From: Acidimicrobiaceae bacterium
GTDB taxonomy: Bacteria > Actinomycetota > Acidimicrobiia > Acidimicrobiales > RAAP-2
Assembly (NCBI GenBank): GCA_003161255.1
Contig: PMOQ01000106.1
Coordinates: 7,897-71,896, forward strand
Direction: 5' to 3'
Length of the DNA stretch: 64,000 nucleotides
Shown: positions 1-64,000 of the stretch, piece by piece
Layout of the letters: every line of letters begins with the position of its first letter
Numbering within the stretch: the first letter of the stretch is position 1
Translations under genes and position numbers: made by a program
The notes under the pieces: model-generated
Seen by the model: the letters and a program-made list of their open reading frames with translations, nothing else
What the model was told of the DNA's origin: nothing
Database searches by the model: none

Positions 1-106
1 CCCCGCGACGCTCGGGGACCGGCTGACCCGGGCCGGCTTGGCGGGGGTGGAGGTCGAGACCAACGACTTCGGCTTGCGCTTCCGGGGCTGGCGGCCCAAG
101 AGTTGA
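1..106 (+). CDS. C-terminal end of a class I SAM methyltransferase (partial)
   Basis: An open frame entering from the left edge (codons in phase with base 2) runs to a TGA at 104-106. Its last residues read ...VEVETNDFGLRFRGWRPKS. This is how many actinobacterial SAM-dependent methyltransferases end, with an 'AGF..VEVE' strand, an aromatic-rich hairpin and then stop. Only about 34 residues are visible, so the assignment rests on a short C-terminal pattern. Substrate unknown. It ends 43 bases before the FAD monooxygenase start and may share its transcript. Confidence 0.45.
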   Translation, partial: PATLGDRLTRAGLAGVEVETNDFGLRFRGWRPKS

Positions 107-149
107 CCCGTCCCGGCGTGGCCCGAACGCCGAATGAAAGGAGAGCGAG

Positions 150-1568
150 ATGGCCGAGGTCCTGGTAGTCGGGGGTGGCGTCGTCGGGATGGGCCTTTCC
201 ATGTTGCTCGCCCGCGACGACCACCAGGTCACGATCCTCGAACGGGACAGCCAACCGCCGCCCGGGTCACCCGAAGAGGCATGGGCCAGCTGGGATCGAA
301 CAGGGGTCAACCAGTTCCGCCTGGCCCATCTCTTCCTCTCCCGGTACCGCGAGATCGTCGAGGCCGAGCTCCCCGACGTTGCCGCGGCGCTGGTCCGCGA
401 CGGCGCGGTGCGATTCAACCCGATCGCCGACGCGCCCGACTTCGTTACCGGTGGGCATCGCGACGGCGACGAGCGTTACTCGATGTTGTCGGGCCGCCGC
501 GCCGTGGTCGAGCGGACGGTGGCCTCGGTCGCCGACGAAACGGCGGGTCTGGCGGTGCGACGCGGCGTGGTCGTCGAAGGCCTGCTCACCGGCCGGGAGG
601 CGATCGACGGCGTGCCCCACGTCTCGGGGGTGCGCACGACAGCGGGTGAGGAGCTCCGGGCCGACCTGGTCATCGACTGCAGCGGCCGCCGCTCGGCTCT
701 CCCGACCTGGCTGGAGGCGATCGGCGCCCGTCGGCCCGATGAAGAGGTTGACGACAGCGGTTTCATCTATCTCGGTCGGCACTTTCGCTCGCGCGACGGC
801 AACCTGCCCGTTGCCCTCGGCCCGGGGTTGCAGGAGTACGGGTCGATCTCGTCGTTGAACCTCCCGGCCGACAACGGCACCTGGTCGGTCACCCTCATCG
901 CCCGCTCCGGCGACCGGCCCATCCTCGGCCTGCGGGACACCGAGCGTTGGACCGAGGTCGTGCGGTCGCTCCCGACGGTGGCCCACTGGATCGACGCCGA
1001 CCCCATCGAGGATCGGGTGGTCAGCATCACCAAGATCGAGGACCGTCACCGCGATCTCAGGCCCGGCGACACGCCGGTCGTGACCGGGTTGCTCGCGGCT
1101 GCAGACGCCTGGGCCTGCACCAATCCCTCGGTCGGGCGCGGCGCGTCGATCGGGATGCTCCACTCGCTGGCCCTGCGCGACACGCTGCGCGAGGTCGGGC
1201 CGGATCGACCCGCCGAGCTCTCAGAGGCCTTCGGTGTCGCCACCGCGGCCACCGTCGAGCCCTGGTTCCAGGCGACGCTCGCCTTCGACCGCCACCGCCT
1301 GGCCGAGATGGCCGCCATCGCCGCCGGCACGACGTACGAGCCCGAGGACCCCGCGTTCGCGATCACCAAGGCGATGAGTGCTGCGAGCGGGAAGGATCCC
1401 GACGTCCTGCGCGGGTTCGTCGACATCGCCTCGGTGTTGGAGCTACCCGAGAACGTGCTGGCCCGTCCCGGCCTGCTCGAGCGGGTCATCGAGCTCGGCG
1501 CGGGTTGGCGCGACGAGCCGCCGATCGGGCCGAGCAGGGACGAGCTGGTCGCCATGGCCACCGCTTGA
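150..1568 (+). CDS. FAD-dependent monooxygenase/oxidoreductase
   Basis: 472 residues. The N-terminus carries a Rossmann FAD site (VLVVGGGVVGMGLSMLLAR, residues 4-22) followed by an acidic ribose-binding residue (ILERD). A mid-protein DLVIDCSGRRS matches the second conserved motif of p-hydroxybenzoate-hydroxylase-fold flavoproteins, and ADAWACTNPSVGRGASIG near residue 320 matches the third FAD motif. It should be cytosolic and FAD-bound; the substrate cannot be told. The start is supported by an AAAGGAG ribosome site 6-8 bases upstream. A hydrolase gene follows 28 bases downstream, suggesting a two-gene catabolic or tailoring unit. Geranylgeranyl-reductase-like or halogenase-like roles are alternatives. 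Confidence 0.85.
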   Translation: MAEVLVVGGGVVGMGLSMLLARDDHQVTILERDSQPPPGSPEEAWASWDRTGVNQFRLAHLFLSRYREIVEAELPDVAAALVRDGAVRFNPIADAPDFVTGGHRDGDERYSMLSGRRAVVERTVASVADETAGLAVRRGVVVEGLLTGREAIDGVPHVSGVRTTAGEELRADLVIDCSGRRSALPTWLEAIGARRPDEEVDDSGFIYLGRHFRSRDGNLPVALGPGLQEYGSISSLNLPADNGTWSVTLIARSGDRPILGLRDTERWTEVVRSLPTVAHWIDADPIEDRVVSITKIEDRHRDLRPGDTPVVTGLLAAADAWACTNPSVGRGASIGMLHSLALRDTLREVGPDRPAELSEAFGVATAATVEPWFQATLAFDRHRLAEMAAIAAGTTYEPEDPAFAITKAMSAASGKDPDVLRGFVDIASVLELPENVLARPGLLERVIELGAGWRDEPPIGPSRDELVAMATA

Positions 1569-1596
1569 GCGTGGTGGCCCGAGAACGGAGACGAAC

Positions 1597-2409
1597 GTGC
1601 GTGTCGACAACGGTGGGGTAGGGATCGAGTACGAGGTCACCGGCGAGGGCCGGCCGGTGGTGCTCATCCACGGCTTCCCCGACTCGGGGAAGTTGTGGCG
1701 CCATCAGGTGAGCGCGTTGGCCGACGCCGGCTTCAAGGTGATCGTCCCGGACATGCGCGGCTACGGGGCCTCGGACAAACCGACCGACATCGAGCAGTAC
1801 AACATCTTGTATCTGGTGGCCGACGTCGGCGCCGTGCTCGACGACGCCGGGGTGGACCGGGCCCACGTGGTCGGCCACGACTGGGGCGCCGCGGTCGCGT
1901 GGGTGCTGGCGGCCGTCGCCCCCGAGCGGGTCGACCATCTCGCCGTGCTGTCGGTTGGCCACCCGACCACCTTTCGCTCCGACGGCCTCGAGCAGCACGA
2001 GAAGTCGTGGTACATGCTCCTGTTCCAGTTCGAGGGCATCGCCGAGCGCTGGCTGTCCGAAAACGGCTGGGCCAACTTCAAGGAGTGGGGGCACTATCCC
2101 GACGCCGACGGGATCATCGCCGATCTCGAGGCCGACGGCTCGCTGACCCCGGGTCTCAACTGGTACCGGGCCAACGTCCCGGCCTCGTCCTACGTCGAAG
2201 AGCCGGTCGCCCTCCCGCCGGTCCAGGCCCCGACGATGGGGGTGTGGAGCAGCGGGGACCCCGCCTTGACCGAGGGGCAGATGACCCGGTCGGCGACCCA
2301 GGTCGCGGGAACATGGCGGTATGAGCGCCTCGAGGGTCCCGGACACTGGATGCAGTTGGAGGCGCCCGACGAGGTCAACCGGCTGCTCAAGAACTTCCTG
2401 CCCAACTAG
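1597..2409 (+). CDS. Alpha/beta hydrolase (epoxide hydrolase/dehalogenase-like)
   Basis: 270 residues from a GTG preceded by GGAG six bases upstream. The longer ORF in the track begins inside the preceding gene and is unlikely. Oxyanion-hole motif HGFPDSG, nucleophile elbow GHDWGA with aspartate as nucleophile, and the C-terminal catalytic histidine in GHWMQLEAP are all visible. An Asp nucleophile is typical of soluble epoxide hydrolases and haloalkane dehalogenases rather than serine esterases. The cap region is rich in Trp (WLSENGWANFKEW). Probably co-transcribed with the upstream flavoprotein, whose epoxide or hydroxylated product it could process; that link is inference. Confidence 0.85.
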   Translation: MRVDNGGVGIEYEVTGEGRPVVLIHGFPDSGKLWRHQVSALADAGFKVIVPDMRGYGASDKPTDIEQYNILYLVADVGAVLDDAGVDRAHVVGHDWGAAVAWVLAAVAPERVDHLAVLSVGHPTTFRSDGLEQHEKSWYMLLFQFEGIAERWLSENGWANFKEWGHYPDADGIIADLEADGSLTPGLNWYRANVPASSYVEEPVALPPVQAPTMGVWSSGDPALTEGQMTRSATQVAGTWRYERLEGPGHWMQLEAPDEVNRLLKNFLPN

Positions 2410-2432
2410 GCGCGCCGCGATCACCCGGTTCG

Positions 2433-2516
2433 TGCGGGCGAGAGGAGTCGAACCTCCATCCCCATGAGGGGACCGGGACCTAAACCCGGCGCGTCTACCA
2501 GTTCCGCCACACCCGC
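2433..2516 (-). tRNA. tRNA-Leu (anticodon UAG)
   Basis: Read on the minus strand, the acceptor arm GCGGGTG pairs with CGCCCGC before discriminator A. The anticodon loop TTTAGGT gives UAG, the long variable arm (CCCCTCATGGGG) is that of a class II tRNA, and the T-arm contains GGTTCGACTCC. CCA is not encoded. It lies between the hydrolase and the divergently oriented clpP. Confidence 0.95.
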
Positions 2517-2629
2517 CAGCACCCGAGGGCGCGGGCAGATTCTATGGGGGCACCGTCGGTATGACCGTGACGACCGCGGGCCGTGGCACCGGGGATGGGA
2601 CTTCGAGCACATCGCGGCCGGGTAGCCTC

Positions 2630-3247
2630 ATGCGCATGCCCAACCACCCGGTTCAGCCCCTTCTGGCTGCCGCGGGTCCGTCTTTCGACCCCGGCTCGGA
2701 GATCTTCCAGCGGCTCTTGAAGGAACGCATCATCTTCCTCGGGAGCACGGTCGACCAGGCCATGGCCAACTCGATCTGTGCCCAGCTCATCCTCTTGGAG
2801 GCCGAGGACCACGAGCGCGACATCTCGATCTACATCAACTCGCCCGGGGGATCGGTCACCGACGGCCTGGCCATCTACGACACCATGCAGTACGTGCGCT
2901 GCGACGTCGCCACGATCTGCCTCGGCCTCGCCGCTTCGATGGGCCAGTTCCTCCTCTGTGCCGGCGCCCACGGCAAGCGCTTTGCGCTGCCGCACTCCCG
3001 GATCCTCATGCACCAGCCCTCGGGGTCGATGCAGGGCCAGGCGGCCGACATCGCCATCCAGGCCGAGCAGATCGTCTACCTGAAGCGGATGATGGCCGAG
3101 CGGATCTCCCAGCACACCGGACAGCCGATCGAGCGGATCGAGGCCGACTCGGACCGCGATCGCTGGTTCACCGCCGAAGAGGCGCGCGACTACGGGTTCA
3201 TCGATCAGGTGATCGATCGGTCTCCCACCACGGTCGGCGGTACCTGA
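2630..3247 (+). CDS. clpP: ATP-dependent Clp protease proteolytic subunit (solitary ClpP)
   Basis: 205 residues from ATG 2630 (a second ATG lies at 2636; the track's start at 2561 adds a tail that looks non-coding). The catalytic serine is in [12 protein letters not shown], the histidine in RILMHQPSG, and the aspartate in the [11 protein letters not shown] segment, which matches the DRDxxxxAxEA signature of ClpP. It forms tetradecameric cytosolic protease chambers that work with a Clp ATPase. Unlike the usual actinobacterial clpP1-clpP2(-clpX) arrangement, no second clpP or clpX lies beside it. The next gene, a glycan-export permease, starts 2 bases after its stop. Probably a paralogue of the housekeeping pair. 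Confidence 0.93.
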
Positions 3248-3249
3248 GG

Positions 3250-4206
3250 GTGGCGCTCGAGGCTCCGGCCGCGAGCGGAGTTGCCGGGCGAGCCAAAGCC
3301 ACGCGTGTCGTCGCTTCGCACATCAGCGTGCCGAGGCGGGTCGCCGAGATCTGGAGGTCCCGCCAACTCCTGATCAACCTGGTCTCGACCGAGATCCGCG
3401 TGAAGTACAAGAACTCAATCCTCGGCCTCGTGTGGTCGCTGCTCGCGCCCGCCATGGCGCTGTTGGTCTATGCGATCGTGTTCGGCGTCGCGTTAAAGAA
3501 CGGCTACCCCGAGTTCGTGATCCTGCTGTTCTCGGGCCTGCTGGCCTGGAACCTCTTCCAGACCTCGGTGCTGGCGGCCACGGGAGCCATCGTCAACAAC
3601 GCCGGGCTGGTCAAGAAGGTGTCGTTCCCGAGGGAGATCCTGGCCCTGGCGTCGGTCGGCTCCGCATCGGTCTTCTTCTTCTTCCAGGCTTGCGTCATGG
3701 TCATCTTCCTGGTGGCCCTGCACTGGCGGCCCGCCTTCGGCGAGCTGTGGCTCATCCCGGTGGCGCTGGTGCCGCTGCTCGTCTTGTGCTCGGCCATGGC
3801 CATTTTCCTGTCCGCGGTCAACGTGTACCTCCGTGACATCCAGCACCTGACCGAGGTGGTGGTCGGCTCCGCGTGGTTCTGGGCCTGCCCGATCGTCTAC
3901 TCGTTCGCGCACATCGTCGAGCCCAAGCTCAGCACCCACCACATCTTGGGCATCCCGCTCATCTGGATCTACTTCTTGAACCCGATGGTGCCGATCGTGC
4001 TCACCTTCGAGCGGGTGCTGTACGCGAAGACCGGCCTCGTGCCCCTCACGACGGCCGGCCACACCCCGACCCAGCTTCTGCCCACCTGGGGGTCGATGAC
4101 CTACGTGGAGCTGGACGCGATCGTGCTCGGGGTCTCGCTGATCTTCCTCTACGTTGCCATGGTGGTGTTCGGTCGGCTGGCCGGGAACTTCGCCGAGGAG
4201 CTGTAG
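3250..4206 (+). CDS. wzm: ABC-2 type polysaccharide export permease (Wzm/TagG family)
   Basis: 318 residues from a GTG two bases after the clpP stop. The N-terminal amphipathic segment ends in LINLVSTEIRVKYKNSILGLVWSLL, the hallmark opening of Wzm/TagG/RfbA-type permeases. About six hydrophobic segments follow. The family exports completed, lipid-linked glycans across the plasma membrane together with a Wzt ATPase. The ATPase gene starts at the very next base after the stop, so the two are translationally linked. Direction and partners fit an O-antigen-like or teichoic-acid-like surface polymer. Confidence 0.93.
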   Translation: MALEAPAASGVAGRAKATRVVASHISVPRRVAEIWRSRQLLINLVSTEIRVKYKNSILGLVWSLLAPAMALLVYAIVFGVALKNGYPEFVILLFSGLLAWNLFQTSVLAATGAIVNNAGLVKKVSFPREILALASVGSASVFFFFQACVMVIFLVALHWRPAFGELWLIPVALVPLLVLCSAMAIFLSAVNVYLRDIQHLTEVVVGSAWFWACPIVYSFAHIVEPKLSTHHILGIPLIWIYFLNPMVPIVLTFERVLYAKTGLVPLTTAGHTPTQLLPTWGSMTYVELDAIVLGVSLIFLYVAMVVFGRLAGNFAEEL

Positions 4207-5448
4207 GTGGGCAACATCGCCGTCGAGATCCAGGACGTTTCCAAGCGCTTCCGCCTCTACCACCAGAAGTACACGTCGCTGAAGGAGCGGGTGATCCACG
4301 CGGGCCGGACCCCGTATACCGAGCTGTGGGCCCTGCGCGACGTCGGCTTCGAGGTGGAGGAGGGCCAGACGGTTGGCATCCTCGGCCGGAACGGCTCGGG
4401 CAAGTCCACCCTGCTCAAATGCGTGTGCGGCGTGCTCCAGCCGACGGAGGGCCAGGTCGTGGTCCGGGGCAAGCTGGCCGGCCTGCTCGAGTTGGGTGCC
4501 GGCTTCCAGCCCGACCTCACCGGGCGCCAGAACATCTATCTCAACGGGTCGCTCCTCGGCCTGGCCAAGAGCGACATCGACAAGGTCTTCGACGACGTCG
4601 TGGCCTTCGCCGAGCTCGATCAGTTCATCGACAACCAGGTGAAGTTCTACTCGTCGGGCATGTACGTCCGGCTCGGGTTCGCCGTCGCAGTCAATGTCGA
4701 CCCCGATGTGCTCGTGATCGACGAGGTCCTGGCCGTCGGTGACGAACGCTTCCAACGCAAGTGCCTCGACCGGTTGAAGGAGTTCCAGAACCAGGGCCGG
4801 ACCATCATCTTCGTCTCCCACTCACCCGACCAGGTCCGCGCGATCTGCGACCAGGCGGTCGTGTTGAGCGACGGCCGCATGGTCGGCCACGGCGCGCCCG
4901 GGGAGGCGGTCCGCATCTTCCGTGAGCACCTGCTCGAGGCCGGCGACATCCTCGCCCTCGGGCACGGGGACGACGAGGCCGCGCCGGCCGACGAGGTCGG
5001 ACCGATCGCCGTGTCCACGACCGACAGCTCGCACCCGATCCGGATCACGGAGGTGACGGTGGAGCACCCGGGCACGGGCGAGCGGCCGTATCTCATCACC
5101 GGCGAGCGGCTCACCATCTCGCTGCAGTACTCGGCGGCCTCGATCACGACGGCATCGTTCGTCGTCGAGATCCGCGACGACCTGTCCAAGGTGCTGCTCC
5201 GCACGGAGTCGGGCGACCTCGGGGCGCCGCTCGAGATCGCGTCGGGGACCGGCACGGTCTCGTTCCAATGGGCTACCTTCCCGTTCCTCGACGGCGTCTA
5301 CCACGTGTCGGCAGGCGTGGAGCACCGGGCGGGGGGCCGGCTCTATGACTGGAAGGAGTCGGCGGCGAAGCTCGAGGTCATGAACCCGACCAAGAACGTC
5401 GGGCTGATCAACCTCCCCGTCGCCGTCACCCTCGTTCCGGACCGGTGA
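4207..5448 (+). CDS. wzt: Polysaccharide export ABC ATPase with C-terminal glycan-recognition domain (Wzt)
   Basis: 413 residues, GTG start abutting the permease stop. Nucleotide-binding domain about residues 1-245: Walker A GRNGSGKST, the Wzt/TagH-type GLLELGAGFQPDLTGRQNIYLNG stretch, signature YSSGMYVRLGFA, Walker B DVLVIDEVLAVGD and H-loop FVSHS. Residues about 275-413 form a beta-rich domain (ITEVTVE..., YDWKESAAKLEV) resembling Wzt_C, which in Gram-negative O-antigen systems reads the modified non-reducing end of the chain before export. Its presence predicts that the exported glycan carries a terminal cap. The stop overlaps the next gene's start (GTGA). Confidence 0.93.
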   Translation: MGNIAVEIQDVSKRFRLYHQKYTSLKERVIHAGRTPYTELWALRDVGFEVEEGQTVGILGRNGSGKSTLLKCVCGVLQPTEGQVVVRGKLAGLLELGAGFQPDLTGRQNIYLNGSLLGLAKSDIDKVFDDVVAFAELDQFIDNQVKFYSSGMYVRLGFAVAVNVDPDVLVIDEVLAVGDERFQRKCLDRLKEFQNQGRTIIFVSHSPDQVRAICDQAVVLSDGRMVGHGAPGEAVRIFREHLLEAGDILALGHGDDEAAPADEVGPIAVSTTDSSHPIRITEVTVEHPGTGERPYLITGERLTISLQYSAASITTASFVVEIRDDLSKVLLRTESGDLGAPLEIASGTGTVSFQWATFPFLDGVYHVSAGVEHRAGGRLYDWKESAAKLEVMNPTKNVGLINLPVAVTLVPDR

Positions 5449-6482
5449 GCGGCCGAGGCCCCGAAGCGGCAGACGCCGCAGAGCAGGGCGCGGAGGATGT
5501 CGCGGTCGCCCACGACTACCTGGCCAAGGTGATGGGCGAGATCGACGAGGAGGTCGTGCGGCGGCGACGTTCGGGTGACCTTCCGCTCCGCGTCGAGCGA
5601 GAGCTCGACGAGTTGTTCTTGAGGTACTCGCCGATGGCCGGGCCCGACGGGAGCCTCGAAGAGGCGCTCGGCGTCGTCGAGGCGTCGAGCTTCATCGATC
5701 CGGTGGTCCCGGTCGACTCGTCCAAGCCCGGCGGCGCGCTGGTCAAGCAGTCGATCCGGCGGGCCAGCCTCTGGTACATGGGTTGGGTCGTCCACCAGAT
5801 CAACCAGTTCGCGACGGCGACCAGCCGCACGCTCCGGGTCCTCGACGACCGGGTCCGGGCCCTCCAGGTCGAGTTCGACGCCCAGCGGGTGCGGGCAGCG
5901 CCGGTGCTCGAGACGCAGTGGGCCCACGGCCCGGGGGCGTGGTGGGTCGACCGGGTGCTCGAATCCTTGGCCGGCCAGCCCGGCCGCATCCTGCACGCCG
6001 CGGCCGGCGACGGCTGGCTGGTCCGTCGAATGGCCGCGGCGGACCTCGACGCGTACGGGGTCGACCCGCGCGAGGCCCGGATCGACCGGGCCGAGGTCGA
6101 GGGCCTCGACGTGCGCGAGGAGCCGGTGCTCGACCACCTGAGGGCAGTGGCCCCGGAGGGTCTGGGCGGCCTGGTGCTCACCGGCGTGGTCGACGGCATG
6201 ACGGCCGCCGAACGCGACGCGGTTGTCGAGCTGGCCGGCCACACGGTCGCCTCGTCCGGGCGCCTCATCATCCACTCGCTGTCCGAGCTCGGCTGGAGAT
6301 CCGACGACGCGCCCCTCGAGGCGGACCTCGCGTCGGGCCGGCCGCTGCGCTCCCGGACCTGGGCGACGCTGCTCGGGCAGGCCGGGTTCGACGTCGATGT
6401 CATCGACGGGCCGGACGCACTGGACTATCTCGTGATAGCGGTGTCCGACCGGGGTCGGGAGGACGCCCGCTCCACCCGATGA
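5445..6482 (+). CDS. Methyltransferase-like protein, candidate glycan chain-capping enzyme
   Basis: 345 residues, GTG start overlapping wzt by four bases. The N-terminal third is helical and charged (EIDEEVVRRRRSGDLP...ELDELFLRYSP), a segment seen in actinobacterial methyltransferases of polysaccharide loci. Residues about 170-340 look like a Rossmann methyltransferase: RILHAAAGDGWL stands where the SAM-binding GxGxG glycine motif should be, and YGVDPREARI supplies the acidic residue after strand 2. The glycine motif is degenerate, so activity is not assured. Coupling to a Wzt with a recognition domain suggests it modifies the chain end (as WbdD does in E. coli), which is inference. Confidence 0.7.
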   Translation: MSGRGPEAADAAEQGAEDVAVAHDYLAKVMGEIDEEVVRRRRSGDLPLRVERELDELFLRYSPMAGPDGSLEEALGVVEASSFIDPVVPVDSSKPGGALVKQSIRRASLWYMGWVVHQINQFATATSRTLRVLDDRVRALQVEFDAQRVRAAPVLETQWAHGPGAWWVDRVLESLAGQPGRILHAAAGDGWLVRRMAAADLDAYGVDPREARIDRAEVEGLDVREEPVLDHLRAVAPEGLGGLVLTGVVDGMTAAERDAVVELAGHTVASSGRLIIHSLSELGWRSDDAPLEADLASGRPLRSRTWATLLGQAGFDVDVIDGPDALDYLVIAVSDRGREDARSTR

Positions 6483-7672
6483 AGGTCGTCTTCGTCACGC
6501 CCCGCTACGGCCCCGAGATCATGGGGGGCGCCGAGTCGGCGTCCCGGTTGCTGGCCGAGCACCTGGCAGCAGAGCCCGGGTTCGAGGTGGCCGCCTACTC
6601 CACCTGCGCGCTCGACGACCGGGCCTGGGAGAACGACCTGGCACCCGGGGAGACCGACATGAACGGGGTCACCCTCACCCGCTTCCCGGTGGCGAGAGAG
6701 CGCCCGAAGGAGTTCTTCGGGTTCGACGGCAAGCTGCGCCGTTCACCACGCCATGTCACCTGGGACCAGTCCACGCACTGGCTCGACCTCAACGGGCCCG
6801 ACGTGCCCGAGCTCATCGACGCTCTCCGACACGGCGTCGCCGACGTCGCCGTGTTCTCGCCGTACCTGTTCCTATCGACGGTGGCCGGCATCCGCTCGGC
6901 CCGGATGCCGACGGTCCTGCACCCGGCGGCCCATGACGAGCCGGCGCTGTACTTCCCGGCCATCGGGGACGCCTTCGCGCGGTCCGACGCGCTGTGCTAC
7001 TACACCGCCGCCGAGCGGCGGCTGGTCCAGCGCATCTACCCGGTCGCGGAGAAGGCCCAGATCGTCCTCGGGATCGGGCTCGGCGACCCCGTCGAGGGCG
7101 GCCGGAGGGGTGGCGACCTGCTCGGGCTCGGCGACCGCCCGTACCTGATTTGCGTGGGCCGCGTCGACGACCGCAAGGGCTCGGCCATGCTCGACACGTT
7201 CTTCCGGCGCTACAAGGAGCACCGACCCGGCCCGCTCGCGCTGGCGCTGGTCGGCCGGGTGCGCTCGACCATCGAAGCGCATCCCGACATCGTCGTGACC
7301 GGCGAGGTCGACGAGCCGACCAAGTGGGACCTGTTGCGCGATGCGACGGCGGCGGTGTCGCCGTCGGCGATGGAGTCGTTCTCGCTCGCCATCATGGAGG
7401 CCTGGGAGCAGGCCGTGCCGGTGGTGGTGAACGCGCGGTGCGAGGCCACCCGCGACCACTGCGCGCATTCGGGTGGCGGCCTGTGGTTCGGCTCGTACCG
7501 CCAGTTCGAGGTGGTGATCGACCGGCTCAACGCGGACGCCGAGCTTCGCCGCCGCCTCGGAGCGAGCGGCCGCGCCTACGCGCAGGAGCACTACCAGTGG
7601 CCGGCGCTGACGGCCCGCTACGCGCGGTTCTTGGAGTCGGTGGTCGAGCGCGGGGCGTCGGCCCGGGTCTGA
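6479..7672 (+). CDS. Glycosyltransferase family 4
   Basis: 397 residues from ATG 6479, overlapping the previous stop as ATGA; the track's longer frame is a run-in. GT-B fold signs: N-terminal VTPRYGPEIMGGAESASRLLAEHL for the acceptor domain, mid-protein CVGRVDDRKGS opening the nucleotide-sugar domain, and SPSAMESFSLAIMEAWEQAVPVVV, the EX7E-type retaining motif. Fourth gene of the glycan export operon, probably cytosolic-face chain assembly. Donor and linkage cannot be predicted. Confidence 0.9.
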   Translation: MKVVFVTPRYGPEIMGGAESASRLLAEHLAAEPGFEVAAYSTCALDDRAWENDLAPGETDMNGVTLTRFPVARERPKEFFGFDGKLRRSPRHVTWDQSTHWLDLNGPDVPELIDALRHGVADVAVFSPYLFLSTVAGIRSARMPTVLHPAAHDEPALYFPAIGDAFARSDALCYYTAAERRLVQRIYPVAEKAQIVLGIGLGDPVEGGRRGGDLLGLGDRPYLICVGRVDDRKGSAMLDTFFRRYKEHRPGPLALALVGRVRSTIEAHPDIVVTGEVDEPTKWDLLRDATAAVSPSAMESFSLAIMEAWEQAVPVVVNARCEATRDHCAHSGGGLWFGSYRQFEVVIDRLNADAELRRRLGASGRAYAQEHYQWPALTARYARFLESVVERGASARV

Positions 7673-7681
7673 GCCCGGGGC

Positions 7682-8758
7682 TCAGGCGGCGGTGGCCGTC
7701 TTGAGCAGCTCGACGAAGCGGGCCTTGGATCGCCCGAGGTCGAAGTCGGTGACCCGGCGGGCCGCCGCCTCGGCCAGAGCGCACCGGAGGTCCTCGTCGG
7801 AGAGCACCCGGGCCAGCGCGGCGGCGAAGCGGAGCGGCTCCTTGGACGTGAGCACGATGCCGGCGTCGCCGACGGTCTCGGGCACCGCCGCGGCGCCGAA
7901 GGCGACGACCGGGACGCCATGGCCCATGGCCTCGACCACCGGGACGCAGAAGCCCTCGTGGTCAGATGCGCTGACATAGGCGTCGGCCGCCTCGAAGTAG
8001 GCCTCCAGGCCGGCCGGTTCGAGCGACCCCACCAGCTCGACCGCATCGGTGAGCTCGAGCCGCCCGATGAAGGACTCGAGGGCGGGCCCGTATCGCTCGC
8101 CGAGCGGGGAGCCGACCAGATGCAACCGGGCCAGGGGGTCGTAGAGGCGCCGGTAGACGGCCAGCATCTTCACCAGGTCGTGGGGGGCCTTGTGGGGCGA
8201 GATCTTCCCGACGTAGAGCAGGTCGGCACCGCCGCCCGACTTGGCCTCGGCCAGCCGCCGCGCGATGGCCCTGTCGGGCTCGGCCCCGGTCGAGGTCATG
8301 TCGACGAGCAGGGGCACGACGGCGGTGCCCTTGTAGCCCGCCTCGATCAGCTCGGACTCGTTGAACGCGGAGTCGGCGACGGCGAACCGGCTCTCGGGGG
8401 CCAGCCGCCCGAGCTGGGCCCGGCCCAGCGCGACCTCGTAGGTGACCTCGTTGGCCCACCCGTCGATCAGCTCGGCGGGCGTGATGTTGTGGTAGTTGAC
8501 CAGCTTCGGTTCGGTCCGAGCCGCCACGATGTCGAACACGTCGCTCCCGATGGAGGCGTGGTAGAGCAGCCACCGATCCTTGCCGGTCCGGCCGAGCTCG
8601 GTGATGGGCCGGCCCCGGCCCGCCACGTCGGGCGTGCAGTTCCCGTAGTAGATGTCCGAGTCGAACCCGGCCGCGCGCAGCGCGTCGGTGAGGGCGAGGG
8701 TGTGCACGCCGATCGCATCGCGGCTGGCCAGGGATGGGAGAACCTGGTCGATGCGCAC
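7682..8758 (-). CDS. Glycosyltransferase family 4
   Basis: 358 residues from GTG 8758 (VRIDQVLPSLASRDAIGVH); the track's extension to 9403 crosses a tRNA-like region and is not coding. The acceptor domain has LVNYHNITPAELIDGW, and the donor domain shows LLYVGKISPHKAPHDLV and SDHEGFCVPVVEAMGHGVPVVAF, the EX7E-like motif of retaining GT4 enzymes. It converges on the other glycosyltransferase with a 9-base gap containing the short palindrome GAGCCCGGGGCTC. Together the two enzymes probably build the glycan exported by Wzm/Wzt. Confidence 0.9.
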   Translation of the reverse strand: MRIDQVLPSLASRDAIGVHTLALTDALRAAGFDSDIYYGNCTPDVAGRGRPITELGRTGKDRWLLYHASIGSDVFDIVAARTEPKLVNYHNITPAELIDGWANEVTYEVALGRAQLGRLAPESRFAVADSAFNESELIEAGYKGTAVVPLLVDMTSTGAEPDRAIARRLAEAKSGGGADLLYVGKISPHKAPHDLVKMLAVYRRLYDPLARLHLVGSPLGERYGPALESFIGRLELTDAVELVGSLEPAGLEAYFEAADAYVSASDHEGFCVPVVEAMGHGVPVVAFGAAAVPETVGDAGIVLTSKEPLRFAAALARVLSDEDLRCALAEAAARRVTDFDLGRSKARFVELLKTATAA

Positions 8759-8793
8759 GGCGGGAGTGTACTTTCGGGCCCCTCCGGCCCCAG

Positions 8794-8838
8794 CCTTCAC
8801 ACGTCTGAGGTGGCAGGTTCGAATTCTGTAGCGCCCAC
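8794..8838 (+). repeat. tRNA-like 3' fragment (possible old attachment-site remnant)
   Basis: The stretch contains a T-arm-like GCAGG-TTCGAAT-TCTGT hairpin followed by an acceptor-like AGCGCCCAC, and before it an imperfect anticodon-like stem (CTTCA...TGAGG). The 5' half of a tRNA (D-arm and matching acceptor strand) is missing, so it is not a working tRNA. Such 3' ends are often left where an element integrated into a tRNA gene. It separates the glycosyltransferase from the accessory-looking glycanase region. Confidence 0.35.
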
Positions 8839-8851
8839 TTTGTGGGCTTTT
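8833..8851 (+). terminator. Rho-independent terminator-like hairpin
   Basis: GCCCAC-TTT-GTGGGC followed by TTTT gives a perfect 6-bp GC-rich stem with a U-tract on the plus strand. It starts inside the acceptor end of the tRNA-like fragment, as if it once terminated that tRNA's transcript. Confidence 0.55.
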
Positions 8852-9030
8852 CCCAGCTTTTCCCAGGTAGAGGTGAGAGGGGGAAACGCAGGACGGCAAC
8901 GCCAAAAGCGGGGACTCGGGGAGCGGAGGGCACAGAGCGGGGCGGCGACACTGGGGGCCAGCGGCGACGTCCTGGCCCGACGGCCCCGGCCCGCGATCGG
9001 GATCCGTCGTGGTGTCTGGTGCGGGCGCGG

Positions 9031-10863
9031 CTATGGCCGCGCGGTGCTCCCCGCGAGCAGGGAATAGATCTCGACCATCGGTGCAGTCGTGTTCACGCCG
9101 TAGGTCTGTCCGTTCTGGAGGAAGAGCCCGGTTGATGTGTCGCGCTGCGTCCACATGAAGGTGGCGTAGGTTTGGGCCTCCGTGCTGTACGCGCTGTTGG
9201 GTTGGATCTGGTTGAGCACGAACAGGTCGCGAAAGTAGATGGCATTGAACGCCGGACCCTGGTTTTGCAGGGTTGTCCCCGTCCCGAAGTACGACACCGC
9301 GGCACCTGCGGTCCGCTGGGCCGCAGTCAGGTAGCTCGAGTTTCCCGTGATTTGGTAGAGGAGCGCTCCGGCACCGACCATCGTGCCTTGGTTGTAGCTC
9401 CACATGACGGTGTTCAGGCTTCCACCGGGGTTCACGTGGTCGTAGTAGAGACCACTCGGTGATTCAAGACACGTGTTTTCCCATTGGTACATCCGTTCGG
9501 CCCATGACAGGTCGGCGGAGTCATGGGTCAGCTGGTAGAGCTCCAAGCCGACGTCGGCATTCCCGCCGTTCGCCGTCGTGGTGCGCGGGCTCCCTGCGAC
9601 GTCCTCCCAAAACACCCCGCCCGGACAGCCATCGGTCTGACTGGTGTCCCAACCGGTCACGACGAAGTTGAACGTGTCTTGGGCCAACGCGAGGTCGTTC
9701 GAGTTCCCAGTGAGCCGGTACGCATCGAGGAGGTCGAGGGCCACCCAGGCGTTGTCGTCGTAGTAGGTGCTACCCCCGGGTCCCTCTGGCGGGGCGACCG
9801 CCGATTCGAACGCTCGGGGTTGGGCGGCGCCATTCGGACTGACCTCGCGGGGATCCACGTAGGCAACGAGTCCATTTAGCCTCGCTGCGACATCTGGGGC
9901 GTAGCTCGAGCCACCCGGGCTCGCGTATAAGTACTCGGTGGCGGCCATCGCGTTCGTGAACGGCCAGAGACACGAGTAGGAGCCGCAGGTATATGACGGC
10001 AACCCTAGGTAGAGCCCCACCGAAGGCGTATAGAGGTTCTCTTGGAGGGCCTGGTAACTCGCCACGGCCTCTTGCTCTGCAAGTGGCGCGGTGGTGGTCA
10101 CCGTCAAGGTGGCCGAGTTCGTGGCCACGCCGCTGGGAGCGACCGAGTTGGTGAACACCGCCTCGTACTCGTACCCGTTTTGCGAGGTGGACGCTGCCGG
10201 GATCGAGTAGGTCGTCGAGGTCGCCGAAGGTATGGCGGTCCAAGTGGTCCCGCCGTTCGTCGAGTACGACCACTCGACCGTCGGCGTCGGCGAGCCGGAC
10301 GCCGCCGCGCTGAACGAGGCGGGGTTACCCGATGCCACGGTCTGGCTCATCGGCTCGGTGGTGATCACCGGTGCGCTCGTCGCTGTCGTTGTCACGGTCA
10401 AGGTGGCCGCGTTCGTTGTCGTGTTGCTGCTAAAGCCCAAGAACGTTGCCTCGTACTTATATCCGTTTTGCGAGGCCGACGCGGTGAAGGAATAAGTCGT
10501 CGAGGTCGCCGAAGGTATGGAGGTCCAAGTGGCCCCGCCGTTCGTGGAGTACGACCAATAAACTGCGAAGCCGGACCCCGACGCGTGGAACGAGGCGGTC
10601 GCACCCGCCGCCACGGTCTCGCTCACCGGCGTGATCACTGGCGCGCCGGGGCCGTCCTGAGACGCCGGTCCGGGTGTCGAAGCACCCGCCGCCAGCGGCA
10701 GTCCGAACGTGGTCCCGAGGATGACAACGGCAGATAGCAGGCCAGCACCCCGCACAAAGCCGTTGAACGATCCCCTCCCGCAGGTCACGGTCCCAGTGGC
10801 ACGGGTCGCGTGAACCCGGGAGCGTCCCACGGCCCGGCGCAACGAGAGGTTGTCCTTGAGCAT
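9031..10863 (-). CDS. Secreted GH76-like glycanase with two Ig-like repeats
   Basis: 610 residues with ribosome site AGGAG five bases before ATG. A signal peptide or anchor lies at about residues 30-60 (GLLSAVVILGTTFGLPLAAGAS). Two tandem Ig-like beta-sandwich repeats follow (about 70-160 and 160-260), sharing WSYSTNGG.TWT.IPSATSTTYS. The C-terminal about 340 residues show the alpha/alpha-barrel pattern of GH76 (YYDDNAWVALDLLDAYRLTGN, GGVFWED, NGGNADVGLELYQLT, YNQGTMVGAGALLYQITGNSSYL). The Asp pair in YYDDNAW matches the catalytic pair of bacterial alpha-1,6-mannanases. Likely cuts an alpha-mannan outside the cell. Codon use is less GC-biased than neighbours (many Thr/Ser ACT/TCG), hinting at transfer. 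Confidence 0.8.
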   Translation of the reverse strand: MLKDNLSLRRAVGRSRVHATRATGTVTCGRGSFNGFVRGAGLLSAVVILGTTFGLPLAAGASTPGPASQDGPGAPVITPVSETVAAGATASFHASGSGFAVYWSYSTNGGATWTSIPSATSTTYSFTASASQNGYKYEATFLGFSSNTTTNAATLTVTTTATSAPVITTEPMSQTVASGNPASFSAAASGSPTPTVEWSYSTNGGTTWTAIPSATSTTYSIPAASTSQNGYEYEAVFTNSVAPSGVATNSATLTVTTTAPLAEQEAVASYQALQENLYTPSVGLYLGLPSYTCGSYSCLWPFTNAMAATEYLYASPGGSSYAPDVAARLNGLVAYVDPREVSPNGAAQPRAFESAVAPPEGPGGSTYYDDNAWVALDLLDAYRLTGNSNDLALAQDTFNFVVTGWDTSQTDGCPGGVFWEDVAGSPRTTTANGGNADVGLELYQLTHDSADLSWAERMYQWENTCLESPSGLYYDHVNPGGSLNTVMWSYNQGTMVGAGALLYQITGNSSYLTAAQRTAGAAVSYFGTGTTLQNQGPAFNAIYFRDLFVLNQIQPNSAYSTEAQTYATFMWTQRDTSTGLFLQNGQTYGVNTTAPMVEIYSLLAGSTARP

Positions 10864-10909
10864 GAGTGCTCCTGAGTACGTCCTGGTTGTAGCTATCTAT
10901 CTTCCCGCA

Positions 10910-11506
10910 TTACGGACAGCTCTGGAGCGCCACCCGGTACCAGTTGGCCAGCTCCTGCTGTCCGAGGGCGTTCGGATGGATGCCGTCAGGCTGTAGCCAG
11001 TCCGGGTTCTGCGCTACCAGCGAGGCCCAGTCGATGATCTTGACCTTGGCGGGGTTCGCTGCCGCGGCCTGTTGGAGCGCCGCGTTGATCTGAACTGCTA
11101 CCGTTCCCGAGCCGCCGTCGAAGCTGTCGGCGTTGAGACCGACGGCGACGAGAATCACACAGGACGAGTTGTAGTTCATTAGCTGCAGTGCGAGGGCGAG
11201 GCCGGTCTCCCAACCGGTGGCGTGGCCGTAGCCGGCTTGGATGGCGTCGTCGGTTCCGAGGTTGAAGATCCAATCCCGTGGCGGCGGCGAGCCGTAGTTC
11301 TTCATCGCCTCGATGGCCGGCAGTTGATCGCCGATGGTATAGCCCGGTGCTCCGTTGACGTCTACGTCGTAGGTCGGGCTGAGGGTGTTGGTAATCGCCG
11401 CTTCCGAGTCGTAGGTGATCGAGTCCCCCACGATGCCAACATGCGGGCTGTTGCCCATTGAGTAGACACTCAAGAGCACACCGCCCAGGGTGACGGCTAG
11501 CACCAT
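10910..11506 (-). CDS. SGNH/GDSL-type hydrolase, exported
   Basis: 198 residues. An N-terminal hydrophobic stretch (MVLAVTLGGVLLSVYSMG) can serve as signal or anchor. Block I is GIVGDSIT with the catalytic serine, the block III-like segment is FNLGTDDA, and the catalytic Asp-His pair sits in QPDGIHPNALGQ. Family members remove acyl groups from sugars or lipids. It lies 46 bases upstream of the GH76-like glycanase on the same strand, so deacylation and cleavage of one glycan is a reasonable reading. A distant paralogue lies at about 35.5 kb. The true start may be slightly different because no clear ribosome site is visible. Confidence 0.75.
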   Translation of the reverse strand: MVLAVTLGGVLLSVYSMGNSPHVGIVGDSITYDSEAAITNTLSPTYDVDVNGAPGYTIGDQLPAIEAMKNYGSPPPRDWIFNLGTDDAIQAGYGHATGWETGLALALQLMNYNSSCVILVAVGLNADSFDGGSGTVAVQINAALQQAAAANPAKVKIIDWASLVAQNPDWLQPDGIHPNALGQQELANWYRVALQSCP

Positions 11507-11631
11507 GGCGCCGAGACGTCGTCAGTCATGTCTTCACGAAGTCGGTGGCGACGCGCTCTAGTTTCAGACTTGGGCTCAGCACAAGGTCCCTACTTGAAGT
11601 CGACGATGTTGTTGCTCCAGGGAGGCGGAGT

Positions 11632-12057
11632 TCAGCTCGGCGTGATCGTCTCCCAGGTCAGCTCTTCTGCGCCGAGGACATCCGGCAGCATTCCCGATGC
11701 CCCCTCGGGTGAGAGCCAGAGGGTCGCACCAAGCCAGCGTGCCGTGGCGACCGCCTCGAGATTGACCACGTTGAGCCCGGGATGGCGGCCGGCCACGCTC
11801 ACCATGATCGGAACGACGTCCCGCGGTCGAGGCAGCCCAATCTCCTCGGGAAGCTGCAGCATCGAGGTGATGGCTCGTTGCTGCTCGGCGTGGGGCAGAT
11901 CTCGGAACGGTCCGGAGAGGTGGCCGCCGGCTCCAGCGACCGCGGCGTGGCAGGCCCGGTAGTACCAATACGACGTCGTGTGTAGCTGCGCGCCGCGCCG
12001 ATCGAGGCCAACCAGCAGTTCTTCGATCAGCAGTCGATCATCGAGGACGACATCCAC
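11632..12057 (-). CDS. PIN-like toxin candidate paired with an AbrB-type antitoxin
   Basis: 141 residues, GTG start sharing one base with the antitoxin stop (TAGTG). The protein opens with VVLDDRLLIEELL, an acidic strand-helix like the start of PIN ribonucleases. It contains TTSYWYYRACHAA, and near the end NVVNLEAVATARWLGATLWL, which resembles the last PIN acidic helix and the following strand. The complete four-acid PIN site cannot be demonstrated by eye, so nuclease activity is inferred from the partner gene and these segments. Actinobacterial homologues with the same SYWYYR-type motif next to AbrB proteins come to mind, but I could not check them. Confidence 0.55.
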   Translation of the reverse strand: MDVVLDDRLLIEELLVGLDRRGAQLHTTSYWYYRACHAAVAGAGGHLSGPFRDLPHAEQQRAITSMLQLPEEIGLPRPRDVVPIMVSVAGRHPGLNVVNLEAVATARWLGATLWLSPEGASGMLPDVLGAEELTWETITPS

Positions 12058-12299
12058 TACTGATCGGCGAGGTCGGGATCGGCGATGGCCGCAAGTCCTG
12101 CGTCGTAGCGCTGGGCCAGGACGCGCTTCAGCTCGGCCTTGGCCTGATCCGTTCCGCCCGGCAGTATCAGCGCCGCGTCCCCGAGGTCGACGAAGGCGAC
12201 ATCGCCGCCAGCCTCGATACCCCAGCGATGCCGTAGTTCGGCGGGAAGGCTGGTCTGACCTCGGTTTGAGACCTTTGCGTGAACGACCGATGAAGGCAT
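12057..12299 (-). CDS. AbrB/MazE-family antitoxin
   Basis: 80 residues from ATG 12299 (MPSSVVHAKVSNRGQTSLPAELRHRWG). The swapped-hairpin AbrB DNA-binding domain is evident (KVSNRGQTSLPAELRHRWGI, then VAFVDLGDAALILP), followed by a helical tail that would bind the toxin. The track's 106-residue frame adds upstream codons that run through the promoter. I prefer 12299 because a TACAAT -10 element (minus strand, 12307-12312) would put the RNA start at or near this ATG, making it leaderless. It overlaps the downstream toxin by one base. Confidence 0.75.
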   Translation of the reverse strand: MPSSVVHAKVSNRGQTSLPAELRHRWGIEAGGDVAFVDLGDAALILPGGTDQAKAELKRVLAQRYDAGLAAIADPDLADQ

Positions 12300-12306
12300 A
12301 CGGCGC

Positions 12307-12330
12307 ATTGTAACACCTGACATCTTACAA
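12307..12330 (-). promoter_or_regulatory. Promoter/operator of the AbrB-PIN-like pair
   Basis: On the minus strand TTGTAA-N11-TTACAA forms a 6-bp inverted repeat, and its downstream arm runs into TACAAT, a good -10 hexamer. An AbrB-type antitoxin commonly represses its own promoter through such dyads. No convincing -35 is present. Confidence 0.45.
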
Positions 12331-12505
12331 AGCGTCACTGGGACGCCTCGCCCGAGCGCTCGCTGCTGGACGGCCAAGGCGAGGGGTGGGGACTTTCGGC
12401 CCTTGCTCGGTCTCCCGCGAAAAGGATCACCGCAGCGGCGTGGACATCCCGTTCCCGACGGACAGCTGGCACTCGCTCGTGCCGTTTCCGAGGTCCTGAT
12501 GCCGC

Positions 12506-13330
12506 CTATTTCGTCGTGGGATCGCTGTAGACCGGCGGTCGTTTCTCAAAGAACGCGCTGACGGCTTCGACCTGGTTGGGTCGGCCAATGAGGGCGCCGA
12601 TCTCCCGGCGTTCGAGGGCCAGCTGTTCGGCGGTGCTGCGTCCGGCCAGCCCGGTCAAAAGACGCTTCCCCGCTCGGATGGCATGGGGGCTTTTGGCGGC
12701 CAGTTCGGCGGCCAGCTCGAGGGCAGCGGCCCGCGGATCGTCGGCGGACGAGGTGGCAAGGCCAAGGCGAACCGCCTCATCTCCCGTCACGGTGCGACCG
12801 GTCCACATGAGCTGCTTGGCCACGTCGAGACCCATGAGGCCGGGAAGCATCAGGCTCGCTGCCATGTCGGGAACCAGGCCCCAACGGATTTCGAGCACCG
12901 ACAACGAGGCGTCGGGAGCGACGATTCGGATGTCGGCGCCGAGCGCGATCTGCAGGCCACCGCCGAGGCAGGGTCCGTGGATGGCGGCGATGACGGGCAC
13001 TTCCAGCTCGGTCCACACCCACGCCACCTGCTGGCCTAGGTGGGTCACGCGCCCATCGGTTTGCCCCAGGTCGCTGACCCCACCCTCTGCGGTTCCGGGC
13101 CCCCGACTCTCCTTCATGGACTGGAAGCCGCCGAAGTCGAGGCCGGCACAGAACCCCCGTCCCTCACCCGAAAGCACGACAGCACGCACCCTCGACTCGG
13201 ACTTGAGCTGTTCGCCCGCCTCGGCGATGGCCTTGAACATCGCCGTGTCGAGGGCGTTGAGCTTTTCCGGGCGGTTGAGGCGGACGTCGGCCACACCCCC
13301 CTCGATGCTGACGAGCACGCGATCAGTCAC
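12506..13330 (-). CDS. Enoyl-CoA hydratase/isomerase (crotonase) family protein
   Basis: 274 residues. The crotonase fold is shown by VADVRLNRPEKLNALD, oxyanion-hole motifs GRGFCAGLDFGGF and HGPCLGGGLQIALGADIRI, and the C-terminal segments around ELAAELAAKSPHAIRAGKRL. It acts on enoyl-CoA thioesters in beta-oxidation-like routes. Divergent from the fused acyl-CoA dehydrogenase, with 166 bases between them holding both promoters. The glutamates of true hydratases are not both in place by eye, so isomerase or other crotonase chemistry is possible. Confidence 0.88.
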   Translation of the reverse strand: MTDRVLVSIEGGVADVRLNRPEKLNALDTAMFKAIAEAGEQLKSESRVRAVVLSGEGRGFCAGLDFGGFQSMKESRGPGTAEGGVSDLGQTDGRVTHLGQQVAWVWTELEVPVIAAIHGPCLGGGLQIALGADIRIVAPDASLSVLEIRWGLVPDMAASLMLPGLMGLDVAKQLMWTGRTVTGDEAVRLGLATSSADDPRAAALELAAELAAKSPHAIRAGKRLLTGLAGRSTAEQLALERREIGALIGRPNQVEAVSAFFEKRPPVYSDPTTK

Positions 13331-13496
13331 GGCGCAACGCTACCGCCTGTCACCAAGTGGGATCCCCGTCGACCGAGCGCAGTTCTCGGCGCGTCGGCGG
13401 TCAGTCGGTTCGGCCCTGCGCGATGGTCGAGCGGGGCCGGTCCCGATACGTTGGGTCCTCGAGAGCCGCCCGGCGGCTCAATGGGGGAGCCCTCCG

Positions 13497-15650
13497 ATGT
13501 CGATCGCTATTTCCGAAGACCACCGAGAGCTTGCACGTACCGCTGCGGCGTTCGCCGCGGACCGCAAGGTCCTACAAGAGGCCCGCACCATGCTCGAGGG
13601 CGAGCACGACCGCCGCCCGACGTTCTGGGACGAGATGGCCAAGATCGGCTGGCTGGGCCTGCATGTGCCCGAGGAGTTCGGTGGCTCCGGGTTCGGACTG
13701 CCCGAGTTGGTCGTCGTGGTCGAGGAACTGGCCCGGCAGGTGGCACCGGGACCGTTTGTGCCGACCGTGATCGCATCGGCGGTGTTGGCCCGGGTCGGGA
13801 CCCCCGAACAGCGGGCGCGGTGGCTGCCCGGCCTGACCGACGGCTCGGTGACGGCCGCGGTCGGCCTGGCCGGCGAGCTCACGGTCAGCGGGGGCAAGGC
13901 GGGCGGCGATGCCGGCGTGGTCCTCGGCGGCGCGGTTGTCGACCTGCTGGTGCTCCGGGCCGGCGACGATCTCGTCCTGCTCGAGGCCTCCGCTCCCGGG
14001 GTCTCCATCCTGAGCCCGCACAATGTCGACCCGTCGAGGCCGAGCGCCCGGGTCAGCGTGGACGCCGCCCCGGGCGAGGTGATCGCCGGTGCGTCCGGAT
14101 TGGCCCTCGCCCTCGCCCGCACGCTGTTCGCCGCCGAGGCCTCGGGCGTTGCCCGGGCGGCCACCGAGTCGGCGACGCAGTACGCGAAGGAGCGCCAGCA
14201 GTTCGGGCGGCCGATCGGGATGTTCCAGGCGATCAAGCACCACTGCGCCAACATGCTCGTCGCGGCCGAGCTGGCCGCCTCCACCACCTGGGACGCCGCG
14301 CGGGCGGCCGAGGAGGGTGGGGACCAGTTCCTCCTGTCGGCCGCCATCGCCGCCGCACTGTCGGTGCCTGCGGCCGTCGAGAACGCCCAACTCAACATCC
14401 AGGTCCACGGCGGCATCGGCTTCACCTGGGAGCACGACGCCCACCTGTTGCTGCGCCGGGCGATGGCGATCGCGGCGGTCATCGATGCCGTCGCGGCGGC
14501 CGAGGATGTCACCGCGTTGACGGCACGCGGGGTTCGCCGAAAGGCCGACCTCGACCTGCCGCCCGAGGCCGAGGCGATCCGCGCCGAGATCGGGCGCGAC
14601 GCCGCGTCGATCGCAGCACTGGCCGGCACCGAGCAGAGGAACCGGCTGATCGAGACCGGCTACGTCATGCCGCACTGGCCCCGGCCGTGGGGACGCGCCG
14701 CCAACGCGGTCGAGCAGCTCGTCATCGACGAGGAGTTCGCCGCGGCCGGCATCACCCGACCCCAGTTCGGGATCACGGGATGGGTGATCCTCACCCTGAT
14801 CCAGCATGGGACCGACGACCAGATCGAGCGGTGGGTGCGCCCGACGCTGACCGGCGAGCTCGTCTGGTGCCAGCTGTTCAGCGAACCCGACGCCGGCTCG
14901 GATGCCGCCGGCATCAAGACCAAGGCCACCGAGGTGGCGGGCGGGCTCGTCATCAACGGCCAGAAGGTCTGGACGAGCGGGGCCCAGGTGGCCCACATGG
15001 GTCTTGCCACCGTCCGCTCGGACCCCGACGCCCCCAAGCACGCCGGCATCACCACCGTCGTGATCGACATGCACGCGCCGGGCGTGGAGGTTCGCCCGCT
15101 CCGCCAGATCACCGGTGCCTCCGGCTTCAACGAGGTGTTCTTCTCCGACGTGTTCATCCCGGACACCGACGTCGTCGGCGCACCGAACGCGGGATGGACG
15201 GTCGCCCGGGCCACGCTCGGCAACGAGCGCGTGAGCATCGGGAGCGGCGCCGGTGGCGGCCCGAGCGGTCCCGACGTCCTCGGGCCCCTCACGGCCAACG
15301 CGGACCGACTCTCGGGCGGCGCGGCGCGGGTGGGCCGCTATCTGAGCGTGCAGCACTCGATGAAGCTGCTCAACCTCCGCAGCGCGCAGCGGGCGGTGTC
15401 CCGCGCCGGCCCGGGCCCCGAGGGCAACGTCACGAAGCTCCTGTTGGCCGAGCAGAACCTGGAGCTGGCCGCCATCCTCGCCGCGCTGTCCGGCGCCGAC
15501 GCCGCCTTCACCGAGGGTCCCGGTTCGACGGCGGCGATGCTCGGCCTCGCGAGCCGGGCGCTCTCGATCGCCGGCGGGACGTCGGAGATCACCCGCAACC
15601 AGATCGGCGAGCGCATCCTCGAGCTGCCGAGAGACCCGCTGCTGCGCTGA
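13497..15650 (+). CDS. Double-length (fused) acyl-CoA dehydrogenase
   Basis: 717 residues from ATG 13497; the track's 1024-residue frame begins within the opposite-strand crotonase and is rejected. Two acyl-CoA dehydrogenase units are joined. The first (about 1-340) has HVPEEFGGSGFGLPELVVVVEELA, QYAKERQQFGRPIGMFQAIKHH and VHGGIGFTWEHDAHLLLRRA. The second (about 360-717) has WCQLFSEPDAGSD, LVINGQKVWTSGA and a final GGTSEITRNQIGERILELP. The first half lacks the usual FAD-loop CFTEPxAGSD segment, as expected if one half keeps catalysis and the other is structural. Mycobacterial FadE34-type steroid enzymes have this size and layout. Followed after one base by an acyl-CoA synthetase. Confidence 0.9.
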   Translation: MSIAISEDHRELARTAAAFAADRKVLQEARTMLEGEHDRRPTFWDEMAKIGWLGLHVPEEFGGSGFGLPELVVVVEELARQVAPGPFVPTVIASAVLARVGTPEQRARWLPGLTDGSVTAAVGLAGELTVSGGKAGGDAGVVLGGAVVDLLVLRAGDDLVLLEASAPGVSILSPHNVDPSRPSARVSVDAAPGEVIAGASGLALALARTLFAAEASGVARAATESATQYAKERQQFGRPIGMFQAIKHHCANMLVAAELAASTTWDAARAAEEGGDQFLLSAAIAAALSVPAAVENAQLNIQVHGGIGFTWEHDAHLLLRRAMAIAAVIDAVAAAEDVTALTARGVRRKADLDLPPEAEAIRAEIGRDAASIAALAGTEQRNRLIETGYVMPHWPRPWGRAANAVEQLVIDEEFAAAGITRPQFGITGWVILTLIQHGTDDQIERWVRPTLTGELVWCQLFSEPDAGSDAAGIKTKATEVAGGLVINGQKVWTSGAQVAHMGLATVRSDPDAPKHAGITTVVIDMHAPGVEVRPLRQITGASGFNEVFFSDVFIPDTDVVGAPNAGWTVARATLGNERVSIGSGAGGGPSGPDVLGPLTANADRLSGGAARVGRYLSVQHSMKLLNLRSAQRAVSRAGPGPEGNVTKLLLAEQNLELAAILAALSGADAAFTEGPGSTAAMLGLASRALSIAGGTSEITRNQIGERILELPRDPLLR

Positions 15651-15651
15651 C

Positions 15652-17196
15652 ATGGCCGACATCTGCTCCGCCGCCGACCCGAGCACCGACGCAGTGGTCA
15701 TGGCCTCGTCCGGCGAACGACTGTCGTTCGCCGAGCTCGAGGCCGGCTCACGGCGGCTCGCCCACCTGCTGCGCGACCGCGGCCTCGAGCGCGGCGACCA
15801 TATGGCGGCCCTGCTCGACAACAACCTCCGCTACTTCGAGGTGTGCTGGGCGGCCCGCCGGGCGGGCCTGTTCATCACGCCCGTCAACTGGCACCTCGGT
15901 CCCGGCGAGGCCGGGTACATCGTGGAGGACTGCGGGGCCACCGCCCTCGTGACGACCAACCGCCTCGACTCGCTCGCCCGCGAGTTGGGCCAACGACTCG
16001 ACGCTGTGACGACGCGCCTGGTCGTGGACGGAGCGGTCGAGGGGTTCGAGGACTACGACGCTGCGATCGCGTCGCAACCGGACACGCCGCTCGACGAGGA
16101 GACGGCCGGGGCCTTCATGTTCTATTCCTCCGGCACGACCGGTCGACCCAAGGGGATCCTGCCGAACATGAGTCCCGTGCCCTTCGGGACGCCGACCGGG
16201 CTCGACACGCTCACGCAGGCGCTGTACGGGTTCGCGCCGGGCATGGTCTATCTGTGCCCGGCGCCGCTGTACCACGCCGCGCCGATCGCGTGGTCGCTCG
16301 CGACCCAGGGGGCCGGCGGGACCGTCGTGGTCATGGAGCGTTTCGACGCCGAAGGGGTGCTTGCCGCGATCGAGAAGCACCGGGTCACCCATGTGCAGTT
16401 CGTCCCGACCCACTTCATCCGGATGCTGCGACTCGACCCCGAGATTCGGGGGCGCTACGACCTGTCCAGCCTGCGCACCGTCATCCACGCGGCCGCGCCG
16501 TGCCCGGTTGAGATCAAGCGCCAGATGCTCGACTGGTTCGGCCCGATCATCTACGAGTACTACGCCGGCAGCGAGGGCGGCGGGTTCTGCGCCGTCGGGC
16601 CCGACGAGTGGCTGGCCCACCCCGGGACGGTCGGGCGGGCCCTCGGGGCGACCGTGCACATCACCGACGAGGACGGAACCGAGCAGCCGACCGGCGAGGT
16701 GGGTCAGATCTGGTTCGAGAGCGGGGTTCGGTTCCGGTACCACCATGACGAGGAGAAGACGAAGGCTGCCTTCAACGAGCATGGTTGGAACACCCTCGGC
16801 GACGTCGGGTACCTCGACGCCGAGGGCTACCTGTACCTCACCGACCGCATCTCGCACATGATCATCTCGGGCGGCGTCAACATCTACCCTCAGGAGATCG
16901 AGGACGTGCTCGTGATGCACCTCGGCGTGGCCGACGTCGCGGTGATCGGTGCCCCCGACGAGGAGATGGGGGAGTCGGTGATGGCGGTCGTCCAGCCGAC
17001 CGACCCCGACGCCGACGAGGACGCGCTGGCGGCGGAGCTCGACGCGCTGTGCCGGTCCCAGCTGGCCGGCTTCAAGTGCCCGCGCCAGTACCGGTTCACG
17101 GCCTCCCTGCCTCGCCTGCCGACGGGCAAATTGTTGAAGCGCGTGGTGCGCGAGGAGTTCGGGGGATCGTCGGCCGGGTCGGTCGTCGGCGCCTGA
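15652..17196 (+). CDS. AMP-dependent acyl-CoA synthetase (FadD-like)
   Basis: 514 residues. The adenylate-forming signature is complete: P-loop [12 protein letters not shown], adenine motif YEYYAGSEGG, hinge region TLGDVGYLDAEGYLYLTDR and catalytic lysine in LPTGKLLKR. It activates a carboxylic acid to its CoA thioester. It starts one base after the fused acyl-CoA dehydrogenase stop, so both act in one degradative operon with the divergent crotonase nearby. Bulky ring acids or branched acids are plausible substrates given the FadE34-like partner; that is inference. Confidence 0.92.
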   Translation: MADICSAADPSTDAVVMASSGERLSFAELEAGSRRLAHLLRDRGLERGDHMAALLDNNLRYFEVCWAARRAGLFITPVNWHLGPGEAGYIVEDCGATALVTTNRLDSLARELGQRLDAVTTRLVVDGAVEGFEDYDAAIASQPDTPLDEETAGAFMFYSSGTTGRPKGILPNMSPVPFGTPTGLDTLTQALYGFAPGMVYLCPAPLYHAAPIAWSLATQGAGGTVVVMERFDAEGVLAAIEKHRVTHVQFVPTHFIRMLRLDPEIRGRYDLSSLRTVIHAAAPCPVEIKRQMLDWFGPIIYEYYAGSEGGGFCAVGPDEWLAHPGTVGRALGATVHITDEDGTEQPTGEVGQIWFESGVRFRYHHDEEKTKAAFNEHGWNTLGDVGYLDAEGYLYLTDRISHMIISGGVNIYPQEIEDVLVMHLGVADVAVIGAPDEEMGESVMAVVQPTDPDADEDALAAELDALCRSQLAGFKCPRQYRFTASLPRLPTGKLLKRVVREEFGGSSAGSVVGA

Positions 17197-17212
17197 CGGC
17201 GGGCTCGGGCGG

Positions 17213-18874
17213 GTGGTGACGGGCGAGCGTGGCGGGGCCGAGTGGTGGCGCGACGCCGTCGTCTACCAGGTCTACATCCGCAGCTTCGCCGACGGCGACG
17301 GCGACGGAATCGGCGACATCGAGGGCATCCGCTCCCGGCTCGGCTACCTGTCCGATCTCGGCGTCGACTCGATCTGGGTCACGCCGTGGTACCCCTCGCC
17401 GTTCGCCGACGGGGGCTACGACGTCGCCGATTACTGCGATATCGCCCCGGTCTTCGGTGACCTCGCCCAGGCCGAGGCGCTGATAGCGGAGGTGCACGAC
17501 CTCGGCATGCGGCTGATCGTCGACCTCGTGCCCAACCACACCTCGGACCGACACCCGTGGTTCACCCGGGCACTCGAGTCGGGAGAGGGATCACCCGAGC
17601 GCGAGTGGTACTGGTTCCGGCCCGGCAGCGGGCCGGGCGGCGACCGGCCACCCAACGACTGGCCATCGGTCTTCGGGGGCCCGGCCTGGGAACGAGTGGC
17701 CGGCGACGGGGACGCGTCGCAGTGGTTTCTGCACCTCTTCGCGCCCGAGCAGCCCGACCTCAACTGGGCCAACCCGTTGGTCGCGGAAGCCTTCGACGGC
17801 GTGCTCCGTTTCTGGTTCGACCTCGGCGTGGACGGGTTCCGGATCGACGTCGCGAACGCCATGGCCAAGGACCCGGCGCTCCCGGACCTGGTCGACCCGG
17901 CCAACGACCGGCCGACCGGGGCGGGCGACGAGGACGATCGCCTGGCCGACCATCCGTACTGGGACCGGGACGAGATCCACGAGACCTTCCGGCGGTGGCG
18001 CCGGATCGCCGACTCGTACCGCGATCCCCGGCACGGGGAAAAGATGTTCGTGGCCGAGGCATGGCGGGTGCGCCGCGGCGGTCTGGCCCGTTATGTGCGG
18101 CCCGACGAATTGCACAACGCGTTCAACTTCGAGTTCCTCGTGACCGCGTGGGCGCCGGACGCGATGCGGTCGGTCATCGACCGGCACGTCTCGATGGTGG
18201 CGGCGGTGGGAGCCGGGCCGACCTGGGTCCTGTCCAACCACGACACGGAGCGGGCCGTGACCCGTTACGGGCGGGCGGCGGGCGCCGCGGCGGGGGAGGG
18301 GCCGCGCGTCGACCTCGTGGTCGGACTGCGCCGGGCCCGGGCGGCGGCCCTGCTCACGCTGGCGTTGCCGGGCAGCACCTACCTGTACCAGGGCGACGAG
18401 CTCGGGCTGGCCGAGGTGGAGGACCTTCCAGATGAGGCACTTCAGGACCCGATCTGGCGTCGCTCCGGGCGGACCACCCGCGGCCGGGACGGGTGCCGGG
18501 TGCCGCTCCCGTGGAGCGACGATGGCCCGAGCCTCGGGTTTGGCGCCGCCGAGCCGTGGCTACCCCAGCCGGCCGGCTGGGCCCGTCTCGCCGTGTCCGC
18601 GCAGTCGAACGACCCGGAGTCGATGCTGAGCCTGTATCGACGTGCCATCGGGCTCCGCCGCTCGCACCTGGTCGGCCGCGGCCACGACATCGTCTGGCCC
18701 GAGACGGGCCCGGGCGTTCTGGCCTTCGATCGAGGGGGGTCCTTCGCTTGCGTCGTCAACTTCGGAGCCGACGCAGTGGCGCTGGAACGGGGCGCGGCGG
18801 TCCTGATCGCGAGCGGCCAGCTGGACGGCCCGAACCTGCCGACCGACACCGCCGCGTGGTTGATCCACCCGTAG
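17213..18874 (+). CDS. GH13 alpha-glucosidase (oligo-1,6-glucosidase/AglA-like)
   Basis: 553 residues from GTG 17213 (17216 equally possible). GH13 conserved regions in order: DLVPNHTSD (I), GFRIDVANAM with the nucleophile Asp (II), FVAEAW with the acid/base Glu (III) and SNHDTERAVTRYG (IV). QPDLNWANPLV is characteristic of the oligo-1,6-glucosidase/alpha-glucosidase branch rather than amylases. No signal peptide, so it works in the cytosol on imported or stored alpha-glucosides. It follows the FadD-like gene by 16 bases but has no obvious functional tie to it. Confidence 0.92.
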   Translation: MVTGERGGAEWWRDAVVYQVYIRSFADGDGDGIGDIEGIRSRLGYLSDLGVDSIWVTPWYPSPFADGGYDVADYCDIAPVFGDLAQAEALIAEVHDLGMRLIVDLVPNHTSDRHPWFTRALESGEGSPEREWYWFRPGSGPGGDRPPNDWPSVFGGPAWERVAGDGDASQWFLHLFAPEQPDLNWANPLVAEAFDGVLRFWFDLGVDGFRIDVANAMAKDPALPDLVDPANDRPTGAGDEDDRLADHPYWDRDEIHETFRRWRRIADSYRDPRHGEKMFVAEAWRVRRGGLARYVRPDELHNAFNFEFLVTAWAPDAMRSVIDRHVSMVAAVGAGPTWVLSNHDTERAVTRYGRAAGAAAGEGPRVDLVVGLRRARAAALLTLALPGSTYLYQGDELGLAEVEDLPDEALQDPIWRRSGRTTRGRDGCRVPLPWSDDGPSLGFGAAEPWLPQPAGWARLAVSAQSNDPESMLSLYRRAIGLRRSHLVGRGHDIVWPETGPGVLAFDRGGSFACVVNFGADAVALERGAAVLIASGQLDGPNLPTDTAAWLIHP

Positions 18875-18892
18875 TCGGGCCCGCAGCGCCGC

Positions 18893-19624
18893 CTACGGGT
18901 GGTTCGGCCGGGCCCGCGGCGCGTCGAGCGACGCCAGGGTCGGGAACTTGCGGAGCGCGCCGAACCGCCCGAGGCGCCCTGCGTCGACGGCGTGATCGGC
19001 CGCATCGAGCAGCCACGCATCGCCGCGGCTGTTGCCGTATGCCCACAACACGGCCTGGGGGCGGCCCGGTCCGGACAGGTCGTTGGACCGCATCCAGCCG
19101 ATCACCCTGGCGTACTTCTCGGCACCGCGGCAGTTCTTGCCGTCGAAACGGCCCGAGACGATGCCGGCCGCGTCGACGGCCAGTCGGGTGGCGAGCACCC
19201 CGTCCACGCCCAGGATCTCCCCGGCCGGCGCGATGTAGTGCTCCACCGACGCCGAGACCAGAACGACCCGGTGGCCGCGCTTTTGGTGCCACTCGATTCG
19301 GCGGCGGACCTCCGGTCGGAGGCGCAACCTCAGGTGGTCGGCCGCAAAGGCCCGGCCCTTGCGGGAGAGGTCCAAGTCGGGCGTGTTGCGCAGCAGTCGG
19401 ACGAAGAGCTGTTCCTTGTAGTCGTCGGCCGCCGAACCGGAGAGGATCGCCGCCCGCACGAGCTTCGGAAACGTGCGGGCCAGCGCGATTGCGACCGGGA
19501 TGAGCCCGCGGACGGCAATGAGGAACGAGACGGTGCTCGCGCCCCGGGTGACGGTGCCGTCGAAGTCGAACGCGGCGACGGTCGCGGGCTCGGTGCTCTC
19601 GTCTCCTGGACCGGCCAAGCTCAC
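18893..19624 (-). CDS. HAD-superfamily phosphatase (SerB-like subfamily IB)
   Basis: 243 residues from GTG 19624, overlapping the upstream crotonase stop by four bases (GTGA). HAD motif I AAFDFDGTVT, motif II VVLVSASVEHY, and motif III/IV AYGNSRGDAWLL are present. The helical cap between motifs I and II contains YKEQLFVRLLRNTPDLDL, as in HAD-IB hydrolases that act on phosphoserine or lipid phosphates. The substrate is unknown. It converges on the alpha-glucosidase with an 18-base gap. Confidence 0.85.
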   Translation of the reverse strand: MSLAGPGDESTEPATVAAFDFDGTVTRGASTVSFLIAVRGLIPVAIALARTFPKLVRAAILSGSAADDYKEQLFVRLLRNTPDLDLSRKGRAFAADHLRLRLRPEVRRRIEWHQKRGHRVVLVSASVEHYIAPAGEILGVDGVLATRLAVDAAGIVSGRFDGKNCRGAEKYARVIGWMRSNDLSGPGRPQAVLWAYGNSRGDAWLLDAADHAVDAGRLGRFGALRKFPTLASLDAPRARPNHP

Positions 19625-20448
19625 AGGGCGACCCCGCCACGTCCTTCGCCCGATGTGAACCGCTCGAAACCGACCCTGGCCTCGCCGCTCCGGAGCACCT
19701 CGCGTCCGAGGCGCGCCTCGACGATCGCCGCGTCGTCCTCGGTGAGACCCCACTGCTCCATGGCCGAGTGACGATCGCTGCGCATGCAGCCCTGCGGGAG
19801 CGCGGCGAGATCGTTGCCGAGGGCTATGGCGGTCTCGAGTGCCGAGCCGGGCGCGCACACGCGGTTGGCCAACCCGATGGCGAGCGCCTCGGGCCCGGCC
19901 ACCGGCCGGCCCGTGAGGATCATGTCCATGGCCCGGCTCGCGCCGATCAGACGGGGGAGGCGGACGGTGCCGAGGTCGACGAGGGGGACCCCGAAACGGC
20001 GGCAGAAGACCCCGAAGACCGCGTCCTCGGCGGCCACCCGGAGGTCGCACCAGACGGCGAGCTCGAGGCCGCCCGCGACGGCGTAGCCCTCGACCGCCGC
20101 GATGACCGGCTTGCCGAGCGTCATCCTGGTCGGCCCCATCGGCCCGGGACCGACGTCGTGGACGGGGCGGCGGTCGCCGGCGGCGGCCGCCTTCAGGTCG
20201 GCACCGGAGCAGAAGTTGCGCCCGGTCCCCGTGAGGATGGCCACGGCGGCGTCCGGATCCGCGTCGAAGGCCTCGAAGGCCTCCCGGAGGGCGGCGGCCG
20301 TCGTGCTGTCGACGGCGTTGCGGACCTCGGGCCGGTCGATGGTGACGATGGTCACCGGTCCCCGGCGCTCGACGCGGACCGTTTCGGCCGGGTCGGGGGG
20401 CGCGTCGGGTCGGTCGGCGTCGGGCGGCACAACGGGGGATTTTGGCAT
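19621..20448 (-). CDS. Enoyl-CoA hydratase/isomerase (crotonase) family protein
   Basis: 275 residues from ATG 20448 (MPKSPVVPPD); the track start at 20535 would run into the peroxiredoxin control region and is less likely. Crotonase motifs: VTIVTIDRPEVRNAVD, GTGRNFCSGADLKA, and EGYAVAGGLELAVWCDLRVA, with FCRRFGVPLVDLGTVRLPRLIG following. The pattern resembles actinobacterial EchA-type hydratases. Translationally coupled to the downstream HAD phosphatase. A proline-rich, acidic N-terminal tail of about 25 residues is unusual for the family and may be a start-site artefact. Confidence 0.87.
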   Translation of the reverse strand: MPKSPVVPPDADRPDAPPDPAETVRVERRGPVTIVTIDRPEVRNAVDSTTAAALREAFEAFDADPDAAVAILTGTGRNFCSGADLKAAAAGDRRPVHDVGPGPMGPTRMTLGKPVIAAVEGYAVAGGLELAVWCDLRVAAEDAVFGVFCRRFGVPLVDLGTVRLPRLIGASRAMDMILTGRPVAGPEALAIGLANRVCAPGSALETAIALGNDLAALPQGCMRSDRHSAMEQWGLTEDDAAIVEARLGREVLRSGEARVGFERFTSGEGRGGVAL

Positions 20449-20515
20449 GACCGGGCGGGCGCCTCGGTCATGGGGTCGGGCCAGGGCCGACGCGGCACGG
20501 CGGTTCGCCCAAATC

Positions 20516-20561
20516 TTGACTTGCTGAGTCGACAATTGGTCGGACCACCTATAAGGTGGTC
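20516..20561 (+). promoter_or_regulatory. Peroxiredoxin control region: Rrf2-like dyad plus 19-bp perfect palindrome
   Basis: TTGACT-TGCTG-AGTCGA (20516-20532) fits the IscR type-1/Rrf2 core YYGACT-N5-AGTCRR. Eleven bases downstream, GACCACCTATAAGGTGGTC (20543-20561) is a perfect inverted repeat with 7-bp arms around TATAA, which could double as the -10. No well-spaced -35/-10 pair is certain. Both lie within 120 bases of the peroxiredoxin ATG. Confidence 0.5.
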
Positions 20562-20634
20562 ATCGACGACACCAAGGTCCGGCACGAGGGGAAGTTTGAC
20601 GACCCCCGGCCAGCGACGAGGAGGCCCTCTAACC

Positions 20635-21270
20635 ATGGCAATCCGATTGGGCGACACCGCCCCCGATTTCACCGCAGACACCACCGAGGGAACGATCAAC
20701 TTCCACGAGTGGCTGGGCGACAGCTGGGGAGTGCTGTTCTCCCACCCGAAGGACTTCACCCCGGTCTGCACCACCGAGCTCGGGGCCTTCTCCAAGGCCA
20801 AGGCCGAGTTCGACAAGCGCAACGCCAAGCTGATCGGGCTCTCGGTCGACGGCGTCGAGTCCCACAAGGGCTGGGCCGGCGACATCGAGGAGACCCAGGG
20901 TTCGGCGCTCAACTTCCCGTTGATCGGCGACGAGGACCGCCGGGTGGCCGACCTCTACGACATGATCCACCCGAACGCCAGCGACACGATGACGGTCCGT
21001 TCGGTGTTCATCATCGGCCCGGACAAGAAGGTCAAGCTCACCTTGACCTACCCGGCCTCCACCGGCCGCAACGTCGACGAGATCATCCGGGTCCTCGACT
21101 CCCTGCAGCTGACCGCCGGCTACCAGGTCGCGACGCCGGTCAACTGGAAGGACGGCCAGGACGTGATCATCGTCCCCGCGGTGTCCGACGAGGACGCCAA
21201 GACCAAGTTCCCGAAGGGCTTCAAGGCGCTCAAGCCGTACCTTCGGGTCACCCCCCAGCCCAACCGCTGA
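20635..21270 (+). CDS. 1-Cys peroxiredoxin (Prx6/AhpC-TSA family)
   Basis: 211 residues. The start ATG 20635 has GAGGAGG about 12 bases upstream; the track's longer frame is rejected. The peroxidatic cysteine C45 lies in HPKDFTPVCTTELGAF, and the partner Arg follows in MTVRSVFIIGPDKKVKL. The length and C-terminal extension (PVNWKDGQDVIIVPAVSDEDA...YLRVTPQPNR) are those of the Prx6 subgroup, which uses one cysteine and an external thiol. No resolving Cys-Pro motif is seen at the C-terminus. It reduces hydroperoxides in the cytosol. The upstream dyads suggest redox control. Confidence 0.94.
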   Translation: MAIRLGDTAPDFTADTTEGTINFHEWLGDSWGVLFSHPKDFTPVCTTELGAFSKAKAEFDKRNAKLIGLSVDGVESHKGWAGDIEETQGSALNFPLIGDEDRRVADLYDMIHPNASDTMTVRSVFIIGPDKKVKLTLTYPASTGRNVDEIIRVLDSLQLTAGYQVATPVNWKDGQDVIIVPAVSDEDAKTKFPKGFKALKPYLRVTPQPNR

Positions 21271-21276
21271 GGGGCC

Positions 21277-21292
21277 GGCGCCACCGGGCGCC
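21277..21292. terminator. Hairpin between convergent genes
   Basis: GGCGCC-ACCG-GGCGCC is a perfect 6-bp stem with a tetraloop, between the stops of the peroxiredoxin and the acyl-CoA synthetase. There is no T-tract, so termination is plausible but unproven. Confidence 0.35.
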
Positions 21293-23077
21293 CTACGAGG
21301 TCGAGCCGGGTTCGTGCGCGAGCAGTTGCGCCCGCAGCTCGCGCTTCAACGCCTTGCCCGCCGGATTCCGGGGGAGCGGCTCGTCGCGGAACCAGAACCG
21401 CCGCGGCACCATGAACGAGGCGATGTGCTGGCGCAGGTGTGCGCTCAGCTCGTCGGCGCCGATCTTGGCCCCCGGTCGCAGCACGACCGCCGCTCCCACC
21501 TCTTCGACGAGCGTCGGGTGCGGCACCCCGAACACTGCGCACTCGGCGACAGCCGGGTGCTCGTGGAGGGCGTTCTCCACCTCCACGCAGTAGACGTTCT
21601 CCCCGCCCCGGATGACGACGTCCTTGGCCCGGTCGACGATGTGCACGAAACCCTCCTCGTCGATCCTGGCCACGTCGCCCGTGTGGAGCCAGCCGTCGGT
21701 GATGACGAGCGCGGTCTCGTCTGGCCGGTTCCAGTAGCAGCGGACGACGTTGGGCCCCCGGATCCACAGCTCGCCGATCACGTCGGGCCCGGCCGGGAGC
21801 TCGGACCCCGGTGACGACCCCGGGTACTCCTCGGGGACGACGGCGAGCTCGCATACCGGCACGGTCGGTCCGACGCTGGTCGGCTTGCGCACGTAGTCGG
21901 CCCCGCTGTTGGCGGTGACGAGCGACGACGTTTCGGTGAGGCCGTACCCGTTGCCGGGCTCGCCGACCGGAAAGCGCTCCTTGATCCGGCGGACGAGATC
22001 GGGCGGGGCCGGCGCGCCGCCGTAGGAGACGGACTGGATCGACGAGGTGTCGTACTTGTCGAAGTTCGGATGGTCGAGGACCTGCATGACGATGGTCGGG
22101 ACGCCACCGAAGCCCGACAGCCGTTCGCGTTCGATGAGTTGGAGGGCCCGCTCCGCGTCGAAGTGGTGCATCATCACGATCTTCCCGCCGGTCGCGGTGG
22201 TCGGCATGAGGGTCGACAGGCAGCCGGTCGCGTGGAACAGCGGGACTGACAACAGACTGCTCCGTTGGGCCGGTGCGGGGCCCTCGCCCGCTGGCTGCGG
22301 CCTCGCTCGGGTCATCCCCCGGGCGCCCACAAAGAAGAGGTTCATCAGATTGGTGCAGGAGTTCCGTTGCGTGCCGACGGCCCCCTTGGGGCGGCCCGTC
22401 GTCCCGGACGTGTAGAAGATCGTGGCGTCGTCCTCGGGCTCGAGGTCGACCGCCGGCGGGCTGGCCGCCGGATCCACCTGGCCCAACAACGTGTTGAACG
22501 CCATAACGTCGACGTGGTCGCCCACGGTGAGCGCGCCGAGAACCGGCCCCGATGCCGAACGGTCCTCGTCGACGATGACCAACCCCTTGAGCTGGTCGAG
22601 GCCCACGGCGGACCGGGCGATCCTCGTCGCCCGCTCGGTGTCGCAGAAGGCGACCTTTGACCCCGAGTCCGACAGCCCGTAGCAGAGCTCCTCGGCGGTC
22701 CACCAGGCGTTGATCGGGACCACGACGGCGCCTGCGATCGCGCCGGCCCAGAACGCGATCACCCACTCGGGGAGGTTCCGCATCGCAATCGCGACCCGGT
22801 CTCCCTTCTCGATTCCGAACCGCTCGATGAGCCGGTGGGCCAGGGTGGCCGCGGCGCGGTAGTGCTCGGCGAAGCTCAGCGTCTCGTCCTCGTACACCAA
22901 GAACCCGGCGTCCCCGTGGGTGCGCGACATCTCGAACACGTCCCGGAGCGACGCCGGCGCGCTCTTCCACGTTCGCACGATGACCCCGCGGATCTCCTTC
23001 GACTCGATCTCGAAGAAGCCACCGGGCGCCGTCAGGACAGCGTTGGCCTCCTCGATGGACATCGTCGCGTCGCTCAC
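21293..23077 (-). CDS. AMP-dependent acyl-CoA synthetase
   Basis: 594 residues from GTG 23077, overlapping the orn stop as GTGA. The track's 872-residue frame reads through orn in the wrong phase. Adenylation motifs: [47 protein letters not shown], and the lysine in [10 protein letters not shown]. It forms CoA thioesters, probably of fatty or aromatic acids. It is longer than its homologue at 15.6 kb, mainly through an N-terminal extension and an insertion after the P-loop ([17 protein letters not shown]...). Coupling to oligoribonuclease is a chance-looking arrangement. Confidence 0.9.
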
Positions 23078-23634
23078 GGCGTCCCCTCGGGTGAATCGGC
23101 GGCGGGCCGGAAGATCGCGGCCCGGTAGTAGGCAAGCTCGGCGACGCTCTCCTTGATGTCGTCCATGGCCCGGTGCGTGGTCCGCTTGCCCGGCGCGTTG
23201 GTCAGCACGTCGGGGTACCAGCGTCGGCACAACTCCTTGATCGTGGACACGTCGACGCAGCGGTAGTGCAGCCAGTCCTCGATCTCGGGCAGATAGGCGG
23301 CCAGGAACCGGCGATCGGTCCCGATGGAGTTTCCGGCGAGCGGGACGCTGCGCTGCTCGGGGATGTGCTCCTTCAAGAACGCCAGCACCTCCCGGCCGGC
23401 CGCCTCGAGCGTCGTCGTCGAGCCCCGGATCGCTTCGAGCAGCCCCGAACGGGTGTGCATGTCCCGGACGAAGTCGTCCATGAGACCCAGCTGCTCGTCG
23501 GTGGCCGAGACGACGAGGTCGGGGCCCTCTGCCACCACCTGGAGCTCGTCGTCGGTGACGAGCACCGCGATCTCCACGATCACGTCTCGGCTCGGCTCGA
23601 GGCCGGTCATCTCGAGATCCATCCAGGCCAGCAC
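23074..23634 (-). CDS. orn: Oligoribonuclease
   Basis: 186 residues from GTG 23634, giving VLAWMDLEMTGLEP, the family's standard N-terminus; the track's upstream extension is non-coding. DEDDh exonuclease residues: D and E in MDLEMTG, D in NSIGTDRRFL, and H plus D in HRAMDDIKESV. Orn degrades 2-5-mers of RNA, including pGpG from c-di-GMP turnover, in the cytosol. The length is normal. It lies divergent from the ureohydrolase gene with about 100 bases between. Confidence 0.95.
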   Translation of the reverse strand: MLAWMDLEMTGLEPSRDVIVEIAVLVTDDELQVVAEGPDLVVSATDEQLGLMDDFVRDMHTRSGLLEAIRGSTTTLEAAGREVLAFLKEHIPEQRSVPLAGNSIGTDRRFLAAYLPEIEDWLHYRCVDVSTIKELCRRWYPDVLTNAPGKRTTHRAMDDIKESVAELAYYRAAIFRPAADSPEGTP

Positions 23635-23738
23635 GCCCGGCGATGCTACCGGGGCGGGTCCGCCGGCCCCCGTTGAACCCGTTTCGCGCTCCGAAGCCCT
23701 CCGGGTGGCACCCAGGGCTTCGGGGCAGACTGGGCCCG

Positions 23739-24764
23739 ATGAGTCCACCCAACATGTACGGCCCCCCGGCCACCTTCGTCGGCGTGCCGGCCGCCGATCT
23801 CGGTGACCGGCAGAGCTTCGTCGGGGCCGGGGCGGTCGTGATCGGGGCGCCCTTCGACGGCGGGACCTCGCACCGCGCCGGGTGCCGGTTCGGGCCCCAG
23901 GCCATCCGCACGACCGACTACCTGCCCCACGACGGGCGCCGGCCCCACCTCGCCCTCGGCGTGGACCCGCTCATCGAGCTCGGCGTGGTCGACGTGGGCG
24001 ACGTCGAGATGCCGCCCGGGAACATGGAGGTCGCCCTGGCCCGGCTGGAGGAGGCGGTCGAGACGGTCGCGGCTGGGGGGGCGGTGCCCGTCGTCCTCGG
24101 CGGCGACCACACGATCGCCCTGCCCGACGTGACCGGGGTCGCACGGGCGATCGGGTGGGGCGAGGTGTCGGTCATCCACTTCGACGCCCACGCCGACACC
24201 GGCGACACCCAGTTCGGCTCCCTCTACGGGCACGGAACGCCGATGCGCAGGCTCATCGAGTCCGGAGCGACCCGCGGCGACAGGTTCCTACAGATCGGGC
24301 TGCGCGGCTACTGGCCCGAGCCCGAGACGCTCGACTGGATGGCCGAGCAGCGCATGCGGAGCTACGAGATGACCGAGCTGGTCGAGCGCGGCCTCGGCGA
24401 GTGCCTCACCGAGGCCTTCCGGACCGCCTCCGACGGCTGCAAGGGGGTCTTCTTGTCCATCGACGTCGACGTGGTCGACCCGGGGTCGGCGCCCGGGACC
24501 GGGACCCCGGAGCCCGGCGGCCTCTCGAGCCGCCAACTGCTCGACGCGGTCCGCCGCGCCGCGATGGAGCTGCCGATCGTCGGCCTCGACGTCGTCGAGG
24601 TGTCCCCGCCCTACGACCACGCCGAGGTGACCGCGTACCTCGCCAACCGGGTGGTGCTCGAGACCCTGAGCGGTCTGGCCTGGCGCAGGCACTACTCGGC
24701 CGGGGAGTCGATTCGCCGGCCTGGCGACCCGTTGCTCGAGGGCCGAGGTCCGCAGCCGGGTTAG
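23739..24764 (+). CDS. speB: Agmatinase/ureohydrolase (arginase family)
   Basis: 341 residues. The binuclear Mn-binding motifs are intact: VVLGGDHTIALP, VIHFDAHADTGD and FLSIDVDVVDPGSAPGTGTPEPGG. The family hydrolyses guanidino compounds (agmatine, guanidinobutyrate, arginine) to urea. The SAPGTGTPEPGG form favours agmatinase-type substrates over arginine. Its stop overlaps that of the convergent PLP decarboxylase by three bases. The neighbouring decarboxylase could supply an amine, but no clear polyamine operon is present. The symbol is by family only. Confidence 0.85.
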   Translation: MSPPNMYGPPATFVGVPAADLGDRQSFVGAGAVVIGAPFDGGTSHRAGCRFGPQAIRTTDYLPHDGRRPHLALGVDPLIELGVVDVGDVEMPPGNMEVALARLEEAVETVAAGGAVPVVLGGDHTIALPDVTGVARAIGWGEVSVIHFDAHADTGDTQFGSLYGHGTPMRRLIESGATRGDRFLQIGLRGYWPEPETLDWMAEQRMRSYEMTELVERGLGECLTEAFRTASDGCKGVFLSIDVDVVDPGSAPGTGTPEPGGLSSRQLLDAVRRAAMELPIVGLDVVEVSPPYDHAEVTAYLANRVVLETLSGLAWRRHYSAGESIRRPGDPLLEGRGPQPG

Positions 24765-26143
24765 GCCAGTGTGGCCAGGATCTCGCCCACCATCTCGAGG
24801 CTGGTGTCGGGGTGCAGGAACGCGAACCGGCCGACGGGCCGGCCCTCCCAGCTGGTCGGCGTCACGAAGCCGATCTGGTCGTTCAGGAGCTGGACCGACC
24901 ACTTGTCGTAGTCGGCCCGCTCCCATCCGGGCCGGCTGAACAGGACCACCGACAGCTCGGGCTGGCGGACCAGCTCGACATGCTCGGTCTCCTCGATGAG
25001 CGCCGCGCTCAGCCGGGCGGTCGTGAGCACCTGCTCGACGGCGTCGCGGTAGGCGTCGGTGCCGTAGACGGCGAGGGAGAACCACAGTGGCAACCCCCGG
25101 GCCCGACGGGTCAGGTGATAGGCGTAGTCGCTCGGGTTGAACTCCTCGGTGTCGTGGAACACGTCGAGGTACTCGGCCTGCTGTGAGTGGACGGGTCGGG
25201 CCACCGCGGGGTCCCGGTACAAGAGCGCCGCGCAGTCGAACGGTGCGTACAGCCACTTGTGCGGGTCGATGACCAACGAGTCCGCCTCCTCGATGCCGGC
25301 GAACCGGTCCCGGACCGACGGTGCGAAGAGGGCCGCGCCGCCATAGGCACCGTCGACGTGGAGCCAGATGTCCCGACGCCGGGTGACCTGCGAGATCGTC
25401 GCCAGGTCGTCGACGAGCCCCGCGTTCGTGGTGCCGGCCGTTGCCACGACCGCCACGACCGACTCGGCGGCGCCGGCTTCTTCGAGTGCGTGGTCGATGG
25501 CGGCCCCGGTCAGCCGGTGGTCTCGGTGCGGAACGATCAACGGTTCCACCCCGATGATGTTCAGTGCTTTGGCCACCGACGAGTGGGTCTCGTCGCTGAC
25601 GACGACCCTTGGCCGGTACGGCTTGACGCCACCCAGGCGGCTCGGGGCGGTGTCACGCGCCACGACCAGCGCCGACAGGTTGCCCATCGAACCGCCCGAG
25701 ACGAAGCATCCTCCCGCCGACGCCGGAAGACCGGCCAGGTCGGCCAGCACTCGCAGGGCCTGGTTCTCGGCCAGCACCGCGCCGGCGGCCTCCAGCCACG
25801 ACGTGCCCTGCAAGCACGAGCACGAGACGATCATGTCGAACAGGAGCGATGCCTTCGTCGGCACCGCCGGGATGAAGGACAAGAAACGGGGGCTGTCCGC
25901 CGAGACGATGGCCGGGGCCAGGTGTTGCGAGAACACCGAGAGGATCTTCTCGGGGTCGGTCGGCTGTGGCCCGATCAGCCCGGCCACGAGATCCTTGGAG
26001 AGCCACGGGGCCTGTCCGCCGAGGTCGAGCGGGACGGGTTCGAGCGACAGGCGCCGCCGGCAGTAGTCGAAGACCAGGTTGGCGAGCGTCTCGTCGTATT
26101 GGAACATCGGGTTGCGGGTGGGGGAGCGCTCGGTCACGCCCAT
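24761..26143 (-). CDS. PLP-dependent group II decarboxylase (aromatic amino acid decarboxylase-like)
   Basis: 460 residues from ATG 26143; ATG 26107 is an alternative start and neither has a strong ribosome site. Family landmarks: FVSGGSMGNLSALVVAR, VVATAGTTNAGLVDDLATI, LHVDGAYGGAALFA with the PLP-ring Asp, and the Schiff-base lysine in IDPHKWLYAPFDCAALLYRD. Members decarboxylate tyrosine, tryptophan, DOPA or glutamate; the HKW motif with W next to K is typical of the aromatic/DDC branch. A deaminating or aldehyde-forming variant cannot be excluded. Confidence 0.88.
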   Translation of the reverse strand: MGVTERSPTRNPMFQYDETLANLVFDYCRRRLSLEPVPLDLGGQAPWLSKDLVAGLIGPQPTDPEKILSVFSQHLAPAIVSADSPRFLSFIPAVPTKASLLFDMIVSCSCLQGTSWLEAAGAVLAENQALRVLADLAGLPASAGGCFVSGGSMGNLSALVVARDTAPSRLGGVKPYRPRVVVSDETHSSVAKALNIIGVEPLIVPHRDHRLTGAAIDHALEEAGAAESVVAVVATAGTTNAGLVDDLATISQVTRRRDIWLHVDGAYGGAALFAPSVRDRFAGIEEADSLVIDPHKWLYAPFDCAALLYRDPAVARPVHSQQAEYLDVFHDTEEFNPSDYAYHLTRRARGLPLWFSLAVYGTDAYRDAVEQVLTTARLSAALIEETEHVELVRQPELSVVLFSRPGWERADYDKWSVQLLNDQIGFVTPTSWEGRPVGRFAFLHPDTSLEMVGEILATLA

Positions 26144-26221
26144 CAGGATCGCACCGCCTGAGCCGCGGTGCCGCAACGATCTGGTCCCTTTGGCTGGATG
26201 AGGCCCCTGTAGCTTCTTGGC

Positions 26222-26665
26222 GTGGTCGACGTCCCGCTCCACCAGCTCGACCCCGATCTCCCGATCCCTGCCTACGCTCGCCCGGGCGACGCAGGCGCCG
26301 ATCTCTTTGCTCGGGAGGACGTCCACCTGCCGGCAGGTGGCGGGCGGGCTCTCGTGCCGACCGGCGTGGTCCTGGCCCTTCCTCTCGGATTCGGCGGCTT
26401 CGTCCTACCCCGGAGCGGTCTGGCGCTCCGCCATGGGGTGACGTGCCTCAACACCCCGGGCCTGGTCGACCCCGGCTATCGAGGTGAGCTGTCGGTGCTC
26501 CTCGTGAACACCGACGCCGCCGAGGACTATCAGGTGAAGAGAGGCGACCGGATCGCCCAGTTGGTCATTCAGGCGGTCGAGCAGGCCGAGTTCACACTCG
26601 TCGATCGAGATTCGCTGCCGGACTCCGAACGGGGCGAAGGCGGCTTCGGGCATTCTGGTCGTTGA
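26222..26665 (+). CDS. dut: Deoxyuridine 5'-triphosphate nucleotidohydrolase (dUTPase)
   Basis: 147 residues, GTG start. All five trimeric dUTPase motifs are visible: PGDAGADLF, LPRSGLALRHG, NTPGLVDPGYRGELSVLLVN, KRGDRIAQLVI and RGEGGFGHSG. The last motif normally reads GFGS/TG; here a His replaces Ser/Thr. The enzyme converts dUTP to dUMP and pyrophosphate. It sits just upstream of tRNA-Gly. Confidence 0.94.
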   Translation: MVDVPLHQLDPDLPIPAYARPGDAGADLFAREDVHLPAGGGRALVPTGVVLALPLGFGGFVLPRSGLALRHGVTCLNTPGLVDPGYRGELSVLLVNTDAAEDYQVKRGDRIAQLVIQAVEQAEFTLVDRDSLPDSERGEGGFGHSGR

Positions 26666-26705
26666 ACCAGCTCGCCGAAGGCCCGGGGTAATCTGGGCCC
26701 CACAC

Positions 26706-26780
26706 GCGGACGTGGCTCAGTGGTAGAGCATCACCTTGCCAAGGTGAGGGTCGCGGGTTCGAATCCCGTCGTCCGCTCCA
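26706..26780 (+). tRNA. tRNA-Gly (anticodon GCC)
   Basis: Acceptor GCGGACG/CGTCCGC with discriminator T and encoded CCA. The D-arm is GGCTCAGTGGTAGAGC, the anticodon stem-loop is CACCTTGCCAAGGTG giving GCC, and the T-arm is GCGGGTTCGAATCCCGT. Stands immediately upstream of the hicAB region. Confidence 0.97.
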
Positions 26781-26824
26781 GAAACCGCGGAACGCTATGC
26801 CCACTCCACCGACCAGGCTGGAAC

Positions 26825-26864
26825 GTCTAGCTGACTAGACGCTACTCCGTCTATATATATAGAC
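26825..26864 (+). promoter_or_regulatory. hicAB promoter with twin 16-bp operators
   Basis: Two inverted repeats share one design, GTCTA-N6-TAGAC, at 26825-26840 and 26849-26864 (the second, GTCTATATATATAGAC, is fully palindromic). Their centres are 24 bp apart. A CTGACT (-35) with a 17-bp spacer to TATATA (-10) fits here, so operator 1 overlaps the -35 and operator 2 the -10. This is a natural site for autorepression by HicB. Confidence 0.75.
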
Positions 26865-26871
26865 TGAGGAG

Positions 26872-27072
26872 GTGATCGCTCGGACGTTGATCCGCAGACT
26901 CCGTGAACTCGGCTGCAGGCCGGTGCGCCAACGAGGATCACACCAGATCTGGCGATGCGGCAACTGCCAGACCGTGATCCCGCTCCACACCGGCGACATC
27001 CCCGCCGGCACGCTCCGCTCCATCGAGCGGGACCTCGAAGCCTGCCTCGGCCCGAAGTGGCTCACCCAATGA
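26872..27072 (+). CDS. hicA: HicA-type mRNA interferase toxin
   Basis: 66 residues, GTG start. The small double-stranded-RNA-binding-like fold is recognised by LIRRLRELGCRPVRQRGSHQIWR, with the catalytic histidine in GSHQIW, and by TVIPLHTGDIPAGTLRSIERDLE. It degrades mRNA unless bound by HicB. The AGGAGG directly abuts the GTG, an abnormally short spacing, so translation may begin nearly leaderless or from the TTG at 26887. The GNC insertion after IWR (WRCGNCQTV) adds two cysteines not usual in HicA. Confidence 0.9.
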   Translation: MIARTLIRRLRELGCRPVRQRGSHQIWRCGNCQTVIPLHTGDIPAGTLRSIERDLEACLGPKWLTQ

Positions 27073-27089
27073 CCAACGTGGAGGAGAAC

Positions 27090-27497
27090 ATGAAGACTTA
27101 CACCGCCCGCCTGGAGCGGGAGAAGGACGGGCGCTGGACCGTCGAGCTCGAGGAGGAGCCACGAGTCCACACCTGGGGCAAGACCGTTGAACAAGCCCTC
27201 GCCCGCATGCGCGAAGCCGCCGCCTTGTGGTTCCAGATCGAGGAAGACCAGATCGAGCTCGTCCCCCGACCAGTGCTGCCCAAGTCCGCCGACAGGACCG
27301 TCGAGCAGGCACGCCAAGCACGCGAGCAAGCCCGCAGCGCTGACCGCCTCGCCCTCGAGCGAACCCGGAAAGCCGCCGCGACACTCACCAGCCGAGGGAT
27401 CAGCATGCGCGACGCCGCCGCCATCTTGGGCATCTCTCACCAGCGGGTTCACCAGCTCCTCGCCACCGAGGTGCCGCCGCGCCGCAAAGCCGGCTGA
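27090..27497 (+). CDS. hicB: HicB-type antitoxin with C-terminal HTH
   Basis: 135 residues from ATG 27090, which has GGAGGAG four bases upstream and gives MKTYTARLEREKDGRWTVEL, the standard HicB opening. An in-frame ATG at 27069 overlapping the hicA stop is the alternative. The N-terminal partial RNase H-like domain is followed by a long charged helix (VEQARQAREQARSADRLALERTRKAA). A C-terminal helix-turn-helix follows (GISMRDAAAILGISHQRVHQLL, about residues 102-124). It neutralises HicA and should bind the twin operators upstream. Confidence 0.9.
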   Translation: MKTYTARLEREKDGRWTVELEEEPRVHTWGKTVEQALARMREAAALWFQIEEDQIELVPRPVLPKSADRTVEQARQAREQARSADRLALERTRKAAATLTSRGISMRDAAAILGISHQRVHQLLATEVPPRRKAG

Positions 27498-27546
27498 GGA
27501 GGGAGCCAAAGACTGGTCGGTAAGCAAGGCCAAGGTCAGCTAGCGG

Positions 27547-27564
27547 CGAATCCCCTCGTGTGCT
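27547..27564 (+). repeat. Degenerate direct repeat of the tRNA-Gly 3' end
   Basis: CGAATCCCCTCGTGTGCT matches the tRNA-Gly end CGAATCCCGTCGTCCGCT (26760-26777) at 15 of 18 positions, in the same orientation, about 790 bases downstream. It could be an old attachment site that brackets hicAB. No integrase is present, so this is tentative. Confidence 0.35.
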
Positions 27565-27650
27565 GCGGTATGTGGAGAGAGTCCTGCTGGGCGTTTGTAT
27601 CGAGGTGGACTTAGCTCCACTGCCACAATCAGGGTCGGTGGGTCGGAGCG

Positions 27651-27689
27651 GTGCACGCCGGCGCCCTTCTCGGCGGCGCAGGCGTGCAC
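27651..27689 (+). promoter_or_regulatory. Inverted repeat before the SNF2 helicase gene
   Basis: GTGCACGCC and GGCGTGCAC are perfect 9-bp arms separated by 21 bases (27660-27680), ending 38 bases before the preferred GTG start of the helicase. It may be a leader hairpin or an operator. The rest of 27498-27727 shows no gene. Confidence 0.4.
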
Positions 27690-27727
27690 GGTACCGTCAC
27701 TGGGCGGACCCAGAGAGGTGGGAAAGG

Positions 27728-30700
27728 GTGCTCACGCCGGTCGAAGAGGAGATCGTGACCAGATTCGTCGGGCCGACGACCTTCAGCCGGGGACGGGCCT
27801 ATGCCCGCCAGGGGGCGGTGCGAAGCAGTCAGTGGACGAACGACGGCACACGCCTGTTTGGCGAGGTCCAGGGCGGGGACCGATCTCCGTATGCGGTCTC
27901 GATCGTCGTGACCCGATCGCCGTCGGACCGCATTGTCGCGATCGATGCCGCCTGCAGCTGCCCGGTCGAGATCAACTGCAAGCACGCCGTTGCGCTGCTC
28001 ATTGCCGCCGCCCCGCAGTGCGCGCCATCGGATCTTGACCCTGTAGCCACTGGCGAGGAGCCTGTCGTTCGAATCGTCGGCGGCGCGAGGCCAGCCAAAG
28101 GGCTTCCGGCCGGCACCGATCGATGGCCTGGTGTCCAGCCGGTCAAGAAGGCGCCCAGCTGGGAGGCCCCCCTGCATGCAGTGGTTGGTGGAACCGAGTC
28201 GGGTGCTTTCGAGTCAGAGCCAGCTGAGATCGGGCTCCAGTTCGAGCTGGTCATGACCTCGCCTCCGAGCACGTCGCGATCGAGCGCACCGACGTCGGGG
28301 ATCCGGGTTCGACCGGTCGTCCGGAACCACACCGACAACTGGGTTAGGACCGGAATCTCGTGGTCGAGGCTCGACTACTTCACCTACGGGCGATCGGTGC
28401 GCGGCCGAACGGCTGGACACCTGATGATTCTCACCGAGCTCTTGGCGTTGAGCCGGTTGTCCACCCGTGGGTACTACTACAGCGCAACGCCCGATGCGGT
28501 CTGGCTTCAGACGATCAACAGCCGGCGGCTCTGGGACCTGCTCATCGAGGCCCGAGACCTCCGGCTGCCGCTGCTCGGATTCGGGCGCCATGCCGTGCCA
28601 GTCGACCTTCGAGCACGGCCAGCGCGGGTCACCATCGACGTGACCCGTGTCGACTCGGGTCTCGAGCTCCGACCTCATGTCCGGATCGACGACGAGGACG
28701 TGCCTCTGGCGTCGTCCCTCTTGATCGGAGAGTCGGCCCACGGCATCGCATGGTGGGGCGATCACCGCGGTGCGCCGGGCGGCACCGCTCATCTCGCCCT
28801 GGCCTCGCTTGCTGCACCGGTGGACGTCGGCCTTCGTGCCTTCCTTCGATCCGAACCGGTGGGAGTGCCACGACGCGACGAGGAGCGGTTCCTGCGCGAC
28901 TTCTATCCGAAGTTGGTGCGCCGGGTCGATGTGCGCTCGAGCGACCAATCCGTCGATCTTCCCGAGCTGCCCCAGCCCACCCTGGTGCTTACCGTCAAGC
29001 AATTCGATGCCCATCGGGTCGAGCTGAGGTGGGCTCGAGGGGCCGCGGGACTCGAGTGGAGAGAGCCGCTCTGGGCCGCGTCAAAGGGCACCGGCGACCA
29101 GGCCGCCGAGAACGCCATCGTCGATGCGGTGATGAGGGTGGTCGGCTCCGTCCCCGAGTTGCTCGAGACCACGCTCCTCGGTGAACGCCTCGCCCAGGAG
29201 GTCTGCCTCGAAGGAATGTCGGCCGTGATGTTCGTCTCCGAGCTTCTCCCAGCCCTGCTGGACGTCGACGGCGTGGAGATCAAGCAGGACGGCACGGCCC
29301 TTGAGTATCGAGAGGTCCTCGAGGCACCGACCGTGCGTCTCGGAGGTTCGGAGTCGAGCGAGAGGGACTGGTTCGACCTGTCGGTCACGGTCAGCGTGGA
29401 CGGCGAGGATGTCCCGTTCGCCGACCTCTTCGTGGCCCTGGCTGAGGGACGGTCGCATCTCATCCTTCCATCAGGGACGTACTTCTCGCTCGACCGCGAC
29501 GAGCTGCGTCAGCTCGCTGAGCTCATCGCAGAGGCGCGCTCACTGGGCGAGGTGTCCGGCGACAGCATCCGCCTCAGCCGATTTCAGGCCAGCCTCTGGG
29601 AGGACCTGCAACGCCTTGGGGTGGTCAGTGCTCAGGCCCGCGACTGGGAGGCCTCGGTGCGAGCGCTCAGCGAGGCCAGCAACCGGATCGAGCACGCCGT
29701 GCCCGACGGCCTCGATGCCACCCTCCGGCCCTATCAGCTGACCGGCTTCAACTGGTTGGCCTACCTGTACGAGCACCGGCTCGGCGGCGTGCTGGCCGAT
29801 GACATGGGGCTCGGGAAGACCATCCAGGCGCTGGCGCTGATGTGCCACACCAAAGAACATGGGCTCGCCCGGTCCCCGTACTTGGTGGTGGTCCCGACGA
29901 GCGTCGTCGGGAACTGGGCGTCCGAGTGCCGCCGGTTCGCTCCGGAGCTCCGCCCGGTCATGGTCACCGAGACCGAGGCTCGCCGGGGCGTCGCTCTCCG
30001 AGCGATCGCCGCCGACGTCGACCTCGTCATCACCTCCTATGCCCTCTTCCGCATCGAGTACGACGACTACGCCGCGCTCGATTGGGCCGGGCTGTTCCTC
30101 GACGAGGCCCAGTTTGCGAAGAACCGGACCTCGAAGGCATACCAGCGGGCCAAGATGCTGCCCGCTCCGTTCAAGGTGGCCATGACGGGGACGCCGATCG
30201 AGAACAATTTGATGGAACTGTGGTCGTTGCTGTCGATCACAGCACCAGGGCTCTTCACCAATCCCGACCGCTTCACGGATCACTACCGGACGCCGATCGA
30301 GAAGAAGGGGGACGCCGAGCGTCTGGCGCAGCTGCGCCGGCGTGTCCGTCCGCTGATCCTGCGCCGGACCAAGGACCAGGTCGTCCGGGACCTACCGCAG
30401 AAGCAGGAACAGGTCCTCGAGCTCGAACTCAATTCGAAGCACAAGAGGCTTTACCAGACCTACCTGCAACGGGAGCGTCAGAAGGTCCTCGGACTGTTGG
30501 GAGACATGCAGAGGAACCGATTCGAGATCTTCCGGTCGCTCACACTGCTGCGCCAGGCAAGCCTCGACATGTCGTTGGTCGACTCCAAGCACGCCAAGGT
30601 TCCTTCAACCAAGCTCGACGCTCTCATGAAAATGCTCGATGACATCGTGGCCGACGGGCACCGGGTGTTGGTATTCAGCCAGTTCACCCGCTTCCTCAAC

Positions 30701-31108
30701 TTGGCCCGAGAGCGAATTCTCCACTCAGGGATCGAGTACTGCTACCTGGATGGGAGGACGCGCAAACGCGATGACGTCATCTCAGGCTTTCGGACAGGTA
30801 CGGCTCCCGTGTTCCTCATCAGCTTGAAAGCCGGTGGGTTCGGGCTCAACCTGACCGAGGCTGACTATTGCATCATCCTCGACCCGTGGTGGAACCCTGC
30901 CATCGAGGCTCAGGCCGTGGACCGCATCCATCGGATTGGCCAGGCGAAGAAGGTCATGGTCTACCGCTTGGTGGCCAAGGACACCTTGGAGGAGAAGGTC
31001 ATGGCCCTCAAGGCGAAAAAGGGTGCTCTGGTCGCCAGCGTCATGGACTCCGGCGACTTCGAATCCGGTACGATGACCGCGGCCGACATTCAGGAGCTGT
31101 TGACCTGA
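27728..31108 (+). CDS. SNF2-family helicase with N-terminal SWIM zinc finger
   Basis: 1126 residues from GTG 27728, just after GGTGGGAAAGG. The track start at 27560 adds an Arg-rich run (RRRPSRRRRRARYR) that crosses an inverted repeat and looks non-coding. SWIM motif CSCPVEINCKH lies at about residues 75-87. A long central region (about 150-640) of beta-rich sequence precedes the SNF2 ATPase: DDMGLGKTIQALAL (motif I, about 690), LDEAQFAKN (II, DEAQ), MTGTPIENN (III), then helicase C VLVFSQFTRFL, KAGGFGLNLTEAD and DRIHRIGQ. It translocates on double-stranded DNA and remodels protein-DNA complexes. The biological role is unknown; it sits between hicAB and a DNA-binding protein. Confidence 0.92.
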   Translation: MLTPVEEEIVTRFVGPTTFSRGRAYARQGAVRSSQWTNDGTRLFGEVQGGDRSPYAVSIVVTRSPSDRIVAIDAACSCPVEINCKHAVALLIAAAPQCAPSDLDPVATGEEPVVRIVGGARPAKGLPAGTDRWPGVQPVKKAPSWEAPLHAVVGGTESGAFESEPAEIGLQFELVMTSPPSTSRSSAPTSGIRVRPVVRNHTDNWVRTGISWSRLDYFTYGRSVRGRTAGHLMILTELLALSRLSTRGYYYSATPDAVWLQTINSRRLWDLLIEARDLRLPLLGFGRHAVPVDLRARPARVTIDVTRVDSGLELRPHVRIDDEDVPLASSLLIGESAHGIAWWGDHRGAPGGTAHLALASLAAPVDVGLRAFLRSEPVGVPRRDEERFLRDFYPKLVRRVDVRSSDQSVDLPELPQPTLVLTVKQFDAHRVELRWARGAAGLEWREPLWAASKGTGDQAAENAIVDAVMRVVGSVPELLETTLLGERLAQEVCLEGMSAVMFVSELLPALLDVDGVEIKQDGTALEYREVLEAPTVRLGGSESSERDWFDLSVTVSVDGEDVPFADLFVALAEGRSHLILPSGTYFSLDRDELRQLAELIAEARSLGEVSGDSIRLSRFQASLWEDLQRLGVVSAQARDWEASVRALSEASNRIEHAVPDGLDATLRPYQLTGFNWLAYLYEHRLGGVLADDMGLGKTIQALALMCHTKEHGLARSPYLVVVPTSVVGNWASECRRFAPELRPVMVTETEARRGVALRAIAADVDLVITSYALFRIEYDDYAALDWAGLFLDEAQFAKNRTSKAYQRAKMLPAPFKVAMTGTPIENNLMELWSLLSITAPGLFTNPDRFTDHYRTPIEKKGDAERLAQLRRRVRPLILRRTKDQVVRDLPQKQEQVLELELNSKHKRLYQTYLQRERQKVLGLLGDMQRNRFEIFRSLTLLRQASLDMSLVDSKHAKVPSTKLDALMKMLDDIVADGHRVLVFSQFTRFLNLARERILHSGIEYCYLDGRTRKRDDVISGFRTGTAPVFLISLKAGGFGLNLTEADYCIILDPWWNPAIEAQAVDRIHRIGQAKKVMVYRLVAKDTLEEKVMALKAKKGALVASVMDSGDFESGTMTAADIQELLT

Positions 31109-31233
31109 CCGGTCGATCTCGAGCACATCGAGCGCTAGGCGGCCATCCGTGCAGCGATGCCGTTAGGTCAATAGAGATCCAGGTCAGCGGACACGGACGG
31201 GATTCTCGGCACCGACAGGCCGCTACCCGTGTG
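31109..31233. other. Non-coding stretch after the SNF2 gene
   Basis: First part of the 365-base gap between the helicase and the HTH gene. I see no gene, no clear terminator and no repeat here. The interesting elements of the gap are in the promoter entry that follows. The remainder (31269-31473) is a 5' leader without recognisable structure. Confidence 0.6.
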
Positions 31234-31268
31234 TTGACAGTTGGCAACAGGTGTTGTAGGTTGTCAAC
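31234..31268 (+). promoter_or_regulatory. Consensus promoter with tandem GTTGNCAAC operators
   Basis: TTGACA (31234-31239), 17-bp spacer, TAGGTT (31257-31262) make a good vegetative promoter. GTTGGCAAC (31240-31248) and GTTGTCAAC (31260-31268) are two near-palindromic 9-mers whose centres are exactly 20 bp apart, about two helical turns. They occupy the spacer and the start-site region. Outer arms GTTGACA and TGTCAAC form a further dyad. Points toward the HTH gene at 31474. Confidence 0.65.
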
Positions 31269-31473
31269 GTAACGGATAGACCTCGGCTGGACTTCGCCGA
31301 GGCTCACAGGTGGCTGGTCGAATCACCTCGTCCTGGCCATCCCTGGGGGAAGGCGACGTGCCGGCGCGAAGGCCACGACTGCCTCGTATGGATCTGGTCG
31401 ACGCCGAGAGTGCCAGCCAACCACGCGAAGCAGATCCGTCGAGCGGTCTACGGCTGCGAAAGAAAAGAGGAAG

Positions 31474-32001
31474 ATGGTGACTGAGTACGAATTAACCTTG
31501 GTAGTCGACGGCGATCTCGCCGATGAGAGCGTTGCGGCCGCCCTCTTCGAGGTTGGCTGTGATGATGCAACCTTCGGCGTCAGTGACGGCATCGGATACG
31601 GCGAATTCATCCGTGAGGCCTCAACGTTCGCCGAAGCGGTGACGAGTGCGATCCACCAGGTCGAGTCCGTTGCTCCGCTTCGGGTTGTGCGGGTAGAGCC
31701 GGACGACATCGTCACGATGACCGACATCGCTGATCGACTAGATCGCACCAGGGAGAGCGTTCGATTGCTGATCGCAGGTCGACGCGGACGTGGTGGTTTC
31801 CCGTCCCCGATCTCCCGTAGTCGAGAACGAAGCCGCCTTTGGCGATGGTCGGATGTGGCCGAATGGCTTGGCCAGATGGAGCCAGAGCAAAGAGAGGCTG
31901 CTCGCTTCACTGCTGCCATTAACGCCGCCCTCGAATTGCGGCACCGATTGGGATCTATGACCGATGAGATCGCTGCGAAGGAAGTACGTGCGCTGGTTTG
32001 A
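31474..32001 (+). CDS. Hypothetical DNA-binding (helix-turn-helix) protein
   Basis: 175 residues; AGAGG lies 3-4 bases upstream of the ATG. The N-terminal half opens with YELTLVVDGDLADESVAAALFEVGCDDATFG and looks like a ferredoxin-like alpha/beta domain. Around residues 87-130, VTMTDIADRLDRTRESVRLLIAGRRGRGGFPSPI...RLWRWSDVAEWL forms a MerR/excisionase-like winged helix whose wing contains FPSPI and LWRWSD. Similar proteins are common in actinobacteria, often alone. It could bind the tandem operators 200 bases upstream; function otherwise unknown. Confidence 0.75.
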   Translation: MVTEYELTLVVDGDLADESVAAALFEVGCDDATFGVSDGIGYGEFIREASTFAEAVTSAIHQVESVAPLRVVRVEPDDIVTMTDIADRLDRTRESVRLLIAGRRGRGGFPSPISRSRERSRLWRWSDVAEWLGQMEPEQREAARFTAAINAALELRHRLGSMTDEIAAKEVRALV

Positions 32002-32164
32002 ATCGAAGACTGTGGTGCACGTGGTACAGGTTTCCGTGCCACCCGCAATGGGCCGAGAATGGAGAGGGGACCTGCGAATCACAGTGAGGAGCCCGCATCG
32101 ACGACAAAAGAACCCTGACTGGTGCGTGGGGAACCCTCCGAAAACCCACTCCTAAGATGGTCGG

Positions 32165-32683
32165 ATGCCGATTTATGCACTGGGCGACCGTGTGCCAAAC
32201 ATCCACCCTGACGCATTCGTCCATCCCGACGCGACAATCATCGGCGACGTTCGATTGGGACCCGAGGCCTCGGTATGGCCCGGCGCCGTCCTCCGCGGGG
32301 ACTTCGGGACTGTGATCGTCGGGGCGCGCACCTCGATCCAGGACGGGTCAGTCGTTCATGCGACACCGGAACTGGCGACCGTCGTTGGCGCGGGATGCGT
32401 AGTCGGGCACCTGGTTCATCTGGAGGGTTGCGAGATCGAAGACTCGTGTCTGATCGGGTCGAACAGCGTGGTCCTACATCGAGCCACGATCCGCACCGGC
32501 GCCACGGTTGGCGCCAGTGCCGTGGTCATCAACGGCACAGAGGTCCCTGCCGGGGCACTCGCCATCGGCATACCCGCGACTATCAAGTTGGGAGCATCGT
32601 CGGCGGCGGCAATCCGGCGCGGAGCCGATGCCTACGCCGAGAATGCCAAGCGCTACCGAGCCGAGCTTCGCCAGCTCAACTGA
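32165..32683 (+). CDS. Gamma-carbonic anhydrase/left-handed beta-helix protein
   Basis: 172 residues of hexapeptide repeats (IHPDAFVHPDATIIGDVRLGPEASVWPGAVLRGD). The three zinc-ligand positions of the gamma class are filled by the His in SVVHAT and the two in VVGHLVHLEGC. The C-terminal helix (AAIRRGADAYAENAKRYRAELRQ) closes the trimer. The catalytic acidic residues of Cam are not certain, so it may be active or a structural or acyl-carrying homologue (CaiE/PaaY-like). A single gene with no operon partner. Confidence 0.88.
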   Translation: MPIYALGDRVPNIHPDAFVHPDATIIGDVRLGPEASVWPGAVLRGDFGTVIVGARTSIQDGSVVHATPELATVVGAGCVVGHLVHLEGCEIEDSCLIGSNSVVLHRATIRTGATVGASAVVINGTEVPAGALAIGIPATIKLGASSAAAIRRGADAYAENAKRYRAELRQLN

Positions 32684-32826
32684 TCGTCCCTAGTGGAACA
32701 CTTTGCCGACTCCGTTCGCGAGCGCGGTCGCTGTTGGAGCGGGCCTGTGAGCTTCGCCGCGCCACGGTGATCCAGGCCGATGGTGTGAGGGCGGCGGCGC
32801 CGAGGGTGCCTCGGTCTTGAAGCCAT

Positions 32827-33630
32827 TCAGGGGAACGTCGTCGGGGGCAGCCGGTCACTTCGGCCCGCGACAGTGTTCATGACGCCCTCCCTCCGGGACA
32901 GGTGCGTCATGCTCTCCAGCCGCCCCGTATAGGAGACGGGCTGGTGGAGCATCCAGAGGAGACCTTCGGCGGCCACCTCGGGGGGCTCCCAGTCCCGGAA
33001 GTCGGCTTGCGGCATGTGGGCGCGTGCGCCTTCCGATCCGACCGGTGCGTCGACGCGGAAGCAGTTCATCGCGATGTGGTCGGGCGCGAGCTGCCGGGCC
33101 AGGTCAACCGTCATGCGCTCCACGCCGATCTTGGCGATCCCGTAGGAGGTCGAGGTGATGGTGACCGGGAGCGCCCGGAGGGCGACGAGGGACGAGACGT
33201 TCAGTATGCGGCCCCCGCCCGCGGTCCGGAGGTGGGGCACCGCGTGTCGGGACGCCACGAAAGGCGCGTCGAGGTTGACCGCCATGATGTGGTCATGCAC
33301 GTCGAGGGCGATTTCGAGCCCTCCGATGCCTCCGGCGGCCGCGTTGTTCACGAGGACATCCAGACGACCGAGCTCGGCCACGGTCGTCTGGATCATTTTC
33401 GCCACCTGGGTCCGGTCCGCGAGATCCACGGGGATACCGACCGCCCGGCCGCCGCCGTCGCGGATGCGGTCGACGACATCGTCGAGGGTACCCGACGTCG
33501 GCTGCGGGTGGTCTCGGGTGGATCGGGCAGCGCACGCCACGGCATATCCCTCCTTGGCGAGCGCCCGCGCCAGCGCCGCGCCAATTCCCCGACTCGCCCC
33601 GGTCACAAGGGCCACCTTCTCCACAGTCAC
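32827..33630 (-). CDS. Short-chain dehydrogenase/reductase
   Basis: 267 residues, GTG start. NAD(P)-binding TGASRGIGAALARAL, the structural NNAAAGG, catalytic Ser in LNVSSLVALRALPVTITSTSYGIAK with Tyr and Lys in the YxxxK pattern. An Arg after strand 2 (CAARSTRDHP) suggests NADP preference. The C-terminal VAAEGLLWMLHQPVSYTGRL is typical of actinobacterial SDRs linked to lipid metabolism. Substrate unknown. Confidence 0.9.
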   Translation of the reverse strand: MTVEKVALVTGASRGIGAALARALAKEGYAVACAARSTRDHPQPTSGTLDDVVDRIRDGGGRAVGIPVDLADRTQVAKMIQTTVAELGRLDVLVNNAAAGGIGGLEIALDVHDHIMAVNLDAPFVASRHAVPHLRTAGGGRILNVSSLVALRALPVTITSTSYGIAKIGVERMTVDLARQLAPDHIAMNCFRVDAPVGSEGARAHMPQADFRDWEPPEVAAEGLLWMLHQPVSYTGRLESMTHLSRREGVMNTVAGRSDRLPPTTFP

Positions 33631-33761
33631 GATTCGAGCCTACGGGGCGGGCCAAGCTGGATCGACTCAAGCGCGACTGCTGCACCCTCCATCGGGTGGA
33701 CAAGGGCAACGGCGCTCAGTGTGCCAACGGTCAACGCTCCTGCGTCCACCAGCCCTACACG

Positions 33762-33785
33762 GAGCGCCTCTTCGGAGAGGCGCTC
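33762..33785. terminator. Strong GC-rich hairpin
   Basis: GAGCGCCTCT-TCGG-AGAGGCGCTC is a perfect 10-bp stem with a tetraloop, lying in the 296-base gap between the secreted protein gene and the SDR gene. No T-run follows on either strand, so it could be an I-shaped terminator or an RNA structure. The rest of the gap (33631-33926) has no supported gene. Confidence 0.45.
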
Positions 33786-33926
33786 TCCTGTTTCAGCGCT
33801 CCACAATCTCCCGTTGCTCGCGCAGGGTCGGACCGACGGACGCAAGCAGGATTCGGACCGCTGACGGCACCGAGCGACTCAAGGGGGAGCGGCGACGCGG
33901 ATCGGGGCGCATGCCGTACTAGCCGA

Positions 33927-34538
33927 TCATCCGACCAGTTTGTTCTGCTCCACGGCCGCGCTCGACAGGACCTTCTGCTGGGCTGGGGTGATCGGCACCG
34001 CGGCGCCCGTGGTGGTGGTGGACGAGGTACTACTCGCCGGCACGTTGGTGTTGAGGCCCACCACCTCCGCGATGTTGCCCCGCACCCAATAGATGAGGTA
34101 GTTGTTCGAGCCGCCGCTTCGCTCGATGGCCGAAGAACCCAATTGCTTCGGAGGGGTCCCCGAAGTCCCTGACGGCGTTCCGCTCAGAAGCGCAGCCGCG
34201 GCCTTGCTGGTGGTGCAGGCCACCACTTCTGACAACAGAGCGGTTTGGCCCGAAGCGCTCTCAAACACCTCCCGTGCGGCGTTGGGGCAGGACTTCTGGC
34301 CCGTCTTGGAGGTCGTGCTGGCCTTTGCCGCCACCTTGGTGAAGCCGGCCTTCTTCGCGTATGAAGACGGCAGAAGGTCCTTCGCCAGAGACTTGGGCGA
34401 CGCTAGCGTGCTCGCCCCGGCCGGCATTTGCGCGGCCACGGTCAGCGGTAGCACGACAACCACGGCCAGAGCGGCAAAGATTCTTCGGTTGATCGGCAAG
34501 GTGCGCCCTCCGAATCGGATCGGGATTTGCTCAGACAT
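33927..34538 (-). CDS. Secreted hypothetical protein
   Basis: 203 residues from ATG 34538 (MSEQIPIRF), with GGTGG five bases upstream; the track's earlier start is less likely. A hydrophobic signal lies at about residues 16-40 (RRIFAALAVVVVLPLTVAAQMPAGA). The mature part is Ala/Ser/Thr-rich with two cysteines (KSCPNAAREVF and VVACTTSKAA), a possible disulfide pair, and a low-complexity SSTSSTTTTG run before the C-terminal VPITPAQQKVLSSAAV. No family recognised. It is divergent from the MBL-fold gene. Confidence 0.75.
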   Translation of the reverse strand: MSEQIPIRFGGRTLPINRRIFAALAVVVVLPLTVAAQMPAGASTLASPKSLAKDLLPSSYAKKAGFTKVAAKASTTSKTGQKSCPNAAREVFESASGQTALLSEVVACTTSKAAAALLSGTPSGTSGTPPKQLGSSAIERSGGSNNYLIYWVRGNIAEVVGLNTNVPASSTSSTTTTGAAVPITPAQQKVLSSAAVEQNKLVG

Positions 34539-34651
34539 GTTGCCACCGATTTTTGACCCAGATGTACGGGTGACTCCTGCCGGCACGTCCGGGGACGTTT
34601 GGCTCGTGTCGTCTATGGTGCCCCAGCGCGAGGCCGATGGGAGGGGGCCCC

Positions 34652-35479
34652 ATGCAGGTGATCATCCTGGGCAGCGGAAATCCGCTCCCACATCCTGATC
34701 GAGCTGGACCATCGACGTTGGTCCGCACGTCGGCGGGTGACCTGCTCTTCGATTGTGGCCGCGGCGTGCTCATGCGGGCTGGCGCCGTTGGCTCTGGTGC
34801 CCCAGCGCTACGAGCGTTGCTGCTCACGCACCTCCACAGCGACCACATCACCGACCTCAACGACATCTACACGATGCGTTGGGTCATGTCGCTTCAACCC
34901 AACCCCTTACCCATCTACGGCCCCGTCGGGACCGCCGAAGTGGTGCGGGCCATGGAGGCGATGCTGGAGCCCGACATCGGCTACCGCATCACCCACCACG
35001 ACGACCTCAACTGGCGTCCGGTCGCAGATGTGACCGAGGTGGACCACGGGGTCATCCTCCAGGAGGGGGCGGTTCTGGTGACCGCACGGCCGACCGATCA
35101 CGCTCCGGTTCGTCCGACCGTCGGGTATCGGGTCGATGAGGGTGAGCGATCGGTCGTGATCGCCGGCGACACCGTGCCGTGCGCCGGTCTCGACGAGCTG
35201 TGCGACGGAGCCGACGTGCTCGTCCACACCGTGGTCCGCCGCGACCTGATCGAGCCCCTGGGCCTGCCGCGGCTGACCGACGTGCTCGACTACCACTCCG
35301 CAGTCCCGGATGCAGCCGAGACCGCGGCCCGAAATGGGGTGGGCACACTGCTGCTCACGCATCTCGTCCCTCCACCGGCCCCAGGCACCGAACAGGAATG
35401 GATCGACCAGGCTCTGGCGCACTTCGACGGCAAGATCGTGCTGGCGACCGACCTCTTGACCCTCGAGGTCGGCGACTGA
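34652..35479 (+). CDS. MBL-fold hydrolase, RNase Z/arylsulfatase-like
   Basis: 275 residues from ATG 34652, with GGGAGGGGG four bases upstream. Zinc site: LLTHLHSDHITDLND (HxHxDH), His in RPTDHAPVRP, Asp in VIAGDTVPC and His in LLLTHLVPPP. Opening VIILGSGNPLPHPDRAGPSTLV resembles tRNase Z and its cousins. The flexible exosite arm of genuine tRNase Z is not evident, so it more likely belongs to the wider ribonuclease Z-like hydrolase group acting on a small phospho- or sulfo-ester. Confidence 0.85.
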   Translation: MQVIILGSGNPLPHPDRAGPSTLVRTSAGDLLFDCGRGVLMRAGAVGSGAPALRALLLTHLHSDHITDLNDIYTMRWVMSLQPNPLPIYGPVGTAEVVRAMEAMLEPDIGYRITHHDDLNWRPVADVTEVDHGVILQEGAVLVTARPTDHAPVRPTVGYRVDEGERSVVIAGDTVPCAGLDELCDGADVLVHTVVRRDLIEPLGLPRLTDVLDYHSAVPDAAETAARNGVGTLLLTHLVPPPAPGTEQEWIDQALAHFDGKIVLATDLLTLEVGD

Positions 35480-35518
35480 CGGGCGGCGTCGGCCGTGCAG
35501 AGTCGGCCGTGGTGCGGA

Positions 35519-36235
35519 TCAGGCCGGGGCGACGGTGTCGATGTTCTCGCAAGCGGTGGTGATGAGTTTTGCCAACGCCTGGGCACCTATCCCGCCGATC
35601 CCGAGATGCGTGCCATCTGAGCCGAACCATTCGGGGTTGCTTGCCGCCAGGGTCGCCCAGTCGGCAATCACCGCGTTCGGGTACGCCATCACGCCGGTGT
35701 ACAGCACCTGGTTCACCTCGTCCTGCCAGGGTCGGTCGACGTGCACCGTGACAAAGACCACCCGGGGCACGTGCGCCAGGATGCTCATCATGTTGTCGAA
35801 GTCGGCGGACGTGACGGGCCCGTTGCTGCCCAAGCCGACCACGACGGTGTTCCCGAGCTGGCCGTCCGCCTTCAACTGGGCCAGCAGGGCCTCACCGGCC
35901 ACGAACTGTCGGCTCACCGCCGCGTTGACGGTTATCCCGGGGATGTCCAGCTGGAGGTCGGGGACGGCGTCCAGCATGACCGAGTCCCCGATCGCGGTGA
36001 CCGGTCCGAACACCCCAACGCTTGGTGGGGTTGCGTGAAACGTGGCCGGCGCCGATGTTGTCGTCACCGCCGGCGCCGTGGTCGGCGTCCTCGGGAGAAC
36101 GTGGGTTGGCTTGACCGAGGGAGGTAACGACGCGACCGGACCGACGGCGGAGCTACCGCAACCGGCGAGGGTGACCGCCGCGATCGCTACAGCAACGAGC
36201 AAACCTGCCACCCGATTCCGGGATTCGGTCCTCAC
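35519..36235 (-). CDS. SGNH-hydrolase lipoprotein
   Basis: 238 residues from GTG 36235, chosen because it gives a classical lipoprotein signal (RNRVAGLLVAVAIAAVTLAGC with lipobox LAGC); the track's start adds 34 residues before it. A Pro/Thr-rich linker (PRTPTTAPAVTTTSAPATF) leads to the hydrolase domain: block I VTAIGDSVML, GLGSNGPV, and the Asp-His pair in WFGSDGTHLG. This resembles acyltransferase-associated SGNH domains that modify cell-wall glycans. Membrane-anchored outside the cytosol. Convergent with the MBL-fold gene. Confidence 0.82.
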   Translation of the reverse strand: MRTESRNRVAGLLVAVAIAAVTLAGCGSSAVGPVASLPPSVKPTHVLPRTPTTAPAVTTTSAPATFHATPPSVGVFGPVTAIGDSVMLDAVPDLQLDIPGITVNAAVSRQFVAGEALLAQLKADGQLGNTVVVGLGSNGPVTSADFDNMMSILAHVPRVVFVTVHVDRPWQDEVNQVLYTGVMAYPNAVIADWATLAASNPEWFGSDGTHLGIGGIGAQALAKLITTACENIDTVAPA

Positions 36236-36438
36236 GAATGTGGTCCGGGCAAGGCAAAACCCTAGGTCTGCCACCTCGCTCACCCGAGCCACCCATCCCC
36301 GGCGTATCAACGCCCTGATGCCCCGGTATCGACGCACCTATCAGGCGTAGGCAGCGCTTTTCGATCGTGATCACTCCGAAATAGAGTGCCCTGGGCAGAC
36401 CGAACGGCGCGCGTCCACCGAGGAACCCGGAGGCAGAC

Positions 36439-37638
36439 ATGGCGAAGGTCTTGTGCGTGCTCTACAACGACCCCGTCGGTGGCTACCCGACGACCTATGC
36501 CCGGGACGACGTGCCGGCGATCACGTCGTATCCGGGGGGCCAGAACGCGCCCACTCCGTCGGCCATCGACTTCACGCCGGGCGATCTCCTCGGCAGCGTC
36601 TCGGGCGGGCTCGGCCTCCGTGGATTCCTCGAAGCGGGTGGGCACACCTTCGTCGTCACATCGGACAAGGACGGAGCCGACTCGCAGTTCGATCGGGAGC
36701 TGGTCGACGCCGACATCGTGATCTCGCAGCCGTTCTGGCCCGCGTATCTCACCGCGGAGCGGATCGCCAAGGCCAAGAACCTCAAGATGGCCATCACGGC
36801 CGGCATCGGGTCCGACCACGTCGACCTGCAGGCGGCGATCGAGCGCGGCATCACGGTGACCGAGGTCACCTTCTCCAACTCGATCAGTGTCGCCGAGCAC
36901 GTCGTGATGATGATCCTGGCGCTGGTCCGCAACTACATCCCGTCCTACGGCTGGGTGGTGCGGGGAGGTTGGAACATCGCCGACTGCGTCGAGCGGTCCT
37001 ACGACCTCGAGGGGATGAAGGTCGGGACGGTGGCCGCGGGGCGAATCGGCTCCGCCGTCCTCCGGCGGCTGAAGCCCTTCGACGTCGAGCTGCACTACAC
37101 GGATCGCCACCGGCTGAGCGCGGAGGTCGAAGAGGATCTCGGCCTGACCTTCCACGAGACGACCGCCCAGATGGTCCCGCTTCTCGACGTGGTGACCATC
37201 AACGCCCCGCTGTACCCCGAGACCGAGGGGCTGTTCAACGAGGCCCTGCTCTCGACCATGAAGCGCGGCGCGTACATCGTGAACACGGCTCGAGGGAAGA
37301 TCTGCGACCGGGACGCCATCGCCCGGGCCCTCGAGAGCGGGCAACTGGCCGGCTACGCCGGTGACGTCTGGTTCCCCCAGCCTCCACCGGCCGACCATCC
37401 GTGGCGGTCGATGCCCCATCACGGGATGACCCCCCATATATCGGGCACCTCGCTGTCGGCGCAGGCGCGGTATGCCGCCGGGGCCCGGGAGATCCTGGAG
37501 TGCTTCTTCGAGGGTCGCCCCATTCGCGACGAGTACCTGATCGTGGACGGAGGCCGCCTCGCCGGCACCGGCGCCCACTCCTACGGGGAGGGCAACGCCA
37601 CCGGTGGCTCGGGGGAGGCGGCGCGCTTCAAGGCGTGA
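36439..37638 (+). CDS. fdh: NAD-dependent formate dehydrogenase
   Basis: 399 residues; GGAGG lies six bases before ATG. Very close in pattern to the single-subunit bacterial formate dehydrogenases: FTPGDLLGSVSGGLGLRGFL, ISQPFWPAYLTAERIAKAKNLK, coenzyme loop VGTVAAGRIGSAV, the NAD-selecting Asp in HYTDRHRL, catalytic Arg in VNTARGKICDRDA, catalytic His in TPHISGTSLSAQARYAAG, and the C-terminal GTGAHSYGEGNATGGS. Oxidises formate to CO2 with NAD+. The length is normal. No other C1 gene lies nearby. Confidence 0.97.
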   Translation: MAKVLCVLYNDPVGGYPTTYARDDVPAITSYPGGQNAPTPSAIDFTPGDLLGSVSGGLGLRGFLEAGGHTFVVTSDKDGADSQFDRELVDADIVISQPFWPAYLTAERIAKAKNLKMAITAGIGSDHVDLQAAIERGITVTEVTFSNSISVAEHVVMMILALVRNYIPSYGWVVRGGWNIADCVERSYDLEGMKVGTVAAGRIGSAVLRRLKPFDVELHYTDRHRLSAEVEEDLGLTFHETTAQMVPLLDVVTINAPLYPETEGLFNEALLSTMKRGAYIVNTARGKICDRDAIARALESGQLAGYAGDVWFPQPPPADHPWRSMPHHGMTPHISGTSLSAQARYAAGAREILECFFEGRPIRDEYLIVDGGRLAGTGAHSYGEGNATGGSGEAARFKA

Positions 37639-37834
37639 GCGAGCCGGTCGCGCCCCGTCAGGTCTTGGAGCGGTACAGGACCCCGAAACGGCCAGTAGTG
37701 ATCGCGCCGTCTCCGCCGATGGTCATCGTGAGTTCAGGCATTGCGACCCCCATGCGCCTCGAATCGAAGCCGGCATGCCCAGGTGGAATGCCTCGCTGAC
37801 ACATCGACCGATGGCTGGCCGTCCTCGGCCGGTC

Positions 37835-38563
37835 TCACGACTGAGGTCGGGCGTCCGCACCGGGGCCGAGGTCGAGCAACTGCTCGTAGAACCCACCAAT
37901 CTGGCGGCTGCGATCGACGAGGTGAACCTCGAGGATCCAATGGCACGTGCGGCCGGATCGGTCCGTTCGGCGCATCGGTTTACTCGAACCGGGGGTGACG
38001 TAGTACTCGATCATGTCGCCGTCGATCTTGTCGTGCGGGAACTGGCCGATCAGGTGGCCGGCGATGGTGCCGCCGAACTCCCAACCGGCCTGGTCACTCA
38101 ACTCGCAGACGTGTGCGAACAGCTGCTCTCCGGTGACGTCTGGGTGGCCGTCGAAGAAGGCTCGGCCGGCGTCCCAAACGGGTGGCAACGACTCGCACAA
38201 CCGCAGCTTGATCGGGTCGTCGCCGATGACGAAGGTCCGGCCCAGGTCGGCCTCCCAGTCCTCGAAGATGGGTCCGAAGTCACAGAACACGATGTCATCG
38301 GCGACGATGACTCGGTCCGGGGGGTCTTCCCGGTATGGCTCGAGGGTGTTCGGCCCGGCACGCACGATCCGCTTGTGCCAGTGATTCTCCATCCCGAACA
38401 TCGTCGCGGCGAGGTCCCGAATCGCATCGCTCGCCTCGACCTCACGAACGCCGGGGGCGATGAGGCAGCGGCGCCTCACCTCGTCGAACAGGACGACCGC
38501 CCTGTCCTGCGCCTCGATCAGCTTCGCGGTTGTGCGTCCTTCATCATCGATCGCCTCGGCCAC
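37835..38563 (-). CDS. M24-family metallopeptidase-like protein
   Basis: 242 residues, GTG start. The pita-bread fold is suggested by VFCDFGPIFEDWEADLGRTFVIG (two metal Asp), GGTIAGHLIGQFPHDK (metal His) and WILEVHLVD plus GGFYEQLL (two Glu). The N-terminal creatinase domain of prolidases is absent, so it is a short, methionine-aminopeptidase-sized member. It may be a Xaa-Pro-type peptidase or a non-peptidase relative. Orientation is convergent with formate dehydrogenase. Confidence 0.78.
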   Translation of the reverse strand: MAEAIDDEGRTTAKLIEAQDRAVVLFDEVRRRCLIAPGVREVEASDAIRDLAATMFGMENHWHKRIVRAGPNTLEPYREDPPDRVIVADDIVFCDFGPIFEDWEADLGRTFVIGDDPIKLRLCESLPPVWDAGRAFFDGHPDVTGEQLFAHVCELSDQAGWEFGGTIAGHLIGQFPHDKIDGDMIEYYVTPGSSKPMRRTDRSGRTCHWILEVHLVDRSRQIGGFYEQLLDLGPGADARPQS

Positions 38564-39011
38564 GCCCTAGACGCTAACGACGCATCGCCGGGTTCTCGGA
38601 CGGCCCGCCGCGACCGGAGCAACGAGAGCTGGACCACGCTTCGAGAGGTGATCTCGGGCCGGAGGCATGCGGTACGATTTGACCGGACACCCGGGTGGGT
38701 CCAAGAGCGATTGCGACCGAATGATGCGGACACCGACGATGACAGCGTTTGAGGCCAGTGTGAACACTGGCATGGTGTCTCCGGTCATCGGGACCCGCGA
38801 CCCCGGTCGGAAGCCCAACCTCTGAGTCTCGAGGTCTCCTCCGGGGGGTAGGGCCCGGTCGACCCGTTCGACCGACATCGCGTCTCACCTTCCCCAGTTG
38901 CCGGCATCACTGATGTCGCCAGCAGCACTCTTCAATCCGTCAATCCGGCCGACCGGTCTGTGGGGTGTCCCCCCAATTGCCCGGCCGGGATCAATGCACA
39001 AGGAAGCCCCC
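38564..39011. other. Gap between the M24 gene and the ABC exporter
   Basis: About 450 bases between divergent genes. The short ORFs listed here (for example a 103-residue minus frame) have Arg/Pro-rich, shadow-like composition. I see no RNA gene or repeat and no convincing -35/-10 pair. Confidence 0.5.
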
Positions 39012-40847
39012 GTGGCTGAACTCTCAGATTTCCCGTCCGCATCGGCGGGCGACACGATCGCATTCTGTTGGGAACAGATCGAAGGCCAGAAACGCCAGCT
39101 GATCACGTCGTGGGTGGTCATGGTCCTGGCCGTCATCGTGGCCGACATCGTGTGTCCGCTCATCTTTGCGTCGATCCTCAGCCGGGTCGCCTCGCTGCCC
39201 CTCCACACGGTGACCAGTGAATGGCACCGCTTTGGCCCGCTGCTGCTCGCGTACGGCGTCGCCGGCCTGATCGCCATGGCGATGTGGGGGGTCGCGGGCT
39301 GGTTCGAGTGGGGAGCGTGCGTCCGGGCCTTCGCCAAGGGCCTCAACAACGGCTACGAGCACCTGCTCCGACTGAGCTACCGCTGGCACATGGACCACCC
39401 TGCGGGCGAGGTCATCTCGTCGCTCGGCAACTTCTCGTGGGCCTTCGTGGAGATGGTCGATGTCGCGTCGTGGGGGTTGCTCCCCGTGGCGGTGGTCGTC
39501 CTGTCCGCGATCGCGGTGCTCTCGGTGGTGGCGTGGCCGGCCGCCTTGGCCCTTCTCGTCATGGTGGCCGGGTTCGTCTACGTCTTGTACAAGCGGCTCC
39601 CACTGGTCCGGGAGGCCTCCCAGGAGTTCGAGAACCATCACTCGAAGGCGACCGGGGTCGTCGCGGACACCGTCACGAACCTGATGGCGGTCCGCACCGC
39701 CGCGGCCGAGCCCCGGGAGCGATTCCGCGTGGAGGACCTGATGCAGCAATCGGTCAATGCCGACCTGCGGGCCCGATCCATCTTCATGCGTACCCAGCTG
39801 CAGCTGGAGACCTCAATCGTGGTCGGGACCCTGCTCGCGTTGATCGCGGGAACGACCATGGCGGTCCACCACTGGTCGTCGACGGCGGCGCTCTACCTGA
39901 TCCTCTACTACTCGGCCCAGGTCGCGTTGAGCCTGCAGCAGTCCTTCGAGCACCTGCGGTCGCTCGCCCGTTCGCTCGGGCGGGCGGCCAAGTTCACCGC
40001 CATCGCCGGCGAGGAGATCGAGATCACCAACTGCCCGAACGCCCGAGACGTCCGCGTGTCGACCGGAAGGGTGGAGTTCAACCGGGTCTCCTTCGGCTAC
40101 CGATCCAACTACAAGCTCTTTCAAGATCTGACGCTGGCGGTGAAGCCGGGCGAGCACGTCGCGTTGGTCGGGCCCTCAGGGTCCGGGAAGTCGACACTGT
40201 CCAAGCTCCTGCTGCGATTCATGGACGTGGACGCCGGACAGATCCTGGTCGATGGGCAGGACATCAGGGAGGTCACCCTGGCCTCCCTGCGGAGCCACGT
40301 CTCCTACGTACCCCAGGACCCCCAGCTCCTGCACCGGACCATCGCCGAGAACATCTGCTACGGCATCGGCGTCGACGCCAACGGCTCGGGAGGCGACGGT
40401 GCCGTGCCAGTCGTCGACTACGACATCGTGCACGCCGTGGGCAAGGCCGCCCATGTCGAGGAGTTCGTCTACGGTCTCCCGGACAGGTACGACACCGTCG
40501 TCGGCGAGCGCGGTCTCAAGCTCTCCGGGGGGCAGCGCCAGCGGGTCGCCATCGCCCAGGCGATGGCGAAGAACGCCCCCATCCTGGTCCTGGACGAAGC
40601 CACCTCGGCGCTCGACTCGGAGTCCGAGCACCTCGTGCAGGAGGCGCTCTGGCAGCTCATGGAGCGCTCAACGGCACTCGTCATCGCCCACCGCCTATCC
40701 ACCATCGCCAAGATGGACCGCATCGTGGTGTTCGATCAGGGCCGGATCGTCGAAGAGGGGACCCACCGCGAGCTCCTTCGCAACGGGGGCCTCGGCATGT
40801 ACGGGCGCCTGTGGCACCACCAGTCGGGCGGCTTCCTGGTCGAGTAA
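39012..40847 (+). CDS. ABC exporter, fused membrane and ATPase domains
   Basis: 611 residues from GTG 39012, with AAGGAAG five bases upstream; ATG 38994 is possible. The exporter-type membrane domain of six helices spans about residues 30-320. The nucleotide-binding domain follows: VEFNRVSFGYRSN, Walker A LVGPSGSGKST, Q-loop YVPQDPQLLHRTIAENICYG, signature KLSGGQRQRVAIAQAM, Walker B ILVLDEATSALDSE and H-loop VIAHRLST. Works as a homodimer or with an unlinked partner. An extra loop (DANGSGGDGAVPVVDYD) follows the Q-loop. Cargo unknown. Confidence 0.92.
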   Translation: MAELSDFPSASAGDTIAFCWEQIEGQKRQLITSWVVMVLAVIVADIVCPLIFASILSRVASLPLHTVTSEWHRFGPLLLAYGVAGLIAMAMWGVAGWFEWGACVRAFAKGLNNGYEHLLRLSYRWHMDHPAGEVISSLGNFSWAFVEMVDVASWGLLPVAVVVLSAIAVLSVVAWPAALALLVMVAGFVYVLYKRLPLVREASQEFENHHSKATGVVADTVTNLMAVRTAAAEPRERFRVEDLMQQSVNADLRARSIFMRTQLQLETSIVVGTLLALIAGTTMAVHHWSSTAALYLILYYSAQVALSLQQSFEHLRSLARSLGRAAKFTAIAGEEIEITNCPNARDVRVSTGRVEFNRVSFGYRSNYKLFQDLTLAVKPGEHVALVGPSGSGKSTLSKLLLRFMDVDAGQILVDGQDIREVTLASLRSHVSYVPQDPQLLHRTIAENICYGIGVDANGSGGDGAVPVVDYDIVHAVGKAAHVEEFVYGLPDRYDTVVGERGLKLSGGQRQRVAIAQAMAKNAPILVLDEATSALDSESEHLVQEALWQLMERSTALVIAHRLSTIAKMDRIVVFDQGRIVEEGTHRELLRNGGLGMYGRLWHHQSGGFLVE

Positions 40848-40879
40848 TCGACCGGAGCATTGCCCGGCGACGATGCGAA

Positions 40880-41344
40880 TCAGGTAGTCGTCGACTCCCG
40901 GGCGACCAGGACGGCGAACGCCTTCACCGATCGTTCCTGCGCTCGCGTCATCTGTCCGGCGATTGCCCGGTCGATGACCGCACCGACTGGCCCAAAGCGA
41001 GGCGTGTAGCGGATGGTGAGGGCCATATGCGTGCTCTGCCCGTCCGGCGTGAGGTCGATGACTACCGCCATTCCCGTCGCCGCGACGACGCCTTCGCCTT
41101 CGTGGACTTGGCGCCGCGGGCGTTCGAATTCCGTGACGCGCCATCGGGTCAGCACCTTCCATGGACCGGCGATGCGAGTCCGCTCTTCGTACGTCGTGCC
41201 CATCTGAACGGTGCCGTCGAAGTACACCTCGAGGGTGTTCTCAACCCAGTCCGCGTAACGGGTCACATCCGACGCGAGATCCCATACGCGCTCGGGTGGC
41301 GCCGGGATGTCGACCGATACGGTTATCGACCTCTCTTTGGACAT
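40880..41344 (-). CDS. SRPBCC (START-like) family protein
   Basis: 154 residues. Typical polyketide-cyclase/dehydrase opening ITVSVDIPAPPERVWDLASDVTRYADWVENTLEV, then a helix-grip beta sheet and a long C-terminal helix (AVIDRAIAGQMTRAQERSVKAFAVLV). The fold binds hydrophobic ligands. It lies 38 bases downstream of, and on the same strand as, the flavin monooxygenase, so the two may be co-transcribed. The exact ligand is unknown. Confidence 0.82.
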   Translation of the reverse strand: MSKERSITVSVDIPAPPERVWDLASDVTRYADWVENTLEVYFDGTVQMGTTYEERTRIAGPWKVLTRWRVTEFERPRRQVHEGEGVVAATGMAVVIDLTPDGQSTHMALTIRYTPRFGPVGAVIDRAIAGQMTRAQERSVKAFAVLVARESTTT

Positions 41345-41382
41345 AGCAGCTCCTCAGGGGATGGTGTGCGTGGTGGCCGGGG

Positions 41383-42609
41383 CTACCGCTCGGCGCGCAC
41401 GCCTTGAGATGGGGAGGAGCCGGGTCCGACCGATTGGCCGGCCCTGTGCCGAGCCGCAGCGCGTGCGATCCGCCGGGCGTGTATGGGCCCCAGACGGATC
41501 TGCCCACTGAACTGGCCCCACATGCCGGCGAAATAGAGCCGTGGTGCCGCGGGATGTTCGGGAGCACCTTCGTACGCAAAAGGAACCCCGTCGGGCCGGA
41601 GCACACCCAGATGACCGACCAGCGGCTCAAGCCCTCGACGGAACCCGGTCGCGCAGATGACGACGTCGGGTCGAAGCCGCGTACCGTCGACGAGGACGAC
41701 CTCGGATCCGTCGAGTCTCTCTATCTCTGCGACGACGTGCGTCCTTCCATGTTTGAGCGCGCCCACAAACCCGGTATCGACGGCCGGATTGCGAAAGTGA
41801 TGATGGAAGTTGGCATATGGCCCCTCCGGTGCCCGCGGTATCCCGAAGCGAGCGAGGTCTCCGAAGGCCAGCCGTTGGACCATCGAAAAGTTGAAGTCGG
41901 CCAACCGCATCGGCAGATGGTCCGCGATGAGCACCAGCAACGGTTGGCCGGGGATGCCGAGGAAGTCGGCGTGCGAAAGATTGGGCGGCGTGCGCATCGA
42001 CACCGTCACGTTCGCCCCACCAGCGATGAGGTGCCCGGCAATGTCGATGCCGGAGTTGCCGGCGCCGACGATCAGCACATCACGACCCCGGTACGCCCTG
42101 GCCCCTCGGAACTCGGACGAGTGGATCAGCTCGTGAGTGAAGCCTTCCTTTCCCGGCCAGTCGGGCACAACGGCCACCACGTCCCAACCGGTGGCGATGA
42201 CGAGGTAGCGGGCCAGGTACGGGTGGGTCGATGTCTCCAAACGCCAGAGATCGTCGACGCGCTCGACTCCGGTCAGGCTCGTGTTGAAGCGAACATGCAG
42301 CTGATGGTGCGCCGTGTATCGCTCGAGATAGGCCACAAAGTCGTCTCGTGTCGGATGTCGCCCGGCGCTCAGTGGCATCCGATAGCCCTGGAGGTTCGAC
42401 ATCGCGCGCCATGAATTCAGCCGAAGCTCCTCGTAGCGTGACCGCCAACTCGCCCCAATCCGATCCGAACTCTCAAGCGTGAGGGTCTCGAAGCCCCGTT
42501 TTTCGAGCGCGGTTGCCGCAGAGAGCCCGGCGGAGCCTGCACCGACCACGATCGCCTCGTGCTCCTCGATGTCCCGGCTGTCCGAACCGTCGACGGCGGC
42601 TTCCTCCAT
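41383..42609 (-). CDS. Flavin-containing monooxygenase-like NAD(P)-binding protein
   Basis: 408 residues from ATG 42609; the track uses an upstream TTG. Two dinucleotide sites: AIVVGAGSAGLSAATAL for FAD near residue 20 and VLIVGAGNSGIDIAGHL for NADPH near 170. Between them RSRYEELRLNSWRAMSNLQGYRMP resembles the FMO/CzcO group, and VVICATGFRRGLEPL is the ATG-containing motif of these enzymes. Probably oxygenates a heteroatom or ketone. Co-oriented with the SRPBCC gene. Confidence 0.87.
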   Translation of the reverse strand: MEEAAVDGSDSRDIEEHEAIVVGAGSAGLSAATALEKRGFETLTLESSDRIGASWRSRYEELRLNSWRAMSNLQGYRMPLSAGRHPTRDDFVAYLERYTAHHQLHVRFNTSLTGVERVDDLWRLETSTHPYLARYLVIATGWDVVAVVPDWPGKEGFTHELIHSSEFRGARAYRGRDVLIVGAGNSGIDIAGHLIAGGANVTVSMRTPPNLSHADFLGIPGQPLLVLIADHLPMRLADFNFSMVQRLAFGDLARFGIPRAPEGPYANFHHHFRNPAVDTGFVGALKHGRTHVVAEIERLDGSEVVLVDGTRLRPDVVICATGFRRGLEPLVGHLGVLRPDGVPFAYEGAPEHPAAPRLYFAGMWGQFSGQIRLGPIHARRIARAAARHRAGQSVGPGSSPSQGVRAER

Positions 42610-42842
42610 GACCAAAGTGTGCGGTCACAAGGAAACCGGGGCAATGTGGCTAGCACGGCCCCCCCGTGGGCGCTGCCACGACCACGACCCATGCCCGAGT
42701 CGTCGTACCGGCGTGCTGCCCACGACGCCGGCCGAGGCTTCTTCGGGCCCCCTCTCGTGGCGCCCCAGAAGACCGGCGTTCCCAAAGCCCTGGGTTGATC
42801 GTGCTCCCGGCGCCTCCCGACGGACCGACGGCTCCGTGTGCG

Positions 42843-44552
42843 CTACGTCTCGTTCGGTACCGGAGCGGTCGGTGTGGCGCCGGGAGCGCACGCACGAGGG
42901 TCCCAGGGCTGGAGGTTGCTGGATGGCGCGGACGGGGCCGCTATCGCAGAGCTCGCGGGGATCGTTGTCGTCGTCGTGACCGACGCGCTGGCCGGTGGGT
43001 TCACGGCGAACTGGGTCCCGGTGAGCACGGTCACCTCGGCGCCGTTTGTGACCTGGCTCGGGTCGAAGGCCAGGATGACCGAGCCGGACATGGAACGGGC
43101 GACCTTCTGGGCGGCCGCCTCGACGGCGGGGGAGCGGGACCCGTAATAGACCACGGTCTCGGCGATATCGCCGGTGGCCGGCGCATCGCCCAATCCGACC
43201 ATGTTGAAGCCGAGGGCGGCCAGCGCGCTGGAGGTGGCGGTGGCCTGGTTGGTCGCCCCGCTGCCGTTCACAACCGAGACGCTCACCGCCGACGCCGCGG
43301 GCAGGGGATCGCCCGTCATCGGATCGATGTTCGGACCGATTCCGAGGACCCCATCGATTGCCGCCTCGTCCTGGACCTGTGAGGGGAATTCGACCTGGTT
43401 GTAGTTCCCGCCCTGGTAAATGAGGTCTCCCGACGAGCCGCCGTTCGGGTCGGTCACGAGCGCCACGGGCAGCGTGAGCTGGGGGACCGAGTTGATGTTG
43501 GTCGAGTGGAAGTCGAGAACCAGGCTGACCATGTCGCGGACCGACCACGACTGGTCGAAGGTCACGTCACCCTTCACCGAGTTGATGAGGTCCAGGTCGC
43601 TGATGGGGTTGCCGAGCCCGTGGGTTGCCGCCGCCGACGCCAACACCCGGAGGAACTCGTGGTCGCGACGGATGCGGGCGAGGTCGCTCAGCCCCTCCTG
43701 GGGCCAGTAGAAGGCGTCGGCGCTCGCGGTGCCAGGTGCGTCGTATTGGAGGTGGCGGGCCCGGACGACCTCGAGGGCCTGGGTCCCGTTCAGATGCACG
43801 CATGCTGCCGCCCGGACGTTCAGTCCCGACTCCTGGTCGAAGACCGACATCGGGAACGACATGTTGATGCCGTTCAGCGCGTCCACGACGTTCGCGAACT
43901 GGTCGAAGTTGAGCGAGACCGCGTGTTGGATGGGGATCCCGAAATCCTCTTCGATGGCCGCCACCAGCTGGCTCATGCCCTGATAGAGCGCCGCATCGAC
44001 CTTGTTCGGCCCGTCGCTTCGGGCATTCGGGATGAACAGGTCGCGCGGGATCGACAGGAGCGCCAGCCGGTGATGTGCCGGGTCGACGTGGAGGATCATG
44101 ATGACATCGCTGTTGACGCCGTTGACGCCCTGCGAGCACAGGCCGTACGCCGCGTTCTGCACCTTCAACGCGCAGCGCGACGTGGAGCCGGCCATCAAGA
44201 TGTTCTCGGTGCCGGCCTCTTTTCCGGTGGTTAGCGAGTTGCTCAGCCCGCCAACGTTGGTGCGATTGAGATCGTGGGTCAGGTAGTAGACGTAGCCCGC
44301 CCCGCCGACGATCACGATCAACAGCACGACCAGGCTCACCAACAGGGTTCTGCGGAGACGCTGTCCGCGTGTCCTCCGTGCCGCGTGCGTCCCGGCCGCA
44401 TGCCGTCCGGCAGGCCTCCGGCCCCTTGCGCGGGCGGGATCCTGGCCCATCATTTCTCCGAGAGCACGCAGCCCGCCCTCGTTGGGAGAGTTGGCGTTCC
44501 TACCCTGACCTGGGGGGTTCGGAGCGCGCCCTCTCCGGCCGCGTTCGGTCAT
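42843..44552 (-). CDS. LytR-CpsA-Psr (LCP) glycopolymer ligase with LytR_C domain
   Basis: 569 residues from ATG 44552. A cytosolic Arg-rich tail (about 1-65) is followed by one membrane helix (LLVSLVVLLIVIVGGAGYVYYL). The LCP domain follows (SDVIMILHVDPAHHRLALLSIPRDLFIP, NKVDAALYQG, VDALNGINMSFP, LEVVRARHLQYD). A LytR_C domain begins near VSVSVVNGSGATNQATATSSALAALGF, and the end is a Ser/Thr/Pro-rich tail. LCP enzymes move undecaprenyl-linked glycans onto peptidoglycan (arabinogalactan or teichoic acid). It could serve the Wzm/Wzt polymer, though not adjacent to it. Confidence 0.92.
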   Translation of the reverse strand: MTERGRRGRAPNPPGQGRNANSPNEGGLRALGEMMGQDPARARGRRPAGRHAAGTHAARRTRGQRLRRTLLVSLVVLLIVIVGGAGYVYYLTHDLNRTNVGGLSNSLTTGKEAGTENILMAGSTSRCALKVQNAAYGLCSQGVNGVNSDVIMILHVDPAHHRLALLSIPRDLFIPNARSDGPNKVDAALYQGMSQLVAAIEEDFGIPIQHAVSLNFDQFANVVDALNGINMSFPMSVFDQESGLNVRAAACVHLNGTQALEVVRARHLQYDAPGTASADAFYWPQEGLSDLARIRRDHEFLRVLASAAATHGLGNPISDLDLINSVKGDVTFDQSWSVRDMVSLVLDFHSTNINSVPQLTLPVALVTDPNGGSSGDLIYQGGNYNQVEFPSQVQDEAAIDGVLGIGPNIDPMTGDPLPAASAVSVSVVNGSGATNQATATSSALAALGFNMVGLGDAPATGDIAETVVYYGSRSPAVEAAAQKVARSMSGSVILAFDPSQVTNGAEVTVLTGTQFAVNPPASASVTTTTTIPASSAIAAPSAPSSNLQPWDPRACAPGATPTAPVPNET

Positions 44553-44683
44553 GACGGAACGAGCGTAACAATCGGCACCGCGAAAGTGGGTTCTCCCCTT
44601 CCTCGTCCGAGCGTGGTGGTGTCGTGAGGACCCCGCGTCGCAGCGCCCTGACCAGGGCCGCTCGGATCGGGCATTGTGGAGCG

Positions 44684-45256
44684 ATGAACCGCGACCCGAA
44701 GCGGTGGGACGTGCCAAAGCCTCGGCTCGTGCTGGTCACCGGGCTCCCGGGCACCGGGAAATCGACGGTGGCCGAAGCCATTGCCGACCGGATCGGGGCT
44801 CCGGTGCTCGCCCACGATTGGGCCATGAGCGCCCTCCGTCCGTACCCAGAGGTGCAGTCGGCGCTCGATCGCATGCCCATGGGGCACCGCGCCGTCGGGT
44901 GGTCGACCCTGCATGCCCTGGCCCGATCGCAGCTCCGAGCCGGTCGATCGGTGATTCTCGACGGCGTGGCCCGGGCCGACGAGCTCCGCACGTGCCGAGA
45001 GATCGCACACGACGAGGACGCCTCGATGGTGGTGATCGCGACGCAGTGCTCCGATCCGTCCGTGCACCGCTCTCGGGTGGAGGGACGACAACGGCTCATA
45101 CCCAACTGGCACGAGCTCGACTGGGTTGGCGTCGTGCCGTCGCGGGCCACCTGGGAGTCTCCCGACGATGCCGACCTTTCGCTCGACGCGGCGAGCGACT
45201 GGAACGACAACCTCGCGCTATTGAACAACCTGTTCGCCGACGGGGAGGGTAAGTGA
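44684..45256 (+). CDS. P-loop kinase (AAA_33/zeta-toxin-like fold)
   Basis: 190 residues from ATG 44684; the track adds 20 upstream residues. Walker A VTGLPGTGKSTVAEAIADRI, then APVLAHDWAMSAL, and lid-like RSRVEGRQRLIPNW. These small kinases phosphorylate nucleosides, sugars or antibiotics. The substrate cannot be assigned. It is divergent from the LCP gene. Confidence 0.78.
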   Translation: MNRDPKRWDVPKPRLVLVTGLPGTGKSTVAEAIADRIGAPVLAHDWAMSALRPYPEVQSALDRMPMGHRAVGWSTLHALARSQLRAGRSVILDGVARADELRTCREIAHDEDASMVVIATQCSDPSVHRSRVEGRQRLIPNWHELDWVGVVPSRATWESPDDADLSLDAASDWNDNLALLNNLFADGEGK

Positions 45257-45265
45257 CGCCTGCCG

Positions 45266-45784
45266 CTACCAGCCCACCCTCCCGTCGAGAAGCTCGCGGA
45301 GCAGGTCGGCGTGGCCGTTGTGGCGCGCGTACTCCTCGATCATGTGCACGTAGATCCAGCGGAGCGACACCTCTTGCCCATTCTTCAGACCGGTGTCATC
45401 CAGGTCGCGTCCAGCCGCGGCGGCCCGGCTCTCTTCGCAGGCGGTCTCCCATGCGGTGAGGTCCGCCACCCATTCGGCGTCGTCGAGCGGGGCGATCTCC
45501 TTGTCTTCAACGTCATCATCGGCCCAGATGTAGCCCAGGTCGGGCTGGCGAAGGAAGACCCGTTGGAACCACCCCTGCTCGACCTCGGCCATGTGGCGGA
45601 TCAGTCCGTGCAACGACAAGAGGGACGTCGGCACGGCGCGGCGCTTCAGCACCTCCTCTTCCAGACCCTCGCACTTGAGCAGCAGTGTGGTGCGGTGCCA
45701 ATCGAGCCAGTTCTCCAGCATCTCGCGTTCGCCCCCGATGAACGGGGGCTCGCTCCGTCGTGGATCGACCAGCTCTCCGACCAT
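45266..45784 (-). CDS. DinB-like (DUF664) four-helix protein
   Basis: 172 residues from ATG 45784, with GGAGG eight bases upstream; the track's ATG at 45799 lies 15 bases earlier. Helical with a DinB metal-site pattern: LLSLHGLIRHMAEVEQGWFQRVF (first His), and SLRWIYVHMIEEYARHNGHADLLRE with HxxxE..RHNGH near the C-terminus. DUF664/DinB proteins of actinobacteria include mycothiol-dependent transferases; here this is a family-level guess. Confidence 0.82.
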   Translation of the reverse strand: MVGELVDPRRSEPPFIGGEREMLENWLDWHRTTLLLKCEGLEEEVLKRRAVPTSLLSLHGLIRHMAEVEQGWFQRVFLRQPDLGYIWADDDVEDKEIAPLDDAEWVADLTAWETACEESRAAAAGRDLDDTGLKNGQEVSLRWIYVHMIEEYARHNGHADLLRELLDGRVGW

Positions 45785-45912
45785 CGTTGGAACCTCCATC
45801 CCTCGAGAGACCTCAGTCTGCCCCCTGAGATGTGATCGCCCGGCCGATGCGTTGACGTCCCGTCGCCCCCTCCACCCGGGTGACCGGCCCGGCTTGCTCC
45901 TACGATGCCGGT

Positions 45913-47862
45913 GTGGCGGACCCGACCGAGCGTCCGAGAGCCGCAGGACGATCCGTCTTGAGCGTGCTCATCGGGCGACCCCTGCGGACCAGCGAGACGG
46001 CCAAGGAGCACATCACCCCGGTCGAGGGGCTGTCGGCGCTCTCACTCGATGCCTTGACCTCGGTCGCCTACGGCCCCGAGGCGATCATCGTGGTGCTGGC
46101 GGTCGCCGGCGCGGGGGCGTTGCACGTGATCTTGCCGATCACGATCGCGATCGTGGTTCTGCTGGCCATCCTGGTCTTCTCGTACCGACAGGTGATCGAC
46201 GCCTATCCGGGTGGAGGCGGCGCCTACGCGGTGTCACGGGCCAACCTCGGCCACGGGGCGAGCCTGGTCGCCGGCGCATCGCTGATCGTCGACTACACGC
46301 TGACCGTCGCCGTCTCGATCGCCGCCGGAGTCGGGGCTCTGGTGTCGGCGTTCCCCAGCATCTCGTCGGCGACCGTCCCGATCTGCCTCGGGATCCTCGC
46401 CTTCATCACCGTGCTCAACCTGCGCGGCCTCGGGGAGACGGCCCGGGCGTTCCTCCTCCCGACGATGGTGTTCATCGTCGGCCTGCTCGCGATCATCGCG
46501 GTTGGCCTGATCCACCCGCTGGCCGTGCACGTCCGCCAGCCGGGCCGCTCCCTGCTGGCCACCCATGGGCTCCAGACCGTCGGCGTCCTGCTCGTGCTGA
46601 AGGCCTTTTCCGCCGGGTGCAGCGCGCTCACCGGGGTCGAGGCGATCGCGAACGGGGTCCCGCTGTTCAAGGAGCCCCGGGTGGTCCGGGCCAAGCGCAC
46701 CGAGGTGATGCTCGGGGGGATCCTCGGGGTGATGCTGGTCGGACTGGCCGTGCTGGCCCGGCGCTGGCACATCGGCCCGCGGAGCAATCAGACCGTGCTC
46801 AGCCAGATCATGGGCATGGCCGTCGGCCGCCACTGGGCCTACTACGTCGTGTCGCTGACCATCACGGTCGTGCTGGCGCTGGCCGCCAACACCTCGTTCG
46901 GGGGCCTCCCGATACTGGCCAGCCTGCTCGCGCGGGACAACTACCTGCCCCACCTGTTCGCTCTGCGCGGCGACCGCCAGGTGTTCGCGAACGGCATCGT
47001 GGTGCTGGCCGGGCTCTCGGCGGCACTGCTCATCGCGGTCGGCGGCAACACCAACGAGCTGATCCCGCTGTTCGCGATCGGGGTGTTCACCGGGTTCACC
47101 CTCTCCCAGTCCGGGTTGGTCGTCCATTGGTGGCGGCAACGACCCGCCGGGTGGCACTACCGGGCCGCCGTGAACGGCTTCGGCGCGCTGACCACCGCGC
47201 TCGCGACGGTGATCTTCCTCATCTCGAAGTTCGTCGACGGGGCGTGGGTGGTCGTCGTGGCCGTGCCCACCTTCGTGCTCCTCTTCTGGCGCATCCACAT
47301 CTATTACGACCGGGCAGGGTTGCAACTCGGCGTGGGCAGTGTGCCCGGCAAGCCGGAGCGAAAGCCGACCCTCGTCATCGTGCCGATCTCGAGCGTCTCG
47401 TTCCTCACCGAGTGCGCCATCTCCGAGGCCCTCTCACTCGGTGACGAGGTGGTGGCGATCTCGGTCGTCATCGATGGCGGCGACGACGGGGAACGCGCCG
47501 CGCAACGGCTGCACGATCAGTGGGGGGAGTGGGACCCCGGCGTCCCGCTGCGGGTTCTGCACACCGAGTACTCGTCGGTGGTCGACCCGATCGTCGCCTT
47601 CATCGACCATGCCCGTGAGGAGAGCGACCAGCAGATCGTCGTGCTCATCCCGGTGGTGGCGCCCGAGCACCTCCGCCACCGTCTGTTGCACAACCAGATC
47701 GATGTGGTCCTGTCGGCGGCGCTCCGGACGCGGACCGACGTGGTGGTGGCCCGGGTCAGGATGCCCATCCGGCCTCCCGCGGCTGACGACGGCCCAAACG
47801 ACGTCGGCTCGGTGCGGGCAACCGGTGAAGCCGGCTCGGGTGGCGACGGCTCGGGGTCGTAG
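45913..47862 (+). CDS. kimA: KimA-type high-affinity K+ importer (APC superfamily)
   Basis: 649 residues from GTG 45913. The N-terminal IGRPLRTSETAKEHITPVEGLSALSLDALTSVAYGPEAI, YPGGGGAYAVSRANLG, KAFSAGCSALTGVEAIANGVP and LAANTSFGGLPILASLLARDNYLPHLFALRGDR all match Bacillus KimA landmarks. About 12 membrane helices are followed by a cytosolic C-terminal domain (about 470-649, TLVIVPISSVSFLTECAISEALSLGDEVVAISV) like the USP-like domain that binds c-di-AMP in KimA. Proton-coupled K+ uptake is the family role. It leads a cluster with a membrane protein and PPK2. Confidence 0.85.
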   Translation: MADPTERPRAAGRSVLSVLIGRPLRTSETAKEHITPVEGLSALSLDALTSVAYGPEAIIVVLAVAGAGALHVILPITIAIVVLLAILVFSYRQVIDAYPGGGGAYAVSRANLGHGASLVAGASLIVDYTLTVAVSIAAGVGALVSAFPSISSATVPICLGILAFITVLNLRGLGETARAFLLPTMVFIVGLLAIIAVGLIHPLAVHVRQPGRSLLATHGLQTVGVLLVLKAFSAGCSALTGVEAIANGVPLFKEPRVVRAKRTEVMLGGILGVMLVGLAVLARRWHIGPRSNQTVLSQIMGMAVGRHWAYYVVSLTITVVLALAANTSFGGLPILASLLARDNYLPHLFALRGDRQVFANGIVVLAGLSAALLIAVGGNTNELIPLFAIGVFTGFTLSQSGLVVHWWRQRPAGWHYRAAVNGFGALTTALATVIFLISKFVDGAWVVVVAVPTFVLLFWRIHIYYDRAGLQLGVGSVPGKPERKPTLVIVPISSVSFLTECAISEALSLGDEVVAISVVIDGGDDGERAAQRLHDQWGEWDPGVPLRVLHTEYSSVVDPIVAFIDHAREESDQQIVVLIPVVAPEHLRHRLLHNQIDVVLSAALRTRTDVVVARVRMPIRPPAADDGPNDVGSVRATGEAGSGGDGSGS

Positions 47863-47979
47863 CCGTCGGGTGCCACGCCGGTCGGAGACTCCCCTCACTA
47901 ACCTTCGGCGCGCCAGCACGACCACTGCCCGGCGTCCTCCTGGACGCCCGCCAGTCAGGTCCCGAACCGAGGAGCGGCC

Positions 47980-48435
47980 ATGTCGCAGTACGTCCACACA
48001 CCCCATCCCCACACGCTCGAGCGCCTGGAGCATAAGGACCGGCCGGTCAAGACGAAGGACGTCTACTCAGAGAAGGCCACGACGAGGTTCAACGCGTGGC
48101 TGGCCGTCAAGATCACCGACGGCGTCGGGACCATGTGGTGCGCGTACGTGTTCGCGGCCATCGCGTTGGTCGGCCTTCCGGCGGCACTCAAGCCTGGCGG
48201 GGAGGGGATCATCGCCTGGATTGCGCAGACGTTCCTCCAGCTGGTTCTCTTGTCGATCATCATCGTCGGACAGAACATCGCCGCCGCGTCCTCGGACAAG
48301 CGGGCCGAGAACACCTTCAAGGACGCGGAGGCGATCCTGAGCGAAGCCATGGAGATCCAGAAGCACCTGCAGGCTCAGGACGAGGAGCTGATGGCCCTCT
48401 TGAAGGACGCCATGGCCAAGCTCCCGGCGGCGTAG
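47980..48435 (+). CDS. Small two-helix membrane protein (DUF1003-like)
   Basis: 151 residues. A soluble His-rich N-terminus (YVHTPHPHTLERLEH) is followed by two membrane helices around residues 45-95 (MWCAYVFAAIALVGLPAAL and FLQLVLLSIIIVGQNIAAA). A charged coiled-coil tail follows (DKRAENTFKDAEAILSEAMEIQKHLQAQDEELMALL). The helix pair and IIVGQNIAAASSDKRAE resemble DUF1003 or low-affinity iron-permease-like proteins. Lies between kimA and ppk2 on the same strand. Function unknown. Confidence 0.7.
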   Translation: MSQYVHTPHPHTLERLEHKDRPVKTKDVYSEKATTRFNAWLAVKITDGVGTMWCAYVFAAIALVGLPAALKPGGEGIIAWIAQTFLQLVLLSIIIVGQNIAAASSDKRAENTFKDAEAILSEAMEIQKHLQAQDEELMALLKDAMAKLPAA

Positions 48436-48442
48436 GACTTCG

Positions 48443-49240
48443 ATGGGGACGAACCTGCGTGGGGAATGGTCGGTCGCCCCGCTGGCCAAGGAAACCCTGG
48501 CGCGTCGGAACCCCGACTCGCTCGAGCACGCCCCGGGCGACAGGGCGGCCACCGAGGCGGCGATGGCGGAGCTGCAAGCTCCGTTGCTCGACCTCCAGAG
48601 GCGCCTGTGGGCGGAGGGCCGGCGTTCGCTGCTGGTCGTCCTCCAGGGCATCGACACCTCGGGCAAGGACGGCACCATCTCCCGGGTGTTCCGCGGCCTC
48701 AACCCACTGGGGATGCGGGTGGTCTCGTTCAGGGAGCCGAGCCGGGAGGAGCTGGCCCACGACTTCCTCTGGCGTGTCCACCCGCACAGCCCGGCCGTCG
48801 GTGAGATCGCGATCTTCAATCGGTCCCACTACGAGGACGTGCTGACCGTCCGTGTCCACGGCAGCGTGCCACCGGAGGTCTGGCAGCCCCGCTACGCGCA
48901 CATCAACGCATTCGAGTCGGTGATGCACGACGCGGGCACGACCATCGTGAAGGTGTTCTTGCACATCTCGAAGACCGAGCAGCGCAAGCGCCTCGACCAG
49001 CGGCTGGCCGACCCCGAGAAGGCCTGGAAGGTCGCCGAGTCCGACTTCGCCGACCGCGAGCTTTGGCAGGACTACGTCGGGGCGTTCGACGAGATGTTCG
49101 AGAAGACCTCGACCGACATCGCCCCGTGGTACGTGGTCCCGGCCGACCACAAGTGGTACCGGAGCTGGGCAGTATCGAACCTGCTCCTCGAAACGCTCGA
49201 GGAGATGGACCCCCAAGCGGCCCGCGGTCCTCAGCCCTGA
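48443..49240 (+). CDS. ppk2: Polyphosphate kinase 2 family protein
   Basis: 265 residues, starting 7 bases after the membrane protein stop. P-loop VVLQGIDTSGKDGTIS, lid-region IAIFNRSHYEDVLTVRVHG, and YVVPADHKWYRSWAVSNLLLETLEEMDP are signatures of class I PPK2 enzymes. These transfer phosphate between polyphosphate and nucleotides. Cytosolic. The link with a K+ importer suggests joint ion/polyphosphate homeostasis, as inference. Confidence 0.92.
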   Translation: MGTNLRGEWSVAPLAKETLARRNPDSLEHAPGDRAATEAAMAELQAPLLDLQRRLWAEGRRSLLVVLQGIDTSGKDGTISRVFRGLNPLGMRVVSFREPSREELAHDFLWRVHPHSPAVGEIAIFNRSHYEDVLTVRVHGSVPPEVWQPRYAHINAFESVMHDAGTTIVKVFLHISKTEQRKRLDQRLADPEKAWKVAESDFADRELWQDYVGAFDEMFEKTSTDIAPWYVVPADHKWYRSWAVSNLLLETLEEMDPQAARGPQP

Positions 49241-49352
49241 TGCGTCTTCGGCCGGCCTCGATCGCTGTGTCGGCGAAATATCCAAAATCCTGTCGATCGA
49301 GCCAATCTCGTTCGTCGTCCCTGTGACACCGAAACCTTGAGGGAGGACCGAA

Positions 49353-49700
49353 ATGCGCTACATCATGTTGATCTGCAACGACGAGGTGGCCTGGGAGAAG
49401 ACGCCCGACGACGTCAAAGCGGCCAACTCCGCAGAGTACGAGACGTTCATGGGCGAGATGGGGGGACGCAACGTGCTCCAGGGCGGGGAGCGCCTGCGGC
49501 CGGTCGCCGATGCGACGACCGTTCGTGTGCGTGACGGCAAGGTCGTGACGGTTGATGGGCCCTTCGCGGAAACGAAAGAGCAGATCGGGGGCTACTTTGT
49601 CGTCGACTGCAAGGATCTGGACGAGGCGATCGAGATCGCCGGAAAGATCCCCGGAGCTCGCGATGGCTCGATCGAAGTGAGGCCGATCTGGGAGATGTAA
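49353..49700 (+). CDS. YCII/DGPF-domain protein partnering the ECF sigma factor
   Basis: 115 residues, with GAGGGAGG upstream of ATG. MRYIMLICNDEVAWEK opens the YCII-like ferredoxin fold. The DGPF motif is in VVTVDGPFAETKEQIGGYFVVDCKDLDEAIE, and IEVRPIWEM is the usual family C-terminus. DGPF proteins are encoded next to, and functionally linked to, ECF42 sigma factors. The sigma frame begins at or before this gene's stop. Confidence 0.93.
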   Translation: MRYIMLICNDEVAWEKTPDDVKAANSAEYETFMGEMGGRNVLQGGERLRPVADATTVRVRDGKVVTVDGPFAETKEQIGGYFVVDCKDLDEAIEIAGKIPGARDGSIEVRPIWEM

Positions 49701-49753
49701 GACCCGGGGTCGAAGCCGCTGTCGGGGCGGCGTTCCGAGACGAGTGGGGGCGG

Positions 49754-50950
49754 GTGGTCGCCACTCTGATCGGCGTGACGCGCGACTGGGACCTGGCCGA
49801 GGAGTGCGCGCAGGACGCCTTCGTGAAAGCTCTCGAGCATTGGGGCCGCGAAGGTGTCCCGCGCAACCCCGGCGCGTGGCTGACCACCACCGCCCGCAAC
49901 CGCGCGATCGACCAGCTCCGCCGCGCCGCGGCTGGCGCGACGAAGGAGCGAGAGGCGACCGAGGGGACACTCGCCGCGATGGAACAGGCCGAACCCACGT
50001 CGCCAATCGACGGCGCTCCGATCGGGGACGACCGCCTGCGGCTGATGTACACCTGCTGCCACCCCGCGCTATCCGTGGAAGCCCAGGTGGCGCTGACCCT
50101 GCGGACCCTGGCCGGCCTGACGACCGGCGAGATCGCGCGAGCGTTCCTGGTTCCGGAGGCGGCGATGGCCCAGCGCCTGGTCCGGGCAAAGCGAAAGATC
50201 CGCGAAGCCGGCATCCCGTACCGGGTGCCTCCGTCCGATGCGCTCGCGGAGCGGACCTCGGCGGTGCTCGGGGTGCTGTACCTCTTGTTCAACGAGGGGT
50301 ATTCGGCCAGCTCGGGCGCCCTTGTCCGCCACGACCTGTGCGACGAGGCGATCCGCCTGGGCCGCCTTCTCGTGCAGCTGACCAACGGGGAGCGAGAGGC
50401 CGTCGGGCTGCTGTCCCTCATGCTCCTCCAGCACTCCCGTCGGGCCACCCGGCTGGACGCGGCCGGCGCGCTCGTTCTGCTGGAGGACCAGGACCGCACG
50501 GCCTGGGACCGCTTCGCGATCGCCGAGGGTCTCGGCCTCGTCCAGTCGTTCCCCGCTCGAGAGCCCGCCGGTCCCTACGAGCTCCAGGCGGCCATTGCGG
50601 CGTGCCACGCTGGGGCGAGGACCGCCGAGGCAACCGACTGGCCGAGGATCGCCGGCCTCTACGGCGAGCTGGCCCGGGTGGTCCCCTCCCCGGTGGTCGA
50701 GCTCAACCGGGCGGTGGCGGTGGCCATGGCCGACGGACCCGCCGTCGGGCTCCGCCTGGTCGAACGGCTCCAAGAGACGGGGGCGCTCGCCGGCTACCAC
50801 CTGCTCCCGGCGACCCGGGCCGACCTCCTCCGTCGGCTCGACCGGCGGGAAGAGGCGGCGGAGGCGTATCGAGAGGCGCTGGCCCTTGCACCGACCCCCG
50901 CCGAGCGTGACTTCCTGACGGCCCGGCTCGATCAGAGCCTGGCCGGGTAG
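49754..50950 (+). CDS. ECF42-type RNA polymerase sigma factor with C-terminal TPR-like extension
   Basis: At least 398 residues from the GTG at 49754. Sigma region 2 is DWDLAEECAQDAFVKALEHWGREGVPRNPGAWL and region 4 is LTLRTLAGLTTGEIARAFLVPEAAMAQRLVRAKRKI. A long helical C-terminal extension follows (VLGVLYLLFNEGYSAS..., AEAYREALALAPTPAERDFL, TPR-like), as in ECF42 proteins. The same frame continues upstream with GVEAAVGAAFRDEWGRVVATLIG, which belongs to the family's conserved N-terminus, yet no ATG, GTG or TTG is available there. The real start may be CTG 49688, overlapping the DGPF gene. No anti-sigma gene. Confidence 0.9.
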   Translation: MVATLIGVTRDWDLAEECAQDAFVKALEHWGREGVPRNPGAWLTTTARNRAIDQLRRAAAGATKEREATEGTLAAMEQAEPTSPIDGAPIGDDRLRLMYTCCHPALSVEAQVALTLRTLAGLTTGEIARAFLVPEAAMAQRLVRAKRKIREAGIPYRVPPSDALAERTSAVLGVLYLLFNEGYSASSGALVRHDLCDEAIRLGRLLVQLTNGEREAVGLLSLMLLQHSRRATRLDAAGALVLLEDQDRTAWDRFAIAEGLGLVQSFPAREPAGPYELQAAIAACHAGARTAEATDWPRIAGLYGELARVVPSPVVELNRAVAVAMADGPAVGLRLVERLQETGALAGYHLLPATRADLLRRLDRREEAAEAYREALALAPTPAERDFLTARLDQSLAG

Positions 50951-51233
50951 GCCGGCCGGGTCCGGTCAGCCGTGCCTATGAAGGGTGCCTAGGCGTGACC
51001 GGGTCTCGAGGCCCGACGGGATGCCGGAGCTGGCGCGTCGGGTCCCATTTGTGTCGCTACGTGCGTTACGGGGAACGGCCGCGCAGGGTTCACTGTTTTT
51101 CGGAATTTCGCGGCGAAACGCGCCGCATCGCGCCGTATCGCTCCGAGCGAATCGACCGATCGTTGCGAACGATGACGCGACGCACCTGACACTCGGTAGA
51201 GCGTTCGAGACCGGAGCGAATCGCCCCGCTCGG

Positions 51234-52007
51234 TTACCGGAGCGTCGACAGCCCTCCGTCGACCGCGATGACCTGGCCGGTGAGATAGCTGGCCTCGTCG
51301 GACAACAAGAACACCACCGGGGCGGCGACCTCCCATGCCGTTCCCTGCCGACCGAGGGGGACGTTCGTCCTCTCCCGGCTCGGCCGCCCCTCCGACGCCC
51401 GGCGGCCGAGCGGCGTGTCGATGAGCCCGGGGGCGATGACGTTGGCCCGGACGCCCTGGCGTGACCCCTCGAGTGCGACGTGGCGGCACAGCCCGGCGAT
51501 GGCCGCCTTCGAGCTGTCGTAGGCAGGGATCGAGCTACCCGGCTTCAGGCCGGCCACGGACGAGATGAACACGATCGAGCCGTCGCTCATGTGGGGCAGC
51601 GCTGCCTTGGCCAACAAGAAGTGCGAGCGGACGTTCACCGAGAACACCAGGTCCCACTGATCGGCCGAGGTCCCCGCAAGCCGCCCGCCCGCGCCGATCC
51701 CGATGTTGAGAACCAGCCCGTCGAGCCCGCCCATCTGGCTCACCGCGCTGCCGACGATGGTCTCGCACGCCGCCTCGTCGGTCACGTCCCCGATCAGCAC
51801 CCCCGCCGTGGCCCCCTCGTCCTCGACGAGGCGCGCCGTCTCGCGGACCGACGACTCGTCGCGGTCCGCCAACGCGAGGGTCGCCCCGGCACGCGCCGCG
51901 AGCACCGAGATCGCTCTTCCGTTTCCGGGCGGCGCCTCGGGGTCTTCCGAGCGCTGCGTCCCAGCGCCGACCACCAGGACGCGCCGACCGTCCAGCCGTG
52001 CGCTCAC
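51234..52007 (-). CDS. Short-chain dehydrogenase/reductase
   Basis: 257 residues from GTG 52007, overlapping the CMD-family gene by four bases (GTGA). The glycine motif is unusual: VLVVGAGTQRSEDPEAPPGNGRAISVLAARAG, with an insertion between the first glycines and the GNGRAI helix, a variant seen in some actinobacterial SDRs. Downstream features are normal: LNIGIGAGG, FISSVAGLKPGSSIPAYDSSKAA with Ser, Tyr and Lys, and the C-terminal SYLTGQVIAVDGGLS. Oxidoreductase on an unknown alcohol or ketone, with the CMD and SRPBCC neighbours. Confidence 0.88.
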   Translation of the reverse strand: MSARLDGRRVLVVGAGTQRSEDPEAPPGNGRAISVLAARAGATLALADRDESSVRETARLVEDEGATAGVLIGDVTDEAACETIVGSAVSQMGGLDGLVLNIGIGAGGRLAGTSADQWDLVFSVNVRSHFLLAKAALPHMSDGSIVFISSVAGLKPGSSIPAYDSSKAAIAGLCRHVALEGSRQGVRANVIAPGLIDTPLGRRASEGRPSRERTNVPLGRQGTAWEVAAPVVFLLSDEASYLTGQVIAVDGGLSTLR

Positions 52008-52564
52008 CCGGGGAACGGGGCCGCGTCGCTCTCGAGCTCGACCCCGAGCGAGTTCAGCGTGAATGCAACCAGGTGGTACTGGCCGACGACCATGCACACC
52101 TCGATCAGCTGGCGCTCGTCCAGGTGCGCGGCCAGCACCTTCCACGTGGGATCGGCGATGTACGCGTCGTCGTGCAGCTCGTCGGCCGCCCGGAGCAGGG
52201 CCGCGTCGAGCGGCGCCCACCCAGCAGCATCGGGCCCCTCGGCGATCCGGGCGATCTCCTCTTCGCTCAGCCCGGCCGCGCCGGCGATCCGCACATGCTG
52301 GCCCCATTCGTAGTGGGCGTGGCAGTGCAACGCCGTGCGGAGGATGAGCAGCTCACGACCGCGATGGGAGAGTTCCCCGCGTTGGAGCAAGGTGCCGCCG
52401 AACTTCGACCACCGGTTGAACAGGCGGGGGTGTCTGACGAAGGTCGCGAAGATGTTGAGGACCCGCCCGTTGACGGCGATGGGGGCCAGGAGCTCGTTGG
52501 CCTTCTCGTCCCGATCGGCCGGGGGGAGCGGGGGGATGCGGAGCGGGCGGGCGGCGTCGGTCAT
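52004..52564 (-). CDS. Carboxymuconolactone decarboxylase/AhpD-like family protein
   Basis: 186 residues from ATG 52564. All-helical CMD fold: FNRWSKFGGTLLQRGELSHRGRELLILRTALHCHAHYEWGQHVRIA and LDERQLIEVCMVVGQYHLVAFTLNSLGVELE. The AhpD CxxC is replaced by LHCHAHYEW, so peroxidase-type disulfide chemistry is unlikely and a hydrolase or decarboxylase-like or unknown role fits better. Coupled to the following SDR. It is common near catabolic genes of actinobacteria. Confidence 0.87.
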   Translation of the reverse strand: MTDAARPLRIPPLPPADRDEKANELLAPIAVNGRVLNIFATFVRHPRLFNRWSKFGGTLLQRGELSHRGRELLILRTALHCHAHYEWGQHVRIAGAAGLSEEEIARIAEGPDAAGWAPLDAALLRAADELHDDAYIADPTWKVLAAHLDERQLIEVCMVVGQYHLVAFTLNSLGVELESDAAPFPG

Positions 52565-52610
52565 GACGGCCACGCTAGACCTGGGGCCGAGATCGATCCG
52601 ATGGAAGGTT

Positions 52611-53045
52611 TCAGACCGCCGCGGCAGCCGAGGCGATGCCGGTCGCGGCGCGCTGGAGGAACCGCGTCATGTACCAGCGGTAGAACCATCCGGTTCCGGG
52701 CACCTTGGCGTCGAAGGACGCACGCCAGTGCAGCATCGTCCCGCTGCCGACCGCCTCGAGGTCGATGGAGGCCCGGTAGTCGCGCAACGGCAGCCCGGAG
52801 AGGGCCACGTAGCTGAGCCGATGGCCGTCGACCGTCTCGATGATCTGTTCGCGGCTCTTGACCGGGCCCGTCTTGAAGACCCGGATGGCGCCCGGGCCCT
52901 CGGTCGCACCGGCCCCCGGCTTCTCAAGTTCGAACGACCCGAGCGGGGTGCAGCTCGGCCACCGGGCCCCGTCGGCGACGATTCGATAGATGGCCTCGGG
53001 CGGCGCCGTCGACGGCGCCTGGACGTGGATCTCTTGGCGGGCCAT
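52611..53045 (-). CDS. SRPBCC (polyketide cyclase/dehydrase-like) protein
   Basis: 144 residues from ATG 53045, with GGAGG eight bases upstream; the track's longer start is unlikely. The family opening EIHVQAPSTAPPEAIYRIVADGARWPSCTPLGSFEL and beta sheet YRASIDLEAVGSGTMLHWRASFDAKVPGTG are recognisable, with a C-terminal helix FLQRAATGIASAAAAV. Binds a hydrophobic ligand of unknown type. Divergent from cysteine dioxygenase across an AT-rich control region. Confidence 0.85.
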   Translation of the reverse strand: MARQEIHVQAPSTAPPEAIYRIVADGARWPSCTPLGSFELEKPGAGATEGPGAIRVFKTGPVKSREQIIETVDGHRLSYVALSGLPLRDYRASIDLEAVGSGTMLHWRASFDAKVPGTGWFYRWYMTRFLQRAATGIASAAAAV

Positions 53046-53183
53046 GCGTGTCCCTCCAGTGTGCCGAAACGTCGGCACCTCGTTCGTGTTCGTTCCTCGC
53101 CTCAACGTGGCACCGAACCGGGCCGGGGGCCAGTCCACCGGGGAGAGCGGTCAGCCCTCGAAGTGCTGCACCTTCGAAGGGCT

Positions 53184-53215
53184 ATACTTGACTAAAACGA
53201 TCGGTTTTATAGTAT
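53184..53215 (+). promoter_or_regulatory. Cysteine dioxygenase promoter with Rrf2/IscR-type operator
   Basis: TTGACT (53188-53193), 16-bp spacer, TAGTAT (53210-53215). The site starting at 53184 (ATACTTGACTAAAAC then GATCGGTTTT) agrees with the IscR type-1 consensus ATASYYGACTRWWWYAGTCRRSTAT at about 20 of 25 positions. A dyad TAAAAC-GATCG-GTTTTA lies in the spacer. A matching element precedes the importer's binding-protein gene on the other strand. Confidence 0.65.
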
Positions 53216-53232
53216 TACGCTAAGGACGACGG

Positions 53233-53817
53233 ATGAGCCTCACCGGAGAACGCCAGACGAGCCAACACCCGGCGGGGTCCGGATTGCACGGCCCGGCGCC
53301 AGTGCATCCATATGCCCGACCGGCGTCGCCCAAGGCGGCTCCCGCCACGATCCGACTGGACGAGGACTCGCTGTTGAGCCTGGGCCGGCTTTTCGGGTCG
53401 TCGTGTGTGACCCCGTGGTCGGAACGGGGTCACGGAGCGCTCGACGCGCGGGACTATGAGCTGCTGGAACTCTCCGACCACTTCGAGGTGTGGGTCATCC
53501 ACTGGCCGTCCGATGGCTTGCTGCAGCTCCACGACCACGGGGGTTCGTCGGGTGCCTTGTACGTGGTGAGCGGCTCGCTCGACGAAGGCACGGTTTCGGC
53601 CGCCAACACCCACGAGCGGCGGTCGATCGGCGCCGGTCAGGGCACGAGCTTTGGGCCCCGGCACGTGCACGACGTGGTGAACCCGGGCCCGGATGTCGCG
53701 ACGAGTGTGCACGTCTACTCTCCGCCCATGGAGAAGATGACGTTCTTCACACTCCGAGCGGGGGGCCTCGTCCCTGATCACACCGAGTACCGCGCCGATC
53801 CGACATGGGCTCCGTGA
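53233..53817 (+). CDS. cdo: Cysteine dioxygenase
   Basis: 194 residues. Cupin iron site: H100 and H102 in LQLHDHGGSSGALYVVSG and the third His in FGPRHVHDVVNPG (H144/H146). The N-terminal 40 residues are a disordered Pro/Ala/His-rich tail. It converts cysteine to cysteine sulfinate with O2 in the cytosol. The rhodanese gene overlaps its end, giving a sulfur-oxidation pair. The Rrf2-type site at its promoter suggests control by sulfur or redox state. Confidence 0.92.
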   Translation: MSLTGERQTSQHPAGSGLHGPAPVHPYARPASPKAAPATIRLDEDSLLSLGRLFGSSCVTPWSERGHGALDARDYELLELSDHFEVWVIHWPSDGLLQLHDHGGSSGALYVVSGSLDEGTVSAANTHERRSIGAGQGTSFGPRHVHDVVNPGPDVATSVHVYSPPMEKMTFFTLRAGGLVPDHTEYRADPTWAP

Positions 53818-54218
53818 GCGGGGATGCGAGCGGCGCAGTCGACCCGGTCCTGGCGGAGGTCCGGACGCGGATCCGGCGGGTCGGACCCGAAGAGGCTTCG
53901 CGGATCCAGAGCGACGGCGGCCTGCTGATCGACATTCGGCCGGTCGAGAAGCGGAAGCACGAAGGCGTGATCCCCGGCGCGCTCGTCATCGAGCGCAACG
54001 TCCTCGAGTGGCGGCTCGACCCGTTCGGGCCGCACCGGCACCCCGACGCGGGCCCGCCGGGGCGCGAGCTCGTCGTGTTCTGCCAGGAGGGCTACGCCTC
54101 GAGCTTCGCCGTCGAGGGTTTGGTTCGGATCGGAGTGGCGCTGGTCAGCGATCTCGCCGGGGGATTCGCGGCCTGGAAGGCCGCCGGTCTCCCGGTTAGA
54201 CCAGACCCTCGGCCTTGA
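53805..54218 (+). CDS. Rhodanese-domain sulfurtransferase
   Basis: 137 residues from ATG 53805; GTG 53814, which overlaps the dioxygenase stop as GTGA, is an equally good start. A single rhodanese domain: LLIDIRPVEKRKHEGVIPGALVI, active-site cysteine C93 in VVFCQEGYASSFAVEGL, and DLAGGFAAWKAAGLPV. It moves sulfane sulfur from thiosulfate or persulfides to an acceptor. In other bacteria rhodaneses are found with persulfide dioxygenases and cysteine dioxygenases. Its 3' end overlaps the convergent binding-protein gene by 23 bases. Confidence 0.92.
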   Translation: MGSVSGDASGAVDPVLAEVRTRIRRVGPEEASRIQSDGGLLIDIRPVEKRKHEGVIPGALVIERNVLEWRLDPFGPHRHPDAGPPGRELVVFCQEGYASSFAVEGLVRIGVALVSDLAGGFAAWKAAGLPVRPDPRP

Positions 54219-55098
54219 CCCACTCCTGAGCCACCGTGGCCGGCGACGCCCCGCCGTTCACCTCGATATTGAGCTTCGAGAGCTGGTCGGTCGTCAGCTT
54301 CGCCGAGAGCTTGTTGATGAGCGCCGCCACCTTGGGTGTGTCGACCGACTTGCGGATCACCGGGATCACGTGGTCGGCCGGCTGGAGATGCTTGTCGTCG
54401 GTCAAGGCGACGAACCCGTTCTGGACGACGTTGCCGTCACTAGAGAACAATTCGACTACCTGGACCTCACCGCTCTTCAGGGCGGCGACGCTGATCGGGC
54501 CGGCCTCGTCGAGCGCCTTGAAGCTCGCGAAGTGGAGCCCGTAGACGGATTCGAGCCCCTCGAGGCAGGTCGGCCGGGTCGGGCACTCCTGGGGGCCGCC
54601 CAAAATGAGCTGGCTGGCGACGCTCTTCAGGCTCGACACCGTGGAGAGGTGGTACTTCTGGGCCGTGGCCTTGGTCACCACGAAGACGTTGGTGTCGATC
54701 GCCGGGGCCGGGTTGAGCACCGTCGCGCCCGAGGGTGAGAGCAGCTTCTTCAGGTCGGCGACGTCGCTGCCGATCTGGTTGGCGGCCTTGGTGTCGTTCG
54801 CGTTGAGGAAGAGCAGCAGGGTCCCGGCGTAGTCGGGCTCGATGTCGAGCTGGCCGTGGGCGAGGGCCGGCTCGACCACTGACCGGGTCCCGAGGTTCGC
54901 CTTCACCTGCACCGAGTAGCCCGCGTGGGAGAGCACGTCGGCGTAGGCGTTGGCCACGATCGTGTCCTCTGGGAAGTTGACCGACCCGATCACGATCGTC
55001 TTGGAGCCGGCCGCCCCGGCGACCGATGCGGCCGGTAGGGCAATCATCGCTGCCGTGGCGAATGCGATCGCTCCGAGCACGATTCGCTTGAGACCCAT
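54196..55098 (-). CDS. Solute-binding protein of a quaternary-amine/osmoprotectant-type ABC importer (OpuAC/EgtU-like fold)
   Basis: 300 residues from ATG 55098, with AGGAAGG six bases upstream. Signal peptide at about residues 1-28 (GAIAFATAAMIALPAASVAGAAG). Binding-protein features: KTIVIGSVNFPEDTIVANAYADVLSHAGYSVQVK, LAHGQLDIEPDYAGTLLLFL, ECPTRPTCLEGLESVYG and VVELFSSDGNVVQNGFVALTDD. The family binds glycine betaine, choline, carnitine and, in recently defined members, ergothioneine. There is no lipobox. Its own promoter has the same Rrf2-type site as cysteine dioxygenase, hinting at a sulfur-containing ligand (inference). Confidence 0.88.
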   Translation of the reverse strand: MGLKRIVLGAIAFATAAMIALPAASVAGAAGSKTIVIGSVNFPEDTIVANAYADVLSHAGYSVQVKANLGTRSVVEPALAHGQLDIEPDYAGTLLLFLNANDTKAANQIGSDVADLKKLLSPSGATVLNPAPAIDTNVFVVTKATAQKYHLSTVSSLKSVASQLILGGPQECPTRPTCLEGLESVYGLHFASFKALDEAGPISVAALKSGEVQVVELFSSDGNVVQNGFVALTDDKHLQPADHVIPVIRKSVDTPKVAALINKLSAKLTTDQLSKLNIEVNGGASPATVAQEWVKAEGLV

Positions 55099-55146
55099 GG
55101 TGGTCCTTCCTGATGGCTGGCCGGGTCCGTTGTCGGGCCCGGGCCG

Positions 55147-55179
55147 ATTGTACAAATCCCGATCTAATTACTCAACTAT
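55147..55179 (-). promoter_or_regulatory. Importer binding-protein promoter with Rrf2/IscR-type operator
   Basis: On the minus strand: TTGAGT (55175-55170), 17-bp spacer, TACAAT (55152-55147). The site from 55179 (ATAGTTGAGTAATTAG then ATCGGGATT) is close to E. coli-type IscR type-1 sites. GGGCTATA, TTGA, TAA and GATCGG are shared, at identical spacing, with the cysteine dioxygenase promoter. Confidence 0.65.
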
Positions 55180-55281
55180 AGCCCTCGAGGGCACAGGCCG
55201 ACCAAGGATCATAACCGCCTCGCCATGATCGTCACCGTTCCGTCATCGTCTCTACCCACCTGAAGCCGGTCCAAACCGCCG

Positions 55282-56001
55282 TCATACGGCGGCCCGCACA
55301 CGGGCACTCGTGCCAGCGCCGCCACCGGCCCGCAGCGGAGCCGGGGTCAGGGCCCGCTGCACCCGCCCGAGCACGACGGCGACCAGCCCCGCCAACAGAG
55401 CCACCAGGATCGACCCACTGAACGCCTCGACGTTGTCCTGCGAGGCCAATCCCGACAGCACATAGGTCCCGAGGTCCGAGTAGCTCACGTACGCAGCGAG
55501 CGTGGACGTCGCCACCACCTCGATCGCCGATGTCCGGATCCCGGCGCCGATGAAGGGGAGCGCGAGGGGCAGCTCGGCCCGCTTGAACACCTGCCACCCG
55601 GTCATGCCCATGGCCGATGCCGCCTCGCGCACGTCGGCGTCGACTTCGCGCATCCCGACGTAGGTGTTGGTGAGGATCGGCGGGATGGCCAGCACGACCA
55701 GCGCCAGGTATGCGGCGAGGAAGCCGCCGTACCGGATCGAGATGCTCGGCACGATCGCGAGCAGGGTGAGGAGCGCCAGCGTCGGGATCGCCCGGGCCGC
55801 GTTGGCGGCGTTGACCGCCGCGATGGAGCCTCGGCCGGTGTGGCCGGCCAGCGCGCCGAGCCCGCCACCGATGATGGTCGCGCTCGCGACGACCGCGATC
55901 GACAGCTTGGCGGTCTGCCAGAGCAGCTCGGGGATGCCGTTTGCGCCCTCCCAGTTGCTGGCGGTTGTGAACCAGTGGAAGACCGCGTTCAAGAAGTGCA
56001 T
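55282..56001 (-). CDS. ABC importer permease (ProW/OpuBB type)
   Basis: 239 residues with about six membrane helices. The EAA-loop is VDADVREAASAMGMTGWQVFKRAELPLALPFIGAGIRTSAIEVVATSTLAAYV. The start is separated from the other permease stop by a single base, so the two form a heterodimer in one operon. It supplies half of the channel for the binding protein encoded downstream. Confidence 0.92.
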   Translation of the reverse strand: MHFLNAVFHWFTTASNWEGANGIPELLWQTAKLSIAVVASATIIGGGLGALAGHTGRGSIAAVNAANAARAIPTLALLTLLAIVPSISIRYGGFLAAYLALVVLAIPPILTNTYVGMREVDADVREAASAMGMTGWQVFKRAELPLALPFIGAGIRTSAIEVVATSTLAAYVSYSDLGTYVLSGLASQDNVEAFSGSILVALLAGLVAVVLGRVQRALTPAPLRAGGGAGTSARVRAAV

Positions 56002-56002
56002 G

Positions 56003-56722
56003 TCAGGCCGCCGCCCCCGTTCGCACGCGGCCGCCGCGGGTCGGACCCGGCGACCCGGCCCGGCTCCACGGGACGACGAGCCGCTCGGCTAGGACCAGCA
56101 GGAGGTCGGCGACGGCGGCCAGCACGACGGAGAGCACCAGGCCGACGAGGATCGGCGTGTAAAAGGGGCCGTCGTCGGACCCCTGCAGCCCGGTGACGAA
56201 CAGCTGCCCGAGCCCGCCCAGCCCGATCAGCGCGCTGACCGAGACGAGGCCGATCACGGTGACGGTGGCTACCCGGATCCCCGCGAAAAGGTAGGGGAGC
56301 GCGAGCGGGAGCTCGACCCGCACCAGGGAGCGCCCGGGCGTGTAGCCCATCGCCCGGGCCGCCTCCCGTGCGTCGTCGGGGACCGATTCCAGGCCGGCCA
56401 GCGTGTTGCGCACCAGGATCAGCAGTGTGTAGCTGACCAGCGCGATCTCGGCCGTGGTGATCGTGAAGTACCCCGTGACGGGGCCGAGGATCACGAACAG
56501 GGCCAGCGACGGGATGACGTAGAGCACGCTCGTGGCCGTGGTCACAGGGCTGCGCCACCTCCGGTAGCGCCACGCGACGACGGCCAAGGGGACCGAGATG
56601 ACGAGACCGATGCCGACGGCGATGAGGGTGAGCTCGATGTGCTGGTCGAGGTCGGCCACGATCTGGCCCCAGTTCTGTTGCACCCAGCTCCAGCTGAAGA
56701 AGGGCCTGCCCGTGGCCAGCAT
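56003..56722 (-). CDS. ABC importer permease (ProW/OpuBD type)
   Basis: 239 residues from ATG 56722 (GTG 56731 possible). Membrane helices include IELTLIAVGIGLVISVPLAVVAW, and the EAA-loop is VPDDAREAARAMGYTPGRSLVRVELPLALPYLFAGIRVATVTVIGLVSVSALIGLGGLGQL. First gene of the minus-strand permease pair. The ATPase gene lies divergently 74 bases away, so one control region may serve both. Confidence 0.92.
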   Translation of the reverse strand: MLATGRPFFSWSWVQQNWGQIVADLDQHIELTLIAVGIGLVISVPLAVVAWRYRRWRSPVTTATSVLYVIPSLALFVILGPVTGYFTITTAEIALVSYTLLILVRNTLAGLESVPDDAREAARAMGYTPGRSLVRVELPLALPYLFAGIRVATVTVIGLVSVSALIGLGGLGQLFVTGLQGSDDGPFYTPILVGLVLSVVLAAVADLLLVLAERLVVPWSRAGSPGPTRGGRVRTGAAA

Positions 56723-56796
56723 CCTGTGCACGCTATCGGTGGCCGGGCGAGACGACGCGGGTTGACGGTGGACCCGGTGGGTATCGTTGCCCGGGC

Positions 56797-57909
56797 ATGA
56801 TCACGCTGGACGCGGTGACCAAGCGCTACGGAGACGGTGAGGTCGCGGTCGAGTCGCTGAGCCTCGAGATCTGCGACGGCGAGCTCTGTGTGCTGGTCGG
56901 GCCGTCGGGATGCGGCAAGACCACCACGCTCCGGATGATCAACCGGTTGATCGAGCCCTCGGATGGGCGGATCCTGATCGATGGCCGCAACGTGCTCGAG
57001 ATGGACCCGGTCGAGCTGCGGCGGGGCATCGGATACGTCATCCAACAGGGTGGGCTCTTCCCGCACCGGAGGGTGGGGGACAACGTCGCCGTCGTGCCGA
57101 GGCTGCTCGGCTGGGAGGCCACCAGGGTCCAGGCCCGGATCACCGAACTGCTCGAGCTGGTTGGCCTCGACCCGACCCGCTATGCCCGTCGGTACCCCCA
57201 CGAGCTCTCGGGTGGCGAACGCCAGCGAGTCGGCGTCGCGCGCGCCCTCGGCGGCGACCCGCCGGTGATGCTGATGGACGAGCCGTTCGGAGCGGTTGAC
57301 CCGGTCACCCGCGAGCGGCTCCAGCACCAGCTGTTGGAGCTTCAGTCCGAGCTTCACAAGACGATCGTGTTCGTGACCCACGACATCGACGAGGCGGCGC
57401 GGCTCGGCGACAAGATCGCGGTGCTGTCCAAGGGCGGGGTCCTCGAGCAATACGACACTCCCGCCGGGATCCTCGGTCGTCCCGCGTCGGCGTTCGTCGC
57501 CGAGTTCATCGGCAGCGACCGCGCCGTCCGTGTGCTTTCGGTCACCCCGGTAGAACGCCAGGACCTCTCGCTACCACCTTCGGTGGACACCGAGATGACG
57601 ATGCTCGAGGCCCGCCGCGCCGTGGCGGGGGCCGACACCAGATGGGCCGTGGTTCTGGACGCGGCCGGGGCCCTGCACGGTTGGGTCGACCTCGACCCGG
57701 CGAGCTCGGGGACCGTGGCGGACAACCTTCGCCCGTTCGACGTTGCCATCCCCCTCGGCACGTCGCTCAGAACGGCGTTTGCGAAGATGCTCGAACGCGA
57801 TCTGCGATGGGTGCCGGTGGTCGAGGACGGGCGCTATCTGGGCGTGGTGACCCCGAACGCGCTTCATGGCGCCATGCGTCGATCGGTCGGAGGCCAGCCC
57901 GAGCGCTAG
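56797..57909 (+). CDS. ABC importer ATPase with C-terminal CBS-type domain (ProV/OpuBA type)
   Basis: 370 residues. Walker A VGPSGCGKTTTLRMINRLIEPSDGRI, Q-loop GYVIQQGGLFPHRRVGDNVAVVP, signature ELSGGERQRVGVARAL, Walker B VMLMDEPFGAVDPVTR and H-loop FVTHDIDEA. The C-terminal about 110 residues (MTMLEARRAVAGADTRWAVVLDAAGALHGWVDL... LRTAFAKMLERDLRWVPVVEDGRYLGVVTPNAL) form a CBS pair, a regulatory module in osmoprotectant-type ATPases. It powers the two divergent permeases. Confidence 0.93.
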   Translation: MITLDAVTKRYGDGEVAVESLSLEICDGELCVLVGPSGCGKTTTLRMINRLIEPSDGRILIDGRNVLEMDPVELRRGIGYVIQQGGLFPHRRVGDNVAVVPRLLGWEATRVQARITELLELVGLDPTRYARRYPHELSGGERQRVGVARALGGDPPVMLMDEPFGAVDPVTRERLQHQLLELQSELHKTIVFVTHDIDEAARLGDKIAVLSKGGVLEQYDTPAGILGRPASAFVAEFIGSDRAVRVLSVTPVERQDLSLPPSVDTEMTMLEARRAVAGADTRWAVVLDAAGALHGWVDLDPASSGTVADNLRPFDVAIPLGTSLRTAFAKMLERDLRWVPVVEDGRYLGVVTPNALHGAMRRSVGGQPER

Positions 57910-57939
57910 CCGCGGGCGGCCAGGGCGCCGGCTTCGCTC

Positions 57940-57971
57940 AAAGAACTCGCTGGTGAGCTCAGCGATTCTTT
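57940..57971. terminator. Bidirectional terminator between convergent genes
   Basis: AAAGAA-C-TCGCTG, loop GTGAGCT, CAGCGATTCTTT forms a 12-bp stem with one bulged C, with A-rich and T-rich outer bases on both strands. It lies after the importer ATPase stop and overlaps the last codons of the SDR gene, so it can end both transcripts. Confidence 0.7.
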
Positions 57972-58804
57972 AGTGACCGGGTGCCCTGCCGAGCTCCTCG
58001 TACCAACGCCCGCTGATACAGCCCGCCGGGCAGCCGTGCCAGGAGGTCGATGACCTTGGCGTCGGGGCCGATGAGGGCCCGCCGGCGGTCGTTCGCCACC
58101 GCAGCCAGGATCTGGCGGGCCGCCTTCTCGGGGCTGGTGAGCGCGACCCGGTCAAAGGTGGCCCGAACGTTCGATGCATCGCCGAGCGCGCCTGATCCCT
58201 CGTCGATCCGTGCATTGCGGACGATGTTGGTCTTGATCCCACCGGGATGGATGGTCGTGGCCGACACCGGGGCCCCCTCGATCTCGAGCTCCATCCGCAG
58301 CGCGTCGGTGAAGCCGCGCACGGCGAACTTGGCCGAGTTGTAGGCGGCCTGGGAGGGGACGCTGATCAGGCCGAAGACGCTCGACATGTTGACGACGTGG
58401 CCCTCGCCGGACGCCCGGAGGTGCGGGAGGAAGGCCTTGGTGCCGTGGACGACGCCCCAGAAGTTGATGCTCATCAGCCACTCGAAGTCCGCAAAGGAGT
58501 GCGCCTCGACGGTCGCCACAACCGCCACGCCGGCGTTATTGAAGATCAGGTTGATCCGACCGTGCTCCTCGGCCGCCTGGTCCGCCCACGCGAACACCGC
58601 TGCCCGATCGGCCACGTCGACCATCCTCGAGGTGACCTTGACGCCGGCGCCCTCGCACCGAGCAACGGTCTCGGCCAGACCATCCGGGTCGACATCGGAC
58701 AAGGCCAGGTGACACCCCCGGTCGGCCAGCTCCCTGGCCAGCGCCCGCCCGATGCCCGACCCGGCCCCCGTGATGGCGGCGACCCGCCCGTTGAACTCCT
58801 TCAA
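57959..58804 (-). CDS. Short-chain dehydrogenase/reductase
   Basis: 281 residues from TTG 58804, chosen for AAGGAG eight bases upstream and the compact KEFNGRVAAITGAGSGIGRALA opening; the track's 771-residue frame runs antisense through the MFS gene. NNAGVA, catalytic Ser in VNMSSVFGLISVPSQAAYNSAK and the YxxxK pair are present. The AFVRGFTDALRMELEIEGAPVSATTIHPGGIKTNI region is typical of long SDRs acting on lipids or acyl chains. Substrate unknown. Confidence 0.9.
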   Translation of the reverse strand: MKEFNGRVAAITGAGSGIGRALARELADRGCHLALSDVDPDGLAETVARCEGAGVKVTSRMVDVADRAAVFAWADQAAEEHGRINLIFNNAGVAVVATVEAHSFADFEWLMSINFWGVVHGTKAFLPHLRASGEGHVVNMSSVFGLISVPSQAAYNSAKFAVRGFTDALRMELEIEGAPVSATTIHPGGIKTNIVRNARIDEGSGALGDASNVRATFDRVALTSPEKAARQILAAVANDRRRALIGPDAKVIDLLARLPGGLYQRALVRGARQGTRSLKNR

Positions 58805-58933
58805 AGCGGCGACTCCTTGGTGGCCCTGCCACGATCCTGCTCGGTGCCCCGGGCTCGCACAAGGCTCGGGGCGGTCCCGCCAGGCCGGGCCGCCGGTCGG
58901 AGCCACCGATCGCGGCGAGGGGACGGTGACAAA

Positions 58934-60265
58934 ATGGCGGCAATGAGCCGCCGCCGCCCGACGAGCTCGGGCCGATCCTCGACGTTCGCGTCGTTGCACG
59001 TCCGGAACTACCGCCTGTTCTTCATCGGGCAGATCATCTCGACGTCGGGCACCTGGATGCAGACCGTCGCCCAGGGCTGGCTGGTGCTTCGCCTGACCCA
59101 CAGCGGCACCGACCTCGGTCTCATCACCGCGGCGCGGTTCCTGCCGATGATGCTGTTCTCGCCCTGGGGTGGCCTCATCGCCGATCGGCTCGACAAGCGG
59201 CGGATCCTCTATGTGACCCAGGTCCTCTCCGGCCTCCTGGCCCTGGTGCTGGCCGCGCTGGTGGCTACCCACCAGATCGAGCTGTGGATGTTGGCGGTGA
59301 TCGCGCTGGCGCTCGGCTGCGTCAACGTCTTCGACAACCCGACCCGGCAGAGCTTCATCGCCGAGATGGTCTCGGACAAGGAGCTGGGTAACGCCATCAC
59401 CCTCAACTCGGTCACCATCAACATGGCCCGGGTCATGGGCCCCGCAGCGGCCGGCGCGCTGATCGCGACGGTCGGGATCGCGCCGTGCTTCCTCGCCAAC
59501 GGGGTCTCGTTCGGGGCGGCCGTGATCAGCCTCATGCTGATGCGGGGCCACGAGCTGTACCCGGTGGACCGCCCGCCCCGTCAGCCCGGCCAAGTGCGCG
59601 ACGGCCTGCGCTACGTCAGGCGGACGCCCGAGCTGCTGGTGCCGCTCCTGATGATCACGTTGGTGGGCACCCTGTCCTGGGAGTTCCAGGTCTCCCTGCC
59701 GCTCATGGCCCGCTTCACCTTCCGCGGCTCCGCCGCCACCTACGGCACGATGCTGGCCTGCATGGGCGCCGGCGCCGTGGTCGGCGGCCTGGTGACGGCC
59801 CGCCGAAACCGGCTGAGCGCCGTCGGGCTGGGCCGGTCCTCGATCGGATGGGGCCTCGCCATCCTGGCCGCCTCGGTGGCCCCCAACCTGCCCACCGAGT
59901 ACGCCCTCTTGCTGCTCGTCGGCTACGGCAGCATCAGCTTCAACGCGCTGGCCAAGACGACCCTGCAACTGGCTGCGGTGCCGCCGATGCGCGGCCGGGT
60001 CATGGCGCTGTGGTCCGTAGCGTGGCTCGGATCGACCCCGATCGGCGGCCCGATCGTGGGGTGGATCGGTCAGAGCTTCGGCGCCCGATGGTCGCTCGTT
60101 GTCGGCGGGCTGGCCGCGGTCCTGGCCGGCCTGCTCGGGTACGCGAGCCTGGCCAAGATCGACCGCCGTGCGCTCGCGACGGCCACTGCGCTCGCCGATG
60201 TCGCGGCCATTGAGCCGGTTCCCGAACCGGCCGCCGCGCAGGTCTCGACGGCCCTGGAGCCCTAG
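58934..60265 (+). CDS. MFS exporter (EntS-like, MFS_3 family)
   Basis: 443 residues from ATG 58934 (ATG 58943 possible). Opening FASLHVRNYRLFFIGQIISTSGTWMQTVAQGWLVLRLT is the signature of MFS_3/EntS-type exporters. About 12 helices follow, with the loop motif GGLIADRLDKRRILYVTQ after helix 2 and FDNPTRQSFIAEMV. Substrates of the family include siderophores and drugs; none can be assigned here. Divergent from the SDR. Confidence 0.92.
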   Translation: MAAMSRRRPTSSGRSSTFASLHVRNYRLFFIGQIISTSGTWMQTVAQGWLVLRLTHSGTDLGLITAARFLPMMLFSPWGGLIADRLDKRRILYVTQVLSGLLALVLAALVATHQIELWMLAVIALALGCVNVFDNPTRQSFIAEMVSDKELGNAITLNSVTINMARVMGPAAAGALIATVGIAPCFLANGVSFGAAVISLMLMRGHELYPVDRPPRQPGQVRDGLRYVRRTPELLVPLLMITLVGTLSWEFQVSLPLMARFTFRGSAATYGTMLACMGAGAVVGGLVTARRNRLSAVGLGRSSIGWGLAILAASVAPNLPTEYALLLLVGYGSISFNALAKTTLQLAAVPPMRGRVMALWSVAWLGSTPIGGPIVGWIGQSFGARWSLVVGGLAAVLAGLLGYASLAKIDRRALATATALADVAAIEPVPEPAAAQVSTALEP

Positions 60266-60547
60266 GCCGACCACTTTCAGTGACCACCGTTAGTTGACGG
60301 CCGGAGGTGGCGATCGAGGCACTCTCCGGACGGAACGTCCTTGCCCTGGGTGGTCTCGCGTCGGGGTTCGCCGACCCTCGATCAGGCGAGGCGGTCGCCG
60401 AGAAGCCAAGAGCGTGCAGCCCGTCGAGCCGTTCGCTCGAGCGTTCGTCGCTCCAATCAAAGAGGAGCGGACCGGTGCGCATATCGTTGCCCCCGTGGGC
60501 ACACGAAGCACCGTTGGCCGTCGAGGTGGGTGGACGGGAATCGCTCG

Positions 60548-61309
60548 GTGAGCGCATCGACATACACCCTGTTGGCGGCGGTGTTCGCCGCCAGCGCCGT
60601 CGAGATGGTGGAGGCGCTCACCATCGTCGTAGCGGCCGGCGTGACCCGGGGCTGGCGATCGGCGATCGAGGGCGCAGCGGCCGCGGTCGCGGTCCTCGTG
60701 GTCATCGTCGGAGCGGTCGGTGTCCCGATCGTCCGCTATGTCCCGCTGTCGGCGCTCCGGGTGGTCGTCGGGACGCTGCTGCTCGTGATGGGAGAGGGCT
60801 GGCTCAGGAAGGCCGTTCTCCGGGGGAGTGGCCACAAGGCGGCTCACGACGAGGACGTGATCTTTGCCGAGACGGTCTCGGGGCTCGGTGGCGGGGCGAC
60901 GGCCCCGGCCCGGCGGGACGGCGTCGCCTTTGCCGTGGCCTTCAAGGGTGTCTTCTTAGAGGGGATCGAGGTGGCGATCATCGTGATCAGCCTCGGAGGC
61001 AGCCAGCATCGCCTTGGTCTCGCGGCGGCGGCGGCGGGTGCGGCGCTCGTCGTCGTCACGATCGTCGGACTGCTCGTCGCCCGACAACTCTCCGAGGTGC
61101 CCGAGAACGTCATTAAGGGCGGCGTCGGGATCATGCTCACCAGTCTCGGCTTGTTCTGGATGGGCGAAGGCGTCGGGATCAGGTGGCCCGGTGGAGACCT
61201 CGCGATCCCCGTCCTCGTCGGCGTCTTCCTCCTGGTCACGTTGGGGGCGGTGGCGTTCATGAAGACGGTCGTGCCGGTCACGGCATCGCTCTCGACCGGG
61301 GAAGGGTGA
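60548..61309 (+). CDS. COG4280-like integral membrane protein with FTR1-style Glu motifs
   Basis: 253 residues from GTG 60548; the track's longer start runs through Arg-rich, non-coding sequence. Seven or so helices. Two duplicated glutamate motifs inside helices, SAVEMVEALTIVVAAG near the start and FLEGIEVAIIVISLGG in the middle, recall the REGLE motifs of iron permease FTR1. A cation transport role is therefore plausible but unproven. Followed immediately (TGATG) by a small membrane partner. The 282-base gap upstream holds no gene I can support. Confidence 0.72.
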   Translation: MSASTYTLLAAVFAASAVEMVEALTIVVAAGVTRGWRSAIEGAAAAVAVLVVIVGAVGVPIVRYVPLSALRVVVGTLLLVMGEGWLRKAVLRGSGHKAAHDEDVIFAETVSGLGGGATAPARRDGVAFAVAFKGVFLEGIEVAIIVISLGGSQHRLGLAAAAAGAALVVVTIVGLLVARQLSEVPENVIKGGVGIMLTSLGLFWMGEGVGIRWPGGDLAIPVLVGVFLLVTLGAVAFMKTVVPVTASLSTGEG

Positions 61310-61557
61310 TGGCCGCGATCGCGCGTTGGCTCCGCGCCTTCGGCCACTTCTGGTTCGACTTCCTGTTCGGCGACTCGCCGGTGCTTTTCCCGGCGACGCT
61401 CGTCGTCGTCGCCGTCGCATTCGAGCTTCGGCACCATCGCCTTGCCGCCGTCATCTCTGTCCCTCTCCTTGTCATCGCCTTGATAGTCGGGACCGCGTAC
61501 CTCGGACGAACGAAGTCGGCCCAACCGGGTACCGGGGAGGCCGACGAAACCTCCTGA
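61309..61557 (+). CDS. Small membrane protein coupled to the COG4280-like gene
   Basis: 82 residues from ATG 61309, overlapping the previous stop by one base (TGATG); the track's 124-residue frame starts inside that gene. Two hydrophobic stretches, FWFDFLFGDSPVLFPATLVVVAVAF and LAAVISVPLLVIALIVGTAYL, are followed by a short polar tail. Tight coupling suggests a subunit of the preceding transporter-like protein. No family recognised. Confidence 0.72.
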   Translation: MAAIARWLRAFGHFWFDFLFGDSPVLFPATLVVVAVAFELRHHRLAAVISVPLLVIALIVGTAYLGRTKSAQPGTGEADETS

Positions 61558-61725
61558 GCACGCTGGGCCCGGCCGCAGCACAATCGGGCATCGATCTCGG
61601 GCGGGTACCATCCACATCGGAGCGCCGGGAAGCCTGGTCGGCAGGACCCCTTCATGGGGAGGTGCCGACGTGAGTCAACGGATGCCGGGACGAGCGACGC
61701 GGTGGTTCGCGACGGGGCGCCCCTG

Positions 61726-62724
61726 ATGTCGATACCGGTCGCCTGGACGCTCTTTCCGCTGGCCACGCTGGTCAGCCTGGGCGCGAGCGTGATATTGGTC
61801 ATCCGCCTGGAACGGGTGGCCGCCCGCCTGGGGTTCCGCGAGGCGACGCTCGGTCTGATCGCCGCTCTGGCCGCCGATGGCCCCGAGATCACCACCGCCA
61901 TCACCGGGTTGCTACGCGGGCAGCGAGAGGTCGGGATCGGCGTCGTCCTCGGTTCCAACGTCTTCAACCTGGCCGCGCTGCTCGGACTCGGAGCGCTCAC
62001 GGCCGGCCGGATCCGGCTCCACCGCGACGTCGTCGTCTTCTCGGGCGTGGTGGCCGGGGCGATCGCGCTGGTCAGCGTCGGGGCAGCGTCCGGAACCCTC
62101 GGGGCGGGCACCGCCCTCGGGCTCTCGTTGGCGGTCTTCGTGCCGTATGTCGCCGTCTCTGCCGTCAGCCCGAGCACGCTGGCTCGTTGGCCGGTGCCGT
62201 CGTCGTTCACCGACCGGTTGGAACGGGCGGTTCAAGACGAGGAGAGCGACCTCGCTGCGGCGATCCATCCGCGCCGAGGCGACGCTGCCGACGCCGCGCT
62301 CGCTGTGCTGGCCCTGGCCGTGGTGATCGGCGCATCGGTGGTGATGGAGCGTTCCGCGACCGATCTCGGGACCCACTACCGGGTTTCGGCAATCGTGATC
62401 GGGGGAGTGGTCCTCGGTGCGGTGACGAGCCTGCCCAATGCCGTGGCGGCGGTCTACCTGGCAGGGCGGGGCCGTGGTTCCGCCGTCTTGAGCGAGGCTC
62501 TCAACAGCAATTCGCTGAACGTGCTGCTCGGGCTGCTGGTCCCGGGTGTCTTCGTCGGGTTGGTCCACTACGGCGGGGCCGGACTGCTGGTGGCGTCGTG
62601 GTACGCCGGATTGACGGCGGTCTCGCTTGTCCTCGCCTATCTGGGCCGGGGCCTCGGGAGGATCAGCGGGTCTGTGGTGGTGTGCGGCTACCTCGTGCTC
62701 GTGGGCGTGCTGGTGGCGCGGTGA
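61726..62724 (+). CDS. Sodium/calcium exchanger-family (CaCA) antiporter
   Basis: 332 residues from ATG 61726. Two inverted alpha-repeats: ATLGLIAALAADGPEITTAITGLL with GSNVFNLAALLGLGAL, and VVLGAVTSLPNAVAAVYLAGRGRGSAVLSEALNSNSLNVLLGLLVPG. In the second repeat the canonical SLPE glutamate is replaced by Asn (SLPNA), which may alter ion choice. About ten membrane helices. Membrane cation/proton or Na+ exchange is expected, ion not certain. Confidence 0.85.
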   Translation: MSIPVAWTLFPLATLVSLGASVILVIRLERVAARLGFREATLGLIAALAADGPEITTAITGLLRGQREVGIGVVLGSNVFNLAALLGLGALTAGRIRLHRDVVVFSGVVAGAIALVSVGAASGTLGAGTALGLSLAVFVPYVAVSAVSPSTLARWPVPSSFTDRLERAVQDEESDLAAAIHPRRGDAADAALAVLALAVVIGASVVMERSATDLGTHYRVSAIVIGGVVLGAVTSLPNAVAAVYLAGRGRGSAVLSEALNSNSLNVLLGLLVPGVFVGLVHYGGAGLLVASWYAGLTAVSLVLAYLGRGLGRISGSVVVCGYLVLVGVLVAR

Positions 62725-62740
62725 CACTGACGCCGTGCAC

Positions 62741-63742
62741 TCACTCGGTCAGCGTGGCCACCATCAACGCCTTGATCGTATGCATCCGGTTCTCGGCCTG
62801 GTCGAACACGATCGAGGCGGGGGACTCGAACACGTCATTTGTGACCTCGAGTGCGGAAAGCCCCCTCGTGGCGTGGATCCGCCGGGCGACGCCGGTTCCG
62901 ATGTCGTGGAACGCCGGGAGGCAGTGCAGGAACTTCACGGCCGGGTTGCCGGTCGCCTCCAGTATCTGCGCGTTGACCTGGTAGGGCAGCAGCAGGTCGA
63001 TCCGCTCGTCCCAGGCCTCGGCCGGTTCTCCCATGGAGAGCCAGACGTCGGTGTAGAGGAAGTCGACGCCGGACACCGCGTCGCGGGTGTCCTCGGTGAT
63101 GGTGAGCCGGGCTCCCGATGACGACGCCAGCTGGTCCGCTATCGAGCGGATGTCGGGGTCGGGCCAAAGGCTGTCCGGCGCCGCGACCCGGACGTCGAGC
63201 CCGAGCATCGCCCCGGTGACGAGCAGGGAGTTGGCCATGTTGTTGCGGGCGTCGCCGAGATAACAGACCGAGACCGATTCGAGCGCCCCCGTGCAGTGGT
63301 CGCGCATCGTGAGGATGTCGGCCAGGGTCTGGGTGGGGTGCCACCGATCGGTGAGTCCGTTCCACACCGGCACGCCGCTGTGGGCACCCAGCTCATCGAC
63401 GTTGCTTTGCGCCCCGCCCCGGTACTCGATCCCGTCGAAGATTCGCCCGAGCACGCGGGCGGTGTCCCGGATCGACTCCTTCTCACCGATCTGGGTCTCT
63501 CCCGGGCCGAGGTAGGTCGTGTGGGCACCCTGATCGTGAGCCGCGACCTCGAACGCCGTTCTGGTCCGTGTCGACGTCTTTTCGAAGATGAGGGCGATGT
63601 TGCGGCCAACGAGGCGACGTTCCTCCTTGTCCGATTGCTTTTCCTGGCGAAGCTGCTCCGCCAGGTCCAGTACGGTCAGGAACTCGTCCGCGGTCAGATC
63701 TGTGTCCTTCAGGAGGCTTCTTCCCTCTAGGCCTGTGGTCAT
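62741..63742 (-). CDS. argF: Ornithine carbamoyltransferase
   Basis: 333 residues from ATG 63742; the track adds 25 doubtful residues. Carbamoyl-phosphate site [37 protein letters not shown], ornithine-side [16 protein letters not shown] and the HCLPAFHD loop. Makes citrulline from ornithine. The sequence style ([29 protein letters not shown]) is closer to the ArcB/long OTC branch than to mycobacterial ArgF. No other arginine gene adjoins it, so the direction of flux (biosynthesis or deiminase pathway) is open. Confidence 0.93.
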
Positions 63743-64000
63743 CGATTCGATCCCAACCGTTGTCTCGACGCTGCGGTGGCCACGCCTCGGCCAATTCAGA
63801 GCCCGTCGACTCGGCACCCATCGTATTGCCCGACCGAGCGCCCAGCCCCGAGATGGCGTGCCTGCGGGGGTCTTGGATCGACCGATGTGCGGTGTCGATA
63901 CTCTGCGGTCCCGGTGACCGGGGTTCCTTTTGCGAGATACGTCGGATTCGGTTTCGTCTCCGGATCAATCTTTGCCCGGAAACGTGTCAGTCGCGGCCGT
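63743..64000. other. Right-edge region without a supported gene
   Basis: 258 bases upstream of argF. A plus-strand GTG at about 63916 opens a short frame to the edge, but it is too short to judge. No repeat, tRNA or promoter is convincing. Confidence 0.4.

Follow-up and report, generated by a model that had tools for sequence, protein, structure and literature searches.

Paired palindromes at the promoter of a probably autorepressed, toxin-first PDC-M06-type operon with a decayed toxin gene in an Acidimicrobiaceae bacterium

The stretch of Acidimicrobiaceae DNA considered here (the window, 64,000 nucleotides of contig PMOQ01000106.1) contains at 31233-31268 what is, from comparison with homologous loci, quite likely the operator-promoter of an autorepressed, toxin-first operon of the PDC-M06 type, in which the toxin gene has decayed and the antitoxin gene has been left as an orphan. 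The antitoxin gene, the promoter and both operators are, as judged from their sequences, intact. The locus is a decayed member of PDC-M06 and not a complete system, since gene A of what should be two intact adjacent genes is broken in the window. A widespread and uncharacterised candidate defence pair thereby gains a concrete, testable regulatory anatomy, in which one palindrome is common to Acidimicrobiia and an E. coli phage and occurs in single- and tandem-site versions with a spacing that tracks the promoter. The pair, moreover, is suggested to be HicA-like on its toxin side and not HicB-like on its antitoxin side, and a locus that keeps its antitoxin and operator but no working toxin is relevant to the decay or domestication of toxin-antitoxin (TA) systems.

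An initial annotation of the window had described two 9-mers, GTTGGCAAC at 31240-31248 and GTTGTCAAC at 31260-31268, as tandem operators exactly 20 bp apart within a consensus promoter. Their sequence, coordinates and start-to-start distance of 20 bp are as described, and the tandem operators over the promoter are borne out by conservation of a palindrome before the same gene pair across phyla. The repeated unit, however, is not the 9-mer. As seen from the homologous loci, each GTTGNCAAC 9-mer covers only the right-hand portion of a palindrome of 16 bp, GTTGACA-N2-TGTCAAC, and two such palindromes make up the 18-nt direct repeat GTGTTGACAGTTGGCAAC / GTGTTGTAGGTTGTCAAC which encloses the 9-mers (Table 1). 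The left half of O2 is poor, with matches at 4/7 positions, compromised as it is by the overlapping -10 element. In the promoter itself the consensus holds for the -35 and not for the -10, whose TAGGTT agrees with TATAAT at 3/6 positions; for this reason the promoter at 31234-31262 goes unlisted in an E. coli-type scan. TAGGTT does fit the actinobacterial TAnnnT type of -10.

Table 1. Features of the locus, with positions counted along the window
Feature	Position	Strand	Basis
Operator O1 (putative), GTTGACA-GT-TGGCAAC	31233-31248	.	13/14 consensus positions; lies over the -35
-35 element TTGACA	31234-31239	+	sequence; same place in homologous loci; falls within the left half of O1
Operator O2 (putative), GTTGTAG-GT-TGTCAAC	31253-31268	.	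11/14 consensus positions; spans the -10 and reaches the start
-10 element TAGGTT (TAnnnT type)	31257-31262	+	sequence; 17-nt spacer from the -35
Predicted transcription start	31269	+	geometry and homologues; 7 nt past the -10; the toxin frame begins on this base
HicA-like toxin gene (PDC-M06A type), probably decayed	31269-31484	+	frame homology, PADLOC match; stop 31482-31484
AGAGGA, likely ribosome-binding site of the antitoxin gene	31466-31471	+	sequence (inferred)
Antitoxin and probable autorepressor (PDC-M06B type; phrog_2620)	31477-32001	+	homology; N-terminal ferredoxin-like domain, HTH

The count of GTTGNCAAC is by itself weak evidence, since the two copies in the 64-kb window compare with 0.52 expected and two or more are reached in 6/100 shuffles. 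With respect to the palindrome, O1 and O2 are the sole plus-strand sites in the 64 kb to agree at no fewer than 11/14 positions, whereas random sequence of that length yields 1.2 single sites. A pair (one site of at least 11/14, another of at least 10/14, 19-21 bp apart) was not seen in any of 60 simulated sequences of 64 kb. The genome scan for paired sites that had been proposed finds the 9-mer pair at 20-bp spacing only once in the organism's own 3.0-Mb assembly with up to two mismatches allowed, and O1 is the only site in that genome with at most one mismatch to the palindrome.

What follows the promoter first is a HicA-like toxin frame, and not, as had been supposed, the gene of the HTH protein. 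The HTH protein starts some 200 nt downstream of the promoter, and the apparent leader of that length is explained by the broken toxin frame which fills the space; being both leaderless and broken, the toxin gene is easily missed here. A leader RNA or riboswitch in the gap was considered and rejected, there being no Rfam match and folding no better than that of shuffles (z -0.36). In relatives, a HicA-like protein of about 80 amino acids begins, without a leader, at the codon adjoining O2, and the HTH protein comes next; in the distant homologue L004, too, a small open frame that overlaps the HTH gene stands immediately behind the same promoter. The closest relative, L033 (antitoxin 81% identical), has O1, O2, an ATG and an intact toxin of 80 amino acids, to which the window frame is 77% identical. 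Against the PADLOC model of PDC-M06A the window frame scores E 1.2e-15 and the intact L033 toxin 3e-24.

Two lesions mark the toxin frame in the window. At the start position stands GTA, where two-site relatives usually have ATG or GTG; the frame is open upstream only as far as the TAG of the -10 itself, and between that TAG and the body there is no ATG, GTG or TTG. In addition, an in-frame loss of 27 nt removes the HPKKEVEEA block, otherwise conserved, at the start of helix 1. The toxin frame of the window, read from these lesions, is probably dead. What remains of it has no internal stop down to the end of the frame and a dN/dS near 0.1 relative to its relatives, with dS near saturation, so that the loss is probably recent, or the frame is still of some use. 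It is unlikely, if worth keeping in mind, that the frame is in fact alive, by way of a non-standard start or because its start codon was misassembled, and that the locus is a working TA pair behind the same operator. The unbroken frame, its low dN/dS and its identity to the L033 toxin would all be expected of a living gene, and in an assembly of 107 contigs and 87% completeness an assembly error is possible. Against this, the frame has no usual start codon, the 27-nt loss falls on a conserved block, two separate lesions are improbable as sequencing errors, and damaged toxins are also seen among the closest relatives, by an in-frame stop in L035 and by loss of the N-terminal half in L036 (the toxin being intact in L033, L034 and L037/L038). 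No partner toxin was found elsewhere in the organism's own assembly, in which searches detect a single locus for each of the two genes; the missing part could harbour a second, intact copy. Over all 80 homologous loci, an intact-looking toxin is present in 55, as scored by a script in which contig ends and ambiguous cases count as not intact. A further toxin-less antitoxin is found at L063:2464-2504, where an operator site lies immediately before the antitoxin and no toxin was found. Contig JAKBTL010000087.1 carries the module twice, as L037 and L038, which are about 9 kb from each other and identical in toxin and operator sequence.

The antitoxin gene, in contrast to the toxin gene, is intact throughout the close group, with a dN/dS of about 0.1 relative to relatives, at which dS is saturated. 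Its product matches the PADLOC model of PDC-M06B at E 4.5e-27. The listed open reading frame begins at the ATG at 31474, and the GTG at 31477 agrees better with the homologues.

The palindrome was derived by comparing 80 loci from one scan of a genome collection. The literal GTTGNCAAC had been tried as the conserved unit and was missing from the first homologous loci searched, whereupon the palindrome took its place; a single dyad of 36 bp (GTTGACA..CAACA..TGTTG..TGTCAAC), suggested by a few loci, was given up in view of the one-site homologues, in which the unit is the 16-bp palindrome. Ahead of the toxin, 61/70 homologous loci have a site that agrees with the palindrome at 11/14 positions or more, as against 10/1319 random control windows from the same loci. 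When redundancy is removed at 70% antitoxin identity (n=42), eight loci carry two sites 19-21 bp apart, 31 carry one site and three fall below the threshold, two of the latter (L062 and L071) having by eye altered versions of the palindrome. The spacing of exactly 20 bp therefore holds in the window and not as a rule: in two-site loci, operator spacings of 19, 20 and 21 bp go with -35/-10 spacers of 16, 17 and 18, respectively, and the toxin start codon directly abuts O2, which is to say that the toxin is leaderless, in seven of the eight. In one-site loci the palindrome lies over the -35, and this includes Escherichia phage Cyrano, where a 14/14 site stands ahead of a pair annotated as HicA/HicB. 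Free variation of the 9-mers among orthologous loci, which had been named as an observation that would count against the operators, is seen in half for the literal 9-mers, of which the first bases of the first vary freely among homologues and the CAAC and GTTG cores are constrained; it is not seen for the palindromes.

Taxonomically, the palindrome accompanies the gene pair in Actinomycetota, Acidobacteria, Chloroflexi, Planctomycetes, Gemmatimonadetes, Balneolales, gammaproteobacteria and an E. coli phage. Viral contigs contain a toxin-side relative with a 13/14 site (L113) and an antitoxin-side relative (L032). The toxin family is also common on enterobacterial plasmids (187 plasmid records, in addition to phage Cyrano, L157), and many of these records are near 100-110 kb, as in SSU5-type phages.

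This distribution bears on which protein reads the palindromes. That some other regulator of the cell reads them, in place of the HTH protein encoded in the operon, appears very unlikely: six other sites with two mismatches are present in the organism's own genome (three for the reversed control pattern), as such a regulator would have it, but palindrome and HTH protein are common to hosts as far apart as Actinomycetota and an E. coli phage, which are improbable sharers of another regulator. Moreover, in two loci the half-sites change on both sides together (GTGGAC..GTCCAC in L072, GTAGAC..GTCTAC in L071) and the recognition-helix residues of the HTH proteins differ too, a correlation which is confounded by phylogeny and is in consequence only suggestive of a pairing between protein and site. 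The same joint changes, together with the conservation of right halves TGTCAAC which lie outside any sigma-70 element alongside the left halves, make it scarcely credible that the repeats are an ordinary promoter in which TTGACA is kept as the -35 and the remainder is chance, for all that the -35 falls in the left half of O1 and the literal 9-mer count is barely above chance.

Recognition by the operon's own HTH protein thus remains the preferred reading, and the initial suggestion that this protein represses itself is upheld as probable by the conservation of the palindrome upstream of the same pair. In the HicAB operons that have been studied, HicB represses from promoter palindromes, and in HicAB3 of Y. 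pestis there are two 15-bp operators, BS1 and BS2, of which BS2 lies over the -10 (PMC11594946). By analogy, the HTH antitoxin is predicted to bind O1 and O2 which, covering the -35 and the -10/+1, respectively, about two helical turns apart, would together shut out RNA polymerase, such that the operon would repress itself. In intact relatives, the putative toxin would be translated leaderless from the base adjoining O2, the antitoxin would have a separate ribosome-binding site, which overlaps the end of the toxin gene, and the toxin would probably modulate repression. In the genome of the window, where the function of the toxin is presumably lost, the antitoxin would repress its own promoter without a partner.

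A search of Pfam and NCBIfam gave no match for either the toxin frame or the HTH protein. In PHROGs, the toxin matches phrog_5923 (unknown) and the HTH protein phrog_2620, 'excisionase and transcriptional regulator' (E 7.4e-30). The model of the intact toxin (pLDDT 86) has the element order H-E-E-E-H, which is that of HicA (alpha-beta-beta-beta-alpha), and a fold search with it places HicA of B. pseudomallei in the top matches at a level that is not significant (E 0.39, TM 0.54 on target length). Profile alignment of the toxin with HicA by hhalign gives a probability of 41%, compared with 1% for the antitoxin as control, and aligns the conserved G-H. Searched by sequence against solved structures, the toxin has no informative relative, the matches to thioredoxin reductase being weak and local. 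The antitoxin model (pLDDT 93.7) consists of a beta-alpha-beta-beta-alpha-beta domain followed by the HTH and further helices; its fold matches are to PII-like and ferredoxin-like proteins and are weak, none being significant at 0.001, and a PDB profile search gives a weak match to an AlpA-family regulator (E 0.063). The partial RNase H fold of HicB was not found in this model and, because the modelled fold differs from that of HicB, the antitoxin would not be classed as a HicB.

Among known systems, a close one is PDC-M06, a phage-defence system which PADLOC catalogues as a candidate only; both proteins match its models and the homologues keep the order A then B. In the literature library searched, no paper names PDC-M06, and no description of its operator was found. 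With HicAB systems the pair shares the toxin-first operon, the small toxin, a downstream antitoxin with a DNA-binding domain and two palindromes at the promoter, here putative operators, and it probably operates in the same manner; it differs from them in that the toxin is missed by the HicA model of Pfam and in that the N-terminal domain of the antitoxin is ferredoxin-like, where HicB has a partial RNase H fold. As far as their descriptions go, the pair is not among the 14 HicA contexts of Gerdes (PMC10865869). The AlpA-like phage regulators of PHROG 2620 resemble the HTH protein in sequence, but here the HTH protein is accompanied by a toxin and an operator of its own, and the neighbours read in the window are a helicase gene and a gene for a carbonic-anhydrase-like protein, neither of them an integrase gene. 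A tentative extension of these comparisons is that PDC-M06 may be a separate HicA-type TA class, in which an AlpA-type HTH that reads a family-wide operator is joined to a domain of ferredoxin-like (PII-like) fold with a possible sensor role, and that several lineages related to Acidimicrobiia may have lost the toxin and kept antitoxin and operator, the retained parts perhaps guarding against incoming copies or serving as a domesticated regulator.

The locus lies in a segment of about 5.3 kb (26783-32108) which comprises a HicA/HicB-like pair, a SWIM-SNF2 helicase and the PDC-M06-type operon. The closest genome of the genus matches the window up to 26782 and from 32109 onward (flanks 93-94%), and the segment was not found beside those flanks there; the two flanks sit on different contigs, hence an empty site is not demonstrated. 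The HicA/HicB-like pair (26872-27497, plus strand) is a separate TA pair 4 kb upstream, in which a HicA toxin (Pfam HicA_toxin, 2.5e-13) is followed by a HicB-like/HTH protein. The helicase (27560-31108, plus strand) has strong PADLOC matches to DpdE (the best, 9.2e-208) and ZorD, in a class, the SNF2 helicases, which cross-matches broadly. Further downstream, the interval 32733-34643 occupies about 1.9 kb in the window as against about 0.1 kb in the closest genome of the genus, and includes a short-chain dehydrogenase-like frame on the minus strand.
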